The notes below the pieces were generated by a model that was given only the letters and a program-made list of their open reading frames with translations, searched no databases and had not been told where the DNA came from. From Agarophyton chilense (lineage: Eukaryota > Rhodophyta > Florideophyceae > Gracilariales > Gracilariaceae): a DNA stretch of 64,000 nt. The stretch spans positions 434,001 to 498,000 of the forward strand of contig JARGXX010000077.1 in assembly GCA_030374765.1 (NCBI GenBank), in the 5' to 3' direction. Shown here in pieces: positions 1-64,000 of this stretch (position 1 is its first letter; the number at the start of each line of letters is the position of its first letter). The position numbers and the translations under genes are program-made.

Positions 1-821
1 TCTCCTGTGTTAACGAACTTTAAGATCTCCTCCAGCGGTTCTGTGTATTCGTTAGTTAGTTCATTGAGATTTGCAATGATGTCCTCCTCCTTTAGTTGTT
101 GGTCCCGTATCGTTAGCACCCGTTCTTTCCCCAAAGCTATCCCAGAAAACAATTCCACCAGTTTGTACGCATTATAAAAATGTCTGGTTTCGTCTTCATA
201 TTTGCACAGTTCTCTTGTACGTTGATATATTCTAGCGAAGCATGTCTGCTTAGCATCTTCTATCTTCTCGATTAGTAGTTTGTCCGGCTTGTTCGGAAGT
301 GAAGGGCACGCGTAAGGCGGGATGATAAAGCCTTGGTCCCTGTACTGGGAACCGATATGTTTTAGTTTCTGGAACAGTCTTACTTGAGTAGTGACCAAAT
401 TTCCCAAATAATCTATGTCATTTTCAATCTTTCTGCAAATTAGAGCAAGTGGTTTCACCTCCGTTGCAAGCCGCCAAGTATTTTCTTTTTTGTGATATGG
501 CCGGGAGTCGTAGAAGGTATTTAGAGTTTCTCCAATGTTCTGCCATTCTAATTCTGTTTTCGGTGATAATGAAAACAAAGACCGAAGCAGTGTCTGAAAG
601 CTTGTGGGCGAAGTTTGGAAATAATTGATGAGCTCGTCCACAGCATCCGGGAATAGCCCTTTCGCGACGGCTGTAGAAACAATTTCATTGGCGTAAAAAC
701 AATGTCCATCAATGTCTTCGTATGCTACCCAAGCCCGCATACATCTTGCCAGTTTGTGCGTTGCACTGTACTGCTCGCTGAGTGGAGGATTGCTTGTTTC
801 ATTTTGCTGCACATCAGTCAT
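1..821 (-). CDS. Unknown protein, 3' end cut by window edge
   Basis: An open frame runs from an ATG at 819-821 on the minus strand to the left edge without a stop, giving about 273 residues of an incomplete protein. An in-frame TGA lies 33 bp upstream of the ATG, which supports this start. The visible part is hydrophilic and looks largely helical, rich in Glu, Lys, Leu and Thr, with no signal peptide or membrane segment. The N-terminal region begins MTDVQQNETS. I do not recognise a domain. Composition is like the neighbouring real genes and the frame is long, so I take it as a genuine gene continuing to the left. It is divergent from the HCNGP-like gene at 1548, separated by about 730 bp. Confidence 0.7.
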   Translation of the reverse strand, partial: MTDVQQNETSNPPLSEQYSATHKLARCMRAWVAYEDIDGHCFYANEIVSTAVAKGLFPDAVDELINYFQTSPTSFQTLLRSLFSLSPKTELEWQNIGETLNTFYDSRPYHKKENTWRLATEVKPLALICRKIENDIDYLGNLVTTQVRLFQKLKHIGSQYRDQGFIIPPYACPSLPNKPDKLLIEKIEDAKQTCFARIYQRTRELCKYEDETRHFYNAYKLVELFSGIALGKERVLTIRDQQLKEEDIIANLNELTNEYTEPLEEILKFVNTG

Positions 822-1547
822 TATGCGTTGATATTTGCCACTGGCAAGCTTTGTTCAATTGCTTCACATTCAGTGTTGAAAAATAGTTGCCCACAGAGTA
901 AGCTTGTATGCAAGAGAAGACAATCTATTCGGTCTCGCAGCGTGAAAGCCAACGCTTCGATGAACAAAAAAACGGAAGTTGGTGCGAAGTGAACAAAAAA
1001 ACTCAACAGGCAAATGCTGCTCCTTCGCGTTTTTTGCTCGTCTTTTAATTCATTTCACATGTCAAGTTTTTGAACCAAACTAACGTTAGTATCGCCCATT
1101 GAAAATGTAGATGATATTCGAAAGAAGAATATTTGAATCCATGTTTCTCCTAATGTCTCGAAACAGGGGGGCCGGAAAACGTTGTATAAAACGAATAGGA
1201 GAAGAAGACTGCCAGTTAATACACAATTTCAAAAATGGTGATAGCTCACGTGAGCACAACAATATGTATCGCAGTCAAACTCTTGGAAATAAATCTGCAA
1301 AATACGCGGGCTACCGAATCTTGGCTGCTCAAACACAAGATCAGAGACCCAAGATGCGCAGATCCTTCACTACTTGCCCTCTTTGTACATGCCGAAGCGA
1401 CGCTGGTCATCTCGCTGGCTAGAGCGATACTATCAATCGCTAGGTAGAAGTGGCACCGGGATCATATATGGACGGGGTAGCGTTCATGTGGTTTTAACAG
1501 AACGCAACTGGAAAGCACGTTATTTCTGCCAAGCGGTAGTTCTTCAG
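822..1547. other. Intergenic region between two divergent genes
   Basis: Separates the divergent starts at 821 (minus) and 1548 (plus), so it should hold both promoters. Short frames are present, including an ATG-initiated 103-codon one at 1111-1422, but none shows a recognisable domain. I see no repeat or RNA gene. Confidence 0.5.
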
Positions 1548-2042
1548 ATGGATTCTCAGAGAAAAAAGGAATCTTTGTCTTCGGAACACGAAATTGACAA
1601 AACACGTGAGAGTGATGATGGTAGTGACGATTTCAAGGTGCTCAATGTATCGAAGGCAATTCATGGGCCAGGAGAATCAGTCAGAGATGATGTATCAGGA
1701 GGTCGTCGACTATCTCTTGTTGAAGCTACCGCTAGTAAAGAAAAACGCAAACGAGATTCTCGAAACAGCGCAAACGTTTCGCCAATAGGAGGCGTACGGC
1801 TTGCAGAGTGGATTTCCTCAGTGAGAAAAGGGGTTTCGCCGAGCGAAAACACTCCTAGCTTCACAAAGATGATTAGGAAGAACAAGAATTTTCACAATCC
1901 TGCGATATTCGCGAAGATGATATCTTACTGCAATATCGACGAGTTTGGAACTCAGTTTAAGAACAGAAAAGCTTTGAAGAAAGAGGAATTCTATACTGAG
2001 ATAGCTGAAGTTCAGGATTTTTGCATGAAAGGGTCAAGCTAG
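1548..2042 (+). CDS. HCNGP / SAP30-binding-protein-like transcriptional regulator
   Basis: A 164-residue protein if translation starts at the ATG at 1548. The frame stays open upstream to 1374, but without acidic domain-like sequence. Residues 1-30 are acidic and Ser-rich. The C-terminal half (about 75-158) matches the HCNGP family core, with the pattern of a lysine-rich helix, then NPAIFAKMISYCNIDEFGTQ, close to the NPxIYEKLIxxCxIDExGTN block of human SAP30BP, followed by the conserved EEFYTEIAEVQ helix. Family members are nuclear proteins linked to SAP30/HDAC co-repression and, in more recent work, splicing. It is shorter than the human protein (about 308 residues) and lacks the low-complexity C-terminal tail. 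It converges on BiP with 271 bp between stops. The domain call is firm; the exact role is inferred. Confidence 0.8.
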   Translation: MDSQRKKESLSSEHEIDKTRESDDGSDDFKVLNVSKAIHGPGESVRDDVSGGRRLSLVEATASKEKRKRDSRNSANVSPIGGVRLAEWISSVRKGVSPSENTPSFTKMIRKNKNFHNPAIFAKMISYCNIDEFGTQFKNRKALKKEEFYTEIAEVQDFCMKGSS

Positions 2043-2313
2043 CCGTTTTCACTGCTTTTACAAGACCCTGCCCTATGATCGCCAATCGAGTTTGATTTGC
2101 CCCACGGGTTCGGTCGGCCTTCTAAACAGTCTTCCTGTACTTTGTTTCCATACCAACACAATGCCGCCCTCGATGTAAATTTTTAATGCAAGTTAAGCAA
2201 CCCAATTAGATAAATGGGACTAGTAAATCGAAGTCCACCACTTCTTCGTCCAGATAGATATACGCTGCGGTATTTCTGTTCTTTTGAAGCGGAGAGAGCC
2301 CAGATGGACTTTA

Positions 2314-4266
2314 TTACAGTTCATCTTTTCCTCTGTACCCAGCACTGTCTCCTATTAACGGAATGGCTTGTTCTTCCAACGTCTTTCGCCGTTCTTCAAT
2401 CGTGTCAACCTCAGTGGATGAAAAGTCGATTTCGCTGACAAACTTTTCAGCATCGGCAATGCTGCTCTCCATATCAGTCTTATCATCAGACGCAATCTGT
2501 GCGCCCATGGCTTCAATTTTCTTTCTGAGACTAACAATGTACGATTCAAGCTCTTGTTTAGCCTCAACCTTTGCTGAAACAGCCGCATCTTCATCGGCGT
2601 AATCTTCAGCTTCCCGTACCATTCGCTCAATATCATCTGCTGAGAGTCGCCCTGAATTTCTGTCTTCTATGGTGATTTCTTTCTTGTTTCTGGAAGCCTT
2701 ATCTTCCGCTGTTACTTTCACGATGCCATTCTCGTCAATGTCAAAAGTGACAATGATTTGTGGTTGACCCTTTGGAGCCGAGGGAATGCCTGTGAGGTCG
2801 AACTGACCGAGTAGATGACAGTCTTTGGTCATGGCACGTTCTCCTTCGTATACATGAACTGCAATGGTGTTCTGATTATCCACAGTAGTTGTGAAAGACT
2901 CGCTCTTCTTCGTGGGGACCACTGTGTTCCGCTTGATAATCTTGCTCATGACTCCACCCAGAGTCTCGATACCAAGCGAGAGCGGTGTCACATCAAGCAA
3001 AACAAGATTCTTCTTCATAATATCGCTGTCACCAGACAGAATGCCGGCCTGAATTGCAGCACCATATGCGATAGCTTCGTCAGGGTTAATGTCAGTATGT
3101 GGTTCCTTTTCGTCAAAGAAAGTCTTCACAAGGTTCTTGATCTTCGGGATTCTGGTGGATCCACCTACGAGAACAATCTCGTGAACATCAGATTTAGACA
3201 TTCCAGAATCCTTCAAGACCTTAGATACTGGCTTCAACGTTTTCTTGAAGAGATCGTCGTTTAGTTGCTCAAATCTTGCCCTGGTAAGAGTTTCTGATAA
3301 ATCTTTTCCGTCGAACAAGGCCTCAATTTCAACTCGGACCTGAGTCTTTGACGAAAGCTCTCGTTTGGCCTTCTCGACTTCACGACGGAGCTTTCCGAGG
3401 GCGCGTTTGTCTTTGCTCATGTCGCCGCCATGCTTTCGCTTCCACAAGTTGACAAAGTATTCCATAAGTCTTTGGTCAAAATCCTCTCCTCCAAGATGAG
3501 TGTCCCCGTTGGTGGCCAGCACTTCGAAGACGCCCTTATCGATGGTGAGGAGGGTAACATCGAAGGTACCACCTCCAAGGTCAAAGACAAGAATGTTTTT
3601 CTCGTCTTCTTCTTTCATCTTATCTAACCCGTAGGCCAGGGCTGCAGCTGTAGGTTCATTAATTATACGAAGAACGTTCAGACCAGCAATGACGCCTGCA
3701 TCACGAGTTGCAGATCGCTGAGCATCATTGAAGTAAGCCGGAACTGTGACGACAGCGCGGGAAACTTTTTTTCCAAGGTAGTCTTCAGCGGTCTTCCTCA
3801 GCTTTGCAAGTACCATAGCTGAGATCTCCTCGGGGGCGAAAACTTTACTGTCACCGTTGAGATTAACTTCCACGTGCGGTTTATCATCCTTGGAAACAAT
3901 AAGGAAAGGAAGTAACTTCTTATCACGCTGAACAGTTGGCTCATTGTAACGACGTCCGATCAGGCGCTTTACGTCAAACACGGTGTTGAGCGGGTTCATA
4001 GCAGCCTGATTCTTCGCAGCGTCGCCGACAAGGCGTTCGGATGTCTCATCTGCAAACGCCACATAACTGGGCGTGATTCGGTTCCCTTGATCATTCGGAA
4101 TGATTTCGACGTTGCCGTTCTCCAGAACACCGACACAAGAATAGGTTGTTCCCAGATCAATACCGATAACGGGGCCAAGATCCTTGGTAGCCTCGTCAGC
4201 AAAGACAACAGCTACAGCAGCAAAAGCTACCACCAACAGCAAAACAGGGCGAAAGAAAGAGTTCAT
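2314..4266 (-). CDS. BIP: ER lumenal Hsp70 chaperone BiP/GRP78
   Basis: A 650-residue Hsp70 starting at the ATG at 4264-4266. Residues 1-23 form a signal peptide with a hydrophobic core ([15 protein letters not shown]). The nucleotide-binding domain opens with [12 protein letters not shown] (34-45) and carries [10 protein letters not shown] and VGGSTRIPK. The substrate-binding domain and helical lid follow, and the protein ends in KDEL, the ER-retrieval signal. Length is typical of BiP. It binds unfolded secretory proteins with J-protein and exchange-factor partners and normally restrains the unfolded-protein-response sensors. The gene is a single uninterrupted exon. It is divergent from TMCO1 across about 530 bp, which contains a CACGTG-type bZIP core at 4489-4497 that could serve stress induction (inference). 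Convergent neighbour: the HCNGP-like gene. Confidence 0.98.
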
Positions 4267-4796
4267 CGTCGCTTGAACTCTGAACTAGACACCAAATTAG
4301 GCGGATTACTTCGAGCACGATCAAAAAGTTCTGACTCCGATCATTGACGCTCTCCTTTATCGGCGTGTGGCTCCTTGCTTTCTTGCAGTTCGACGTTGAT
4401 TGACCCGCGAAGAGAGCACTGTGACACGGAGCGGCATTGCTGTGCTGTAAAGCCAAAGTGACAAGCTTACATCACACAAGACGGCCAACCACGTGTCGCT
4501 CGGGCGAAACTTGCGCATCCATCAAGGACTACGAGGCTCAGAGCATTCTCTTTCAGGCAGCGTAACTCAAAAAACCCATCTCATTCAGCTTTGGTGGCGG
4601 CTTTGCGCAGTCCTCAACATCGCATTACTCAGCCTACGGTACAACGGTACAACGGTACAGTATCTACAGCAGCCGAAAAAGTTTTCACGTGTATTTCTGA
4701 CGGGTTTCCTAACGGCGCTGTTCTGCAACCGAGATAATTCATCTCTACTTTCTATCGCAGCAAGTTGGACTGTTGTACTGCACTTAATCGGAAGAA
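4267..4796. promoter_or_regulatory. Shared divergent promoter region of BiP and TMCO1
   Basis: About 530 bp lies between the two start codons. At 4489-4497 is CCACGTGTC, an ACGT-core site resembling targets of ER-stress bZIP factors. A short GGTACAAC repeat is present near 4640-4655. No complete CCAAT-N9-CCACG element was found by eye. The regulatory role is inferred only from position and the ER function of both products. Confidence 0.35.
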
Positions 4797-5512
4797 ATGA
4801 CGCTGGCAGATGCGTACGGTGCCTTTGCGGTTGTGGGAATCGTCTCTGTGTCTACTATTCTAGCAGAGTGTATGTATCTACCCTAAAATGCTCCTAATCC
4901 CGTTCAGAAGTTCTGACTACTCTTTGCGTGAACCTCAGTATTTTCGTACATCCTTGTCTACAACACTGAAGACTATGTTCGTGCGTGTGACAGAGTTCGA
5001 GAGTTAAACAAAAAGCGTATGTTAAATATGGCTCTTTTCCATCCAAGCGCTACACAGCCAGTCAAACTAACTGGCGTCGACTCATTTCCATAGTTGACAA
5101 GGAAGACCGAAAGATTGTATCTGTCGAAAAGCGCAAGTCGCATGAGAAGGCTGTGGATCGACTAGAGGAAGAGCTTAAACAAGCCAGTCAAAAAATGGAC
5201 GGGCTAAAATTGCGTAGTAACATTCTGGTCGGCGTTGCCTTTCTTTTCCTATACCGCATGGTAGCCGCTGCATGGACAGGACATGTTGTTGCTCGTCTGC
5301 CGTTCTTACCGATCAAGTTAATTCAACCGTTGTCATTCCGTGGTCTTAAAGGAGATGACTACTACCAATGCTCATTCGGGTTCATCTACACTCTTTCAAC
5401 AATGGGTATTAAAGCTAATATCCCTAGACTGCTTGGTTTCAGTCCTCCAAAGTCCAGAATGGACGCGACCAGAATGGCTGCCAAGCAGCAGCGGAAGTCG
5501 AATACGGAATAG
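4797..5512 (+). CDS. TMCO1: TMCO1 / CLAC channel, three exons
   Basis: Spliced gene: exon 1 at 4797-4869, intron 4870-4938 (69 bp), exon 2 at 4939-5016, intron 5017-5093 (77 bp), exon 3 at 5094-5512. Both introns begin GTATGT and end in AG; intron 2 has a CTAAC branch-point-like motif. The joined frame encodes 189 residues, very near the 188 of human TMCO1. It has an N-terminal membrane segment (about 5-24) followed by an ILVYNTEDY block like human VLVYRTDKY. A charged coiled coil (about 40-90) follows, then the conserved RLPFLPIKLIQPLSFRGLKG and GDDYYQCSF blocks and IPRLLGFSP near the end. TMCO1 is an ER multipass protein of the Oxa1 superfamily, described as a calcium-load-activated channel and as part of a multipass translocon. 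Only exon 3 would be found by a simple open-frame search. Confidence 0.93.
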
Positions 5513-6045
5513 ACACATGACTCTTGCAGATTTTAGAAGTGCGATTTTCTCAAGGCAATATGTACTGGTCTTCTACTAATGCAAAGGATGTAAAAGCGAT
5601 TGTAATCTTGATATCATTTCCACAAGCAGAGAGAGAAAACTGTATGGAATGTTTAAAGTATGCTCGGTACAGGATTGGCAAGGCGAAGAACCGGCAAAGA
5701 TAGGTTGCTGAAAATCTATTGACTCGTTTAGTGCATTAGTTTGCCTCGAGCGAACGGGTGTGGCAGAATTGCTACATAAAAGGCCTCTATAAAAATGTGA
5801 GTAAGTTCCGTGGGGAAATTTGTGCGCAAATGTACTCGAGAATCTTCTTGCAATTGGAATACCCGACTCATTTCCTGTCACGGGAAGTACGGAGTTATTA
5901 GTAGGTAGCAGAAATATTGAAGATGTCCCATGTGCTGAACACATAAAATCAATTCTTGACTCCAAGTGCCAAGTTCCAGTCCCGTTTCGGAAGACTACGG
6001 CAGAACTAAACACAAGAACGATTCCATAATGATTAATTGTGAACA
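5513..6045. other. Convergent intergenic region TMCO1 / USP36-like
   Basis: Lies between the stop codons of two converging genes, so it should contain both 3' untranslated regions. A 156-codon minus-strand open frame (5576-6046) overlaps the USP stop as TAATG, but it has no recognisable domain. Nothing else is seen. Confidence 0.4.
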
Positions 6046-8904
6046 TTACCGTTTCTTTTCTATGAAAGCATCGAAAACGTTTCGTCCTTTTCCGTTCGTT
6101 ACTGGATTGAATTTCTGCCGGGCTTTCTTTTGCTTTCCACGATCATACTCGGCATCGAGGGAGTCGTGCGCACGACGCCGTTTCACAATTTTTGATCGGC
6201 TGAAGCTCCTGGTGCTATCTTCTTGCTTTTGCTCCACAGCAGGACCCTCTGTTTCCCAAGTATCAACCCCTTCTGCACTGAATATGGAAGAACTACCCAG
6301 TCGCAGTCGCGGACTCGACATGTGAGGGCGTTCTGGGGGTTTGGCTGGCGCAGTTGTTCTAAACTGCAACTTACTGCGGGTTTCAAGCTTCGCTGAGGGT
6401 GTCTCAGAGCACTTAGAAGCGTCAGACTTGGGGCTGCCTCTTTGTCCGTCGGTTTTTTGCATACTTTGTCCGTCGGTTTTTTGCATACTTTGTCCGTCGG
6501 TTTGTTGCATACTTTGTCCATCAGTTTGTTGCCTACTTTGTCCAGTCGACTGACTCCCAACGGAAGCTTTTTTCCTCTCCGAGCGGCTTGTCAACGGTGA
6601 GAGCCCAAACACACGTCTCATCACCTGTTGTACCGAAAAACCACCCGCAATCAGCACCTCCTGCGATGAAGTTCGACGAGGGGTGCTCGGCAGCGGGCTC
6701 TGCGACTCTTTTGCTCGTGCGGATGAATGATCAGCTATGTGGCTCTCATCGTCTTCGGCAGAAGAAACTGGATCGGAAGGTATGGTGTCATCATCGCTTC
6801 CGGAACTAGCTTTTGCCTCTTGCCTCGCAGCCAGTTTGCTCTCTCTTCGAAGGGTGCTAAAGAACCGCTTCGGCTCCTTGACATCTGAAGTGAGCTTTCT
6901 TCTCCCAGGGATACCCTCAACCGTGGTGGCTACCCGGCGATCAAAGCGTGTTTGGAGAGAGGTCTTTGTCTGCAGAGGACTCTGGGAAGGAGAGTCTGCA
7001 GCCTTTTTCTGGGGCCCTTCTTGATGTGCTCTTGCTTTTTTTGGCCGATCTTCATGTCGTTTAAGAGACAGCACAGACATTTTGCGCGAGGAGAAGGCCT
7101 TGGTGACGGGCTCCACTAGAGAGGAAGACTTCATCCGTCTCTCAACCTTGGCTTCACCTGGCGTCACATGTTCCCGAGTATTTGACTTGACGGTACTTTC
7201 CGAACGCCTCCTACCCGGTCCTAACAGACGGCGCATACTGCTCTCTTCCTGCTTTCCCATTTTATCGTCGGATAACCTACGAGAGCCAGTCAGGCTTGCG
7301 AGGGCCTTCACGGGAGATCTCATAATCCGCTTTGCGTTCTCAGCAACCGACGCTCTCGTGTATTTTGAACCATCACTTTTCTTGGACGATCGATCGTCGG
7401 TGCTCTCTGATGACTGTGATGATTGGGTCTTGTTGGTCGTTTGCGATTTGCTTCTCTTTCGCCTGACGACTTCATCTTCATCTGAACTTTCTTCAGAGAG
7501 TTCAATCTCTTTCGTTTCTAGATCGCCTTTCACGGTAGGTACCTGCATCCCATTTGGTTGAGGAACTTCTTTCTTCAGGGATTGGGAAGGAGCGGGACTT
7601 TCGGGAGTGTTCCCAGTCCGACTATTCTGTGAGGCTCGTGAAGCTAGCTTTGAAGTGTAACGAGGAACTTCCGCTGCATATTCTTTCTGGTTCCCAGCTT
7701 CGCGAGTGGGTGGTGATGCGGTGCTGACAGCCTTTTTTCGGGGAGCTGAAAATGGCGCTCGCGGCGAGTTTTTTCCTTGCTGACGGCCGGCATCTTCTAT
7801 TCTGGTGTAGAAGAGAAGATAGGCCTTCTGCCTCATCACGGTGGATAAGTCAGCGGCCTTTGACGTGGAATCGTCCTTAAGACACCAAGAGCCGTTGGCA
7901 CTTCGTACAAAGGCAAAATAGTGACCAAATTGGCGCGAGGTGCCCTGGTGAATGAGAAGAGCGCTGAGTCTGTACTTAGCAGTGGCGTCTCTCGGCCTTC
8001 CGTACATGTACGGAGCAAGGTCAAGTGTCTCCGGGAAGGATATGAAGCGGGAGTCTTTTCTGGTGCGATCAAAGCGCTTCAGATGCAAAGTGAGGACGTT
8101 GGGGGCTCTTCTAACGGAAAATCTCTTGTGGGCGTCAACGAGCGAGCGACAACCCTCACATCGGTATCGATTGTCTCCCTTCAATGTTTCAAGGGCGCAA
8201 AATCGATCGAGTGCGCGTTCAACAGAAGAGACTCTAGAAATCTCCAGTGACAAGTCCAAGAAGGGTTCAGTTGTAATGGACTTGTGGTCACACTCGGTGC
8301 AGTGAACACATGACTGCAACACGCCACCAAAGAGTCGATGGACATCGGCGTTCATCTCGCGCTGCCAGGCGACAGCTGCTCCGCCTGCTCTGCCAAAGGC
8401 GCAGCCGAAGACCTGGGCTCTGGTCATGCCGTCCAGCAGTGCTCGGACAAATTCGTGGGCGTCCTCCTGGCGGCCGTGGCGGAAAGCTGCGCAGACGAGA
8501 CGGGCATTATTTGCAAAGGCGCTGGGAGCGACGACGCGTGGGGTGGGTGTTGAGTGGAGCTGTCGCGCAAGGGTGCGGAGCGAACAGAAAACGCAGAATC
8601 GGGTGGTGTGTGGGGTAAAATTGTCGTGGTGCGTGGCGGATAGTAAGAGGGTGGTTAGCGGGGTGTGAAGAAGACATTGAAGGGCAGCGTTGAGGAAACA
8701 AGTGTTGCCGAGATTGGCAAAGCCGGGGGTGTGGGTACGGGGGAGGGTTGTGAGGCAGGATGGGTGAGGTGGGGTGAGCCAGGCGCCAGAGTAGCCTACA
8801 GCATCCAACGGTGGCCCAGACGAAGTGGGCGCGGATGGAGGCTCGCGTGTGTGTGGAAGACGCGGCATCGCAAGAACAGAGGTGGATCCTGATTGTGTCG
8901 GCAT
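6046..8904 (-). CDS. USP36/USP42-type ubiquitin-specific protease
   Basis: A 952-residue deubiquitinase from the first in-frame ATG (8902-8904). The open frame extends to 9270 only through a GTG, with Pro/Cys-rich sequence. The USP fold starts at GFANLGNTCFLNAALQCL with nucleophile Cys69. The rest of the triad is His328 in QFGHYFAFVR and an Asp near 344 in CLKDDS. CxxC pairs near 202/205 and 249/252 form the usual structural zinc site. The tail is a long, Ser/Lys/Arg-rich disordered region with four 8-residue repeats (TDGQSMQ plus K/Q; DNA 6441-6536). It ends in a basic motif, EYDRGKQKKARQKFNP then NVFDAF, resembling the C-terminus of USP36, the nucleolar enzyme that stabilises ribosome-biogenesis factors. 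The family is certain; USP36 orthology is likely. Confidence 0.9.
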   Translation of the reverse strand: MPTQSGSTSVLAMPRLPHTREPPSAPTSSGPPLDAVGYSGAWLTPPHPSCLTTLPRTHTPGFANLGNTCFLNAALQCLLHTPLTTLLLSATHHDNFTPHTTRFCVFCSLRTLARQLHSTPTPRVVAPSAFANNARLVCAAFRHGRQEDAHEFVRALLDGMTRAQVFGCAFGRAGGAAVAWQREMNADVHRLFGGVLQSCVHCTECDHKSITTEPFLDLSLEISRVSSVERALDRFCALETLKGDNRYRCEGCRSLVDAHKRFSVRRAPNVLTLHLKRFDRTRKDSRFISFPETLDLAPYMYGRPRDATAKYRLSALLIHQGTSRQFGHYFAFVRSANGSWCLKDDSTSKAADLSTVMRQKAYLLFYTRIEDAGRQQGKNSPRAPFSAPRKKAVSTASPPTREAGNQKEYAAEVPRYTSKLASRASQNSRTGNTPESPAPSQSLKKEVPQPNGMQVPTVKGDLETKEIELSEESSDEDEVVRRKRSKSQTTNKTQSSQSSESTDDRSSKKSDGSKYTRASVAENAKRIMRSPVKALASLTGSRRLSDDKMGKQEESSMRRLLGPGRRRSESTVKSNTREHVTPGEAKVERRMKSSSLVEPVTKAFSSRKMSVLSLKRHEDRPKKARAHQEGPQKKAADSPSQSPLQTKTSLQTRFDRRVATTVEGIPGRRKLTSDVKEPKRFFSTLRRESKLAARQEAKASSGSDDDTIPSDPVSSAEDDESHIADHSSARAKESQSPLPSTPRRTSSQEVLIAGGFSVQQVMRRVFGLSPLTSRSERKKASVGSQSTGQSRQQTDGQSMQQTDGQSMQKTDGQSMQKTDGQRGSPKSDASKCSETPSAKLETRSKLQFRTTAPAKPPERPHMSSPRLRLGSSSIFSAEGVDTWETEGPAVEQKQEDSTRSFSRSKIVKRRRAHDSLDAEYDRGKQKKARQKFNPVTNGKGRNVFDAFIEKKR
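6441..6536 (-). repeat. Four 24-bp tandem repeats inside the USP36-like gene
   Basis: Four consecutive 24-bp units begin at 6441, 6465, 6489 and 6513 and encode TDGQSMQ plus K or Q on the minus strand. Two units at the left are identical and those to the right differ by a few bases, so the array expanded recently and in frame. Confidence 0.9.
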
Positions 8905-10126
8905 TCTCGCAAAGAGGTGAGTGGCAGGCGCTATGAGCGGTGAAACGAAGGAGTGGAATGGGGCTGGCAGCTGACGGTGGAGCAGGACGCGGGGGGGTGG
9001 ACGGGCGGTGGACGGGGTAGTCAGCCGCTCAAATACGGTTGTGGAGGTTTTGAGCGAAATGCAACGAAAAGACAGACAGCGGAGACAGACAGCGGGGGTT
9101 TGGGGGACGAGGGGGAGGAGAGATGTTGACGGCGGTGGCGGGGGAGAGGCAACGTGGGAGAGGCGATGGCAGGGGAGGGGAGCAGCAAGTCGTGAGGGGG
9201 CACACCAGCAGCCACACGCAGTATGTATGCAACGGACAGCGCGGCGTGCCGAAGGCGAGTGTGTGCTCACACGATTGGCGCGTCAAGGGTAGCAATAACC
9301 CTGTAGCAAACCAGGAATGTATGCCATGTGGCCATGAAAGGTTAGCAGACGACGGCGACGGCGGCTCCCAATGGAAGCCACGTTGCGCGGTGCGTGGCCA
9401 CGTGTGGCGCTGCTGTCTGGCGACAGCGCCGCGAGTGCTGCTGAGGCCGCGCTGCGCGTGTTGCGGATGTGCGGTCGAAATGGCTTGAGATAGCAAAGTG
9501 ACTTTTCACTTATTATTCCGCCAAAGAGACTCGCCGCGAGGCTCTCACGTGTTGACACCACAGCTTACCTACGTACGTTCGCGTCGGTAGATAGATACAT
9601 AGATACATAGATACATAGATACGAAAGGTACCTTTGTAAATATCTATCCAATGTTACTTGTGGTCCGTCCGCGCTCCGCGCTCGAGCGTTCCTATCTACC
9701 TGCAACTTACACACCACAGCAAAGCGCATGCGACGTCATTCACCGCCTCCCGTCCCGCGCAGCACGTGATCGGCGCCACACGTCGCCACTCCAGCCCCAA
9801 CCTCGCCTCAGCAGCCCCGAGGGCCGCGCCGCGCCTGGCCCGGCGTCCCGCACTGCACCGCGCCAGCCCCGCGGGGCACGCGCCCGCCGCAATCCTGCAC
9901 ACACAGTCCACCGCCACCCGCGTTGCTGCCTGCACACAGCTCACGCGCTCCGCGCTCCCCGTCTGTCGCGGCGCCGACACACCGGTTTAGGGTAAGCGTT
10001 CTGTGGCGCCGCCAAGTTACTGGTAGCTTCGAGATCGCGGCCCCCGATGTGCAGCGTGCTGCTCCCTGTTTAGGTTTGCTCACCGTCATATCCACCCCAC
10101 GTCATACGCTTCGCGTCTGACCACAT
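8905..10126. other. Divergent promoter region, USP36-like / Myb gene
   Basis: About 1.2 kb lies between two divergent starts. The 8.9-9.2 kb part is strongly purine-rich on the plus strand, which leaves long but low-complexity minus-strand frames that I do not accept as coding. At 9588-9622 lies an 8-bp tandem repeat (ATACATAG units, about four copies). The 9.66-10.0 kb part is GC-rich with many short frames on both strands, and I see no convincing gene in it. Confidence 0.45.
9588..9622. repeat. 8-bp tandem repeat (ATACATAG)
   Basis: About four copies of ATACATAG in direct tandem upstream of the Myb/SANT gene. A simple minisatellite in non-coding DNA. Confidence 0.85.
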
Positions 10127-13100
10127 ATGAGCGCCTCGGACATTCCTCCGGACGTGCGCACTTGCGCTCCTTCTCCTTCCGCATCGCAGCCCTCAGTCCA
10201 TCGCCCCACGTCCGATCAATCACCAAATCCGCTTCACCCGCACCGCGCCGCCCGTCTGCCGCGTCCCCGCAGGCCGCCTTCCGCTTCGCACGCCGCACGT
10301 GGCGAGTCCATCTCGCTTGCGCGTCGCGCCGCCGCCGCCGCCAAGAAGAAGCGTGAGCGCGCTCGCGCAGAGTTTGAACAACGCGGACTCGGCGCCAGTT
10401 TGGATACCGTCTTGCGCGACTTTGTGTCGGCCAATGCCTCCACTCGCCCAAACGTCAGTCAGAACAAGGCCAAACGCCAGAAGCGCATCAAGTGGACTGC
10501 CCAGGAAGTCGACGCCCTTCGCAACGGCGTGCACAAGTATGGTGAGGGGCGCTGGGCCGTCATTCTGCGGGAGAACGCAAACCTCTTCAACCCCGTTCGC
10601 ATCAGCGTAGACCTCAAGGACAAATGGCGGAATCTGTCCAAATCCCACAAGACTTGTGACAACCGCCACGCGCGTGCTACTTCTTCCATTGCCAACCAAC
10701 CCATCGCGATATCCACTTCTGCCCCCGTTTCATCATCCCCTTTGAATCCCCAGCCGTCGCTTCCAACAAGCCTACCCTCCAATACTCCCTCTATTCTTCC
10801 AACTGCTCGTGCCTCTGACAAGCATACTTTTCATAGTCTGCCAGCCATCCAAGCTCATGGCTCTCAAACACAACGCTCTTTGTTGAACGCCAGGCGCTTC
10901 ACGCCCGACTTCATTCCTTCCATGGCCGATGTAAGACGAGCAAACGGTCTTTCCCAACCCCATCAAATAGACAATCTCCCGGTCTTTCCATACCCTCAAG
11001 TGGCTCAATCTCGGCCCTTTCATCAGTCGCATGAAGCGTTGCGTGCTTCAAACCTCACCGGAGTCCCGTTGCACCCCTCCGAAGTGCCGAAACATCCTTC
11101 TGTCGAATTAAGGCACATACCAGTGCCACTACGCATGGGGCAAAGACCGGTGGTTAATCCGAACAGTGTTTCCTTGCTTGTTGGTAGTGCCCCGCACAAT
11201 GCAGCATTTGGTAGATCTGTCGACGAGAGAAATCTTCCCCATGTTCACCAATTCCTCGGCACTGCGGCAGCAAGTCACAGAACATTAGAATTCATGCAAA
11301 GTTCAAGAGCAATGCAAACCCTGCCTGTAACACAAGCGCAGCACTTTGATCCAGTTCCACAATCGTACCCTTCTTCTGCTCCACAGATTTCCCGCGACAC
11401 ACCGGGTACACTAGTTGCCCCTCAGCGTGTTTATGGGATTAGTCGTGACGAAAGATTCCAACCGTCGAGAGTATCTGGTACACTGATTCACCAAAGACAT
11501 ATGCATTGTCTTCAACCTATGGCGCAACACTTACTGAACGATTCCACCCAGTTTCGGGCTTCACATTCATTGAAAGAGCGAACTGCTTGTGACCCGCCAA
11601 ATGAAATGCACCCCCTTCCAAACGATGACAACCAGTCTCAAGACCTCAGTTCTCGCTTCCCGCCTTATGCATGTGGAGAACCGCGCTTGGATAGCCAACG
11701 CGATCCTACTGGACCAAGGTCCGGTCGCCATTCAGTAGAAGATGTGGTGCAAAATCACGGGCGCCAGGTCAACAACCCAGAGCGATCAGAGCGGCACAAC
11801 ATGCGGGAGAATGAGAGTGGCATATGTATGTATCAGCGGAACAGTGCGACTCAGTCTCTTGATGACGATATGCATCACTTACGCTCCTCAAATTCGGAAA
11901 CCCGATATACTCATCATCAGTCTGAGGACGGCCAATACCACTATTTGCGCACATCCGGAAATGAGGAGCGATACGGTTCGGGGCAAGGTGACAGTGATTC
12001 GAATCAGGGCCGGATTTCCTCGCACTCTGGCAGCACCTTTGGTCCTGCTGGCGGAGACATGAATCGAAACAGCTTGGACCACACAGGAGGGAGTATGCAT
12101 ATGAGCATAGGAGACCAACCAGCACTTGTTCGAACTGGTGATAGCATTCACAATGAGGATTCCATGCACCAAGTGGAAGTACCGCGCGAAGTTTTGGACA
12201 ACGATGAAGATGACTCAGAAGGTGAGCATTTAAGTCATCCTCACACTGATCCAAATCAGTCGAACTTGTATCATGGAAGCGATGAGGACGATGACCAGCT
12301 CACTGCGCATCATTCATATGGCCTTGTCAATCCTGATGTTGAGGGGTCGGACGAAGATGAGGTTCGTGACGACAGGCACACGCTTGGACTTCCAGACGCC
12401 CAACATGGAATTCACTTACAGGTTTCACTTCCCGCAGGGTCTCAAGACTGTTTCGTTTCAGATCGCGTGCGGTCGCCTTTGGTGAATCAGGATCATCAAC
12501 ATCAACCCCATTACTTAGGCAATATTCCACGCGTCGAAAAATCGAAGACCAGTCAACTTGGTGATAGTTTGCAGATCGAAAGAGGGGGTACCTCATTGGG
12601 TCAAAGAAGAGAAGGAAATGGATCCAACTACGCCCATCGAGTCAGGGTAGAGAATCAAAGGGCCAGCACCTCGAGCAAGGTTAACAACTTGAGGTTTACT
12701 GAGCTTCGAAGCATTGAAAATAGTTCACGACACGGCGGGGTCCATCGTAGCCGTGATGAAGAAATAGCACATTCAGATCGTCAGGTTATCTCTGGTGTGC
12801 ACGACAAGGATTCTGAAGTCCGCCGACTTGACTCAAATATTCGTGAGCGTAGCGTGGCGAGAGAAGTTGACGAATTCTCTACAAACGGGTCGAACTCTGA
12901 CGAAAACTACTCTACGCGAAAGAGAGATATAAAGGACGAAAGCGTTGACCATGGCAGCCAGCTGTTGGATTCCAAGAGCACTTGTGGGATGCTTGGCACT
13001 AGAGCCATAACGATGAATGGAAGGGACGGGACAAGAAAAAGCTCTTCCTTTGCGCATCCTCCTAACCCAGCTCAGAAGATAAACAGCGGCAATGTACAGG

Positions 13101-13624
13101 AATCTATACTGGACTTGCGAAGTCGGTCATCCTTTGAACCACAAAAACTGACGAAGAAAAACACGTCAAATAGTGACAGCTCGAGGGAAGACATACCGCT
13201 TGTGAACTCGGCGAATAGCTTTAGAGTGACGAGAATCAAAGCATCTGCGCAGGGACATGAGAGAACAGTACTTGAAAGCCGCGGCGCTGCGGAACGCGAG
13301 CTACAATTGTCTTTACGAAATAGACACGTCGCTCCAATAGGGAATGACAAAGATTCCATTCAAAACCAGGGAGTACAAGTTCATCAGTACTCTCATGATC
13401 AAAACTCAATGGGTGGCGATGGACAGCATCGAGTTGAAGCAGTGGCTAGTGTGGCAAGTCTTTTGAACCCAGCGTCACTTGGGTCGAGCGTGCCTATGAA
13501 GAGTTATGATCACCCACAGCAAACTTGTGGGGAGAGTGGGAGAAGTAGTAAGCATCCTACACTGGAGGACTGTACTGGAGAAGGTGACTCGTTGAGGAGG
13601 GTAAAGACAGAGTTGCCCGGATAG
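10127..13624 (+). CDS. Telobox-type Myb/SANT DNA-binding protein
   Basis: A single-exon 1165-residue protein with ATG at 10127. A basic Pro/Arg-rich N-terminus precedes one Myb/SANT repeat at about 119-175. The first helix carries the KWTAQEVDALRNGV pattern and the recognition helix is VDLKDKWRNL, the telobox signature (VDLKDKWRN) of telomere-repeat-binding proteins such as plant TRF/TRB and animal TRF1/2. Conserved tryptophans are at W123, W143 and W167. The remaining roughly 990 residues are His/Ser/Asn/Asp-rich and disordered, with acidic clusters, and no TRFH dimerisation domain is evident. Telomeric binding is therefore suggested only by the telobox. A polyadenylation-like AATAAA lies at 13816-13821. 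It converges on the EF-hand gene with 396 bp between stops. Confidence 0.87.
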   Translation: MSASDIPPDVRTCAPSPSASQPSVHRPTSDQSPNPLHPHRAARLPRPRRPPSASHAARGESISLARRAAAAAKKKRERARAEFEQRGLGASLDTVLRDFVSANASTRPNVSQNKAKRQKRIKWTAQEVDALRNGVHKYGEGRWAVILRENANLFNPVRISVDLKDKWRNLSKSHKTCDNRHARATSSIANQPIAISTSAPVSSSPLNPQPSLPTSLPSNTPSILPTARASDKHTFHSLPAIQAHGSQTQRSLLNARRFTPDFIPSMADVRRANGLSQPHQIDNLPVFPYPQVAQSRPFHQSHEALRASNLTGVPLHPSEVPKHPSVELRHIPVPLRMGQRPVVNPNSVSLLVGSAPHNAAFGRSVDERNLPHVHQFLGTAAASHRTLEFMQSSRAMQTLPVTQAQHFDPVPQSYPSSAPQISRDTPGTLVAPQRVYGISRDERFQPSRVSGTLIHQRHMHCLQPMAQHLLNDSTQFRASHSLKERTACDPPNEMHPLPNDDNQSQDLSSRFPPYACGEPRLDSQRDPTGPRSGRHSVEDVVQNHGRQVNNPERSERHNMRENESGICMYQRNSATQSLDDDMHHLRSSNSETRYTHHQSEDGQYHYLRTSGNEERYGSGQGDSDSNQGRISSHSGSTFGPAGGDMNRNSLDHTGGSMHMSIGDQPALVRTGDSIHNEDSMHQVEVPREVLDNDEDDSEGEHLSHPHTDPNQSNLYHGSDEDDDQLTAHHSYGLVNPDVEGSDEDEVRDDRHTLGLPDAQHGIHLQVSLPAGSQDCFVSDRVRSPLVNQDHQHQPHYLGNIPRVEKSKTSQLGDSLQIERGGTSLGQRREGNGSNYAHRVRVENQRASTSSKVNNLRFTELRSIENSSRHGGVHRSRDEEIAHSDRQVISGVHDKDSEVRRLDSNIRERSVAREVDEFSTNGSNSDENYSTRKRDIKDESVDHGSQLLDSKSTCGMLGTRAITMNGRDGTRKSSSFAHPPNPAQKINSGNVQESILDLRSRSSFEPQKLTKKNTSNSDSSREDIPLVNSANSFRVTRIKASAQGHERTVLESRGAAERELQLSLRNRHVAPIGNDKDSIQNQGVQVHQYSHDQNSMGGDGQHRVEAVASVASLLNPASLGSSVPMKSYDHPQQTCGESGRSSKHPTLEDCTGEGDSLRRVKTELPG

Positions 13625-14020
13625 AGGTTTGAGCTTCAGAAGCATATTGAGAATACTTACTCGTTGATTTCAGAAGTTGAGTGAGATATATGCATATGGA
13701 TATGTATTCAGATGTGGAGATTAGATTGTACAGTGGGTAATGGTCATGGTGGTTGGTGTCTAAACCGATTTTGGAAGGGAATATATGACTTGTGAATATA
13801 TTTGTGGATAATAAAAATAAACTTGGGTTTTTATGTTGGGGTGTTTTTGATGGGAGCATTTGAAAGGAACCAAGCTAGAGACTTGAGAGCCGGTACGGAA
13901 GCAAACACGTAGATTAAGTTACAAGAATCGAGGACGAAATTGGTCGTTGGGGCATGGCGGCGTGAAAACGAAAAAATGTGCAAAGGAGAAGGTGGAGAAA
14001 CAGGGAGGCAGTGACGATTT
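13625..14020. other. Convergent 3' regions of Myb and EF-hand genes
   Basis: A 396-bp gap between two stop codons, holding AATAAA at 13816-13821 for the Myb gene. No gene is seen. Confidence 0.5.
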
Positions 14021-14563
14021 TCATTCCGTGACGGAACGGTCTTCTTCAAATTGTTGGAGGCGCTTCATAATATTCAAAAAGTCAGTTCTATCGATGTGGT
14101 TCTTGCGCAGAACAGCGGGCGCCGGGTTGAACTCGTCCGCAACATCGGTCATGGCCAGCGCTTCGTCCATGGTGATGGTGACGCCGAAGACATTCATAAC
14201 CTTCGCTAGCTCGGCGGCAGAGATTGTGCCGGACTCGTCCTCGTCAAGCACCTGAAAGATTTCATCGTTGTGCACGTCGCCCATGTCGAGGTTGTATACG
14301 GCAAAGAAGTCGAGGAATTGATTGAAGTCGATTGAGGTTGGAGGGGGGTCATCCGGAGCGAGGCGTAGGGCTTGTCGGAGGTAGTGGAGGATGGTGTCGG
14401 TGTCGGGGGGGTTCTGGCTGGTTAGACGAACGACTTGACGGAGTTCGCGTAAGTCCATGCGCTTGTCCTTGGTGAGGTCGAAGAGGTCGAAGACGCGGTG
14501 CAGATCGTTGATGGAGCAGGTGAGCAGGTCGGACTGGTTCTGCGCGTTGGCGGGCGCGGCCAT
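14021..14563 (-). CDS. EF-hand calcium-binding protein
   Basis: A 180-residue protein from the first ATG (14561-14563). The longer open frame starts only at a TTG. Loop 1 (about 29-40, DLTKDKRMDLRE) and loop 3 (about 107-118, DEDESGTISAAE) match the 12-residue EF-hand consensus with Asp at 1 and Glu at 12. The regions where hands 2 and 4 should be are degenerate: a Pro-rich APDDPPPTSIDF and an expanded segment before IDRTDFLNIM. Four-hand spacing resembles the calmodulin/centrin/calcineurin-B superfamily, with probably only two functional sites. It is divergent from the UPF0126 gene across about 500 bp. The specific subfamily cannot be assigned from the sequence alone. Confidence 0.87.
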   Translation of the reverse strand: MAAPANAQNQSDLLTCSINDLHRVFDLFDLTKDKRMDLRELRQVVRLTSQNPPDTDTILHYLRQALRLAPDDPPPTSIDFNQFLDFFAVYNLDMGDVHNDEIFQVLDEDESGTISAAELAKVMNVFGVTITMDEALAMTDVADEFNPAPAVLRKNHIDRTDFLNIMKRLQQFEEDRSVTE

Positions 14564-15061
14564 TGTGGGCGACGAGAAGCGGGCGGCGAAGGAAAATGTG
14601 TGAGGGGTGGAGCGGAGGAGGAGATGGCGTGGATGGGACACTTCAAGTGTGAAGAGAAAAGCGGTTTTGCGCTTGGTTGTTTGGTTGGCTCGTACTGAGC
14701 AACAGGCTGACGTGCACGTCGCACGCGAGCCGCGCGTTTCGGTTGGCGCCAAGACGACAACGCCACCAGAAGCAACTCATGCGCGCGCAACGCGTGGCCA
14801 CGTGTGCCGGGCCACCCTTCGCCAGCCGCATCGCCTCAGCCGCACAATCGCCGCACTGGCGCATCATGCGCCCTCGACGCGCCCTCGACGCGCCCCATCC
14901 CGCCAATGAAGGCACACCGTTGATCTTTGAGAGCTACGAATGTAGATACTGCCCTATCGATAGCTGTCTTGTTTGCTCACTACTTCGCGCTCGCTGTCGG
15001 CTACTCCGCCGTCGCCGTTGCCGCCGTCGCTGACGCGGCTCTCGCGTCGCGCTCCGCCCCC

Positions 15062-16027
15062 ATGACGCGCTCCATTCCACTGGCTGCCCGTTCCGTCGCG
15101 CGTTACGTGTACGCTGTGCGCGCGCGCGCCCCCGCGTCGAGCCGCGTGTTTTGCAGCGCGGCACCGTCTCCATCGTCATCGTCGTCGTCATCGTCGTCGT
15201 CGTCATCGTCGTCGTCACCGTCATCAACGCCGTCGTCTTCGTCGCCGTCGTCATGTGCGGGTGTAGGCAAGGGCTCGTCGCGCGCGGTCAGCACGGTCAG
15301 CACGGTCAGCACGGCCGGAGCGGAGAGAGTGCGGGAACGGTTATTACCAATGGACTCGTTGCCGCGCTACGCCAACGGCAGCACGCTGGGGCTTCTGCGC
15401 CTCGGCGACTACATCGGAACGCTATCGTTCGCGCACTCCGGCGCGCTGTTGGCGGCTGCCAGCGGAATGGACGTGTTGGGCGCCACCATGGTGGGCACCA
15501 TCACCGCAGTGGGCGGTGGCACCATTCGCGACGCCATCATCCTCGCAAAGCGTCCCTTCTGGACCGACGAAGTCGAGTATCTGTACCTCTGCATAGCCAC
15601 AGCCACCGCCACCTTCGCCGCGTACAGCGCCAGCGCGCCGCCCACATCGCGCGAGGAAAGCGTGCCAGAATTCGTGGGCGACACCATCGGCGTGGGTGCC
15701 TTCTGCGTCATTGGCGCCATGAACGGCGTGCGCGCGCGCGTACCGTTCGTGGTTGTCGTGCTGTGCGGCATGGCCACGGCCACGTTTGGCGGCGTCGTGC
15801 GTGACGTGTTGTGTGGCCGCAAAGTGCGCATCCTTCACTCGCGCGCCGAGATCTACGCTACCACCGCCGCCGCGGGCGCCGCTTCTTACGTCGCCGCGCG
15901 CGCCGCTGGTGCGCCCGTCATCGCGCGCGTCGCCGCCGGCGTGGGCGTTGCCGCCGCCCTCCGCACCTGGGCCTGGGCCAGCGGAGTACGGCTGCCCGTC
16001 TGGCCTGAGCACCAGCGCGACGACTAA
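15062..16027 (+). CDS. UPF0126 / glycine-transporter-domain membrane protein, probably organellar
   Basis: A 321-residue protein from the first ATG (15062); the frame opens further upstream only at a TTG. The N-terminus (MTRSIPLAARSVARYVYAVR) is rich in Arg, Ala and Ser with no acidic residues, like a transit peptide. A poly-Ser tract (about 38-52) encoded by TCG/TCA repeats follows. The body (about 105-300) contains two homologous membrane repeats with the signature GGGTIRD (151-157) and GGVVRD (243-248), typical of bacterial YicG/YadS-type UPF0126 proteins. Those have a TRIC-like fold and some transport glycine. Six or seven membrane helices are expected. Targeting to plastid or mitochondrion is inferred, and the substrate is unknown. 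Confidence 0.87.
   Translation: MTRSIPLAARSVARYVYAVRARAPASSRVFCSAAPSPSSSSSSSSSSSSSSSPSSTPSSSSPSSCAGVGKGSSRAVSTVSTVSTAGAERVRERLLPMDSLPRYANGSTLGLLRLGDYIGTLSFAHSGALLAAASGMDVLGATMVGTITAVGGGTIRDAIILAKRPFWTDEVEYLYLCIATATATFAAYSASAPPTSREESVPEFVGDTIGVGAFCVIGAMNGVRARVPFVVVVLCGMATATFGGVVRDVLCGRKVRILHSRAEIYATTAAAGAASYVAARAAGAPVIARVAAGVGVAAALRTWAWASGVRLPVWPEHQRDD
15165..15252 (+). repeat. TCG/TCA trinucleotide repeat encoding poly-Ser
   Basis: Imperfect TCG/TCA trinucleotides lie within the UPF0126 gene and encode a serine tract between the putative transit peptide and the membrane domain. Antisense frames in the same stretch read as poly-Asp and are shadows. Confidence 0.85.
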
Positions 16028-16252
16028 CTGAGCGCATCACCCGCGCTTTGTACAGTAAAAATCACCCTTGGTATCTATGCAGCTTGCAGTGGTGCACCGT
16101 TAAACGCGTCTGCTCCTCTCTCTAGAAAGCTTTTTCTACTAGAGATAGATTGACTTCAGTTCATCATACGCTCACTCGCTGCTCGCAACGTCGCCACCCC
16201 CTCGCCTCCGTCTTGCACTTCCCCTCCTTTTCTGCCCTTACCATTCGTCGCC

Positions 16253-17239
16253 ATGGGCAAAGACCGCGACGAGGCCCCACCGCCACATCCGCCCGCGTGC
16301 TCACCGTTGCTCTTTCCGCCGGAGCGCATCCCGCTGGCGCCCGCGCACATCGACCACAATGCCTCCACGCCCTCCGCCTACGAGTCTCCCACCCCGCCCT
16401 CCTCCCCGTCAATCGACTTCCCCTACGGCGCCGTCGCACGCGCCATGTCACCCAGTCTTGACACTGATGCGCCCCGCGAGCGAAGAACCTTGAGGGTGTC
16501 CGATCCGTTACAGACCGTCCATTTGATCACCGACTCGTCGCAAAGCGATCATTCTCACCAGCCCTATCTTGACCGCTCTCAAGTCGAACTTGCCCAGTTT
16601 CGCCAACGTATTACCGATACCACCATTCTTGCTTTTGCTGTTTTTGTCGTCACGGGTATAGTGTTTGTTATCATGACTACGGGTTTCACTGCTATGGTTG
16701 CCAACCAGAACTCAGCTCGACTGCAGATTTACTCCGCGTGGCCGGATGGCGGTGTCATTCCGCCCGAGTATGGCTGCCTTGCTCCAGATGGTGTCCCCAT
16801 TTCAATCCCTCTGCACTGGCAAGATGTCCCCCCAGAAGCTACCAATCTCGTTATTCTCTTTTCTCATCCTGGCGCCTTTCACATCGCTGAAGTCGACCCG
16901 GTACATTGGTTCGTCATGGGCATCCCAATCGGACCAGGCCACAGCGATCACATTCCGCCCAATGCATCTATCAATCCATCATTGCTACCGCATGGCGCCA
17001 TTCAACGTCCGAATGCATACTCGCATCAAGGCTACTATTGGCCGCCGTGCACGAATGCAACCGGCGATTTTACTATACTTGCGTACGCTGTTGAAGCACC
17101 TGCTGTCATTGAGGATCTGCACGATGCTAGGGAAATTATGATGCGCTTTGATGGCGTGCCGTTCGCTAGGCTTAGCGGCACATATACTCATGCTCCTCTA
17201 CACCAGAATGGTCATGTCCCGTACTCGTGGCATGCCTGA
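16253..17239 (+). CDS. Membrane-anchored PEBP (YbhB/Raf-kinase-inhibitor-like) protein
   Basis: A 328-residue protein; the ATG at 16253 sits in a good context (CGCCATGGG). Residues 1-120 are a Pro/Ser-rich cytosolic-looking tail. One membrane segment follows at about 122-148 (ILAFAVFVVTGIVFVI), and the rest is a phosphatidylethanolamine-binding-protein domain (about 156-325). Recognisable blocks are YGCLAPDGVPISIPLHWQDVP, then NLVILFSHPGA, the HWFVMGIP strand and QGYYWPPC. The arrangement suggests a type II membrane protein with the PEBP domain lumenal or extracellular; NAS and NAT sequons fit that. Most eukaryotic PEBPs (RKIP, FT/TFL1) are soluble, and the YbhB-like bacterial branch is the closer look-alike. 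Function unknown; the domain call is firm. Confidence 0.85.
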   Translation: MGKDRDEAPPPHPPACSPLLFPPERIPLAPAHIDHNASTPSAYESPTPPSSPSIDFPYGAVARAMSPSLDTDAPRERRTLRVSDPLQTVHLITDSSQSDHSHQPYLDRSQVELAQFRQRITDTTILAFAVFVVTGIVFVIMTTGFTAMVANQNSARLQIYSAWPDGGVIPPEYGCLAPDGVPISIPLHWQDVPPEATNLVILFSHPGAFHIAEVDPVHWFVMGIPIGPGHSDHIPPNASINPSLLPHGAIQRPNAYSHQGYYWPPCTNATGDFTILAYAVEAPAVIEDLHDAREIMMRFDGVPFARLSGTYTHAPLHQNGHVPYSWHA

Positions 17240-17302
17240 CATGTTCCATCCTCCCGTTTTATGAGGCATGAACGTTAAGAGCACCATAACCACCCCGCTG
17301 TG

Positions 17303-17442
17303 TGCAGTTCTGCATCCCAAGCATTATACTACATCTTCGAAGATAGCGCATGCTCGCACCTTTAGAGCGTCCTGCAGTTCTGCATCCCGAGCACTATACT
17401 GTCTCTTTGAAGATAACGCATGCTCGCACCTTTAGAGCGTGC
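17303..17442. repeat. 70-bp tandem duplication
   Basis: Two direct copies with a 70-bp period (17303-17372 and 17373-17442), each starting TGCAGTTCTGCATCCC and ending CGCACCTTTAGAGCGT. They differ at about nine positions. They lie in the non-coding gap between the PEBP and UFSP2 stops and could be part of a 3' untranslated region. Confidence 0.9.
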
Positions 17443-17762
17443 TGCAACATGCCACTGGAGTTCTCGACTCACACCATTCCGTGTTTAATCTTTTTTTCGT
17501 AGGCCGCCCGAATCTTTATTATTCGGGGTGATTCAACTTGATGAAGAGTAACTAACTTTCTTAGCAGTTAATTCTATTGATATACGCTTGCGCACGGAAT
17601 GACGGAGTCTTTCAAACGCTTTAGAAGCTGTCCATACTTTCACATGTCCTGAATTGCATGAGCAACGTTCATCAACAGCATGTTTGTCGATCACCTTCCG
17701 GTTTCAATCACACCACAATTGACTTCTTTCTTTCCTGAAGGAAAGAACAAAACAGAAAAGAG

Positions 17763-19232
17763 CTACACTACCGACGGTCTTTGCGGCATGCACAAATTGT
17801 AAAAAGCGTTCTGCACAAAAGCGTCCCCTCCCTTCCAAGAGATCCAACCCTTGTTCTGGATCGGCTTTAGATCATCGCGTCCCTCGTAATGTGGGTCCAA
17901 TATCAGGAACTTCGTCTTGGCTGTACGAGAGTCGCGGGCCACTCCGAGAATTGTCCATGCTAGAACTCCGCCACCTACCATCACAGGACTACCCTGTGTA
18001 TCAAAGTGTAGAGCGAGCTCACGGCCCTTGCTTTCCATCTCAGCCCCACTGCTCACGTGCAAAATCTTGCTTGACACTCCTGTCAACTTTTCCAGAGCGT
18101 AACACACTTCATTGGCGCCGATCCATTCCTTGGATCCGACGAAACTTGCGGGCTTGTCACCAACGTCTACAAGTGCTTGCTGAATCTCCTTATGAGAAGG
18201 GAGTTTCCCGTTTTTAAACTCGATGTAACGTTCGAAAACACACCAAGAGAGAATGGTTTGCAGTGATCTGTAAGCGCATCCCCACCCAGAGTCGTTAAAC
18301 TTATTTTGCATGTAATGGCAGTACAGGTATGTGCCGTGCACCATATGTACAGAAACGCCTTCATCGCCTAGTTTATGTGACTTTATGCCCTCGTGAACGT
18401 TTGAAAGACGCCCTATCCATCCCCCATCGGTAAATTCATTTTCCTTTTCAAATGCTCGGCAACTTCGTCTAAACAACGGTCGGTCCGTTGGCAGCATCAG
18501 AGCTTCATGGACCGCTCTTCTGCGCACAATTGATTCCGTGGACCGTTCATCTTCGTCACGAGGTGCAACAAATGTAAGCGCCACTCCGCCGCCTAACACA
18601 CGATGATGCGTCATCGACACTCGCGCTTCGTCCGAAACGGCGAATGTAGCAATGAGAACCCTTCTCAGAGATGTTGCGATTAGATCAAGCACCTCATGTT
18701 TGGAGTCACCGGACTTACAATAAGCCAGACAGTCAAAATCAACCATAACAAGACTAGGATATTCGTCTAAAGTATCTATCACAAGGCCATGTGCTCCATT
18801 CTCTTTTTGGTAAGAAGAGTAAAGCTTGACATCACAAGCCTCCCCGGGGGATGATTCGAGAACTATATCACCAACAGAGTTCTCATCGAGAGCTTCGCCG
18901 TTTAGTATGATCATTTCAGAATCTTTGATATCGCAGACCACTGACTCAATATCGCTGGCGGATACACAAACCGACCCGCAATACCGTAATGATACAAGCT
19001 CCAAAGAGTCAGCCTCAGCTGATTCCGTGACAACATCCTGTACCTTCATTGATTCTGTTTTCCACTCAAGCCCCGCTGGAAGGATTAGGGCAGTGGGGGC
19101 ATCTTTTTGGTTCCCTAGTCCAACACAACGTCCTGCGGCGCAAATTATCGCGGAAACATCGGAATCGCCGTTCAATTGCGAAAGCACGAGCTTGGTCTCT
19201 TCAGCGAGTTGAAATTGCACTCCCTCTCGCAT
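17763..19232 (-). CDS. UFSP2: UFM1-specific cysteine protease 2
   Basis: A 489-residue protein from the ATG at 19230-19232; the upstream extension starts at a TTG. Human UFSP2 has 469 residues. The C-terminal third is the peptidase C78 domain. Catalytic Cys319 lies in NDSGWGCAYRSLQTI, and the Asp-Pro-His motif (Asp446, His448) lies in FLILDPHYEG. A PVMVGGGVLAWTILGV strand precedes it, as in known UFSP structures. The long N-terminal half corresponds to the targeting region of UFSP2 and shows no clear motifs. UFSP2 processes pro-UFM1 and removes UFM1 from targets such as ribosomal protein uL24 at the ER. The presence of all three catalytic residues indicates an active enzyme and implies that the host has a UFM1 pathway. 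Confidence 0.95.
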   Translation of the reverse strand: MREGVQFQLAEETKLVLSQLNGDSDVSAIICAAGRCVGLGNQKDAPTALILPAGLEWKTESMKVQDVVTESAEADSLELVSLRYCGSVCVSASDIESVVCDIKDSEMIILNGEALDENSVGDIVLESSPGEACDVKLYSSYQKENGAHGLVIDTLDEYPSLVMVDFDCLAYCKSGDSKHEVLDLIATSLRRVLIATFAVSDEARVSMTHHRVLGGGVALTFVAPRDEDERSTESIVRRRAVHEALMLPTDRPLFRRSCRAFEKENEFTDGGWIGRLSNVHEGIKSHKLGDEGVSVHMVHGTYLYCHYMQNKFNDSGWGCAYRSLQTILSWCVFERYIEFKNGKLPSHKEIQQALVDVGDKPASFVGSKEWIGANEVCYALEKLTGVSSKILHVSSGAEMESKGRELALHFDTQGSPVMVGGGVLAWTILGVARDSRTAKTKFLILDPHYEGRDDLKPIQNKGWISWKGGDAFVQNAFYNLCMPQRPSVV

Positions 19233-19297
19233 TCTGCTGAGCTTCTGCACAGGTGGGGTACGTAGGTTATATATGCATCGAAACAAACATAAAGGAT

Positions 19298-19944
19298 ATG
19301 ATTTCTAGAGGCGAAGGACTGCAGCCTTCTCCGACCCTGAGGTGGCTATCCCTAATCACAGTTGCCCGGCAACGAAATGAGAAGGAATAACTTTTGATTC
19401 ACAACGCTGTGGTGACGGACAAATCTGCCTTTGCAGGTAGAAATCATCCACGAGAGCTGTGACTGATGACCACTTAACAAAGCAGTTGTAGATAAGTTCA
19501 ACCCTTTGCAAATCTGGTTAATAGAGTGGCCAGCCACAGAACGTGAAGGAACGTTTCAGTGAAGTTTTACACGTGGTGTGCGTGGCAATCACAACAATCC
19601 GTAAATCAGCAAGGCTCCTGCTTCCAGATGCAAACTCTGCATTTGTCGTGGAAGCGGCGGAACGCAAACACCTCGCTGCCGACAGAATCTACTACACTTT
19701 GCCCGCAAATGAGTCTTGTCGGTCCTTTGATGCCAGCGTTATCTCTCAACTGCAGTGTGAATTACCCAGTCTGACGATTTGCTCCTGTCTACCGCTTGAC
19801 AATCTGTTGGATACACGGAAAAAACATGGCTTAATCTGTATCGATGCGGTCGCCTGGCGACTTTGTCCAGAGAGACTGGTAATCACGACGTCGCCGTTGA
19901 GGCCTCTAAGCTTCCTCAAGCCGAAGCCCATCGTCTTAATTTGA
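19298..19944 (+). CDS. Possible two-exon gene, unknown 142-residue product
   Basis: A 385-bp open frame ending at 19944 has coding-like composition but no in-frame ATG. It is preceded by a good 3' splice site (TTTCAG, ending 19559). An upstream ATG at 19298 opens a short frame. Joining 19298-19341 to 19560-19944 through a GT-AG intron (19342-19559) restores one continuous frame of 142 residues starting MISRGEGLQPSP. The product has a hydrophobic helix-like start and then residues such as SARLLLPDANSAFVVEAAER, with no domain I can name. It would be divergent from UFSP2, only 65 bp apart. The 218-bp intron is longer than those in TMCO1 and its donor (GTGGCT) is not the GTATGT seen there, so the model is tentative. 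Confidence 0.35.
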
Positions 19945-20024
19945 AGTGCATTGTGATTCCGACATCACATCGAAAAACTCCCTGCCGTAGAAGACCGGTA
20001 AAAAGTTAGTCTACGACTCTAAAG

Positions 20025-20891
20025 ATGCTGAAGACGTACACGCCTAGTCTGGATTTGCAGAAGGCGTTTCCATTTCTTCAAAAGAGGAAGACGATGGTGC
20101 TCCACCCCTGTCGAGCCCGAGTTCCAAACCCGTTTGCATCGAAAATTGGCGGACGGATTGCGTGGCCAGACAATGAGGAATGGCCAAGATGTCCGGTGCA
20201 TCACAGCGCGATGGTCAGTGTGGTTCAACTTCGAAGATGCGATGCTCCGCAATTGGTTTTCCCTGACCGAACGAATCTTTTTCAGTTGCTTTGGTGCCCT
20301 AGTGAAGGCCATGGAGAGACTGCATATCCGATTTTAAAGACGTTTTGGAGGGAATCTAAAACTATCAGCAGTGTGCTGAAAGATGTGCCGCATGATTTCG
20401 AAGATGCAGATGATGATTTTGTGCCGAAGGAATGTGAGTTACTCTTAGATGAAGTAGAAGATTATCCATCACCTTTTCTTATAGACGAGGCACAGTTGGA
20501 ACGTATCGATGAATATATTGCGCAGCATGCAACGGAAGATATTAAAGTCATAGATGAAAATATGGATGAACCATACTCTTCAATGTTTGCCGCGGCTCCT
20601 ATCAGTAAGGTTGGAGGTCATGTGAGTTGGATTCAGGATCCTGAAACTGTTACGTGCGTCAAGTGTGGTAAGGAAATGCATCACTTGCTAACTATTTCGA
20701 GCCAGGATTCAGGAAGGAGTACGGGACGTTGGAACGTGTTGGTTGACGAGAGTGGGAATGTTTTTAAAAAGAATGAAATGACGAGGGAGTTCGACATTGG
20801 CTTGTGCCTTGGTGACGTTGGTAGCTACTATGTTATGGTGTGTCGAAAATGTGAGGACCGCCCCATTGAAACAGTCTTTCAGTGTTCCTGA
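20025..20891 (+). CDS. DUF1963 / YwqG-like protein
   Basis: A 288-residue single-exon protein with ATG at 20025. The N-terminal third contains PFASKIGGRIAWPDNEEWPRC and later GGHVSWIQDPETVTCVKCGKEM. These two GG-W-P/C signatures are typical of the DUF1963 (YwqG) family common in bacteria and scattered in protists and algae. CxxC pairs (TCVKCG, VCRKCE) could bind a metal. No signal peptide or membrane segment is seen. The middle (about 125-190) is acidic. The biochemical role of the family is unknown. Programmed-cell-death-2-like proteins have superficially similar Cys pairs, but the SKIGG..P..EWP block favours DUF1963. Confidence 0.75.
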   Translation: MLKTYTPSLDLQKAFPFLQKRKTMVLHPCRARVPNPFASKIGGRIAWPDNEEWPRCPVHHSAMVSVVQLRRCDAPQLVFPDRTNLFQLLWCPSEGHGETAYPILKTFWRESKTISSVLKDVPHDFEDADDDFVPKECELLLDEVEDYPSPFLIDEAQLERIDEYIAQHATEDIKVIDENMDEPYSSMFAAAPISKVGGHVSWIQDPETVTCVKCGKEMHHLLTISSQDSGRSTGRWNVLVDESGNVFKKNEMTREFDIGLCLGDVGSYYVMVCRKCEDRPIETVFQCS

Positions 20892-21700
20892 AAACGTTTC
20901 GTGGCCAAATATGTCGCGATGGCACTCCATCAGATGCATAAGAGCGGTACGGTTCGACAGCGAGAAACCAGAAAGAGTAGAATGCAGTAAACGAGATAGA
21001 TCAAAGAATGAAAGACTTCATTGTGTACGGATTCTAATGCGTCGGCCTATGGTTTTCCATTGCTTCCCTGCTGGGCTGTGTTGCTGCAGCTCAACTGAAG
21101 GGGACCCAAGTCAGCGGGGTCAAGCTAAAGGACCGAGGCCAGTGCGTTCGAAAGTTACCAATAACTGTGTACAAGCAGAAGCCCGTGACCACGAAGTTGC
21201 CTGGCCCCCCGACGGAAGGACACGCCCTTGGGGCTTGTGCGCGCGATTCCCGGACGCAGAATAGTTTTAGGGCGATGCGAAGGTTTGGCGAGAGCATCCA
21301 TCAACGGTGGAAACCGGACGCTCGTCCATAACTTTGGCCAATAGTAAGGCGCCAAGCTCGCGTGGAGCACCGCCGTGGGCCAATGAGAGCGCGTCGCGTT
21401 TCGTGGATCGTACAACGCCGCACACATCGCCGTGCCGTGAGGCTGCCCGCCAGCTGAGACCACACACCAAGTGCAGCCCGTGCATGCGACAGCCGCCATC
21501 GCACTTGCCCCTTGTTGCTGAAGCACATCATTGTCGCGCTGCGCTAATCGCAGCCATCAGCAACTGTAACAAAAACTTACTCATTTGTCTATTTCAAGTT
21601 GCGATCCCGGTTCGCTCCACCCGCTCGCAATTGTTCATCCCCAGTGTGTGTACTGCTAGCTCCGCTTCTTTTTTCTCTCTTCGGCTCCTTGTTCAGCGCA
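20892..21700. other. Intergenic region before the desaturase gene
   Basis: About 800 bp between the YwqG-like stop and the FAD2 ATG. Several overlapping short frames are present on both strands, all starting with non-ATG codons or lacking any motif. It probably holds the 3' region of the first gene and the promoter and 5' leader of the second. No repeat or RNA gene is seen. Confidence 0.45.
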
Positions 21701-22918
21701 ATGGTGGCGTCCACACAGCACTTTCGCCCCGATAACTACCCCACTGCGCCAGTTCCACCCCATGACCTCACCATTCGAAAGATCAGGGCCGCTGTGCCTG
21801 CACATTGCTTCGAGCGCTCTTTGCTCACCTCGCTGAAACATCTTGCGCTTGATATGCTCATGATCGCTGCATTGGGCTTGCTTATTCACTACATCGACAC
21901 GAATGCACTTGAAACCGGCCTATTACGAACTCTCGTTTCCATCATTGCTTGGCCTACCTACTGGTGGTGGCAAGGGGCCGTCATGACCGGTATGTGGGTC
22001 ATTGCCCACGAGTGTGGACATCAGGCTTTCTCGCCTTATAATCATGTCAACAACGCCTTTGGACTTGTCTTGCACAGTGCCTTGCTCGTGCCGTATCACT
22101 CGTGGCGGATTACCCACAGCCAGCATCACAAGAACACTAACCGTATGGACAACGACCAAGTGTTTGTACCGGCAACACGTGAGCAATACAATCAATCCCA
22201 CGGCATCAGCGTCACTGATGATGGACAACGTCAGTACAAGCATGCCATCATGGAGGCCATGGAGGAGACTCCGCTTGGTGATCTTTTCGGTATTTTCCAG
22301 ATGTTAACCTTTGGATGGTGGGCTTACCTTTCCGCAAATATATCTGGACAGAGATACGGAAAGGGCACCAATCACTTCAATCCCAATGCTGTCATGTTTC
22401 CTACAAGAGAGTATTGGAATATTGTCATCTCTAACGTCGGGCTTGGTTTTGGCTTCGCCGCCCTTTTCTATGCGATGTACTGCTTTGGTGCTGTAGCAGT
22501 TGTCAAGTACTACTTCATCCCTTACATGATCGTGAACATGTGGCTTGTTCTCATTACTTACTTGCAACATTCGGACCCGGCCATCCCGCATTATACCCCC
22601 AAGTCCTTCTCTTTTGTGCGTGGAGCGTTGTGCTCCGTCGATCGTGACTATGGTATCTATAACATTTTACACCATCATATCGGAGACACGCACGTTGTCC
22701 ATCATCTTTTCTCACAAATTCCCTTCTACCATGCGAAGGAAGCTACCGAAGCTGTCAAACAAGTGTTGGGAGAGTACTACTACAGAGATACCACTTCTGT
22801 TTTCCAAGCCGTGAGACGTTCATGGGCATACTGCAAATTTATAGATAGTGAGGATGGAGATATCATGTTCTACCGTAACTACAAGATGGAAAAGCTGGCC
22901 AACCAGAAGCTCTCATGA
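21701..22918 (+). CDS. FAD2: FAD2-type membrane fatty acid desaturase (delta-12 / omega-3)
   Basis: A 405-residue protein from the ATG at 21701; the frame extends to 21599 only through a TTG. The three histidine boxes that hold the di-iron centre are complete: HECGH (103-107), HSQHH (139-143) and HVVHH (331-335). The order and spacing are those of the oleate delta-12 / linoleate omega-3 desaturases. Four membrane helices can be seen around about 45-95 and 235-290. There is no fused cytochrome b5 domain, so electrons would come from free cytochrome b5 in the ER. The flanking blocks (YHSWRITHSQHHKNTN, YLQHSDPAIPHY) fit the FAD2/FAD3 group. Sequence alone cannot settle regiospecificity; the plain N-terminus favours ER rather than plastid. 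Confidence 0.92.
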   Translation: MVASTQHFRPDNYPTAPVPPHDLTIRKIRAAVPAHCFERSLLTSLKHLALDMLMIAALGLLIHYIDTNALETGLLRTLVSIIAWPTYWWWQGAVMTGMWVIAHECGHQAFSPYNHVNNAFGLVLHSALLVPYHSWRITHSQHHKNTNRMDNDQVFVPATREQYNQSHGISVTDDGQRQYKHAIMEAMEETPLGDLFGIFQMLTFGWWAYLSANISGQRYGKGTNHFNPNAVMFPTREYWNIVISNVGLGFGFAALFYAMYCFGAVAVVKYYFIPYMIVNMWLVLITYLQHSDPAIPHYTPKSFSFVRGALCSVDRDYGIYNILHHHIGDTHVVHHLFSQIPFYHAKEATEAVKQVLGEYYYRDTTSVFQAVRRSWAYCKFIDSEDGDIMFYRNYKMEKLANQKLS

Positions 22919-23638
22919 ACATGTATCACCTCTGCGTGCTCGGTGTCTAGGATGCGGCGTTTTTGTTTGCTGCAAGGGTTGAGAGTAATTGTCAGAACCG
23001 TTAGAACCGGACATGCTGTCGCGGTTATATTTTCACATCGAGGCTATTCCGTGATTATTTCAATTCGTAGATCTTTTAAGGTTTTGGCTCGGTACATTCA
23101 GTTGCACGAAGAATGGAGGATACTTTGTAAAAACAAGGGCGGTGGAATTGACCCTTTCTTTTGTCTTCAAAGTGCCTTCGATAATGCGAACAGAAACCTG
23201 TTTACCAATTTGTATTCTCTGTTATTGATACCTTCGCCTCTTGTTTTGGGCAATATCGTTCCATGTGAGGCAGATGACATTTCTGTAACCTAGATGTGGT
23301 CGGCCTCAAGCTGAAACTGTTCATTTCAAGAACTTGACCTCAAGTGTGATTCTTTCCTGTTCGACAAGACGGACAGATTGCTGAAAGGCGCGAATAAGGC
23401 AAATGGTTGCGGGAGAAATGGGTGCCAAAATCAGCTCCAACATTTATTCAAAAAGGTGAGATTTTTTAGTTTCATGAAAAATATATCACCCTTTTGAGAA
23501 TTTGCAGTGGAGCGCAGTCAGCACGCAAACAAGATCTCTTAGAGCATGTCTGCCAGTGTGTAAAAATATAGCAACCCGACTTCAAAATACACCGAAATAT
23601 ATCGACGCGTCTGAGGAGCAAGACTAGACATCCGAACC
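22919..23638. other. Border between gene island and transposon island
   Basis: About 720 bp between the FAD2 stop and the first piggyBac terminus. One 116-codon plus-strand frame starts at a GTG and has no motif. Mostly AT-richer non-coding sequence, probably the FAD2 3' region. Confidence 0.45.
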
Positions 23639-23660
23639 TTAACCCTTTTGACCCCAGAAG

Positions 23661-23686
23661 CTTAACGCTACTATAATAGAGTTAAG
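23661..23686. repeat. 26-bp terminal palindrome, element 1 left end
   Basis: An imperfect 26-bp hairpin (arms CTTAACGC/AGAGTTAAG around TACTATAATAG), 18 bp inside the left TTAA. The same 26-bp design recurs at 23750-23775, 27902-27927, 27972-27997, 31737-31762 and 31837-31862. Confidence 0.9.
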
Positions 23687-23749
23687 GTATGAATATGATT
23701 GGGTGACGACGGGAACATTTGGTTGTCAGCCTGCCAAGTGTTTACCTTG

Positions 23750-23775
23750 CTTATATCTAGTATAATAGCGTTAAG
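23750..23775. repeat. 26-bp subterminal palindrome, element 1
   Basis: A second copy of the 26-bp palindrome, 89 bp further in from the first at the transposase-start end. Candidate second transposase-binding site. Confidence 0.85.
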
Positions 23776-24039
23776 CTTTTCGGTTCCTCGCTGGTTGTCA
23801 CATGAATTTGCGCTGCGTAGAGCCAATGAGAACAGTTGTTATGAGGCGCTGTCTCTTCGATGTCAAACGTCATTCCACCTCAGTGCACAGGAGTGCCACA
23901 TACAATGCGTACCAAACTGCGTGTTATGCTACTAGCTGCTTTGAGGAACAATATCCACTTTATGCAAAACCACAGGCATCCGCCAAACAATGTGGCCTAA
24001 CTTGTTGTCTTGCTACGTCCACATACCGTATACACAAGC

Positions 24040-26073
24040 ATGACAAATGCTCCTTCTCAGACTGCCATCACCCACAAAGAAGATAATGTTCACGTTCCTC
24101 ACAATGCAGCCGATGGTGCTTTTGAAAGAGAAGGGGAGCTCTACTGGGACACAGTAGATGACGAGAAGTTTTTGGTAATTGCTCTAGGAGCCGCTGAAAA
24201 GAAAACATTGTACGAAACGGTTCCATACTGTGCAAGATGGCGAGAACGCAGTGGGCTCTATTTGGCTAAATCGCAACTTATGAGGCGCGCCTACTCTCAC
24301 AGACAGGAACTGGGCTTGTTTAGTTTGTTTTTGAACTCTTCATATCGAAAGTGCGTTCGAGATTGGACAAGCAGGGAGCTTCTCAAACGTGGGCGGAGAA
24401 TCAAGCCGCTCAGAATGGACGAACTGCATGCTTATCTGGGCCTTGAGCTGGCGACTTCACTGCACCGTCTGAATCATCTTCGAGACTACTGGTGTAATTC
24501 AGATCTTAGAGGGATTCTTTTCTTCAAGAAGATTATGGAACGCGATACTTTCATGAGCATTCGAGCAGCTCTTCGATTGTATGCTTGCTACACTCCTGAT
24601 TTCGCACTTGCTGACCCTCTATGGCACAGTCGGCAGCTTCTCGAGCATTTTGTGAGAAACGCTGCCACCCTGGCGATTCCTGTTGGGGTCAGCTCGCTCG
24701 ACGAAAACACAATCCGTTGTAAGGGACGTACCGCAGCCCGTTCCTACATGAAGTCAAAACCAGTCAAGTTCGGCATAAGGTTTTACGCTGTTGTTGGTTG
24801 GTCACACGCTTACCTCCACAACCTGCAGGACAATGGTTCTGGAAACAAATCTGGTCAGACGCCAGTACAGAGGTACACAAATGTTTTTCGAAACCTTCGC
24901 GGGGCTGTGGAGCGTAAGGTGGATGGCACCTTGTTGCCGAAGTCTAAACCATCTGCTTTGTGGTGCGCACAGATGGCGCACCAAATCCAGTTGCACCCCA
25001 CGCCAGAACATGGCTGGTTGATGGTCATGGACAACTTCTACACACGCCTCGTTCTGGCCCGCCAGTTGGATCGTCTTAGTGATGAAGAATGCAGGGTGCT
25101 CAGTACTGTGCGGTTCAATACTGTCGATGGTGCTAACAGATCAGCCCTGAAGGAGGCTATTGACAGCCTCAAACATGCCCAACGCGGAGAATGGCGCTTA
25201 GTACAGGTGTTCCACAAAGGCGAAGATCCGAAAACTCCCCTTCTATTGGCAAAGAAGGCGGGTTTTGTCGTGTTCAAGGACCGCTCTGTTGTGTCGTTTT
25301 ACACCAACGACTTGCCAGACACACCAACTTCCCGCATCCATACCCCCGATGAGCACGCTGTCAATTGCGTGCACGGACTCGCGCCTTTGCAACGATGGAT
25401 CGGTAAGGAATCAGTGCGACGCACAACACTGCAAGTGCCTTCAATCATTGTAGCTTATAACTTATTTATGAATGCAGTGGATCGCTTCGATCAATTTCGT
25501 TCTACCTTCGCAACTGTTCGGAAAGAGAGGCGGGTGTCCATGAGTCTACTCACTTTCGTTCTCGACGCGAGCATAATAAATGCTCATGCCCTTCTCAACG
25601 CCATCACAAAGCTGGGGGACACCATTATCGATGTTGGTCTCATGAAGCAACGGATAATCCAGCAGCTGGTAGCGGACCACCTCGAATACCAGCAGATACG
25701 AGCGTCGCTTTCCAACATTTCTCCAACGAGCAGCGATGATCGGCGTGCTGCGGTAGGCAGTACAGCGGCAGAAGCAATTCACATGTTGTTTGAGACGGAG
25801 GGGAAGAAGAGCGTCCGGTGTCTTTTGTGCAATGTCCTTTCAGCAACTACGAGTGGCCGGTACACGACGTACTCCTGCAATGTATGCAAACGGGGATTCC
25901 ATGTCAACTGCTTCGCATTCTATCACCACAAAAACGTCTTTCGCCACTCTCGTCCTGACATACACAACGCCGTAATATCGGCGGAAGCATTGCTATCATC
26001 CAAGTCTCATCGGAATAGGCGCAACAAAGTAACAGCAAACCTCACCACTGTCAAAGTATTGTACAAGAAATAA
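24040..26073 (+). CDS. piggyBac-like transposase (DDE_Tnp_1_7), intact
   Basis: A 677-residue protein from the ATG at 24040; the longer frame begins at a TTG, and the second element also starts MTN. The DDD catalytic core is visible. The first Asp lies in SLDENTIRCKGR (codon 24700-24702), the second in VMDNFYTR (25030-25032) and the third in NAVDRFDQF (25480-25482). All are in the contexts seen in piggyBac transposases. The C-terminus has a Cys/His cluster (CLLCN, then CNVCKRGFHVNCF and HH) matching the family's terminal zinc-binding domain that recognises the ends. The end KVTANLTTVKVLYKK is conserved in element 2. No frameshift or stop interrupts the gene. The stop codon sits 2 bp from the stop of the opposing accessory gene. 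Confidence 0.93.
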   Translation: MTNAPSQTAITHKEDNVHVPHNAADGAFEREGELYWDTVDDEKFLVIALGAAEKKTLYETVPYCARWRERSGLYLAKSQLMRRAYSHRQELGLFSLFLNSSYRKCVRDWTSRELLKRGRRIKPLRMDELHAYLGLELATSLHRLNHLRDYWCNSDLRGILFFKKIMERDTFMSIRAALRLYACYTPDFALADPLWHSRQLLEHFVRNAATLAIPVGVSSLDENTIRCKGRTAARSYMKSKPVKFGIRFYAVVGWSHAYLHNLQDNGSGNKSGQTPVQRYTNVFRNLRGAVERKVDGTLLPKSKPSALWCAQMAHQIQLHPTPEHGWLMVMDNFYTRLVLARQLDRLSDEECRVLSTVRFNTVDGANRSALKEAIDSLKHAQRGEWRLVQVFHKGEDPKTPLLLAKKAGFVVFKDRSVVSFYTNDLPDTPTSRIHTPDEHAVNCVHGLAPLQRWIGKESVRRTTLQVPSIIVAYNLFMNAVDRFDQFRSTFATVRKERRVSMSLLTFVLDASIINAHALLNAITKLGDTIIDVGLMKQRIIQQLVADHLEYQQIRASLSNISPTSSDDRRAAVGSTAAEAIHMLFETEGKKSVRCLLCNVLSATTSGRYTTYSCNVCKRGFHVNCFAFYHHKNVFRHSRPDIHNAVISAEALLSSKSHRNRRNKVTANLTTVKVLYKK

Positions 26074-26075
26074 AC

Positions 26076-26618
26076 CTATTCCTCTTTGAATCCCATGTAC
26101 GCCCCAGCTCCATTCGGCCAGATCTTTCGAATTCCTTCTAACGCGCAACGCGGTATCTGAACCCTTCTATACTTTCCAAGAACTCCATGGCGCTCGTACG
26201 TAAAGACCTTGTATGCTGTCTTCCGGGCTTCGTTGTTACGTGCAGTACATACACCCATGTCAGGGTACTCTGTTGCTGTCCTTTCTACAACCGTGGGTCC
26301 AAACTGCATCCAATAACAGGGGGTGCCCCCACACGTCTGACAAGCAACGTCTTCGTTATGTGCTGTGACGACCGGGATGTCGATCGGAACACTGTTTGTA
26401 GCAACCAATTCATTAGCGTAGTCGCCTGTCGTGAGCAGCCCATGACAGCCCTGTTTTCGTTCGTCTGGAAGTCCCACAGTATCGCCAGATCTCTTCTGCG
26501 CGGCCGTCCTCCTTCTCTGTGTGATTGTAAAGTTTTCGTTAGGGGAGGTCATTTGGTTTACGTGTGCAACATTTTGTTGACGAAATTCACGCGGTTCACC
26601 TCTGTTGTCTTCTTGCAT
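26076..26618 (-). CDS. Accessory protein of piggyBac element 1, new family
   Basis: A 180-residue protein from the ATG at 26616-26618, on the strand opposite the transposase and converging on it with 2 bp between stop codons. The N-terminal half is Gln/Asn/Arg-rich and probably disordered. The C-terminal half is compact and conserved with a homologue in element 2. It contains CGGTPCYWMQFGP, then TEYPDMGV, ARNNEARKTAYKVFTYER, RCALEGIRKIWP and a GAYMGFKEE end. Invariant Cys, Trp, Tyr, Arg and Pro residues suggest a real fold. I recognise no known domain. The conserved position within two diverged elements implies selection for a transposon function such as DNA binding, end recognition or regulation, but this is inference. 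Confidence 0.82.
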   Translation of the reverse strand: MQEDNRGEPREFRQQNVAHVNQMTSPNENFTITQRRRTAAQKRSGDTVGLPDERKQGCHGLLTTGDYANELVATNSVPIDIPVVTAHNEDVACQTCGGTPCYWMQFGPTVVERTATEYPDMGVCTARNNEARKTAYKVFTYERHGVLGKYRRVQIPRCALEGIRKIWPNGAGAYMGFKEE

Positions 26619-27901
26619 CAAGCTCGTTATTGTACGACTGACAAGCAGCAATGGCAAAGACAGTGAGAATATAGAAGACCTTCAGAGCCTCCAACGGCGC
26701 AATGATGGAATCAATAGGCGCAACAGCGGCCGGCACAACCCCCGCGACGCCTCAACAAACTGTCGAGGTCGCGCAGTGGCGCTGGAAATCGACCGATCCA
26801 AAGCGTGGCAGCCCGACGAAGAATGGAGCAACGACGGCGCCGGGCTGCGTGAAAGGTGGCTAGAACGCGGGGACGCCCGAGGAGGCCAGAGAACAAGGCA
26901 GTGGAAAAAGGAAGGAGGGCAAGGGTTTGCAAGAAATCTTGTCTGCGAGACGGTGTGGGAAGGCAACAGAGTAGGGCTGTGTGAGGTGGCAAGAAGGCAG
27001 GATGGCGACGGGATGGAAGAGAGAGGCAAGGAGAGCGAAAAGACGTCCGGCGAGGCAGCAGGGCGAACAGACGAAAGAAGGCGGGATAGCAAAGGTACGT
27101 ACCCGCGATGCGGCGCAAGCAGGCAAGTTAGCGAACCTATGCGAGTCGGCGGCAATGCAAGACCACAGGAAAACGCGGTGATGCGGTAGAGTGGCGTTTG
27201 GAGCCAGCTAGGGGCGCAGCGTTGCGAAAGCGTGGGGGCCGAAACGCGTGGCGGAGCAAATAAGATAGAGGTTGGGGAAGCGCGAAGGTGGTGCTGAGTG
27301 AGAGGTAAAGAGGGTGAGGCGGTGGAAGTGTGCGGGGGTGTCAAGAGGCATTCAGACGCGGCGAAGAGAGAACGCAAGGAGTCGAGAGGGAAGAACGCAG
27401 AAGGGCGCGTCAGTGCCGTAGAGTTGTGATGAAAAGTAAATGTGAGGTGGAGTGGTGTGTGGGCGTGATGGTGGACGAGCGCGGTGGTGCAACGACGATC
27501 AAAAGCGTGGAAGCGCTGAGGTGGGGGGAGCAGGAAGTCAACAGGGGAGGGTGGGGCAAGTGTACGACAGCGCAAAGAAACACTCAGTCGTGCCAAGGAT
27601 GGGAGAGAGTACGTGAAGAAGCAAAATGCTGCGGGTTGGTAGAAGGGAGGGTGTTTGTGGTGCACTGAAAAGGCTTGGGGCAGCGGTTTGGCTTGACCCT
27701 TGTCAGTCAGACCGATGCCACCGCCGGCCGCTGCATTTATTTGCACCGTGGAGGACGCAGTAGCAGCAGGTGGCCAGTACTGCGCCACTTCAAGCACTGC
27801 ACCTTATGTGTGATGACTTGCACATCTGCTGCACATTGTGCATTTCACAAAAGTTGATTGAAACGCAAAACGAACAAGCGTACTATTCTAAATGGCTCTC
27901 T
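26619..27901. other. Purine-rich filler of element 1
   Basis: About 1.3 kb between the accessory gene start and the right palindrome. From about 26.7 to 27.7 kb the plus strand is G/A-rich. This leaves a 371-codon minus-strand frame (26682-27797) starting at a GTG, of low complexity (Pro, Ser, Leu, Arg) and without a domain. It could be a leader or promoter region for the accessory gene, or captured host DNA. No support for coding. Confidence 0.5.
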
Positions 27902-27927
27902 CTTATCTCTATTATAGTAGGGATAAG
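27902..27927. repeat. 26-bp palindrome, element 1 right end
   Basis: A 26-bp imperfect hairpin (CTTATCTC...GGATAAG), 20 bp inside the shared TTAA at 27948-27951. Confidence 0.88.
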
Positions 27928-27971
27928 AGTTTTCAGGTTCAAAAGGGTTAACCCTTTTGAACAGGGAAAAA

Positions 27972-27997
27972 CTCATGTCTACAATAGTAGACATAAG
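27972..27997. repeat. 26-bp palindrome, element 2 left (3') end
   Basis: A 26-bp hairpin (CTCATGTCTAC...GTAGACATAAG), 20 bp from the shared TTAA, as at the right end of element 1. Confidence 0.88.
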
Positions 27998-28090
27998 AGA
28001 AAGCCAATCAAAATTGGACGCTTGTGTCTGAGCGTGTCAATAAACCGTACGACTGCGCGTTATAGAAAAGTCTCCACAGTTGCCGTCTCC

Positions 28091-28092
<2 letters not shown>

Positions 28093-28144
<52 letters not shown>
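28093..28144. repeat. (CT)26 microsatellite
   Basis: A perfect dinucleotide run of 26 CT units inside element 2, with short impure CT runs following. Likely length-polymorphic. Confidence 0.97.
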
Positions 28145-28148
<4 letters not shown>

Positions 28149-28902
28149 CTCTCTCGTTCCACCTCAACGCTACACTCTCGTCCCACTTTGTTGTGAAAGC
28201 ACCTACGCCTCCGCAGCGCCACAATACGTCACCCGTTACATCGTATTTTCTTAAAAAAACTCAGGCGATTTGTTGCTTCAGGTCTTGATCCTTACATAAC
28301 TGTATTTTTTCTGACTTTTTCGACTTTTGCTAAAGTGCTAGTTATATTATCGGCTCCTATCGCTCCCAATCTTTGGGATTGAAGGTTTTTTCCGTTAGGT
28401 GCATCGTACTGGTGGCAATCACTTTGGCGTTTCCGTGCTGCACGAATAGCATACTTGTATCTATCGGTACTATATGATACGAGCGCCAACAACTACTTTT
28501 GTTATGGCACAATTTAGTGAATGCTTGTTCTGCTCTATTGAAGGTACACATTTTGCTTTCCGTGCAGGTTTCTTCTTGGGTAACAAGATGAGGTCATTGC
28601 TTGGTTGTTGTAGTTTTGGTTGGGCTTAGAAGGTTTGTGTCTCGTCGTGAGTTGTTGTTTTAGTATGACAGCAACTAAGTAAGCTGTCTTACTCTCGGTA
28701 GGTTTTCTTTTTAATGGCTGCAACGAACGCTCTTTCTGTTATATCTGTTTTTGTTCTAACAAGACATAGTGTGTGTGATTCTGTTCTTTATTGTGGTTAT
28801 TGTTGGAATTGAGTGGTGAGAAAAAGGCATGTTGGTTAAGGAAGTGAAGAAGGCAAAGCGAAACTACCCTGGTTGTTTCAAAATAAAGCGCAAATCGATC
28901 AG

Positions 28903-29388
28903 ATGATCAGAAACACACAATTCGACAGCGACTGTCATGAAACCCATACAAACGGCACTTCTAATGCCAGTCAGACGGAATCATGTGATATGTTACCGAG
29001 TCAGAAAGATTATGATCGTAAAAAGTCAGTCGGTGCAGTTACAGTTGCCGATGACGAAGCTGAGTTGTCTATAAACAACATTGAGATACGAATCATTACA
29101 CCGTTCATTGAAGATGTCTTGTGCGTACAATATGGCGAGACAATCTGTTATTGGATTCAATTAGGGCCCTTTTTGCTGTTCATAGTGACAACTGAGTTCC
29201 CTGAGACAGGAATATATCTTTCCAGAAACAATGATGCGAGAAAACTTTTTTATAAATCCTATACTTTCGAACGTTATGGATTTGTCAGCAAGGGCAACAG
29301 GATTCAGCTTCCGAATTGCGCGCCAGAAGCAATCCGCTAGATCTGGCCGGACAGGGTTGGCTCGTACACGGGATATAAGCAGCAATAA
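28903..29388 (+). pseudogene. Accessory gene of piggyBac element 2, one nonsense codon
   Basis: Homologue of the element 1 accessory protein. It starts at the ATG at 28903 and matches the conserved C-terminal half: GETICYWIQLGP, TEFPETGI, SRNNDARKLFYKSYTFERYG, NCAPEAIR. A TAG at 29338-29340 stands where element 1 has Lys in IRKIWP. The frame then continues through IWPDRVGSYTGYKQQ to a TAA at 29386-29388. Two bases separate that stop from the transposase stop (29391-29393, minus), the same spacing as in element 1. The N-terminal half is diverged. Apart from the one stop the frame is open, so this gene decayed less than its transposase. Confidence 0.85.
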
Positions 29389-29390
29389 CT

Positions 29391-31432
29391 TTATTTTTTG
29401 TGCAATACTTTGGCGGTTGCAGTATTGGCTGTCACACGGTTAGACCGTTTGCGACTAAAATTTGACGCTAAAGCTAGCTCCGCAGACACATCTGCATTGT
29501 ACAAATCAAGACGTGTTCTGTGGAAGATATCCTTTTAGTGGCAGAAGGAAAAACAGTTGACATGAAACCCAAGTTTGCATTCACTACATGAAGAGGTGGT
29601 GTAGCCTCCGCGGCCTTTTTTGTCGAAAGAACCCGGCAGAGAACGCAGTGAACGCTCTTCTTGTGTTTTGTTTGGAGCAAGATGTGTATGAGGTTGGTTG
29701 TTCGGTCTGCATCTTGTCAACGGTTGCAGAGTTCACTGGTTCCAGATATAACAGTTAGTGTGGCCCTTCGATGCTTGTGCTCAATATGTTCACTAACCAG
29801 TTGCATTATAACCCGATTCTTCAGTGTCCCTATATCGATTATAGCCTGTTCTAGAGAGCTTATAGACTTGAGAAGGGCATGTCCATTTGGAATACTGGCG
29901 TCCAAAACAAAAGTGAGGATACTCATCGGTACTCGCTGCTTTTTCCTAACCGTGGCCATTCTTGGCCTAAACTGGTCAAATCGGTCCACCCCGTTCATGA
30001 ACAAGTTATAAGCAACTATTATCGAAGGAACTTGCATTGTGGTCTTCTGCACTGACTCTAAGCCTGTCCACAGTTGCAACGGGGTAAGTCCATGGACGCA
30101 CATTACGGCGTGCTCGTCGCCGTTGTGTATGCGCTGATTTGGGGTATCCGCCAAGTCATTCGAATACAAGGACACAACTTAGCGGTCCTTGAACACAATG
30201 AATCCCGCCTTCTGTGCCACCGTGTCAGATGATGCCGTTCCGTTGCCTTTTTCATACACCTGCACTAGACGCCAATCTCCTCTTACAGAGTGCTCGAGAC
30301 TCTCGATTGCCTCTTTCAACGCAGGACGATTGACACCGTCGACTTTGTTAAACCGAACTGTTCCAACAACGTTACACTCTCCGTCGCTCAGCACATGCAG
30401 TTGACGAGCAAGAACATGCCGTGTATAAAAATTGTCCATAACCATCAAGCGTCTTTCATTCCCAGTGGGATGTAATTGCTTTTGATGCGCCATTTGGACG
30501 CACAATAAAGCAGAAGCCGTAGACTTTTTAATAATTGTTCCATCAACTTTTCGTTCTACTGCACCACGTAAGTTTCGAAACACATTTGTGTATCGTTGAA
30601 CTGGCGTCAGTCCAGTTTTGTACCCAGAGCCGTTGTCCTGAAAACTATGCAGATACGCATGGGACTAGCCTACGACTGCATAAAACCTTATCCCAAACTT
30701 TGCTGGTTTAGCCTTCATGTAAGTCCTCGCGGAAGTTCGGCCCTTGTATCTGACAGTGTTTTCATCTAAGCAGCTCACACCCACGGGAACAGGCAAGGAA
30801 GCTGCATTCCTCCCCAAATGCTCCAAAATCGGACGACTATGCCACAATGCATCCAAAACGGCAACGTTCGGGTCATACGTAGCATACGTTCGTAACGCTG
30901 CACGAATGTTTAGAAAATTATCTCTCTCCATGGTCTTCTTGAAAAATTCATTTCCTAGTAGCTCTGATGTACACCAATAATCACGAAGGTGATTTAGTGG
31001 GTGGAGCAAAGTGGCCAACTCGAGACCAAAGTATGCTTGTAGTTCATCCATTCGCATTGCTTTTAAAATTTTCCCCCGTCGTAGTAGTTCCTTACTTGTC
31101 CAACATCTGACAAATTCAAGGTAGGAGCTGTTCAGAAGCAGATTGAACAAGCCTAGCTCTTTTTTGTGTGCGTAAGCACGCTTTATAAGCTGCGGCTTTC
31201 CTAGAAAGAGTCTTCTTTGCTGGCGCCAATTTGCACAATATGACACGGTGTGATAGACATTTGGTTCTTCATAGGCTCCTAGTGCAGACACTTCAAATTC
31301 TTTATCATCAAGTTCCTCATCAACAGGTGGGCCTACAATCTCAGTGTTACATTCATGAGCATGAAATTGACGTTGCAAGTCGTCATCTCTGCTTGAACTT
31401 GTGATTTGCGCTATTGGAGTTTGGTTTGTCAT
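29391..31432 (-). pseudogene. Decayed piggyBac-like transposase of element 2
   Basis: Starts at the ATG at 31430-31432 (MTNQTPIAQ) and can be followed along the whole length of the element 1 protein to a homologous end (KVLHKK, stop 29391-29393). In-frame stops interrupt it. A TAG replaces the Trp after FYAVVG (near 30665), a TAA replaces Ser after VFKDR (30179-30181) and a TGA is at 29717-29719. Near 29600-29625 an A/T homopolymer hosts a frameshift, and a TAA follows the zinc-binding motif near 29535. All three catalytic Asp contexts survive (CLDENTV, VMDNFYT, GVDRFDQF). Non-functional, but it shows long purifying selection before decay. Confidence 0.9.
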
Positions 31433-31736
31433 TCAAAAGGGTGACGAACTGCATTTTCAGGTTTTGCCAAAATGATTCGAAAGTGGCCACCCTCTTTGTC
31501 CATAATGGTGCTGTTTGCAAAGCGGGCATAGCGGGAGAGGTTGCAGGAAGCATCATAAACTCAATATTCTGCGCAGGCGGTAGGAGAAATGACTTGAGCG
31601 CATACTTGGATTTCGTGGGAAAACTACGTGGGGCCGCCCATGACGCCTATGTTTCCTACCAAGAACTTTCCACTACTGGTTTACCTATTGGGTCAAATCA
31701 GCATTTATTTTAAAAACAGCAAATTCCATTGCCTTA

Positions 31737-31762
31737 CTTATGTCTACGATAATAGATAGAAG
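31737..31762. repeat. 26-bp subterminal palindrome, element 2
   Basis: A degenerate copy (CTTATGTCTACGATAATAG...GAAG), 100 bp in from the terminal one at 31837-31862. Mirrors the 23750-23775 copy of element 1. Confidence 0.78.
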
Positions 31763-31836
31763 TGAAATTAACACTTGGAACACTGACAACCAACTGTTGC
31801 CGATGGTGAAAAGCCTCTGTCCAATCATATACCCAG

Positions 31837-31862
31837 CTTATGTTTACTACTGTAGACATAAG
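31837..31862. repeat. 26-bp terminal palindrome, element 2 right (5') end
   Basis: A 26-bp hairpin (CTTATGTTTAC...GTAGACATAAG), 18 bp inside the TTAA at 31881-31884, on the transposase-start side. Confidence 0.88.
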
Positions 31863-31884
31863 CTTTTAGGTCCAAAAGGGTTAA

Positions 31885-32649
31885 ATCAACAAGAAAGGAA
31901 ATTTCGGGAAGTCACTTGCGATAAAATGGCTCTATCCCAGTAATCACCGCACCAATTCGCTTTCAATTTCTCCAACAAGGGGCGAAAACCAGACTTTAAT
32001 CAGTGGATGATTAAGAGGGATAAACATTTCACTTACACAAGCACTACGACAGACGCGTACTAAGTCAACATATGGCTCAGATAGCCAGCTTCCTTAAATC
32101 CAACAAGAAATATGCGCTTTCTGGAGTTCATGACCTTTTCGGGTCTTCAAAAGTTGGAATAGGCCGGTCCCCCAAAGTTGTTTCTATGCTGCCCCACGAG
32201 CTCCTGCAAAAGTGGAGTGAGTCGAATATTTCTCATCAGACAAGCTGCACCAAGCGACGAATGTCAGCTTTTGGCTTTCTATAAACGGCTGCTACTTCAC
32301 GTTTTTCGACATCTTTCCTCTTCGCCTGGCGTTTCGTTATACGTTCATGAACTGCTTGCACCACTAAATCAGATTTTAAGTGTAATATACTCTTTGTGTT
32401 GATTTAAATGTGACCCTCATCTTTCACCCTTGCCTCTCGTAACAAGTTACGTTGCCTCTTCGAAACCCTATCTAAAGTTCTTTCACTGTCACAGAACTAA
32501 CGGGACTGACCTTCCTACCCCTTTTGTCGACCAAATATTGCGGCAACGGTGCAAGATTGGGCTTTATCAACTTTATATCTCAGATACCTGTATTGAAACC
32601 AGGATCGTATATTTGTTCCCGTATGAGAACTGCAGTATGCGTTGCCTTT
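31885..32649. other. Unassigned spacer right of element 2
   Basis: About 760 bp with only short frames and no recognised motif. It may be a flank of the pogo-like element that follows. Confidence 0.35.
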
Positions 32650-34330
32650 TCATTGTGTGATATCAAACTCGTTTAACTTTCGTTTCTGTCTCGCAGCTTT
32701 GTGCAGCCCATTTTGCAGGTACAACTTATAAAAACAGAAACCACGGAAATCGAGACTCTGTGTTTCGTGCGACTTAGGTGCCGGGAGAGCAATAACAATG
32801 ACTTTTTTATCCTGGAATAGATTCAATGATTTGTATCTAACGTGAGCGCTGTAGCCGTCAAGGAGAATAAGTAGTAGCTGGTTGTTATTTTGAAGATCTC
32901 TCGATTCTTCTAGGAAATCTTGCACCCATTTGAAGACGATATCCGTATCAACACCAGGTGAATTGCGATGAAAAAGATAACATGGAGGTAGGACTCTATG
33001 CAAAGACTGGATTTCTTTTCATACTTTACGGTATTGAGAAAGCTCCCCGGGAAACAAAAGTTCCAGTTTGTATGCAACATCGTTTGCCGACACGACAGAA
33101 ATTACTGTAGTTTTTTCGAGCTGCCCCTCGTGGTGAGCAGTTTCTGCAGAACGCGCGCGCTGGCGGTACCAATGCCCTTTCGCAAGCTGCCTTTCATATT
33201 TTGAAACGAAGCACCAGACTGATCCGTATCGAATAAACGCATGGATTCTTGGATGTTAAACCTTCTCATTGCAGCCTCGACTCTTGCAATATACTCAGTA
33301 AGGTTCTCCGGGGTAACAGCGTTAACAAGTTTGTCCTTCATCATATTTATATTCTGTACTCGTAAATCATTTCGGTGAAGAAAGTTCCCAAACCCAACTG
33401 TGTGATGGACGGTTTTCAACGAAACCAATTTTCGCTTGCGTCTCTTCTGAAACCCCGGACACGTACTCCTGAAATAGATATCGCAATCCTTGTTTAGTTG
33501 GCGGAGTTGTAGTATTCTACTATGTCGGGGAATCCGATAGGCTGGTTTTTCGCGAAGTCGCGGTTGGAACTCATAAGTGAGTGATATCATCAGCATTGTG
33601 ATATGAAACGGCATCCCGCATAGGATGCCTAGAGGCAGAATGTCTTAGTGGAACACGTGGCGTCATGGGTCGAGTGGCTTACCACGGCGCGCGCATAGTT
33701 GCGACCCTTGCTAGGGGAATGCCATATTGGCAACGGCGCATGTAGTGGCGATCCACGTGGAGGGCTTTACTACCCTTTGTAGTTAGACGTCCATTAGGGA
33801 CCATACCCATACAGTGGTTTGGCTATGTGGCTGACGACTGGGTATTATTTACGTATTTATTTGGGCACTCACCCTGGTACACAGTATATAGTGTACCAGA
33901 GGTGAGCGCCGACTCCAAGTAAAGGAGACAACATGGGCATCATGACAATTCTGTTCCTCGCTTAGGATTCCCTAACCGGAGATCCGGACGAGCCATAATA
34001 GATAGTCAGCCCCCAACCACTTCACGAGCCGTCTCGTACCTACGTCACATCAACTTTTTACAGTTGCACTAATCACCCTCGCTGGCGAGTAGTGGCCTTG
34101 CACCCCACTTCCAGCTCGCTGGTGTTGTAGCTCTACCACCCCTCTTCCTTCGCCGCAAGCAATCCATCGGCAGTCCGAACGCTGTCATAGGTGTCTGCTC
34201 TCTCCGTTAGAGCGGATACTACAGGAGTATTGTTTTCAGCATAGTAAAGAACGCTCTCGGCAATAGTATTCTCTTAACCATGCGCTAATGTGGTTGGTCT
34301 CCAGTTGCGGCTTAAATCCAAATGGATTTC
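32650..34330 (-). pseudogene. pogo/Jerky-type (DDE_1) transposase relic, split by a solo LTR
   Basis: Reading on the minus strand, the part right of the LTR (down from about 34330) and the part left of it (33507 to 32650) form one transposase. When the LTR plus one 5-bp duplication is ignored, the frame crosses the gap coherently (VLYYAENNTPPTKQGLRYLF). Downstream motifs are FVENRPSHSWVW, then RLFDTDQSGASFQ (first catalytic Asp). Next come LLILLDGYSAH (second) and LPAPKSHETQSLD (third), the usual DDE_1 order of pogo/Tigger/Jerky transposases. Frameshifts and stops show that it is dead. The inverted repeats of the element were not located. Confidence 0.8.
33508..34223. repeat. Solo LTR (TGTAGT...ACTACA family) with GGAGT target duplication
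   Basis: A 716-bp unit beginning TGTAGTATTCTA and ending ACTACA (6-bp inverted ends). It is flanked on both sides by GGAGT (33503-33507 and 34224-34228). A diverged copy lies at 53074-53724 in the same orientation, sharing blocks such as GCTCGCTGGTGTTGTAGCTCTA and CTTCGCCGCAAGCA. No internal retrotransposon sequence adjoins it, so it is a solo LTR left by recombination inside the pogo-like transposase. Confidence 0.87.
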
Positions 34331-34858
34331 TGTGAATTGAACCGGCTATGATGAAGGCATAATTTTTCCCAAGAATTGTACGCTCTTTATTGCACTCCGA
34401 CACTCACTGCGTGCTTCGTAGACAGGTTTTCAAACCGTTGAAAAACGGTGGTTTGCATATTGGAGTATTTGGATCCCATTGTGAGGTTTTAAAACGGTTT
34501 CTATCGCAGTCGTGTTTCTCCAAACGTTTAAGATCGCAAAATATGTTCTTTGGAGCAAGATAGAGCACACTTTTTCAAATATACCTTTGCATCGCCAAGC
34601 GTGGAAGCCGTTGGCACGCTAAGTGACATGTGTTTCTTTCTGTTTCCTTCATTGTCCGTCAGTTTGCGGAAATCGTGTGAATTGGGCCAAGAAGGGCGGT
34701 GTCGATTTCATTATTTCTGTCGATTTAAGTTTCGGACTTTTCCCAGACGGGTGGTATTTGTCCCACCTTGAGTACGAGCCTCCTTCTGTTTCTCTAACGC
34801 CAGCTGACCATGTTCCAAACTGCATACAAATAACCAAAAAGCATGTACCCTTTTCCTC

Positions 34859-36163
34859 ATGTCGCCAGTGAACTACTTCAAGCACCAAATGATCGCATCT
34901 ACTCGCGATCTCACCATCATTGGCATCAATATGGCCACGAATAGAGAAAAGAAAACATTATTCACGTTTGTCCGCACCCGTAGCGCAGCTGTTGCTGCCC
35001 CGATTACAGTTTCAATCATAATTCAAAAGAACCAAAAACCCCAACGCAAGTACCGCAAACCAGGTACGCAAAAAATTGATATATTTTTTTCCACTTGGAT
35101 CAAATATTATTTTAGGCCCCATCCTGTGTACTCTCTTCGGTCTTTTTGGCGTCGTTTTCGCGGTCATTCAGATATTTTCTACAAAATTCTACATTATATA
35201 CCTTCTTCATATCCCAATACTAGGGGCCACTTAAAGAATGCCGCTGGGAAAATGAGAATTCTGCCCGAAATCAAGAAACCGGGCTGTTTTCGAATTCTAG
35301 ATATAGGTAGGTCGTTGGACGACTTAGACGATAGCTTTCGTATAAGTTCGGAAACTACATCAAAGTAATTTCGAGCGTTTTGATCATGTATAAAGGCGCT
35401 GTACGTGGAACAATTCTTGAACAGGCTCCCAATAAAAAGTGAAATGGATGAAATTTCTGATAGGAAAGGCAAGGAATTGTTTTAAAAATGTATCTGATTT
35501 AAACTCATGTAAAAGAACTGCCCTGCCGCACTTAAAGGACAGTATCATAACATTAAGGAGAAAAAACTGGCAACGATTTTAGTAAAAGCATAGGGAGATC
35601 GCGATTCGTACATATGGTATTGGTCTACGAAACGATGTGGTACGAACAAAGAAGAGACATTGCTTGCGGTATCATCTCTTTTTTCGTCTATCTTGAACAG
35701 TAAGTACGACATAGTTTTATGTTGTGACTTTAAGCTACATCATCATGCCGAAAACAGACAGTTAGGCTACTTTCTTGTTGACGGAATATATCAGCCATGG
35801 ACTATTTTTGCCCGCCCGATTCATACACTTGCAAATGTTGGCGAACAAAGGTATACAAAGGTACAGGAAGCTCTCAAAAAAGATATTGACAGGGCTTTTG
35901 GAGTGCTTCAGACTCGCTTTCAGATACTACGATGACAATCTTTTCTGAGGTATAAGAAAGATGTTGTCCGCGTTAGCGAAACGTGAGGGATTCTTCATAA
36001 CATGTTGGTTCGTAAGAAACAGGAAGAAAGGTTTGAAGAAGAAACTGGAAGTGATGGAATGGTTTTTAATTTAGTTACTGATCTTTGTGATGAAGAGTGC
36101 GCGCTATTAGAGCAAGGACTACTTGAAAAGGTCAGCAAGAGCAAGAAGCGGAGAAAAATATAA
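34859..36163 (+). pseudogene. PIF/Harbinger transposase relic (DDE_4 / plant transposon type)
   Basis: The first part (34859-35368, ATG) shows the N-terminal pattern of Harbinger transposases: WIKYYFRPHPVYSLRSFWRRF and later LDDLDDSFRISSET. The second part (35660-35935) is the catalytic C-terminus. It has GYFLVDGIYQPW then ALKKDIDRAFGVLQTRFQIL, a diagnostic signature of the plant-type PIF/Harbinger family. A TGA follows, then GILHNMLV and a Lys/Arg-rich end at 36163. The central part containing the first Asp is not recognisable. Broken by frameshift and stops. The Myb-like partner gene lies convergent at 36974-37690. Confidence 0.83.
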
Positions 36164-36973
36164 TGGTGGAGGGAGAAATGAATTTAGAGAGAATATTAAT
36201 AAAATGTGGCCTTTCTAATCTCTTCTGTTCGATTTAGTTCTCTTACGTAGCAGGTCATAGGTTGCGTTGAAGATAGGCGAAGAAGATTACGGGAACGGAA
36301 AAGTAGTTAACTTTTTGTAGAAGATAGGATATAATGGGGTCTTTTCAAAGTAGATTAGCTGATAGGGTCTCCGCTGAGTGCTTCGTGCTTCCTACGCGAT
36401 TGAGCGATTCAAGAAGAGTACAGTATGTGCCTGCATCTGTAAGCGCCACTGATTGAGCTCGGCCAAAACAATGAGTGCAGTTCGCATCCGTTGTTACCAT
36501 CTTGCTCTCCGCAGGATGATCCTCCCCTCTTCCTAGCCAGCAGCGTTCCAAAAAGCACCGCCTCGCCGCCTCCGCCCAGCCGCAGATCGTCTTCGGAGTC
36601 CTCGACATTCAGTTTTCGCAAATGAAATGTCACCGTTGCTCACAATGGCAACCTCACCAACGCTCACTCGCTTCGTATGGAGGAGATTCTGCGCGGTAGT
36701 ATCTTTGCTACATGCAGCGATACGGAACTTTTTCTCATTAAAGAAGAACTGATTTCGTATCAATTGATTGACCATGTTTATGGTCTGCAATATTAGAACT
36801 CTTCAGCCACTTCTGAGTAGCCCTCTCCGTGTGAGACTGTAAATGGTTGCGTCCCCGTTTTAGCATGTCCCCGTAGCGCAAGTGCAAAACTTCGCCGGAA
36901 GCGCAGCGATGAGATGAAGGATATTCTTTAGCTAAAACTACTCCAAGGGGTACATTTTCACAGCCATACTATT
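36164..36973. other. Spacer inside the Harbinger relic
   Basis: About 800 bp between the transposase and Myb-like relics. Minus-strand frames (36345-36790) encode an Arg-rich stretch without a recognised domain. Nothing else is seen. Confidence 0.35.
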
Positions 36974-37690
36974 CTATCTAATCAATGCATATGTTGTTCG
37001 CAACAAATTCGTTAGAAGTACTGCTCGGCGGTCTTCGTCACTCTTGGGAACATCCTTTTGCGCTCCCTTTCTGCTCCTGCACATCACATCACCCGTCTCT
37101 TGACATTTAACCTCTGATCTCTCATTTTCCTTCTGCAGTATTCTATTGCATTCCGCCAAGCTTGCCTGTCTTCCCCGCAAAGTAGCGGTCAATTTCTGAT
37201 CCTCCCCGGCTTGCCTTTCTTCCATCTTCCTCATTTTAATACCCTTTAGGCGCTTTTCGTCTTCACTCGATGCCAAAACCAATTCCTTCTCTGTCTCTCC
37301 AGATGGTAGAGACACACAGCTTTTCTCCTTACCTTTCGCTTTTGAGCATATCGTTGTGTGATCTGATTTCACCTTAATATTTTTTCATAGTTTTGTTCAT
37401 GTTCTGCGATCTTGAATTGTTCTTAACTGCCTCGTCGAAGAATTTATCTCACACCGAGAGGTAGTCGGCTGTAGAAATCCACTTGTATGGTGCTGCATAC
37501 ATAATAGTTCCATCTTTGGGTTTTCACCTGCTTTCTTCCTGTACAGCTCTTTTGTCATTTCCTCAAGGAGTTCGTGATTAGCTGTAAAACTCTTCAGAGC
37601 TCTAACCCTTATTCTTGCGGAAATATAATGCTGTGATTCGCGCGCTACACGGTGCCAAGTACTCTTCAATGATGCAGTAGACCTGTTCAT
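36974..37690 (-). pseudogene. Myb-like accessory gene of the PIF/Harbinger relic
   Basis: From the ATG at 37688-37690 one frame runs for 239 codons to 36974, interrupted only by two close TGA codons (37397-37399 and 37385-37387). The N-terminal part has LKSTWHRVARESQHYISARIRV then ANHELLEEMTKELYRKKAGENPKMEL. This resembles the trihelix/NAM-associated region of the Myb-like proteins encoded by Harbinger elements (a K/R-W-x-R helix followed by an ALxMYxxxxG helix). The C-terminal part is a Lys/Glu-rich coiled coil, also typical. Harbinger elements carry two genes, transposase and Myb-like, so the pairing fits. Confidence 0.62.
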
Positions 37691-38916
37691 CTTGTACTAC
37701 CTACGAAAAACTGTTTCGATACCAGCTCACATTGTTCTGTCTTTCTGATTACAGCATTTTGCGGAATATTCTATCCAGGCCTTCGCATGGTAGAGTGTTT
37801 CTGATTCTGTGAAACAGTTTCCGCGTCCTCCTTTTTGACAGTACTAGAGATGTCTTCTCCTTCGATCGTGAGAGTGCCGATGCTATCTATGTTCCGAGTT
37901 TTGGAAGGAGAGTTACTCGTTACGTACTAAGCTTTGTTGAAATTGTATCATGTAGAACTGGTTAGTATAGTGTTCGTTAGTGGAGCTTTAGTCTGAGCTG
38001 CTTCGTGAGCAGGTGCTGCATGTTGGCTAAGTTTAAAGTGCTGAATTTCGTGAACAGAACTTGGGATTGATCCTGTTGGTGGTCCAACGGAGTGCCGTGA
38101 AACGCTGACATGATGACAATAATTTCATAATTGCGTAGGGAGCGAACTGACAACGTTGGTGTTAAGATCTACCGTGAAGGAGAGAGAGAGACCTTGAGAT
38201 ATGCCGAAGGAAATTCGAACAGTTCTGACGTATTCCTGCCAATTTCAGTGAAAGATGACGCCTCATTCTAAAGCAATGTAGAACCCAAGCTTTGATTGGC
38301 GATTAGAAAGGTCATAGATTATTAATTTTGGGAGGCAGGGTTGCTATTTGTATTTCTGTATCGTGTCGAAATGAAAATGAGAATAGCAACGGAAGGATAA
38401 AAAAAGAATCGGAAAATGGCAAAAGCAACTCTGAAAGAGATTCCAAAAGAGCTGAAGTTGCTAAAACCTAGAAATTTGCAACGACTTAGCTCCCTGGTAG
38501 ACTTGCTCTATCTTTGTAAAGTAGTAATCGGACATTCTCGGGCCACTGATCAAATGAGCAGTCTTGAAATGCAGTTTTCGTGAAGGTGGTTTCCTATGAC
38601 TGACGCACTTTTTCCGCTTGTGCGTTGTGATGAATCTTGTCCTTATTAGGGAGCATCAAAGCCTGACGGACTGATCGTGCACGCGACGTGAACAAATCAG
38701 CATTCAGCAATGCTAGTTAGTTAACATATTTTCTTATCTGCAATATTTATATTAGGTTATGAAGTATACTGTAGTAATCTACACCGTTTAGTGGCTCTGC
38801 AGTCTCGCCGTCCTGCTCATAAAACCTTTCTTATCCTGTTTTTTGTGGCTTTTAACCTCTTCCACTTTTGCATTGTACAACTCTTTTCGGAGGTTATCTC
38901 GTGTTTTCCGAGGTAG
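37691..38916. other. Unassigned AT-rich repeat-region DNA
   Basis: About 1.2 kb with only one short frame (38788-38985, minus) and no recognised motif. May include the terminal part of the Harbinger element, but I could not find its inverted repeats. Confidence 0.35.
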
Positions 38917-39362
38917 TGTGAAGGAGGGATGATAACGGTTGAGCCCTGTAAGCCGCTGGGCCCTGAGGTATTTTACAGGCGACACGTGGAAAGGTCGACC
39001 TCAGTTGAACTCATGTAGATTATTGATTTGTTTTAATTAGTGCAATAGAATAGTATAACAGTGCCAGGGAGATCCCAGCGCCTCGCCTGTACTCTTTACT
39101 TGGCTCGAGTGACTTTTCTCCCTTAGAGTACGGTAGCCAACTTTTGGATACTAAATAACCCCTTTTGGTATATTAGTTCCACCCTTTGGTCTTCAAGCCA
39201 CCGTTTCCATAGCTCCGACTTGTAGGACTACGCAGTAAACGCCAGCCCATTACACCAAGTACTCTGGGGGTGCCGCCGTCAATGATTCGAACCATAGGAC
39301 CCGCTCTACCACGCTACCACCGGTCGAGACCCGTACGCTGACCCACTCGTCATTGCGTTACA
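38917..39362. repeat. Solo gypsy-type LTR with GGTAG target duplication
   Basis: A 446-bp unit from TGTGAAGGAG to GCGTTACA, flanked by GGTAG at 38912-38916 and 39363-39367. It aligns along its length with the LTR at 40799-41247 (shared ATGATAACGGTTGAGCCCTG, GGTATATTAGTTCCACC and others). With no internal region attached it is a solo LTR. It carries a tRNA-like segment on the minus strand at 39270-39321. Confidence 0.9.
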
Positions 39363-40798
39363 GGTAGACTTACTCACCGTGCGTTTTCAGAAGCACTACT
39401 GTTTTTCGGTCTTTTATTTGTATCTGACTTATTTTTGCCTCTGTATATAGTTTTAATATTTCGTTTCTTTTTTATCCTGTGCCCTAAGCTCTACCCGCCT
39501 GACTTGGTGACCCTCTTTTTCTTTGCGGCACTCTCGTTGCTGACTACTTCTCTTGTATTAACATCATTAAACTTACTTTTTCTACTTCAATCTCTCCGCA
39601 TTTTGGACCAGTTTGACTCGGGCTTACATCTTGACTTCTTCGCGCATTCCGAGAGAGGCTCCGTTGCAGTGCTACGCCCCAAAGAGGAAGATTCTAAACG
39701 TCTTCTTGTTTCTTTGTCTCTAGAGTTTACGCCACATGTCTAGATTTAGAAAACCTCTCGTGTCAGGATTTCTTTGCCTGACTGGGATGTGTCATTCAAA
39801 AAGATGAAGAAATAGAAATTAAAAAAAAGCCATTACCATCTACAAATTTCCAAAAATATCAGAAAAAAAGTAGATACCTTGTATAAACTATTTGGGAAGA
39901 GAGGTTTTCCGCCAGCAAGCTATAGCTATGACAAAACGAATATAAAATCTTTAATCAATAAGCGCAGTTGTTTTAATTGTGATTATAGAGAACAAATTTT
40001 ACGATATTGTCGTCATCCCATGAATATATCGGCTATTTCTGCCAATTAAGATCAGTTTTTTCAAACACCAAAGCAATATCCGAACCAGAACCTTGTCTTT
40101 AAAGGCGTATTGTAGAGAATATGTGATCATGTTAATACTCCATCCAAAGGTTTACAATATTCTGACACATTTTTCAATCTCGAAGAAATGAATGAAAAAG
40201 GTGTAGAAAAGTCAGACCTTTCAAATGATGATACCATGGGAAATCTTTTCACAAGCGTTCATACTGCAACTTTTACACTGAAACTGTGTCTAGTTACAGA
40301 CTCTCCAATGCAAGGAATTTCTAATAAAATTTTGAAAGATCTTAAAACCCCATCGCATAAAAAACGACAACCGTTCAATCAAAAGTGTAAATGTTTTGAA
40401 GTAACGAGCAGATATGCTAATTTAGAAACAACAACCGAGGCCAACTGTGGATGTTTGGACATCGGTGCATAAAGATCTGTCGTTGGCAGTGAGCAAGCTA
40501 AAGCTTTTTCTAAACAGTAGAACTTCAAAATAAGGAACAAACCGTTGAAAATTCGATTTCGAGCTGTAAAATCTACTTATTGACGTAAGGCTCGTACAAA
40601 GCTAAGAAATTTTGGACAAGGGGGAAGTTTTTGAAGCTCAACTTTGACATTACCAATTGCAAAATACCTATTCTACTGCGTCCAGACATTCTAGACAGAT
40701 CAAAGCTTTATGTTGATAATATTTCGAACGTTCTAGTATTCCAAGTGGAATGTAAAATGCATTTTACTTCCATCTTTCCAAATTAAATCATTCAACCC
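39363..40798. other. Unassigned DNA between two LTRs
   Basis: About 1.4 kb of AT-rich sequence. Frames of 102 codons (39435-39743, hydrophobic) and 94 codons (40188-40472) are open but show no known domain. It does not match the gypsy interior, so the two flanking LTRs are separate insertions. Confidence 0.4.
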
Positions 40799-41247
40799 TG
40801 TGAAGGAGCAATGATAACGGTTGAGCCCTGTAAGCCGCCGGGGCCTCAGGGAACTCACAGATGCCAAGTGGACTGGCCGACGTCAGCTGGTCTGATTTAG
40901 ATTATTAATTTATTTTAATTAGTGTAATAGATAAGCATTACAGTGCCAGGGAGGTCCCAACGCCCCTTCAGTACTATTTACTTGGCTCTAGTGACGCTTC
41001 TCTCTTAGGGTAAGGTAGGCAACGTTAGGATACTAAATAACCCCCTTTGGTATATTAGTTCCACCAATCAGTCTCCAAGCCATCGTTTCCGTTGCTCCAA
41101 CCTGTAGAACTACGCAGTAAACGCCAGTCCATTGCACCAAGTACACTGGGAGGGCCGCCGTCAAGGATTCGCACCTTAGGACCCGCTCTACCACGCTCCC
41201 ACCGGTCGAGACCCGTACGCTGACCCACCCGTCATTGCGTTGCGTTT
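40799..41247 (+). repeat. 5' LTR of the gypsy element
   Basis: About 449 bp, homologous to the solo LTR at 38917-39362. Starts TGTGAAGG; the last bases differ from the solo copy (GCGTTGCGTTT rather than GCGTTACA), then the putative primer-binding site begins. Contains a tRNA-like stretch at 41151-41202 (minus strand). Confidence 0.87.
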
Positions 41248-41414
41248 TGGTCTCCCGGCTTAGAATTTTCTAGGAATAATTGAACGGACCACTGGAACGA
41301 AGCATTATCCGGATTCTAAACTTTTGTTTAATTCCCCAACGGTCCAGAAGTACAAAAGCAACCGCCATTATAGACGTAGGAAACACACTCAACCGACCAG
41401 ACCATAAGATTCCC

Positions 41415-42134
41415 ATGGCAGTAACAGTTGCCACTGCAACGCCGACGGTGTCGCCTGAATCTCAGCTTGATAATTTTAGCGACCACATTAACAAGAGAAG
41501 CCAGCCGCAAGGAGTACTGACTCCCCTGGACGACCCTGAAAGGATTCGCCGAGAACCCACGGTAGCAGCGCGTTTACGAGAACGCCTTACTAGGGCCACC
41601 TTCAGGCCAGGAACACCACGAGGAGAACTCCGTAGAACCGAAGGATTTATAGGGAATATTCTCACAGGGCTTGCTGACGTTCTCTGGCCCCGTCTCCGTG
41701 AGCCCTGGTCAGCCCATGTGGATACCATTGTGGACATGCGACTCGCCACGGCGATCGCTGACCATACGGACTACCTTGTTACGGCAATCATCCCCAAGGT
41801 CATGGAGTCTGAGCTATTCTTATACTCCCTCGTTCAGGCCGTTAAAGAAGCAGTCACCAGCCAGTCAGGCAACACGGTCCCTAGGACCACTTCGCAAGTC
41901 AACCATCCCGCTTTTATATGGCAACCCCCAACCGAAACCCCAGGAGTGGTGGTAATACCCGCCCCTCTCCGGGAACACTATCTGGAAAATCTAATGGAAG
42001 GACAATCTAGGAGCAGAAGAGAGGCTCCTCGTTTAGAAGAGAGACAGATTGCCCGCCCCAAAGGACAATATGAGGTACAGCGATCTCAGGGCTCCATCGG
42101 ATCTGATAAAGAGATCGATCCTTTAGGTCCCTAG
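41415..42134 (+). pseudogene. Gypsy gag, N-terminal part
   Basis: An open frame of 239 residues from the ATG at 41415; the frame reaches back to 41280 through a TTG. Hydrophilic, Pro/Arg/Thr-rich, with no named domain, but its place right after the LTR and before capsid-like sequence identifies it as gag. It ends in a TAG after DPLGP. Confidence 0.65.
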
Positions 42135-42367
42135 TCCACTGGAAAGAAACAAAGTAACCGCTGTAGAAAGAACAACAGAAGGAGTAAAAGAAGAGTCCAT
42201 TCGGACACGAGTGATTCCGAATCGGCCTCGACCGAAACGACCGACTCGAAAGTGGATGAGGCTGCTGTTCAAGGCCTGAAACCACTCACAATGGCAAACA
42301 AACTTTTTCTTAAGGTTCTAGACAACTGGAATTACTGGCCGACAGATCCGCGAAATATTCTGGTTCG

Positions 42368-42571
42368 GTGTCTCGAAGAGTCGCCAAACGGATCAAACGG
42401 ATGCAACTAATCATTACGGACAAGTTCTCGGGATCCGATCCCATTGCTGTCCTTAGGTTTCTCAGTTGGTTCCGTACAGCCTGCGATCAGAACGGTGTCT
42501 ACGAGGGCGCCACTCGGTACCTTCTCCAATTCTTTTTTACAGGACAGAATACAAAACAGATGCGTGACTGA
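42368..42571 (+). pseudogene. Gypsy gag capsid fragment
   Basis: KFSGSDPIAVLRFLSWFRTA then CDQNGVYEGATRYLLQFFFTG matches the retrotransposon gag capsid pattern (KFDGxDPxxxxxFLxxxxxACxxxxIxEGAAxxLLxxFL). It is cut by a TGA and separated from the upstream gag part by a frameshift. Confidence 0.7.
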
Positions 42572-43560
42572 GTGGTTTCGAAGATATCTCGCACAACTCA
42601 CTTAGTGGATGCTCAAGACCGTTAGCTCCTCAGGTCATATCCTCAGGTTGTTCATTACCTCTTGGAAACTTAGGCCACGGATGACGTCATAATGGATGCC
42701 AACCAGGAAGTAATCTCCTGTAGGCAGAGCTCCAATATGGCCGAATCGGCTTTTGCAGACGACCTATGGAAGAAAACTTACCGATGTGGAAACGTGTTCT
42801 CCGAAAAACGCCTTAAACGTCACTTTATCACGTGATTTCTCCCTGCCATTCGGACACATGTGCGCAATTACCAAACAGAAACCCCACAATACTCCTTCCG
42901 AATGCTCGTTACTTATGCCGAAGGTTATAGAAAAACCTACAGGATTTTTAGGCGAAACGCTGACATATTCAGAGGACACGCAACTCCATTGTGTAAACCC
43001 AACCAAGCCCATTTCGTTAGCTCCACGGAATCGGACATGGATGAATCACTCCACTACGCCGATTCGGAAGATGCCCTCATGATCAATTTCAGTGCTCCTC
43101 CGTCCGGGCCCCCTTCATATATCTCCCAGGGAACTACAGCGACTACTGAACCACCCACACCCAAGTATTCTCCCTTTCCGCCCTGCAAGGTTTTTGATCG
43201 CTCTCCAAGGGCTTGCTTACTCTGCCTTTTCATGACCCAATTTTGTGACTGCACAAGGTATATGCCTGAGGACGAACGTAAAAACCTCCCAGCCCTAAAG
43301 GAATAGAATTACCAGGTGCAGGGATCCAAAGGAATGTTTAACACGGCACAGCAACGAACCACAGAGACCCCTGGAAGCTCACGCTATGCCACGCCTCCGG
43401 ATACACCCATCAAATCCCCACAGGTCCACACCATTGTAGATCCTACGGACGACCCCGTGGAAGAACCCTATCCTCAGGAAGAAACGGAAACCCCATCGGA
43501 AAACTCCTAGAGGGATGACTCGAGGCAAGTCCTCCCTGTTTAGGCCCCTGCATCAACCAA
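42572..43560 (+). other. Degenerate gag/linker between capsid and protease
   Basis: Overlapping plus-strand frames (42753-43082, 42860-43306, 43316-43510) encode Pro/Thr/Ser-rich sequence with a Cys cluster (CLLCLFMTQFCDC), perhaps a decayed zinc knuckle. No intact frame. Confidence 0.45.
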
Positions 43561-43800
43561 TTGGACGGTCATGAGCCGAGGAGCTCTTCACCTTCCAATA
43601 CAAATCATCCAGAATGGACCACTCATGTACAACCGGAATTGGAACACAGTAACGACCCCGTCTGTATCCTCAGGAAAGAGAATTACAAAGTTCAGGTAAC
43701 CGTGGGACTTTGTTCCAACAACTCTCGAGGGACCACGGCCGTATTGGACACAGGAGCTGGTCCCGACTTGTTCCATCTCAAGCTACTTCCATCGGGTTAG
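43561..43800 (+). pseudogene. Gypsy aspartic protease fragment
   Basis: The motif TTAVLDTGAGPDLFHLKLLP contains the DTGA active-site triad of retropepsins. The frame stops (TAG) after LLPSG; the downstream part of the domain continues near 43858-44100 (LGTSFIDQY). Confidence 0.78.
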
Positions 43801-44151
43801 GAAGATTTCGTTCAGGCAAGGAAGACCCCCAAGATTACCGATGCGTCACGTAGACCAATGGACATTAAAGGGATAGTACCACTTTACCTCCAGTTAGGGC
43901 ATTTCAAAGTCTGCATGTGGTTCCCTGTATGTCCTAACTCGGGCGCTGAGGAAATCCTAGGGACCTCCTTCATCGATCAATACATTGAGGCCATTTATCC
44001 AGGCCTTAGGAAAGTTGTATTCTACTGCGCACCTTCCATCTCCATACCTTGTTTCGCCCCAGGGCCAGAAGCTAGCCGCAAACAAGCGGTTGTCTCCTAA
44101 AACACGAAGTCCAATAAGGTTCGCCTGCCAAAGGCCATAAAGATACCCCCG

Positions 44152-45394
44152 ATGACCCTAATCGCTGTCTCGGTCCATTCCCAGTACTCAGGTCTCATAA
44201 AGATTCAGAACCACCCGAAAACGGTCCTGAAACACATTACATTGATGGGAAATATAGTACTCGACATCCACCCCAACAGGCCGTTCTTGGTCACAATCAG
44301 CAACTTCAGCGAAAAAGCCTTAAAGATACTTAAAGGTACAGTTATTGGCATCACTCTAACCGCTCCCGTGGCCGTCATGGAAGCCCTAATGGATAACGTT
44401 TCAACGCGAATTCCCGACGAGGACGTCGACTCTTGGGAGGGGACAGTCGCTCTCGGCGCAGAATTCGAATCGTATAGGCCCCAGGTACTTGAACTCCTCA
44501 GAGAATATAAGGCCATGTGGTCAGGTAAATTGGGCACAATCAGAGACACTACACACCGCATTGACCTTCAAGATGATGCTAGACCACAGTTCCAGCATCC
44601 ATACCGTACAGGCCTTAAGGGAAGGGAAATTTTCGCCGACCAGATGGACAAAACGGGCGAAGCTCAAGTCATAGAGTCGGCGCCTCCGAACCAATTCGAA
44701 TGGGCAAGGCCCCTTGTCTTCGTTTCGAAGAAAGACGGCTCCGTCAGGTTCTGTGTCGGCTACAGGAAGCTGAACGCAGTAATCAAGAGGGACTCATACC
44801 CGATGCCCCGCATGGAAGACTGTCTGGATTTTTCATGCGAAGCTGTCTTATTTACCACACTGGACGCTAACTCTTGATATTGGAAAATCTCTTTGACCGA
44901 AGATGCGAGAGCGCTGACAACCTTCACCAACCATGAAGTTCTGTTCAGATTTACTCGTATGCCCTTTGGTTTAAAGAATGCGCCAGCAACCTTCCAACGG
45001 GAAATGGGCATCATATTGTCCAGAGTCAAATGGAAGTTCGCCTTGGTCTAAAGCTATCCGTCAGGCTAAACCTCCCAGGACCCATACAGAACCACGATCC
45101 TTCGTGGGCTTGTATGTTTTTTCTCTACCATTCGTCCAAGGGTTGGCTAGAATGTTGGCCCCTCTAAACGCAATGCTGAAGAAGGGAACGCCTTCCGAGT
45201 TCAAAGCCCTTACCGATGACCAGTACGAGGCATTTCAGACCTTAAAGGACAAATTGCTGAACCCACCTATATTGGCTTTACCAAAACACAATAGGCCTTT
45301 TGTTCTGGACACAGATTCCTATGATATCCAAGTGGGTTGTAAACTGCTACAGAAACAGGATTCACCGAAGGACTATCGACATATTGGATACTAG
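44152..45394 (+). pseudogene. Gypsy reverse transcriptase / RNase H with the YxDD region deleted
   Basis: RT blocks are clear: HRIDLQDDARP, FVSKKDGSVRFCVGYRKLNA, YPMPRMEDC, then a TGA (44875-44877) in place of the Gly of DANSGY. After that come FRFTRMPFGLKNAPATFQRE and WKFALV. At 45049 the sequence jumps to AIRQAKPPRTHTEPRSFVGL, which normally lies about 60 residues further on. The palm-domain YxDD active site and primer-grip region are therefore gone. RNase H begins at FVLDTDSYDIQ. Inactive. Confidence 0.87.
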
Positions 45395-45469
45395 AGCAGA
45401 ACGCTCACCAACGCGGAGCAAAACCACAGTTCTACCTAGAAGGAATGTCTAGCCATCGTATGGTCCGTA

Positions 45470-46990
45470 TTGACACTCCGTCCGTACCTCGAGGGAACCA
45501 GGTTTACCATTAAGACAGACCATTACTCACTCCGCTGGCTACTCAATATGACCGATGCACCAAGTCGCCTCGCTCGGTGGCGCCTCAGGCTTTCAGAATA
45601 TGACTACGAGATAACCTATACGCCAGGCATCAAGCACCAGGCAGCAGCTGCCCTCTCGCGAATCATTACCGACGAAACTGACGACAATCCATTGGCCGAC
45701 CTAATTCCTACTCCCTTCGCAGATGATAGACCTCAGGATAATACGGAAACGGATTACTTTATGGGTAAGGTCGAAGTGGATAACCCTGAGGTAAAGAAGA
45801 ATGAAGTCTACTTATTGGACAAAGAGACAGTACCACCCAATTCGACACCACCTCAAGTTAATGCAATAACCACAGAGGAAAAATTGCTCCTGCCTATAAC
45901 TATTGAGGAGCTCCTAAAGACGCAGGTCGAAGACGAGTACTGCAAGGAAACGGCCCAATTGGTAGAAACCCCTGCATATCTATTCGACTATAACCGATCT
46001 GGTTTACTGTGCCGCCGCTCAGCGCTGGATGGCGCACTCCAACGGGTAATACAAAGTTCACTAAGGGCGCGATTTCTATACCTCGCCCCTTTCTTTCGCT
46101 TGGCTGGGCACCCTGAAGGCCGACAAGTGTACCAAACCCTGAGGAAGTTCTTCTACTGTCCACAGATGGCGCAGGACGTATGGCAAACCGCACAGAACTG
46201 TAAACAGAACTGTACATCGTGCGCACAAATCCGAGGGTCTCGCACCAACCATCAGTCCAAATTAAAGCTCTTCCCCGCCCCAGGTCCGATGGAATTTGTC
46301 GCAGTGGATATACTTGGGCCTTTGCGTAAGTCGTCCCATGGAAAACGATTTGTCTTGGTCATAACCTATAGAATAACCAAACTTACCCGAGTCCTACCCC
46401 TAGGGAAGACAACAGCCACAGATGTCGCCACGGTCTTATTGTCCCACCGGGTATATCCATACGGCATTCCACTCTACCTCCTTACATATAACGGCAGCCA
46501 GTTTGTATCCAAATTCTTCTCACACGAGTGTGCTACCTTAGGTATCAAACATATGCCCACCACGGCGTACCACCCGCAGGCTAATGGCCAAGCCGAACGC
46601 TTCAAACCTACCCTTCTGGACCGATTATCGCTTTACGTATCGGAGCATCAATTGAACTGGTACGACTACGTTGAACCACTGATTTATGCCTACTACATGC
46701 GGGTGCACACTTCGATGGGGACAACACCTTTCGGTTTAACGCTAACGAGGTTGCCACCGCCGATAGCTGTTGACCTTCCGGAGTCTATCATACCCCAAGA
46801 CATAAGCGAAGGGAAGATTCCTACCCAGGTGAAGCGCTACTCGCGCCGACTTATCGACCGCATTATCCAGTCGGTCAGAGATGTACTAACCAAAGCGCAA
46901 CGGCGCTACAAGGTCAATTTCGACAAAGCCGTTTGGAACACACCGACCTTTGGAAAAGGAGAACTTTTTTACCTGGACCGGCCACCATAG
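45470..46990 (+). pseudogene. Gypsy RNase H end and integrase, catalytic Asp replaced
   Basis: An open frame of 506 codons. RNase H: TDHYSLRWLLNMTDAPSRLARW and the EITYTPGIKHQAAAALSR block. Integrase: a zinc-binding HHCC-like region (CKQNCTSC), then FVAVDILGPL (first Asp). LLTYNGSQFV follows, where the expected Asp of TDNGSQF is Tyr, and then YHPQANGQAERF (Glu). The loss of the second catalytic Asp makes it inactive although the frame is open. It starts at a TTG because the polyprotein is broken upstream. Confidence 0.88.
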
Positions 46991-47133
46991 GACACTGAGG
47001 AACTCGAGGACACTATGCGGAAGCTTTTACCCCGCTCTACGGGACAATAAAAAGTCCTTAAGGCCAATAGGCCAATCAACACACCGGTACATTACTAATT
47101 GACGGCGCACAGGACACCGTATCGATTGATCGG

Positions 47134-47745
47134 GTGACACGAGCCCCCACCTCCCTCGAATCACCAAAGTCCCAGTCCCCTGGCCCAACGAAATCAATAC
47201 GACCTCAGGTCAAATCTCAAGTCCCCATACCACCGAAGGCAGTTCCCGCAGACCCGACTGGCCCCATGGACCCGATGGTCATTACCAATGACGATGACTT
47301 ATCTCTTCCAACCGATTCCGATGGATCCACCCCTCTGGACCACACTCTCATGCCGGAGAATGAATTCCAACCGGAATATGTGATTCAGCGTATCATCGCC
47401 TCCGGTCGGGGAGAAGATAGAACTAAGCGCTTCCACGTCCGTTGGATCGGCTAAACGACTGAGGAAGACACTTGGAAAGAGCATCAAACCGTTCCGGCTA
47501 GTTTTATCGCTCGCTATTGGCGCAAAATCGGCACCACAGAGCGCAGCCTTCAAGAGGGGGCAACCATTGGTCCGAATAATCCAACCATTAGCCGCCCGAA
47601 TAATCCCAAAAAGCCTCCCAAACCGTCTCCCGACACGAAGGTTTGCCGGAGCACGACGGTTCGTCGTAGCTCCCGCATCATGGAACAGAACAAATTCAGT
47701 CCTTCGGAAACACCTGAGGAAGACCTGAGACGCTCTCAAGGTTGA
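47134..47745 (+). pseudogene. Chromodomain tail of the gypsy integrase
   Basis: QPEYVIQRIIASG then RFHVRWIG, a TAA (47452-47454), and TTEEDTWKEHQTVPASFIARYW form one chromodomain (EYxVExIL ... YLVRWKGY ... EEDTWEPxxxLP). The TAA stands where Tyr follows WxG. Such domains steer chromoviral integration to chromatin. The frame continues to a TGA at 47743-47745 with a basic, Pro-rich end. Confidence 0.8.
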
Positions 47746-48640
47746 ATGACGTCCCGGGGCACGCCCGTCTGAGATACAGTAGCAAACTTGAGAAAGCACA
47801 ATCATTACTTTATTTGGCTAACTAACAGAGACCAAACAGCCCTCGCCATGACCTCAAAGTTCGCGGAAGCGCTCCGAACACCAACAGGACTCATTAGGGG
47901 CAGCACAGGAGTAACTCCGTCTTCCTCATTGGAATCTGCAGGATCGAAACCGGGACTAAGGTCACCCGAGGAGTCTACTGTATCACTAGGGCCGGCCTCA
48001 GCAAGCCGAGCACGCTTCTACGTCGGAGAATCACCTGAGAAACTATTTCCATCATCGGAAGCCTCCCGGTCTCTCAAATTTAGACCATACCGGGCATCCA
48101 AGTTGGCAATAATACTCTGGGACATCACTTTGGCATTCTGGTGCAGTATATTGACCATGGCGGTCTTCAGATCCTGACCCCGTTAGACAATCGCGGCGTA
48201 GCGCGCCGAGTGACGCGCCCAGGAGCAAGCTTCCCTCAGGACTGGCAATGTCCATCGAGGCAGTAATACGAATGGGACGGCAGAAAGGCATGACGCACTG
48301 CCAGTGGATTTCGTTCGACAGTACGGTCGTAGCGGTCCCCAGGGCGCTCACAAGCCATTTCGTATTCTGAGGAGCTTCCCGCTTGGTTGTTCGAAGCCAT
48401 GGCGCCGCTTCCCGCAGACTGGTCCGCCGGGAAATGGATAGGATAACCGACGGAAGCGACAAAGTCTGGAGAAAGATTGCCGTATCCGACGGGCTTATAA
48501 GGCGATGGCGGCATCGTGCGCCACCAATGGAGGAATATTCCGACGGGAAGGAGAGAAGATGAAACCGAATCGGGCATAATGACCAAGGTGGACAGGAGTG
48601 GACGAAGCGCGCACCGTGGGGTTGCATCGTGCAACCCTTA
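47746..48640 (-). other. Decayed repeat DNA with minus-strand gag-like frames
   Basis: Minus-strand frames (48052-48634 and further toward 47800) encode Ser/Pro/Asp-rich sequence reminiscent of retroelement gag, but I cannot name a domain. No LTR was found. Confidence 0.35.
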
Positions 48641-50358
48641 TGAACATCTAATGTGCTTCGAATATGGCCAAAGTGAGGACGGAATATGAGCGTTTAGGTC
48701 AGAAATCTGTGAGATCTTATAACTAGTAAAGAGAAGAAAGAATGGTTTCTGAGAAACAGTGCGAAATGTTGCCGAAAAATGACTGTAAATTGACTGAAAT
48801 ATGGCCTTCAAGTTTAACGAGATATTCATTACTTCACTTAATACATGTTTTACCAGATGTTCGCATTAAACCTCTACACTTCGTCTTCATTTCTTTCATA
48901 TGTCGGCCATATTCGATGTTTTTTGTGAATGGCTCTAACTAAAAAACTCGGACACATTTACGTCATGCGGAATGAATATGAAACAAACTTTAACAAAGTA
49001 GAATTCAAAAGAAAGCATTTTAATTTCCTTCATCCTTTAGTGGATATTCTAATCAATCTTTTAAACCAAGCTGCACCGGAACAAGCGAACTCCCAAAACA
49101 AAGAATTTCTCAAATGTAATATCGAAGTGTTTTCAAACATGCAAGCGTTTTACTACAGAATGACAAAGAATTTAAGTCTCTTTTCGACAAGAAGTTGTAT
49201 TCAATAAATACTCTGCAATTCCAATGGATCTATGCTTTAATGTCAAAGAAGGCTTTTTGCATGTTGTAGATTTGCATACTCATTTTGGACCAGCTCGTTT
49301 TCTTGAGGTTCATTACATACAGGACATTTTGAATGCTTCCTTAAAATTTTAGGCTATCCTGTACACAGACTATCGTGATTATATTTATTGTGGTCAAATT
49401 TTAGCATTTAACCTCCCAGCAATGGGAGGGCATTTTGGACGAATTAAGCATTGATTTCATTTTTTGAGGAGTTTAAGGTTATAATTCTATTGGTGCTAGT
49501 AAACGCTCTACCGATCCGCTACAACAATTTCCTCAAAAGATAACAATCGACTCCAACGTATCGGGAAAGAAGCTCATGTTGGCAACCGCTATGGAAGCCA
49601 TGAACGACACAGTGTACCCGGAAGAACTGCTTTCATCCATATTGATATTTGGAGTACGTCATTAGTTTTCGGTATTCATACCAACTTACTGGATCAAAAA
49701 GATCGATTGCAAGCCTTTCTCATCGCTCGATCCGCAATGAAAATCATTGAAAATGAAATCAGTTTCAAACGATCTCTCGAATCTCGCCTACCAGAAGCTG
49801 GTAATCATGACTATAGTCCACGTCAAAAAGGGTTTGTTTCTCGACAAAAAAAAATTCTCCGTTGGACAGTACCTTTCTATGCACCCAATATATTTGGGAA
49901 TCTAATTTTAATGAAAAAGAAAGATGGGAAAGAACATAAAAAAAACAGCATCACAAAAGCTAAGCCATTTCACGATAATTTTCAACCTGAGTTAAATTCT
50001 CAAGATTCAGATCCAATCCTCCATGGTTTTCAAAACAATCTTAACAACTTTATGAAGACCTTGAACAGGTGCAATAATAAAGAATCTCAAAAAACCGAAA
50101 TAACAGTATAAATCACTAAAACATTGAATCGGCGCGACCTACGTGGAAACACCCCCAAAATTTTTGAAAGCGGAAGAGAGGGACCTAAAAGAACTCTTCA
50201 AACGAATTAATTCAAACATATTCTCAAGAAACGAAGCACCTGCAAATGCAAACATAATCGGATCAAGATTTGTTCTAGTTCTAAAAAAGCTGAGGAACAG
50301 GAGAAGACTTAGACAAAGCCAGCAAATGCACAATTACCCATTTAGAGCGAACCAATAA
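48640..50358 (+). pseudogene. Ty1/copia relic: integrase end and RT start
   Basis: Near 49560-49800, in two frames, AMEAMNDTVYPEELLSSILIFGV then QKDRLQAFLIARSAMKIIENE matches the C-terminal integrase region of copia elements (AxxAMNDTxGPxGLxPxLLVFG ... LPxQxxRxxAxxxARxEM). At 50143-50358, FLKAEERDLKELFKRINSN and NIIGSRFVLVLKK match the start of copia RT (NILGSRFVLxxK). All frames are broken. The 48929-49207 frame is not recognised. Confidence 0.6.
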
Positions 50359-50441
50359 ACCGGATAACATCGGCTGAACCATCACGCTTGGGAGCCAACA
50401 TGGGCGAAGAAGGCCAAGAGTAGGATACACTTCAAATAGTG

Positions 50442-50990
50442 ATGGATACAACTCCCCCCGAATCTTTGGTAAATAAGGCTCGTGTGGCTGAGAACCCTAA
50501 CAAGGGCCGAAGGATCACGGAACGTGAAGAAAAACAAGTAACCGTAGTCCCAACGAGCATGGAATCAGAAGCCAAAAGAGGCACTGCAGTTGTAGTAAAG
50601 CTCCTTGAGCTCCCCGATCAGACTACTCAGAGTAATTCTGAAAAGGCAGAGAGTTCCCAAGTACCTTCTCAGGAGTTTCAAAGAAACGATAACGTTTTGC
50701 CATCCAGCATGGAACCCTCTAGGTCTAGTACCAGTCGTTGAAAACAGATGGACCAGAGTCTCGCGCCATCCGCTGATACATTTGAAAATGCCAAAGAGTA
50801 CGTCATTAATCGCATTACAGATCACGGCAAGGGCGATGAATCACACAAATTACTGTATCGCGTTCGTTTGTACGGTTTTCCTCCGGAGCGGATACTTAGG
50901 AGCCTATTACGCATATTCCGCGTTTGCTGGTCGTGTGTTATCATCGCTGCATTCGACAGTCATTTCCTGTGAGGTTCATACCACAGTAGC
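50442..50990 (+). pseudogene. Second gypsy chromodomain fragment
   Basis: After a Glu/Ser-rich stretch, FENAKEYVINRITDHGKGDE and KLLYRVRLYGFPPE match a chromodomain. A +1 shift then gives ADT, a TAG and EPITHIPRLLV (the EEDTWEP block with Trp changed to stop). It belongs to a different gypsy copy from the 40.8-47.7 kb element. Confidence 0.6.
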
Positions 50991-50999
50991 GGGCTTTTT

Positions 51000-53073
51000 G
51001 GACGAGCTATTACGGAATCAATGGTAACTCAGTTCCACTTCAGGAGAAGTGAGGAACATAAAGGAAGAAGCTAAAGATCAGTACACTCGAGGAAGCGAAA
51101 AGAAGCATTTGGTTTACGGAAACTTGAAGTCACGGAGGCAGAAGAAACAGTTTTACGAGGTCACGTCAAGGGTGTTGATGAGATCTAGAAACTATCGAAC
51201 CTAACAAGAAGGTTACCCGCTGGTATGATTTTGCAGCATGGCACGAAGCTCATCAAGATCCTCCTGAAACTAGGCTTTGGGAAAGCCCGCATCCAAGAAG
51301 AATTGCCTCAAGAGAACCAAGAAAGTATCTTCCGCATCATCCGGTTACTCGGAGAACCCATAATAATATGCAGGCTGAGAAATTGAAGCCGCCACGGGCT
51401 GAGGAGCCATTCCAAGCGAATTAACCACCTCAGGTGCACTACTGGGGGGCCCCGGCTCATTCCCGAAATCGAGATCTGCAGCCTCACCCGTAACTCCTTC
51501 ATATTCTTGATCCGCGAATTCGGAAGACGTCGATTCATATACAAAACACGTACGTCTATATAAAGAGAATTTCCTCGGATTTGCACGAATACCGCGAACC
51601 TCATCAGAAATGATTAGCTGGCGAGCCCAGGGGTCGTACCATACAAAGTCTCCAGCATTGGCTTTTCGATCTGACGAGTGGTCTCGTTGTTGCACCTCTG
51701 TGCGTCTCTCTGATTGCTTGAATGGAAGTCCATCCTAGTCGATACTGTCGATCAAGTCCACCAAGGATGACAACTGGTCGTAATTGGCACGAGACCCCAA
51801 TATCAGGGAGAGGTCGAGCTCTCTCGCATATTCTCGTGCAGTTGGCGACATGTTCCACACATGAAAGGTGTCGTATGAATCCCAGAGGATATAGACTGCC
51901 GTCTTGGGGATAAACTCGGAGAAAAATACTGTCCGGTACCCCGAGACCGGGTTGTCGATCAGGGCAGAACCAATATAGGTTATGTACGGAGGGAGCTCCA
52001 CAGAACATCCACGATGACTCTTGATCACCGCCCAATGTTCAGTAGTCACTACATAGCGTCTCTGACGCGTGAATTTCACCTAGTTCGATCGATTTCGATT
52101 CGATCATTTCTTACGGCATCAAGTACCCCAAGCGGGATCTCGTGCATCGTTCCCAACGGGGATAGTCCCAGTAGAAAATGTATCGCTTGTGGAGGAAACG
52201 GAAATCCGCTCGAAGCAATGGCCGACGGAAGCAAAGTGCCGCCTCGCGCGGAGAGCGTTCGCCGCGTCACTCGTCAACATCGACTTCATATAATGCCTCG
52301 ATATACGAGTAACCTTAGCCGTTGGTACGATCCATCCAGATATCCAAGTTCAAATCTCCAGTGAGAACGAGTGTGCTGATAAAGCGGTACAGACGCTTGT
52401 AAATCAGCTTAGTGAGCCGAGTTCAGGCTTCGTACCAACTTTCATTGGTATATCGCGCAACCGGGGTGTCCCGCATGACAAAGAGAATCCACTAATCGTG
52501 ACGATGAATGACGACATGCAGAAAACCATCGCGAAGTTACCCGCAAAAGACGTACTGTCCGATCAATGCGTCATCGCGAAGAACAAATGCGTCGAACCAC
52601 GGAGCATGAGGGAAAAGTTCCGCATCGTCGAGAGAATCTCGTCCCAACAAGTCTGCTGGGTGCCGGTAACTGCGTTGAGCACGACGAGATAGATCTCGAA
52701 TGATACTGACAGAAGATAAGTAAGACGCGTTCTTCATCGCAACAGAGGCAGAAGGTTACAACGGCATAGAATGAAATCCGGAGCACGGAGCCAGACCCGC
52801 TCGGAATGCAGAAAGAACAGCGGACTGCGAGTTGAACTCACTGCTGGCGAAAGCATCCTTTGGTGGCGCATCCCCATTGTTGGAGTCATACGGAGCATTC
52901 CGCTTCATCGCTGAATGATTGGAAACAGAATGCTGTGAATCGTCTAAGGGCATATGGAACTTGAAGTTGGAATGTGTTCGTGGAACTGAGTAAGTTGTGA
53001 AAGTCCGATGCATCTTGCGGAATACATGAATACGACTTGCGTCGCCCAAAATTCGAGCTTAACGGGAGGAATG
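51000..53073 (-). other. Decayed repeat DNA, unclassified minus-strand frames
   Basis: Minus-strand frames at 51345-51695, 51735-52079 and about 52756-53049 encode hydrophilic sequence with no recognised domain; none starts with a well-supported ATG. Possibly gag of an element connected with the LTR at 53074-53724. Confidence 0.35.
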
Positions 53074-53724
53074 TGTAGTATTCTATACATTCGGATAGCC
53101 GATTCATTCTTTTTTTGGTCTAAGTACGGTAATACCCATAGAAGACTGTGATGGCATGGATTAAGTTATGAGCGGCGTTGCGAGGAGGTTGTATGTTACA
53201 CATGCGAGATGGCTGGTAACGGCGCATCCGGATCATTTCTTTTTAGGAAAATGAAGGATTGGCATCGATGCATGTAGTGGAGAGCCACGTAGAAGGCGAT
53301 TCTATTCTACGTAGACTGAAGCCCATTAGAGCCGACTACCCCATACTGCATAGGCGCTGGTTGAGTAACCAAGGTTTATATCTAGATATTTTTCTGCATC
53401 TCGCTTCTGTGCGCAGTACATATGGTACAGAAGTGAGCGCCAACTCCAAAGTAAAGGAGAAAAAAAAGGGTTCATAAATTTCTTATTCCGTGTTCAGAAT
53501 TCTCTAATCGGAAATCCGGACAAGCTACAACAAGTAGTTGGCCGTTTAACAACGACCTTAGTCTATCAACCGCTCTCATTAGCGAGTAGAGCTTTACGGT
53601 CACCCTCTTCAAGCTCGCTAGTGTTGTAGCTCTATTACTCTTTTTCCCTTCGCCGCAAGCACCCTTATCGGCAGTTCGAACGCTGTCGCGGGTATCTGAT
53701 CTATCCGTTAGAGTGCACACTACA
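53074..53724. repeat. LTR of the TGTAGT...ACTACA family (second copy)
   Basis: About 651 bp from TGTAGTATTCTATAC to ACTACA, homologous to the solo LTR at 33508-34223. The flanking five bases differ (GAATG left, ATTTT right), so there is no target duplication. The purine-rich AACGGGAGGAATG just left of it could be a polypurine tract. Orientation and parent element are uncertain. Confidence 0.8.
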
Positions 53725-53774
53725 ATTTTTAACTCACTAACCTGAGAATCCATCAACTTATCGCACTGTTCGAG

Positions 53775-55097
53775 ATGTCTTTGTCTCTAGCAAATAAATG
53801 GAAGGCGAAATGTGTCATGAGAAGAACAGTTACCCCAGACGTGTACGCAATGATCAGACAGAAACGATTTGAACCAGAGACAGAAAAGATGGTTGGGCAG
53901 AAGCCTTGCCGTGATCTATATAATGTGAACGAAGCGCTGTTGTATCGTGATGCTGCACAGTAGACATCTGCATTTGATGAAGAACTTGGGTCGTTGCATG
54001 ATCATCGGAAATTGGATCTAGTACCTCCATCTTCAGATATGAGACCAATTGAGAGTCCTTTTGTCTTTCTGTGAAAAAAATTCTAATGGTATTCATGTGC
54101 GCTACAAAACACTCCTTGTCGTCCGAAGATTTATGAAAAGTTTTGTTGATCGGACATGTGGGCCCGTGGTGGACGTCAATATGGTGAGAGTGGTTATTGG
54201 TATAGCAGTTCAGAGGTGGTACTGTATTGAGCACATGGACATTAATACTGCCCTCCTGCATAGAGCTATTGACGAGACTGTGTACATTTTGTTGCCTAAC
54301 GGTTTGAACATTTGTATACCCGATGAAGTTCTAAAACTTCATAAGAGCTGTTATGGGATATGACTATTCGAAGTGTAGATATGATTCATTTAAAGAAATA
54401 AATGCCAGAAACTCATGGGATGTTTGCTATTCATGTCAACGCGCACACGTCCGGACATTTATTAAGCAGCAACTATTCTTTTCTGGGCATCTATTTATCC
54501 TTTAATGAGTTATTTCCAGGCTGGGAAGCGTATCTTACGATACCTGAGAGAAAGTGAGTGGCAAACTCTACGCTTTGATGGAACATTTGATAGGTTTGAA
54601 GTGTTTGCAGATTCGGATTGGGCAGTGATATTGCATCACGTAGGTCAACCAACGGCATTATTGTGAAGCTTTGAGAGACTACTATAGCCTGAAAATCAAG
54701 AAAGCAGTCCGCACATGCTTTATCCACCTCCGAAGCCGAGTTCATCGCGGCAAATGTAGCCTGCACAACAGTTGTCTGAATGCGAGATTTGCTGAAGGAA
54801 CTGTGGTTTCTCCAGAAGCAACCAACAATGCTTTATCAGGACAATCAGGGCTCAAATTCACAGAGCCCAAATGCTATAAGAGAAGCACAGCATGTGGAAA
54901 TGCGCGGAAAATATGTAATGGAACTTATTCAGAAACATCAGATTGTGGTTCAGCACGTTCCCATAGATATTATGGTTGTTGGTCTTTTGATAAAGTCTTT
55001 GGAAAAACAGTTGTTCTTGAAACATCTTAATTCGTTGGGTGTTTACATCGCAGTGGATCCAAAAAAAACAAGAGGAAGAGTTGAAGATGTGTCATAA
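53775..55097 (+). pseudogene. Ty1/copia RT and RNase H relic
   Basis: The RT start is recognisable (AFDEELGSLHDHRKLDLVPP), then CIEHMDINTALLHRAIDETVYILLPNG and KLHKSCYG, matching copia (DVKxAFLxxxLxExIYMxxPxG ... KLxKSLYG). RNase H follows near 54700-55060: AEFIAAN-like sequence on another frame, MLYQDNQGSNSQSPNA, KYVMELIQKHQI and VGLLIKSLEKQLFLKHL. Many stops and frameshifts. It starts just 50 bp right of the LTR at 53074-53724, without gag or integrase between. Confidence 0.75.
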
Positions 55098-55826
55098 CAC
55101 AAGTATGAGAAGGGTATATTGCATGTAATATTAAAGCCTATCGTATAATGTATTGAGGCATAGATGAATTGCGCGAAGGGATGTGATAGAAGCACATCAC
55201 AGTCCCATACGTGGATAGATCTACAAAGATTCGACAGGATATGGAGATACATTTTTGCAAAGACAGTCTCGTAATTATATTAGAAACTAATCTGTCTATA
55301 AAATTGAGTTGAAAGAAAAAGGCGATCCATCGTGATCTACAGTGTCATGGCTGCCCTCCTCTGTGAAATCTTTATCGTTTTCCATATAAATAAACTGAAT
55401 GGAGGAGAGGCCTACTGAGTCTAGTCAGCTGTCCTACAAACTTTGAATGCTATCTAAATGGAGAGCCATATCAAATTTGAAGCCCTCGAGAAATGATTCG
55501 AAGAATCGAGACGCAAGTTTTGAGTAATATCTAAAAAGAAATCTCAAAAAACACAAAAAGCGCACCTAAAAGCTGCAAGATTATTCCAAGGACAATTATG
55601 TTGTGGTAGCTGGAGAAGAACTTTTCAAGGCGGGAAGCTTGCGCTATGCTAGACTTCACTGCGAGGCATCTTTCGTGCGTTAAAAAAAACTAAAAACTAG
55701 CTATGAAGATTATAGAAAGAGCTTCACGCTGTAAAACTAAACTTCTTTCAACACCGAAGTTATCTAAGTAAAAAGATTTTTATAAGCCACCTAATCCAAG
55801 AAAAAACGGATATGGTCGTTAAAGAT
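55098..55826. other. Spacer left of the copia element
   Basis: About 730 bp, AT-rich, with only one short minus-strand frame (55043-55252). No recognised feature. Confidence 0.4.
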
Positions 55827-56051
55827 TGAGCGGGACGACCACCGCAGCGATGATTCTAAGACAACTCAGTTGCAAGTGAGATGCGATGCTCAGTCAGATA
55901 ACCTGCTGAGTCACCTGCTTGTGTTTATGTAGAAAACACTAAATGATCATGTAAATGAACTAACTGCCAATGAAAGTCTGAGCGGACGTCATAGCACGCG
56001 AGGGCTTGCGTGTGCACTAAATGGCATCATGTCACTTACTATCGACATTCA
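55827..56051 (-). repeat. 3' LTR of the minus-strand copia element
   Basis: A 225-bp repeat, TGAGCGGGACG to CGACATTCA on the plus strand, homologous to 60325-60548. Shared blocks include GTGAGATGCGATGCTCAGTC and GCACGCGAGGGCTTGC. Confidence 0.9.
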
Positions 56052-56069
56052 TATCAATCTCCATTTCTG

Positions 56070-56462
56070 CTAGCCGAAGTGCTTCTCGGAGCTCTTCGTC
56101 TCAGCTGCGGTCGTGTAGTCAATGCGCAGTCGGCCAGAATACAGAGTGAGCTGCAGCGATTCGGTGAGGCAGCTGTCCTTCTTGGTGAGCGGGTCAGCAA
56201 GGTTCACAGAACCAGGGATCAATGATACGGACCCCACACTGCCAGTATCGAATTCAAAGCGTATGCTGCTTACGTCGCCTCTCATGGAATTGTCCACAGA
56301 ATTCTTATGCGTCGACATTGAGGTGAATAAGTCCTTCGAATCGACTAAAATGCTGAGCTTGATGTCAATATTGAGCAGCTCATTGTAGGAACTTTGCACT
56401 TTCTTTCCTTCATCATTCCTTTCACCTTCGGCGAATATTTCAGCCGCGGGTACACTTTTCAA
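56070..56462 (-). pseudogene. Copia RNase H
   Basis: ILVDSKDLFTSMSTHKNSVD then RGDVSSIRFEFDTG and IPGSVNLADPLTKKDS match the C-terminal RNase H of copia elements (DSKSLxDxL ... RLRIDIAxIRE ... WIPGxxNLADxLTK). The frame is open for 130 codons next to the 3' LTR. Confidence 0.82.
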
Positions 56463-56844
56463 AGGTCCCTTTGACCTTGTGAGAGATCCCTAAAGTAACG
56501 TGGTAGATGGCGTGTTTCTTCTAGCCACCACCAAGCAACCCAGTTACGAATCGGAGTGGACCAACATCTTCAATGCAAGAGGCACCGGAAAAGACCAGCA
56601 CGCTCAATTCGTAATCACTTTTGTCAGCAGAGCATGAGTAGGTGATCGAAGTACCCAACTTCTTCAGCTTACGAACAGTAGGCAGCTGCTAAACGATATG
56701 CGATACGCAGAGATCAAGAGCTTTCTGCTGGAGGTGACTACTGTAAAATCGACACAGTGAGGAGGCAGCTGTACCAATCCATCTTAGAGAGCTGTTGATC
56801 GATGCAAAGGCAGCTTTCTCGATCTTGTTCATGCATTGATCGGA

Positions 56845-57336
56845 TTACCTGTGGAGGGCGCGGGTGATTCGGTATTCTACTATCCTATTAAAATTATCTT
56901 CGGTATTGGTTTCAATGGTGAAGTCTTCATGCTGTATGGTGTTTATGCTAAAAAACCTCAGCTTCCCTGTAACATTTTGAACCACGATAAACTTGAATTG
57001 ATCGTTGAATTCGGTGAAAATGCGATTCGCGCAATCACCAGCACCGGCAATTATGAGGTCGTTTACAATCTTGGCTACAATTTGCACAAGTGTGCCGTCT
57101 GCCTTTTGATAAAACCGTTTCGTGATATGGACACACTGCATTTCGCGTTGGCGTTCACCAGACCGGAGACAGCCTCGATGAGGAGCCAAAACGTGCGTAG
57201 ACTTCATCGTACTCTCTTTTGACGGGCGAACATAAATGTTGCGCTGCGCTTTGCCAGATTGGAGGAAGGCTGTAGTGAAGTCTGCCTTGTCGAACGTCCA
57301 CCCTAGCAGGGCGGCGATACTCTCTAAGATGAGCAA
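56845..57336 (-). pseudogene. Copia reverse transcriptase, YVDD changed to IVND
   Basis: FDKADFTTAFLQSGKAQRNIYVRPSKE is the copia RT motif (DIKTAFLQGxxLxRxVYVxPP), including the first catalytic Asp. VAKIVNDLIIAG stands where YVDDxxxxG is expected: Tyr is Ile and the first Asp is Asn, so catalysis should be lost. Upstream sequence continues in another frame to 57361. Confidence 0.82.
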
Positions 57337-57509
57337 GCCACTGGGCTGACAGGTTGTTCAATGTTTTCTAAGCATTCTCTTCGGATCTTCTTCATTCTCA
57401 TGGAGGTCTATCCTGGCTTTTAGCTTCAAAAAGCCGCCATCATCATGATTCACCTTACACAGGGCATGGATAGATATGATGGTGACGTTAGGTGGTACAT
57501 GGCGACGAT

Positions 57510-57977
57510 TTACAGACCGGGCGGTTTTGAGGACTCTGTATTCTTCTTTGGAATATGCGTTGTATTCCGGATACTGCTCGAAACGTTGAGCCTAGTGCTA
57601 GAGGAAGGGTTTGTAGCCAATGAATTCAAGCATTTGCCTGAGCACTGACGATTCTTGACTGACCACTGATCGTGGCCAATAGTTGTCACTGAGCTGGCGG
57701 GGATGGCGAGATTCCAAACTTCCTTAGACATGTCGAGCATTTCAGTGTATCTTTCTTCATAGTGGAAATTGACGAGCCCATCGTCCGCGGAAGAATGCAC
57801 AGTGCCGGGATAGTAGGTGTCGTCTAACGGCCCGAAGCCTTCTACTGAGTCACCTATGTTTGCAGTGACATTGTCTTCAACTGCATTTGTGCCAAAATCG
57901 GTGTCAGCAGCAGCAGTGTCAGGAGCTGGTGTGTCGGGGTTGTCAGTGGACACATGTGGCAGTTCGATGTCAGTCAT
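57510..57977 (-). pseudogene. Copia integrase-RT linker
   Basis: An Asp/Thr/Pro-rich frame with a DGLVNFHYEERYTE stretch, lying between integrase and RT. Such acidic linkers are usual in copia polyproteins. No catalytic motif. Confidence 0.5.
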
Positions 57978-58366
57978 GTCATCTAGTACGTCAATTCCCG
58001 TCTTGCACGAGCTTGGCGAAGCTCGTGTCGGGGAGCATGCGCGTATCCTCGAACGTGGCTTTCATCTCCTTGGCTGCATTGCCAGGCACTGTGGAAATGC
58101 AGCTGTCAGTGTTGACTGACGTTACAATCTTGGGGAGCGACCAACGTCCGCGCTTCCCCACTTCCCTTTTGAAAGATACTTCGAATAGGTCACTGGGGGT
58201 AAAAGGTATGTCTTTGATGGTTTTGGACCTCAGTATGTGTTATAGCTTTCGAAGAGCGATAAACAAATCGCGGGCATCTACCACTTCAGCTGGGAACAAG
58301 TTGACACGTGGCATGCTATCGATGGGCTTAGTAAACCCCTTTCCCATCTCGAATGCTGACATCTTG

Positions 58367-59052
58367 TCATTGCCATAAGTCATTCCTTATCGTGACAGCC
58401 GTGTAAGCGGATCGCTCAGCATTGAAGTCGTCACTTTCTGACGACTTGAGAACACACTGCGAATGATGTTGTTGAGACACCCAACTGGCCTTACACCCAG
58501 TTACTGCCTCCTGCATAGACGTGGACTTGACCACGTGGGCGGTTGAGTATCGATACGCTAGGTCCATCGAATGTAACACGCATATCTGATCCAAAAATAA
58601 GTGGTCAATGCATACTACTTCGTTGAAGGCCTGGTTCAACGAGATAATCGACACTTTCCGAGTGGGAGGTGGGACGGCAGTACACCGACAGGCTGTGCAG
58701 TCATTCACCATTTCTGTCAAATAATTAGCGAAGGTGCGGTTCCAAAGCTTGTTGCGTTGGAACAACAACTTGACGTCGGAAAACAAGCGTGGCCGTAGAC
58801 ATGCGTGTGCTCCTTGTCGACTATGGCCTTCACATCGGTCCAAGTCAATTTCTCGAGCGTAACGGCGGAGGGACAGTAGAGAGTCGTTGCAAAGTAGTGA
58901 TTGGATATGGTGAAACAGTCTAGTGAGATGTACAAGAGAAAATCGTCATCAAAGATTGCCAGGGGATCGTTTGCGCTATTATCATCAAAGCACAGGGCGT
59001 TCACTCCCAGATGAAAAATGTTCGCCTTTCGCGTGAAATTTCTCCCATTCAC
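58367..59052 (-). pseudogene. Copia integrase fragments
   Basis: Two overlapping frames. The upstream one ends in a Tyr/His/Cys-containing zinc-binding region (HACFPTSSCC). The second has CTACRCTAVPPPTRKVS and FNEVVCIDHLFLDQ, with the first catalytic Asp, then HSMDLAYRYSTAHVV. The remaining Asp and Glu motifs are not intact. Frameshift near 58.8 kb. Confidence 0.7.
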
Positions 59053-59067
59053 CCACTGTGAAGAACC

Positions 59068-59310
59068 TTAGAGCACTAAGTGGGTGATATTGATGTCATT
59101 GCCAAGGTCGGACTTGGCCTTCAGGACCATCAAGCCAAGTATGCTGTGTAGGGGGATTGCATAAGCACCAAAACCGTACTGCCACCGGGTGTGGCCGTTC
59201 AATTCAACAAAAATCGGATCGAGCACTTCGTGGTGAGTAAAACCAAGTTCGCTAGACAGCCGGTGCATCTGGACTTGTCTGATGGCGCTGTAAGGTGCAC
59301 CATCATCCAA
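59068..59310 (-). pseudogene. Copia protease fragment
   Basis: MDDGAPYSAIRQ fits the D(S/T)GA active-site loop of copia proteases (LLDDGAPYSGIG-type), and LDPIFVELNGHTRWQYG follows. Open for 80 codons in the expected place between gag and integrase. Confidence 0.68.
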
Positions 59311-59486
59311 CAGTGGGCCAAAACTGGCGGACGCGTAGCTTGCGAAGACAATGGCTGTTGAAATGCCAAGGTGGCAGAGTTCAAAGATACAGCTTTCTTA
59401 GAGGCATAATTTTGCCGTCCATATTTGTTTCGCGGGGGCACATTTACAGACGGAGCAGGAAACTCGATTCAGCGCACATGCGAGGG

Positions 59487-60314
59487 TTAGGAACCATCCG
59501 GGTTGTGGTTCCTTTTACAGGAGCCGAGTTTTCCACAACTGCCGCAAGCGTAGCCCATGGAAGGCGATACACCCTTGTTACGACGGTTCGTGCGATTCTG
59601 GCTACGTGGAGGGAGCTGTTCCGCATTAGCAGTCATCGGAAGCGGCTTCAGAGAGCCTGTTGAGTGTGCACGAGTGATATTATAACATTGGCGAAGGATA
59701 GACGCGGTTTTCTCACAATGTACTGTGTTGCGATAATCAGTCGTCGTCGCTGCAGCAGTCAAAGTTCTGTTCGTGGACGCCACTGCAAGCACCGAAACAT
59801 GCCGTTCACTGTCGACACCGGACTTCACCAACAGCATGGAATCTGTCAGCGACTTGGGCTACTAAGCGGATCCAGGTTGGGTGTTAAATTTGGACGCCTG
59901 CGCATCGAATCTGAGTTCACTTGCGGAACGTTTTATTTCTGTAGCGCTTCATGTTTAGAAGCCTGATGAAATTCTTATAAACTTTGCTGACAACTGAGAG
60001 CAAATCACTCATGTAGAAGGGTTTGACGATCATCTTGGCTCTTTTGTCCTTGGCGACCTCTTCGTCACTGATCGTAGATTATAGATCTCGACCCCTTCTC
60101 AACAACTAGTTCTTCAGTATTGTACCACGAAGCGATAATGCGCTCTTGTTCGAATTTAAGTCCGGCAATTATTATGGAATGAATTCCACAATGCCAACGA
60201 CTTTGCGTAGTTCTTTTGGTTGCCGTTGCAGTCAGTCAACGGGACGTTTTTCATGTTGCATGAAAAACGTTGACGGCTGGGCGTGCCGGAGGATGAGGCT
60301 GGTGCTGGGTCCAT
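59487..60314 (-). pseudogene. Copia gag with zinc-knuckle-like end
   Basis: The ATG at 60312-60314 (MDPAPASSSGTPSRQRF) lies only 10 bp from the 5' LTR and continues into VPLTDCNGNQKNYAKSLALWN, like the copia gag start (PLTGxNYxxW). Several stops follow. A later frame (59487-59837) ends in CGSCGKLGSCKRNHNPDG, a CCHC-like zinc knuckle. Confidence 0.7.
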
Positions 60315-60324
60315 TTCTAACGAT

Positions 60325-60548
60325 TGAGCGGATAACAGCCGTAGCAATGATTCTAAGACTAATCAGGTGCCAGTGAGATGCGATGCTCAGTCGGATAACT
60401 TGCTGAGTCATCTGCCTGTGGTTATGTGGACCATAGTAAATGCTCATGTAAATGTACTAACTGCAAATGCAAGTCTGAGCGAACATCAGAGCACGCGAGG
60501 GCTTGCCTGTGCACTACATGGCATCATGTCACTAACTGTCAACATTCA
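60325..60548 (-). repeat. 5' LTR of the minus-strand copia element
   Basis: A 224-bp repeat, TGAGCGGATAAC to CAACATTCA on the plus strand, partner of 55827-56051. As transcription is leftward, this is the 5' copy. Confidence 0.9.
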
Positions 60549-62215
60549 TAGCCGTACAGCGCTTGATGAGGTTTTAAGAAACAGATGACGGTATGAGCGT
60601 TCTCGTTGGATAAGAAGGGTTGCCAATTACGGAAGATAGTCTGGAGCCTCTAGAAAAGATACACAAGAATGTCTCGGAGGTGCTATTGCGTCTAATAGCC
60701 CGCAAAAACACCCTTCTTTCCAGCGCAGACCGTTTTTGAGAAAGAAAGTTTAACCGATTTTGGGTTTTCTGTCGGTTCAGATTGCCCAAGCATTTGCGTA
60801 CCTATTCAATAATTCAATAATCGCCCCGTTGGAAGTTTCTACGACAGTGTGCAGTAGCCGGCTCTTTCAAGCACGGCGGGAACTTTGAAAAGGGCACCCT
60901 GAATAAAGATTCGAGGTACCAAAAGATACCGGTGAAGCCAACTGAAGAAGAAGAAGTTTATTAAATTGTACCATGGACTCGTTTTTTGTGTGCTGGGAGA
61001 CCCGAGGAGTTCGGCCTCTTGAAGCGACTCGACATCGCAGAAAATGCGGTCAAGGACCCTGAGGTGATAGGAGGGAAAGCTGATTGGCTTCGTAGCATTT
61101 GGCTGATATCGGGTTCTTTGCGGGAAGGCTTGAAAGTTGTGAGTGCAAAATGTTTTCCTCTGTAGTTTAGTTGGCAACTTTAGCATAATGAAATAGAAAA
61201 AGTTTTTTCTTCTCTTTGCGAGAATGACAAGCCTTACCGTCGGCATAGACATGTCTCTGCGGCACTGAGCTTTGTTTTACTAAAATAAAAATTGGATTGC
61301 TACACACTTGCACAGAGGTAGTTTTGAAATTATTTGTATGAATATTACAGCCATGTTGTGAAAAGTAGTGGTGTTAGTCTGTGTGTTTTTTGTACTAATG
61401 CAAGTAAGATAGGCGCACACTGTTTAGGAAAATGAAATAAGGCGTAAGGAGGGAACATGACTTTTGAAGTGTGCGACACAGGCGATTAATAATGACGTCA
61501 TTGCCCTAAAAGAGCGACGCACTTGCAGACTTGTGTATGTGTGGGTTGAAAGAAAGACTGAGACAGGTGAGAAAGCGGGGCGGATGGAGACAGAAAGCGG
61601 AGTGGGGTGTGCATGACGCGGCGCAATGCACAGCAGCAAAGCAAAGCGCAGCGCAGCGCAGCAGCTCATCAGTACAGCGGCGGCAAGTTTAAAGTTTGAA
61701 GTTATCGACAAGCGCAACAAAAGAGTGCACAGCGCGCGACGAAACACGCGCGCGGCACGCGCCAGTGCAAGCTAAACGTGCGGCGCACAGTAAACCAAAT
61801 CCATGAGGCCGCTAGCGGATGCAATGGCGGCGTTGTGCGCGCCAGACGCGCCTTGCTTACAGACGCGCGCTACGGCTGCCAAAGAGCGATGCAGAGTGCA
61901 ACTGCGAATCGGAGGTGTGGCACGCGTGGCACGCGTGCCGAGTGCGTGGTGTTTGCTCGCCACGCTTCTCCTCACGTGCGCGCGCGCTCACCACGCGCCC
62001 GCCACGCGCATCGCCAGCGCTGTTGATTCACCCGCCGCGTGTCGAGACTTTTTGTGTGCGCGCAGCGCGCCCTCACATGCTTTGCGTGCCTTCTCACTCG
62101 GTGATGACAAGCTCGCGGCGTTGACGTTGCCGCTGTCTCGTGTTTATTTCGGCTATTCTGTCCGGAAATGTGTCATCTTCACCCCGCGCGCGCCCCCCAC
62201 CCACCTAACCCCGTA
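60549..62215. other. Border from transposon island to gene island
   Basis: About 1.7 kb. A 137-codon ATG frame (60839-61252, minus) has no recognised domain. From about 61.6 kb the GC content rises to that of the host genes and many overlapping short frames appear, none convincing. Probably the 3' region of the zinc-finger gene and unknown flanking DNA. Confidence 0.4.
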
Positions 62216-63076
62216 CTATCTTCTGCCGCCCGAGTCGAGCTTTTCGCGGTGCAACTTCTCGCGATGCCTGCTCAGGTTACTCTTCTTTGCAAACCGTTTC
62301 CCGCACAAGTCACACTCGAACGGCCGTTCATGCTGATGCACCGACGACACGTGACTCTTGAGGTCCGACCGTTTGCCAAATGCCTTGTCGCACTCCGGTA
62401 CCGGGCATCGGTGCGGACGAATGCCGGCGTGCACTGTCTTGAGATGTTGGTTCAAATGGCTGCGCTGCGAAAATTCATGCGAACAGGACGGGCATTGATA
62501 CTTGTTAGCCGAACTACTGCTGCCGCCGCCCTCCCGGTGGTGATGTTTCCGTGAGTGCGCATGCATCAGTGCCATCGTGCTATACTGCTTGTTACAAGTG
62601 GGACACACATACGATGCCCCGCCGTGCTCGCTGGAGCGTGGCGTACGATTTCCGCTCGACGTGTGGAACGTGGGCGCGCGCATCGGGTATGGAGACGCCG
62701 TGGAGTTGGCGCGCATGGGCATGGCCGACGGTGGTGCCGCGCTCAGTCGAAAACTCATAGTAGCGATTGACGTACGCGTTGAGCCGCCCGACGTACGCGC
62801 TATCGACGAAGAAGACGACGCGCCACCGGATGTGGCCGCCGAGGATGACGACGACGAGGCTGCGTGCTGTTGTGGTCGGTCCAACACGGTGCTCCAAAAA
62901 CTGCGCGACGACGATGGCGCCGGTGCACGTGTGCGTGACGATGATGAAGGCGGTCGACCGACGTCCGTGTTGGTGCGCCGCAGCGACGGACCGTCGTGCG
63001 CTTGCATGGAGTGTATGACGCCCTCCATGGGTGCGCTGGTGTCGTAGTTGCTTCCAACAAGTTTGCGAAGATCCAT
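62216..63076 (-). CDS. Four-finger C2H2 zinc-finger protein
   Basis: A 286-residue protein from the ATG at 63074-63076; the frame extends to 63127 only through a GTG. The N-terminal 150 residues are Ser/Ala/Arg/Pro-rich and disordered. The C-terminus has four C2H2 fingers in a row: YVCPTCNKQYSTMALMHAH, YQCPSCSHEFSQRSHLNQH, HRCPVPECDKAFGKRSDLKSH and FECDLCGKRFAKKSNLSRH. The third has four residues between its cysteines, and the linkers are close to TGEKP-type (AGIRPHRC, HERPFEC). The protein ends soon after finger 4 with a basic tail. Likely a sequence-specific nuclear transcription factor; targets unknown. Confidence 0.9.
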   Translation of the reverse strand: MDLRKLVGSNYDTSAPMEGVIHSMQAHDGPSLRRTNTDVGRPPSSSSRTRAPAPSSSRSFWSTVLDRPQQHAASSSSSSAATSGGASSSSSIARTSGGSTRTSIATMSFRLSAAPPSAMPMRANSTASPYPMRAPTFHTSSGNRTPRSSEHGGASYVCPTCNKQYSTMALMHAHSRKHHHREGGGSSSSANKYQCPSCSHEFSQRSHLNQHLKTVHAGIRPHRCPVPECDKAFGKRSDLKSHVSSVHQHERPFECDLCGKRFAKKSNLSRHREKLHREKLDSGGRR

Positions 63077-64000
63077 GATGTTGGCGAGGGGTGTTAGGTA
63101 GCAGGGAGGTTGGTGGGTGCCGAACACGGAATGTTAGCACGGTGGTGACAAGTTGTAGCGCACTTGAATAGCACACTATCTCTTGCAACGTAGCTTACGC
63201 AATGCTCCGCGCTGTCAACGGGCGGCGTGCATGCACGTGCAGCTGTCGAGGTGGCAAGCAGGGCGCTGCACTGTACGAAAACAACGACAGGCAGCAAGCT
63301 CGACGGGGAAGCGGCGGCGGCGATTTCTCCAAGCAACGAGGCAAGCGAGGAGGCTAACGCGAAGGGGGCGGGGCTGTGAGAGAGGGCGAAAAAGCAAGAG
63401 GGAGAGAAAGAGAGAGAAAGTGAGAGAGAGAGAGAGCGATGTTGACGACGGCGGTCGGGTGAGCGTGGCAGTGGCGCGTGGCGCACACAGCCTTTTGAGG
63501 GCATTCGCGAGGCACCGGTGCCGCCTTGCGCTGCGCAAAGTGCTTTTACATGGTCGCTGTGCCATTGGCGGCGCTATGCAGCCGCACGCGCCGTTGCCCC
63601 ATGCACCCTTGTCGAAGCAACGCCGCGCTCATAAGCGTTCGCAACCAAGTGCAAAAAGCCAATCGCACCCGCCGTCGTTCCATCTGCACCCCCTCCCTTG
63701 CGCACTCTCGCGCACACGCGCGCCAAACAACGCAAGGCTTTACTTTTTCAAAGTTTGCAAAACTGCTACGCTACTGTCGCAACTGTACTTGGCGGCGGCG
63801 CGAAGCTATCGTCGCCATGTCATTACAGCGCCGCCAATCACTGCATCACAGGCTTTCACTAATTGTATCCAAACACCTGTAACCGTAAGTATATTCCGTT
63901 GCTACGAGTGTGTTGCACTCTCGAGTTGAGAATTTTTAACCGCCACCAAGCGCAGAGCGAGCAGACAAGCTGTTTGGCATGAATTGTGATCAAAAGTCTC
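63077..64000. other. Upstream region of the zinc-finger gene
   Basis: About 920 bp with a GA-rich simple-sequence stretch (about 63395-63440) and several non-ATG frames on both strands. No supported gene. Should contain the promoter of the zinc-finger gene. Confidence 0.4.

Follow-up and report, generated by a model that had tools for sequence, protein, structure and literature searches.

A piggyBac transposon lineage with a facing KolX-like accessory gene in the red alga Agarophyton chilense

Results

Two abutting elements with convergent genes

The window, i.e. the whole stretch of 64,000 nucleotides analyzed here, is part of contig 77 of the 79.8 Mb assembly of Agarophyton chilense. Two piggyBac-type transposons are located in it, element A (23639-27951) and element B (27948-31884). 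Each contains a transposase gene and an accessory gene that face each other, the pair in B being decayed (Table 1). The elements are oppositely oriented, abut accessory end to accessory end and have one TTAA in common. This exact abutment at 27948-27951 looks as if one element had inserted into the neighbouring target-site copy of the other.

By sequence inspection, TTAA target-site copies flank A and B at both ends. Inside them, the termini read 5'-CCC...GGG-3', and CCCTTTTG opens both elements. A near-palindrome of 26 bp lies approximately 20 bp inward of each end, in A and B alike, and a second similar repeat copy is found ~90-100 bp deeper, on the transposase side. The same subterminal arrangement is present in the diverged copy L054 and, partly, in L053.

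Table 1. Features of elements A and B; positions refer to the window
Feature	Position	Strand	Basis
TTAA target-site copy, left, of A	23639..23642	.	sequence
Left terminal inverted repeat of A, start (CCCTTTTGA)	23643..23651	.	sequence
Subterminal near-palindrome, 26 bp, A transposase end	23661..23686	.	
Subterminal repeat, second copy, less palindromic, A transposase end	23750..23775	.	
Transposase of A, piggyBac-type, PF13843 and C-terminal Cys-rich region	24010..26073	+	open frame; first in-frame ATG 24040
Accessory of A (180 aa), KolX/P2X7-ballast-like in its C-terminal part (PF20478)	26076..26618	-	
Pyrimidine-rich leader, upstream of A accessory	26619..27901	-	
Subterminal near-palindrome, A accessory end	27902..27927	.	
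TTAA common to A and B	27948..27951	.	sequence
Subterminal near-palindrome, B accessory end	27972..27997	.	
Decayed frame of the B accessory, with TAG at 29338-29340	28903..29388	+	
Transposase of B, decayed, with a frame change and in-frame stops	29391..31432	-	stop codon 29391-29393
Subterminal repeat, inner copy, B transposase end	31737..31762	.	
Subterminal near-palindrome, outer copy, B transposase end	31837..31862	.	
TTAA target-site copy, right, of B	31881..31884	.	sequence

One part of the leader (26700-27850) has matches in the ten A copies only, and one of these copies lacks a piece of it. The leader harbors an open stretch of 371 codons (26682-27797, minus strand), longer than those of all but two of 2000 single-base shuffles. 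We rejected this stretch as a third gene: no ATG follows its GTG, and it is interrupted in three of the ten copies (L010, L011, L018).

Elsewhere in the window, frames at 32650-33614 (minus strand) resemble, by eye, a pogo/Tc1-like DDE transposase in decay, and an open frame at 45470-46990 (plus strand) resembles, again by eye, the RNase H-integrase portion of a retrotransposon of the Gypsy type. In the assembly as a whole, six contigs other than C39, megabase-size ones among them, bear matches to the phycobilisome linker PF00427, in keeping with a red-algal genome. C39 itself has seven such matches, six of which make two identical sets of three ~186 kb apart; it is possibly a doubled plastid contig or bears a duplicated gene cluster.

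The transposase

In the Pfam scan, the A transposase matches PF13843 (DDE_Tnp_1_7) over residues 80-504 of the translation (E 4.3e-34). Residues D231, D341, D491 and D494, which we take to be the catalytic aspartates of piggyBac (DDD/D), are invariant among 13 aligned transposases. The C-terminal Cys-rich region contains C604, C607, C623, C626, C634 and H639, each kept in at least 90% of the aligned transposases and putatively coordinating zinc. Judged by PF13843, TTAA, the invariant aspartates and the Cys-rich C-terminus, A and B belong to the piggyBac superfamily. The terminus rule given for Kolobok elements, 5'-RR and YY-3' (PMC9587614), is violated by the ends of both A and B.

Within this genome, the piggyBac series ranges from ten near-identical copies down to relatives of less than 40% identity. 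Outside it, 57 relatives of the transposase were recovered among 7996 scored candidates; most of them are nameless and the named ones come chiefly from Phytophthora. Scans with the transposase alignment outside this genome returned zero loci. A second, distinct PF13843 group (L001-L008) is present in the same genome. Its PF13843 scores exceed those of the A type, and BLAST finds no match between its members and the transposase of A.

The accessory protein

The initial annotation recognized no known domain in the accessory product. This view has to be abandoned, as PF20478 (P2RX7_C, the "ballast" domain of P2X7) matches the A accessory with E 6.2e-6 and 26.7 bits, above the Pfam cut-off of 23.5. 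No Pfam match was obtained for the truncated product of B. PF20478 is recovered at E <= 1 in 14 of the 18 aligned members, including four A copies, and 15 of the 25 genome matches listed for this domain exceed the curated cut-off. When a profile of the 18 accessory sequences from this genome is compared with the PDB, P2X7 chains constitute the four best matches (best E 1.6e-4), aligned over P2X7 residues 539-593; with a profile built from the full-length accessory alignment, the best P2X7 match has E 0.008.

The likeness to Pfam and PDB entries is confined to the last ~53 residues of the accessory. Within its last 25 residues, the distances that separate C, IR, P, Y and G of PRCALEGIRKIWPNGAGAYMG agree with motif 3, which PMC7016195 gives for the Zn domain of ballast as PSC(C/S)x3IRx2(F/Y)Px5Y(S/T)G. 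Four cysteines are widely kept in the alignment rows, namely C93 (12/13), C96 (12/13), C101 (11/14) and C158 (17/18). Of the Zn-coordinating cysteines known from ballast, seven to eight in number (motifs 1 and 2), most are lacking in the accessory alignment. No P2X channel domain is contained in the 180-aa A product, for which Pfam reports only P2RX7_C and a sub-threshold DUF4716. The C-terminal domain is mildly basic, with pI 8.3 in A and 5.7-9.8 across 15 members, some of them partial. Because the AlphaFold models are poor (mean pLDDT 36.7 and 42.6), the accessory fold is deduced from sequence only.

The frame of the B accessory includes an in-frame TAG at 29338-29340, overlooked in the initial annotation, and the product read up to this codon would have 145 aa. 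All six sequence blocks quoted as shared by the two accessory proteins are indeed present in A and B; the IWP block of B lies after a stop.

Comparison by hand revealed that all 25 PF20478 genome matches listed are accessory places; at its sensitivity, the PF20478 search gave no sign of an additional gene for Kolobok KolX or a host ballast protein. Beyond this genome, no relative of the accessory scored among 20 and 630 word-sharing candidates of the protein collection, nor in viral contigs or prokaryote genome contigs. These searches covered few eukaryotes or needed shared words, and absence from them says little.

Linkage of the two genes

With the A accessory as a query, the whole-genome search finds the B accessory with E 9.4e-31, and their resemblance is therefore beyond chance. 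The genome contains at least 53 accessory matches, corresponding to 46 places once split hits were joined by hand. A transposase adjoins the accessory at 41 of these 46 places (34 by alignment, seven by coordinates), and the two-gene piggyBac lineage with a convergent accessory, as proposed initially, is thus borne out. Flanking DNA was examined at 36 loci, including L034 and L037, which look like near-duplicates. A convergent transposase was found at 34 of them, all 34 linked pairs being convergent, and no transposase occurs in the examined flank of L038 and L052. Ten further places were judged by coordinates, seven of them beside a transposase match and three without one. All five places lacking a transposase, out of 46, are partial or weak matches; no free-standing full-length accessory was detected among them.

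The reverse check yields a similar picture. An accessory match is situated near 27 of the 28 transposase places that retain residue 640 or beyond, the exception being the copy at C4:1004001, with no accessory in 1.6 kb past its end. The lists from genome searches are lower bounds, as only the best candidates were scored (65 of 145 in the case of the transposase). At all eight loci of the L001-L008 group, the accessory is absent within ~1.5 kb of the PF13843 domain (best E 13), so TTAA transposition itself does not necessarily depend on it.

The convergent stop codons of A are 2 bp apart (26074-26075), and the same gap separates the frame end of B (29388) from the transposase stop (29391-29393). 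Genome-wide, we measured the spacing from one last sense codon to the other, by extrapolation wherever the alignment ends early; 8 nt then equals 2 bp between the stops, provided that both come directly afterwards. A spacing of 8 nt is observed at 24 of the 34 linked loci, ten of which are near-identical A copies. Three loci have 6-7 nt, five have 15-24 nt, L024 has 1071 nt, and one truncated locus extrapolates to -3 nt. The exact 2-bp spacing noted in the initial annotation thus holds for A and B and fails as a general rule. Its conservation, taken there as suggestive of selection, mostly reflects shared ancestry, and the spacing differs in other clades; it is an inherited geometry rather than a strict rule.

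Mobility and joint descent

The ten A copies, including the one at 23639-27951, share 96-100% identity in the accessory. Their right ends carry an exact GGGTTAA in all ten cases and adjoin nine distinct right-hand flanks, which shows that the accessory is mobilized inside the element, together with the transposase. Two identical A copies, L016 and L017, lie ~40 kb apart on C16 and have the same right-hand flank; they probably arose by a recent local duplication, not by two insertions.

Protein trees of accessory and transposase were compared for 21 elements, decayed or partial ones among them. The trees have 11 of 18 bipartitions in common. The distance matrices correlate with Mantel r 0.85, a value reached by none of 5000 permutations. 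A single ancient gain of the accessory followed by joint descent explains the agreement of both gene trees.

Selection

Nine elements from different subfamilies, the better preserved of the 36 loci, were used for estimation of omega, with in-frame stops masked (three in the accessory, 20 in the transposase). The accessory omega is 0.228, with lnL -1936.3 compared to -2008.9 at omega 1 (delta lnL 72.6). The transposase of the same elements gives omega 0.176, with lnL -9199.9 compared to -9699.7. Selection on the second frame, suggested in the initial annotation, is therefore supported by codon data as purifying selection between subfamilies. The accessory thus seems to have been needed for persistence of the lineage, under constraint close in strength to that on the transposase.

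For nine near-identical A copies (L017 left out as identical to L016, three stops masked in the transposase), the omega estimates of 1.49 (accessory) and 1.10 (transposase) are both indistinguishable from 1. Such a value between intact copies was initially regarded as a possible refutation of the proposal. The value was indeed obtained in the A copies, but it says nothing against the accessory gene and carries no information as a test of function, since the transposase of the same copies behaves alike. Neutral decay of the ordinary kind, setting in once a copy has inserted, would give this picture.

Discussion

We suggest that A and B represent an old red-algal piggyBac lineage, in which a DDE transposase is accompanied by a facing small protein of the KolX type, and that this accessory is an element-made transposition cofactor. 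We assign this reading as a whole a probability of roughly 0.55. The identity part, built on domain similarity, co-mobilization, co-inheritance and purifying selection as read from the sequences, is very probably correct. For the function as a cofactor encoded by the element, which we infer, chances are about even.

In the simplest version, the accessory would be a compact adaptor, probably held by zinc at C93, C96, C101 and C158, with zinc binding itself being presumed. Such an adaptor might bind the transposase or the TTAA-flanked ends and aid assembly or import of the transposition complex. We would place little trust in any particular one of these steps. Two TTAA superfamilies carry a KolX-like protein, which suggests that the accessory has to do with the handling of ends or target or with assembly of the complex. 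A general need for it is disfavoured, since single-gene piggyBac elements exist and the L001-L008 group does without it within ~1.5 kb. As a cofactor, it would have analogues among the second proteins encoded by other DNA transposons, for example the Myb-like one of Harbinger.

We also considered the accessory as a reader of the subterminal palindromes and did not adopt this idea. Its C-terminal domain is merely mildly basic, and in canonical piggyBac such subterminal palindromes are bound by the Cys-rich domain of the transposase.

Instead of a cofactor, the accessory might be a regulator, either a copy-number repressor or an anti-silencing factor acting against host chromatin or RNA silencing, with the tail-to-tail 3' ends adding antisense control. 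The convergence of all 34 linked loci, mostly with few bases between the genes, would suit a regulator, and conservation is expected to look identical. However, Pfam detects no repressor or chromatin domain in the A product, and the pairing reported in two TTAA-using superfamilies (PMC9587614) hints at a role linked to the reaction. Regulation is consequently a conceivable but rather unlikely explanation.

Still less can be said for a passenger, i.e. a functionless gene acquired a single time from the host or from Kolobok and taken along since. The accessory omega among A copies (1.49, not distinguishable from 1) might be taken for such indifference, but the transposase of the same copies is equally neutral (1.10), and the between-subfamily omega of 0.228 (delta lnL 72.6) speaks against it. 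Further, the C-terminal domain is still open in a member of each major clade (A, L019, L021, L023/L025, L027, L042), and the 5/46 lone places are partial or weak matches, none of them a free-standing full-length accessory. We regard a passenger as very improbable. Finally, an antisense or chance frame by the transposase, or a chance likeness of unrelated frames, might be read into the in-frame stop of the B accessory and the poor AlphaFold models, but such an artefact is refuted by 53 genome matches of the accessory alone, the curated Pfam hit, the P2X7 PDB profile match and codon constraint.

Comparison with known systems

Canonical piggyBac consists of a single transposase gene. The red-algal elements resemble it in the TTAA target, CCC... 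ends, PF13843, C-terminal Cys-rich region and subterminal palindromes, and differ from it by the second, convergent gene.

Among TTAA-specific transposons, a second protein is described for Kolobok: according to PMC9587614, KolX is the ballast protein, the second protein of Kol0 elements, and Kolobok uses TTAA. The accessory presented here is like KolX in being the second protein of a TTAA-specific DDE transposon with a ballast-type C-terminal region. Unlike in Kolobok, the transposase belongs to PF13843, the element starts with 5'-CCC instead of obeying 5'-RR and YY-3', and four rather than seven cysteines are widely kept.

The initial annotation implied that the pairing of piggyBac with such a protein is novel. 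This does not hold, as PMC9587614 (2022) mentions in one sentence, in the part accessible, that "a few piggyBac families" encode a KolX-like protein without most of the seven zinc cysteines. Our A/B-type elements may be among those families. To that sentence we add the layout, analysis of copies and the selection test. In the literature on P2X7/P2X and transposons, KolX, piggyBac second proteins, red-algal piggyBac and the ballast domain, PMC9587614 is the one paper recognized, among the matches listed, as connecting ballast/KolX with piggyBac. The pairing was thus already glimpsed there, and the red-algal elements are a well-documented new case of it.

The same work argues that the P2X7 ballast domain is derived from the transposon protein KolX (PMC9587614). 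The accessory shares with P2X7 ballast and Nanor (PF20478; PMC7016195) its last ~53 residues, with (I/L)PxCx4IRx2(W/F)Px5YxG and the preceding RxxAYxxY. It differs from them in having no P2X channel part, unrecognizable Cys motifs 1 and 2, and one possible four-cysteine site. In the eLife study of P2X7 (PMC9859053), the functions of the GTP/GDP and Zn sites of the ballast domain are called unknown, at least in the part accessible.

A bolder reading, to which we give less than even odds, sees in the ballast/KolX module a dedicated cofactor, of ancient origin, for the TTAA transposition of Kolobok and piggyBac, with a red-algal form that is reduced, holds a single zinc and is selected nearly as strongly as the transposase. 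If this is true, then the P2X7 ballast domain descends from a transposition machine, and the red-algal lineage represents a minimal system for testing the biochemical job of this domain. The ordered piggyBac series with its retained accessory makes the role of the ballast protein for a TTAA transposon testable by a simple transposition assay.
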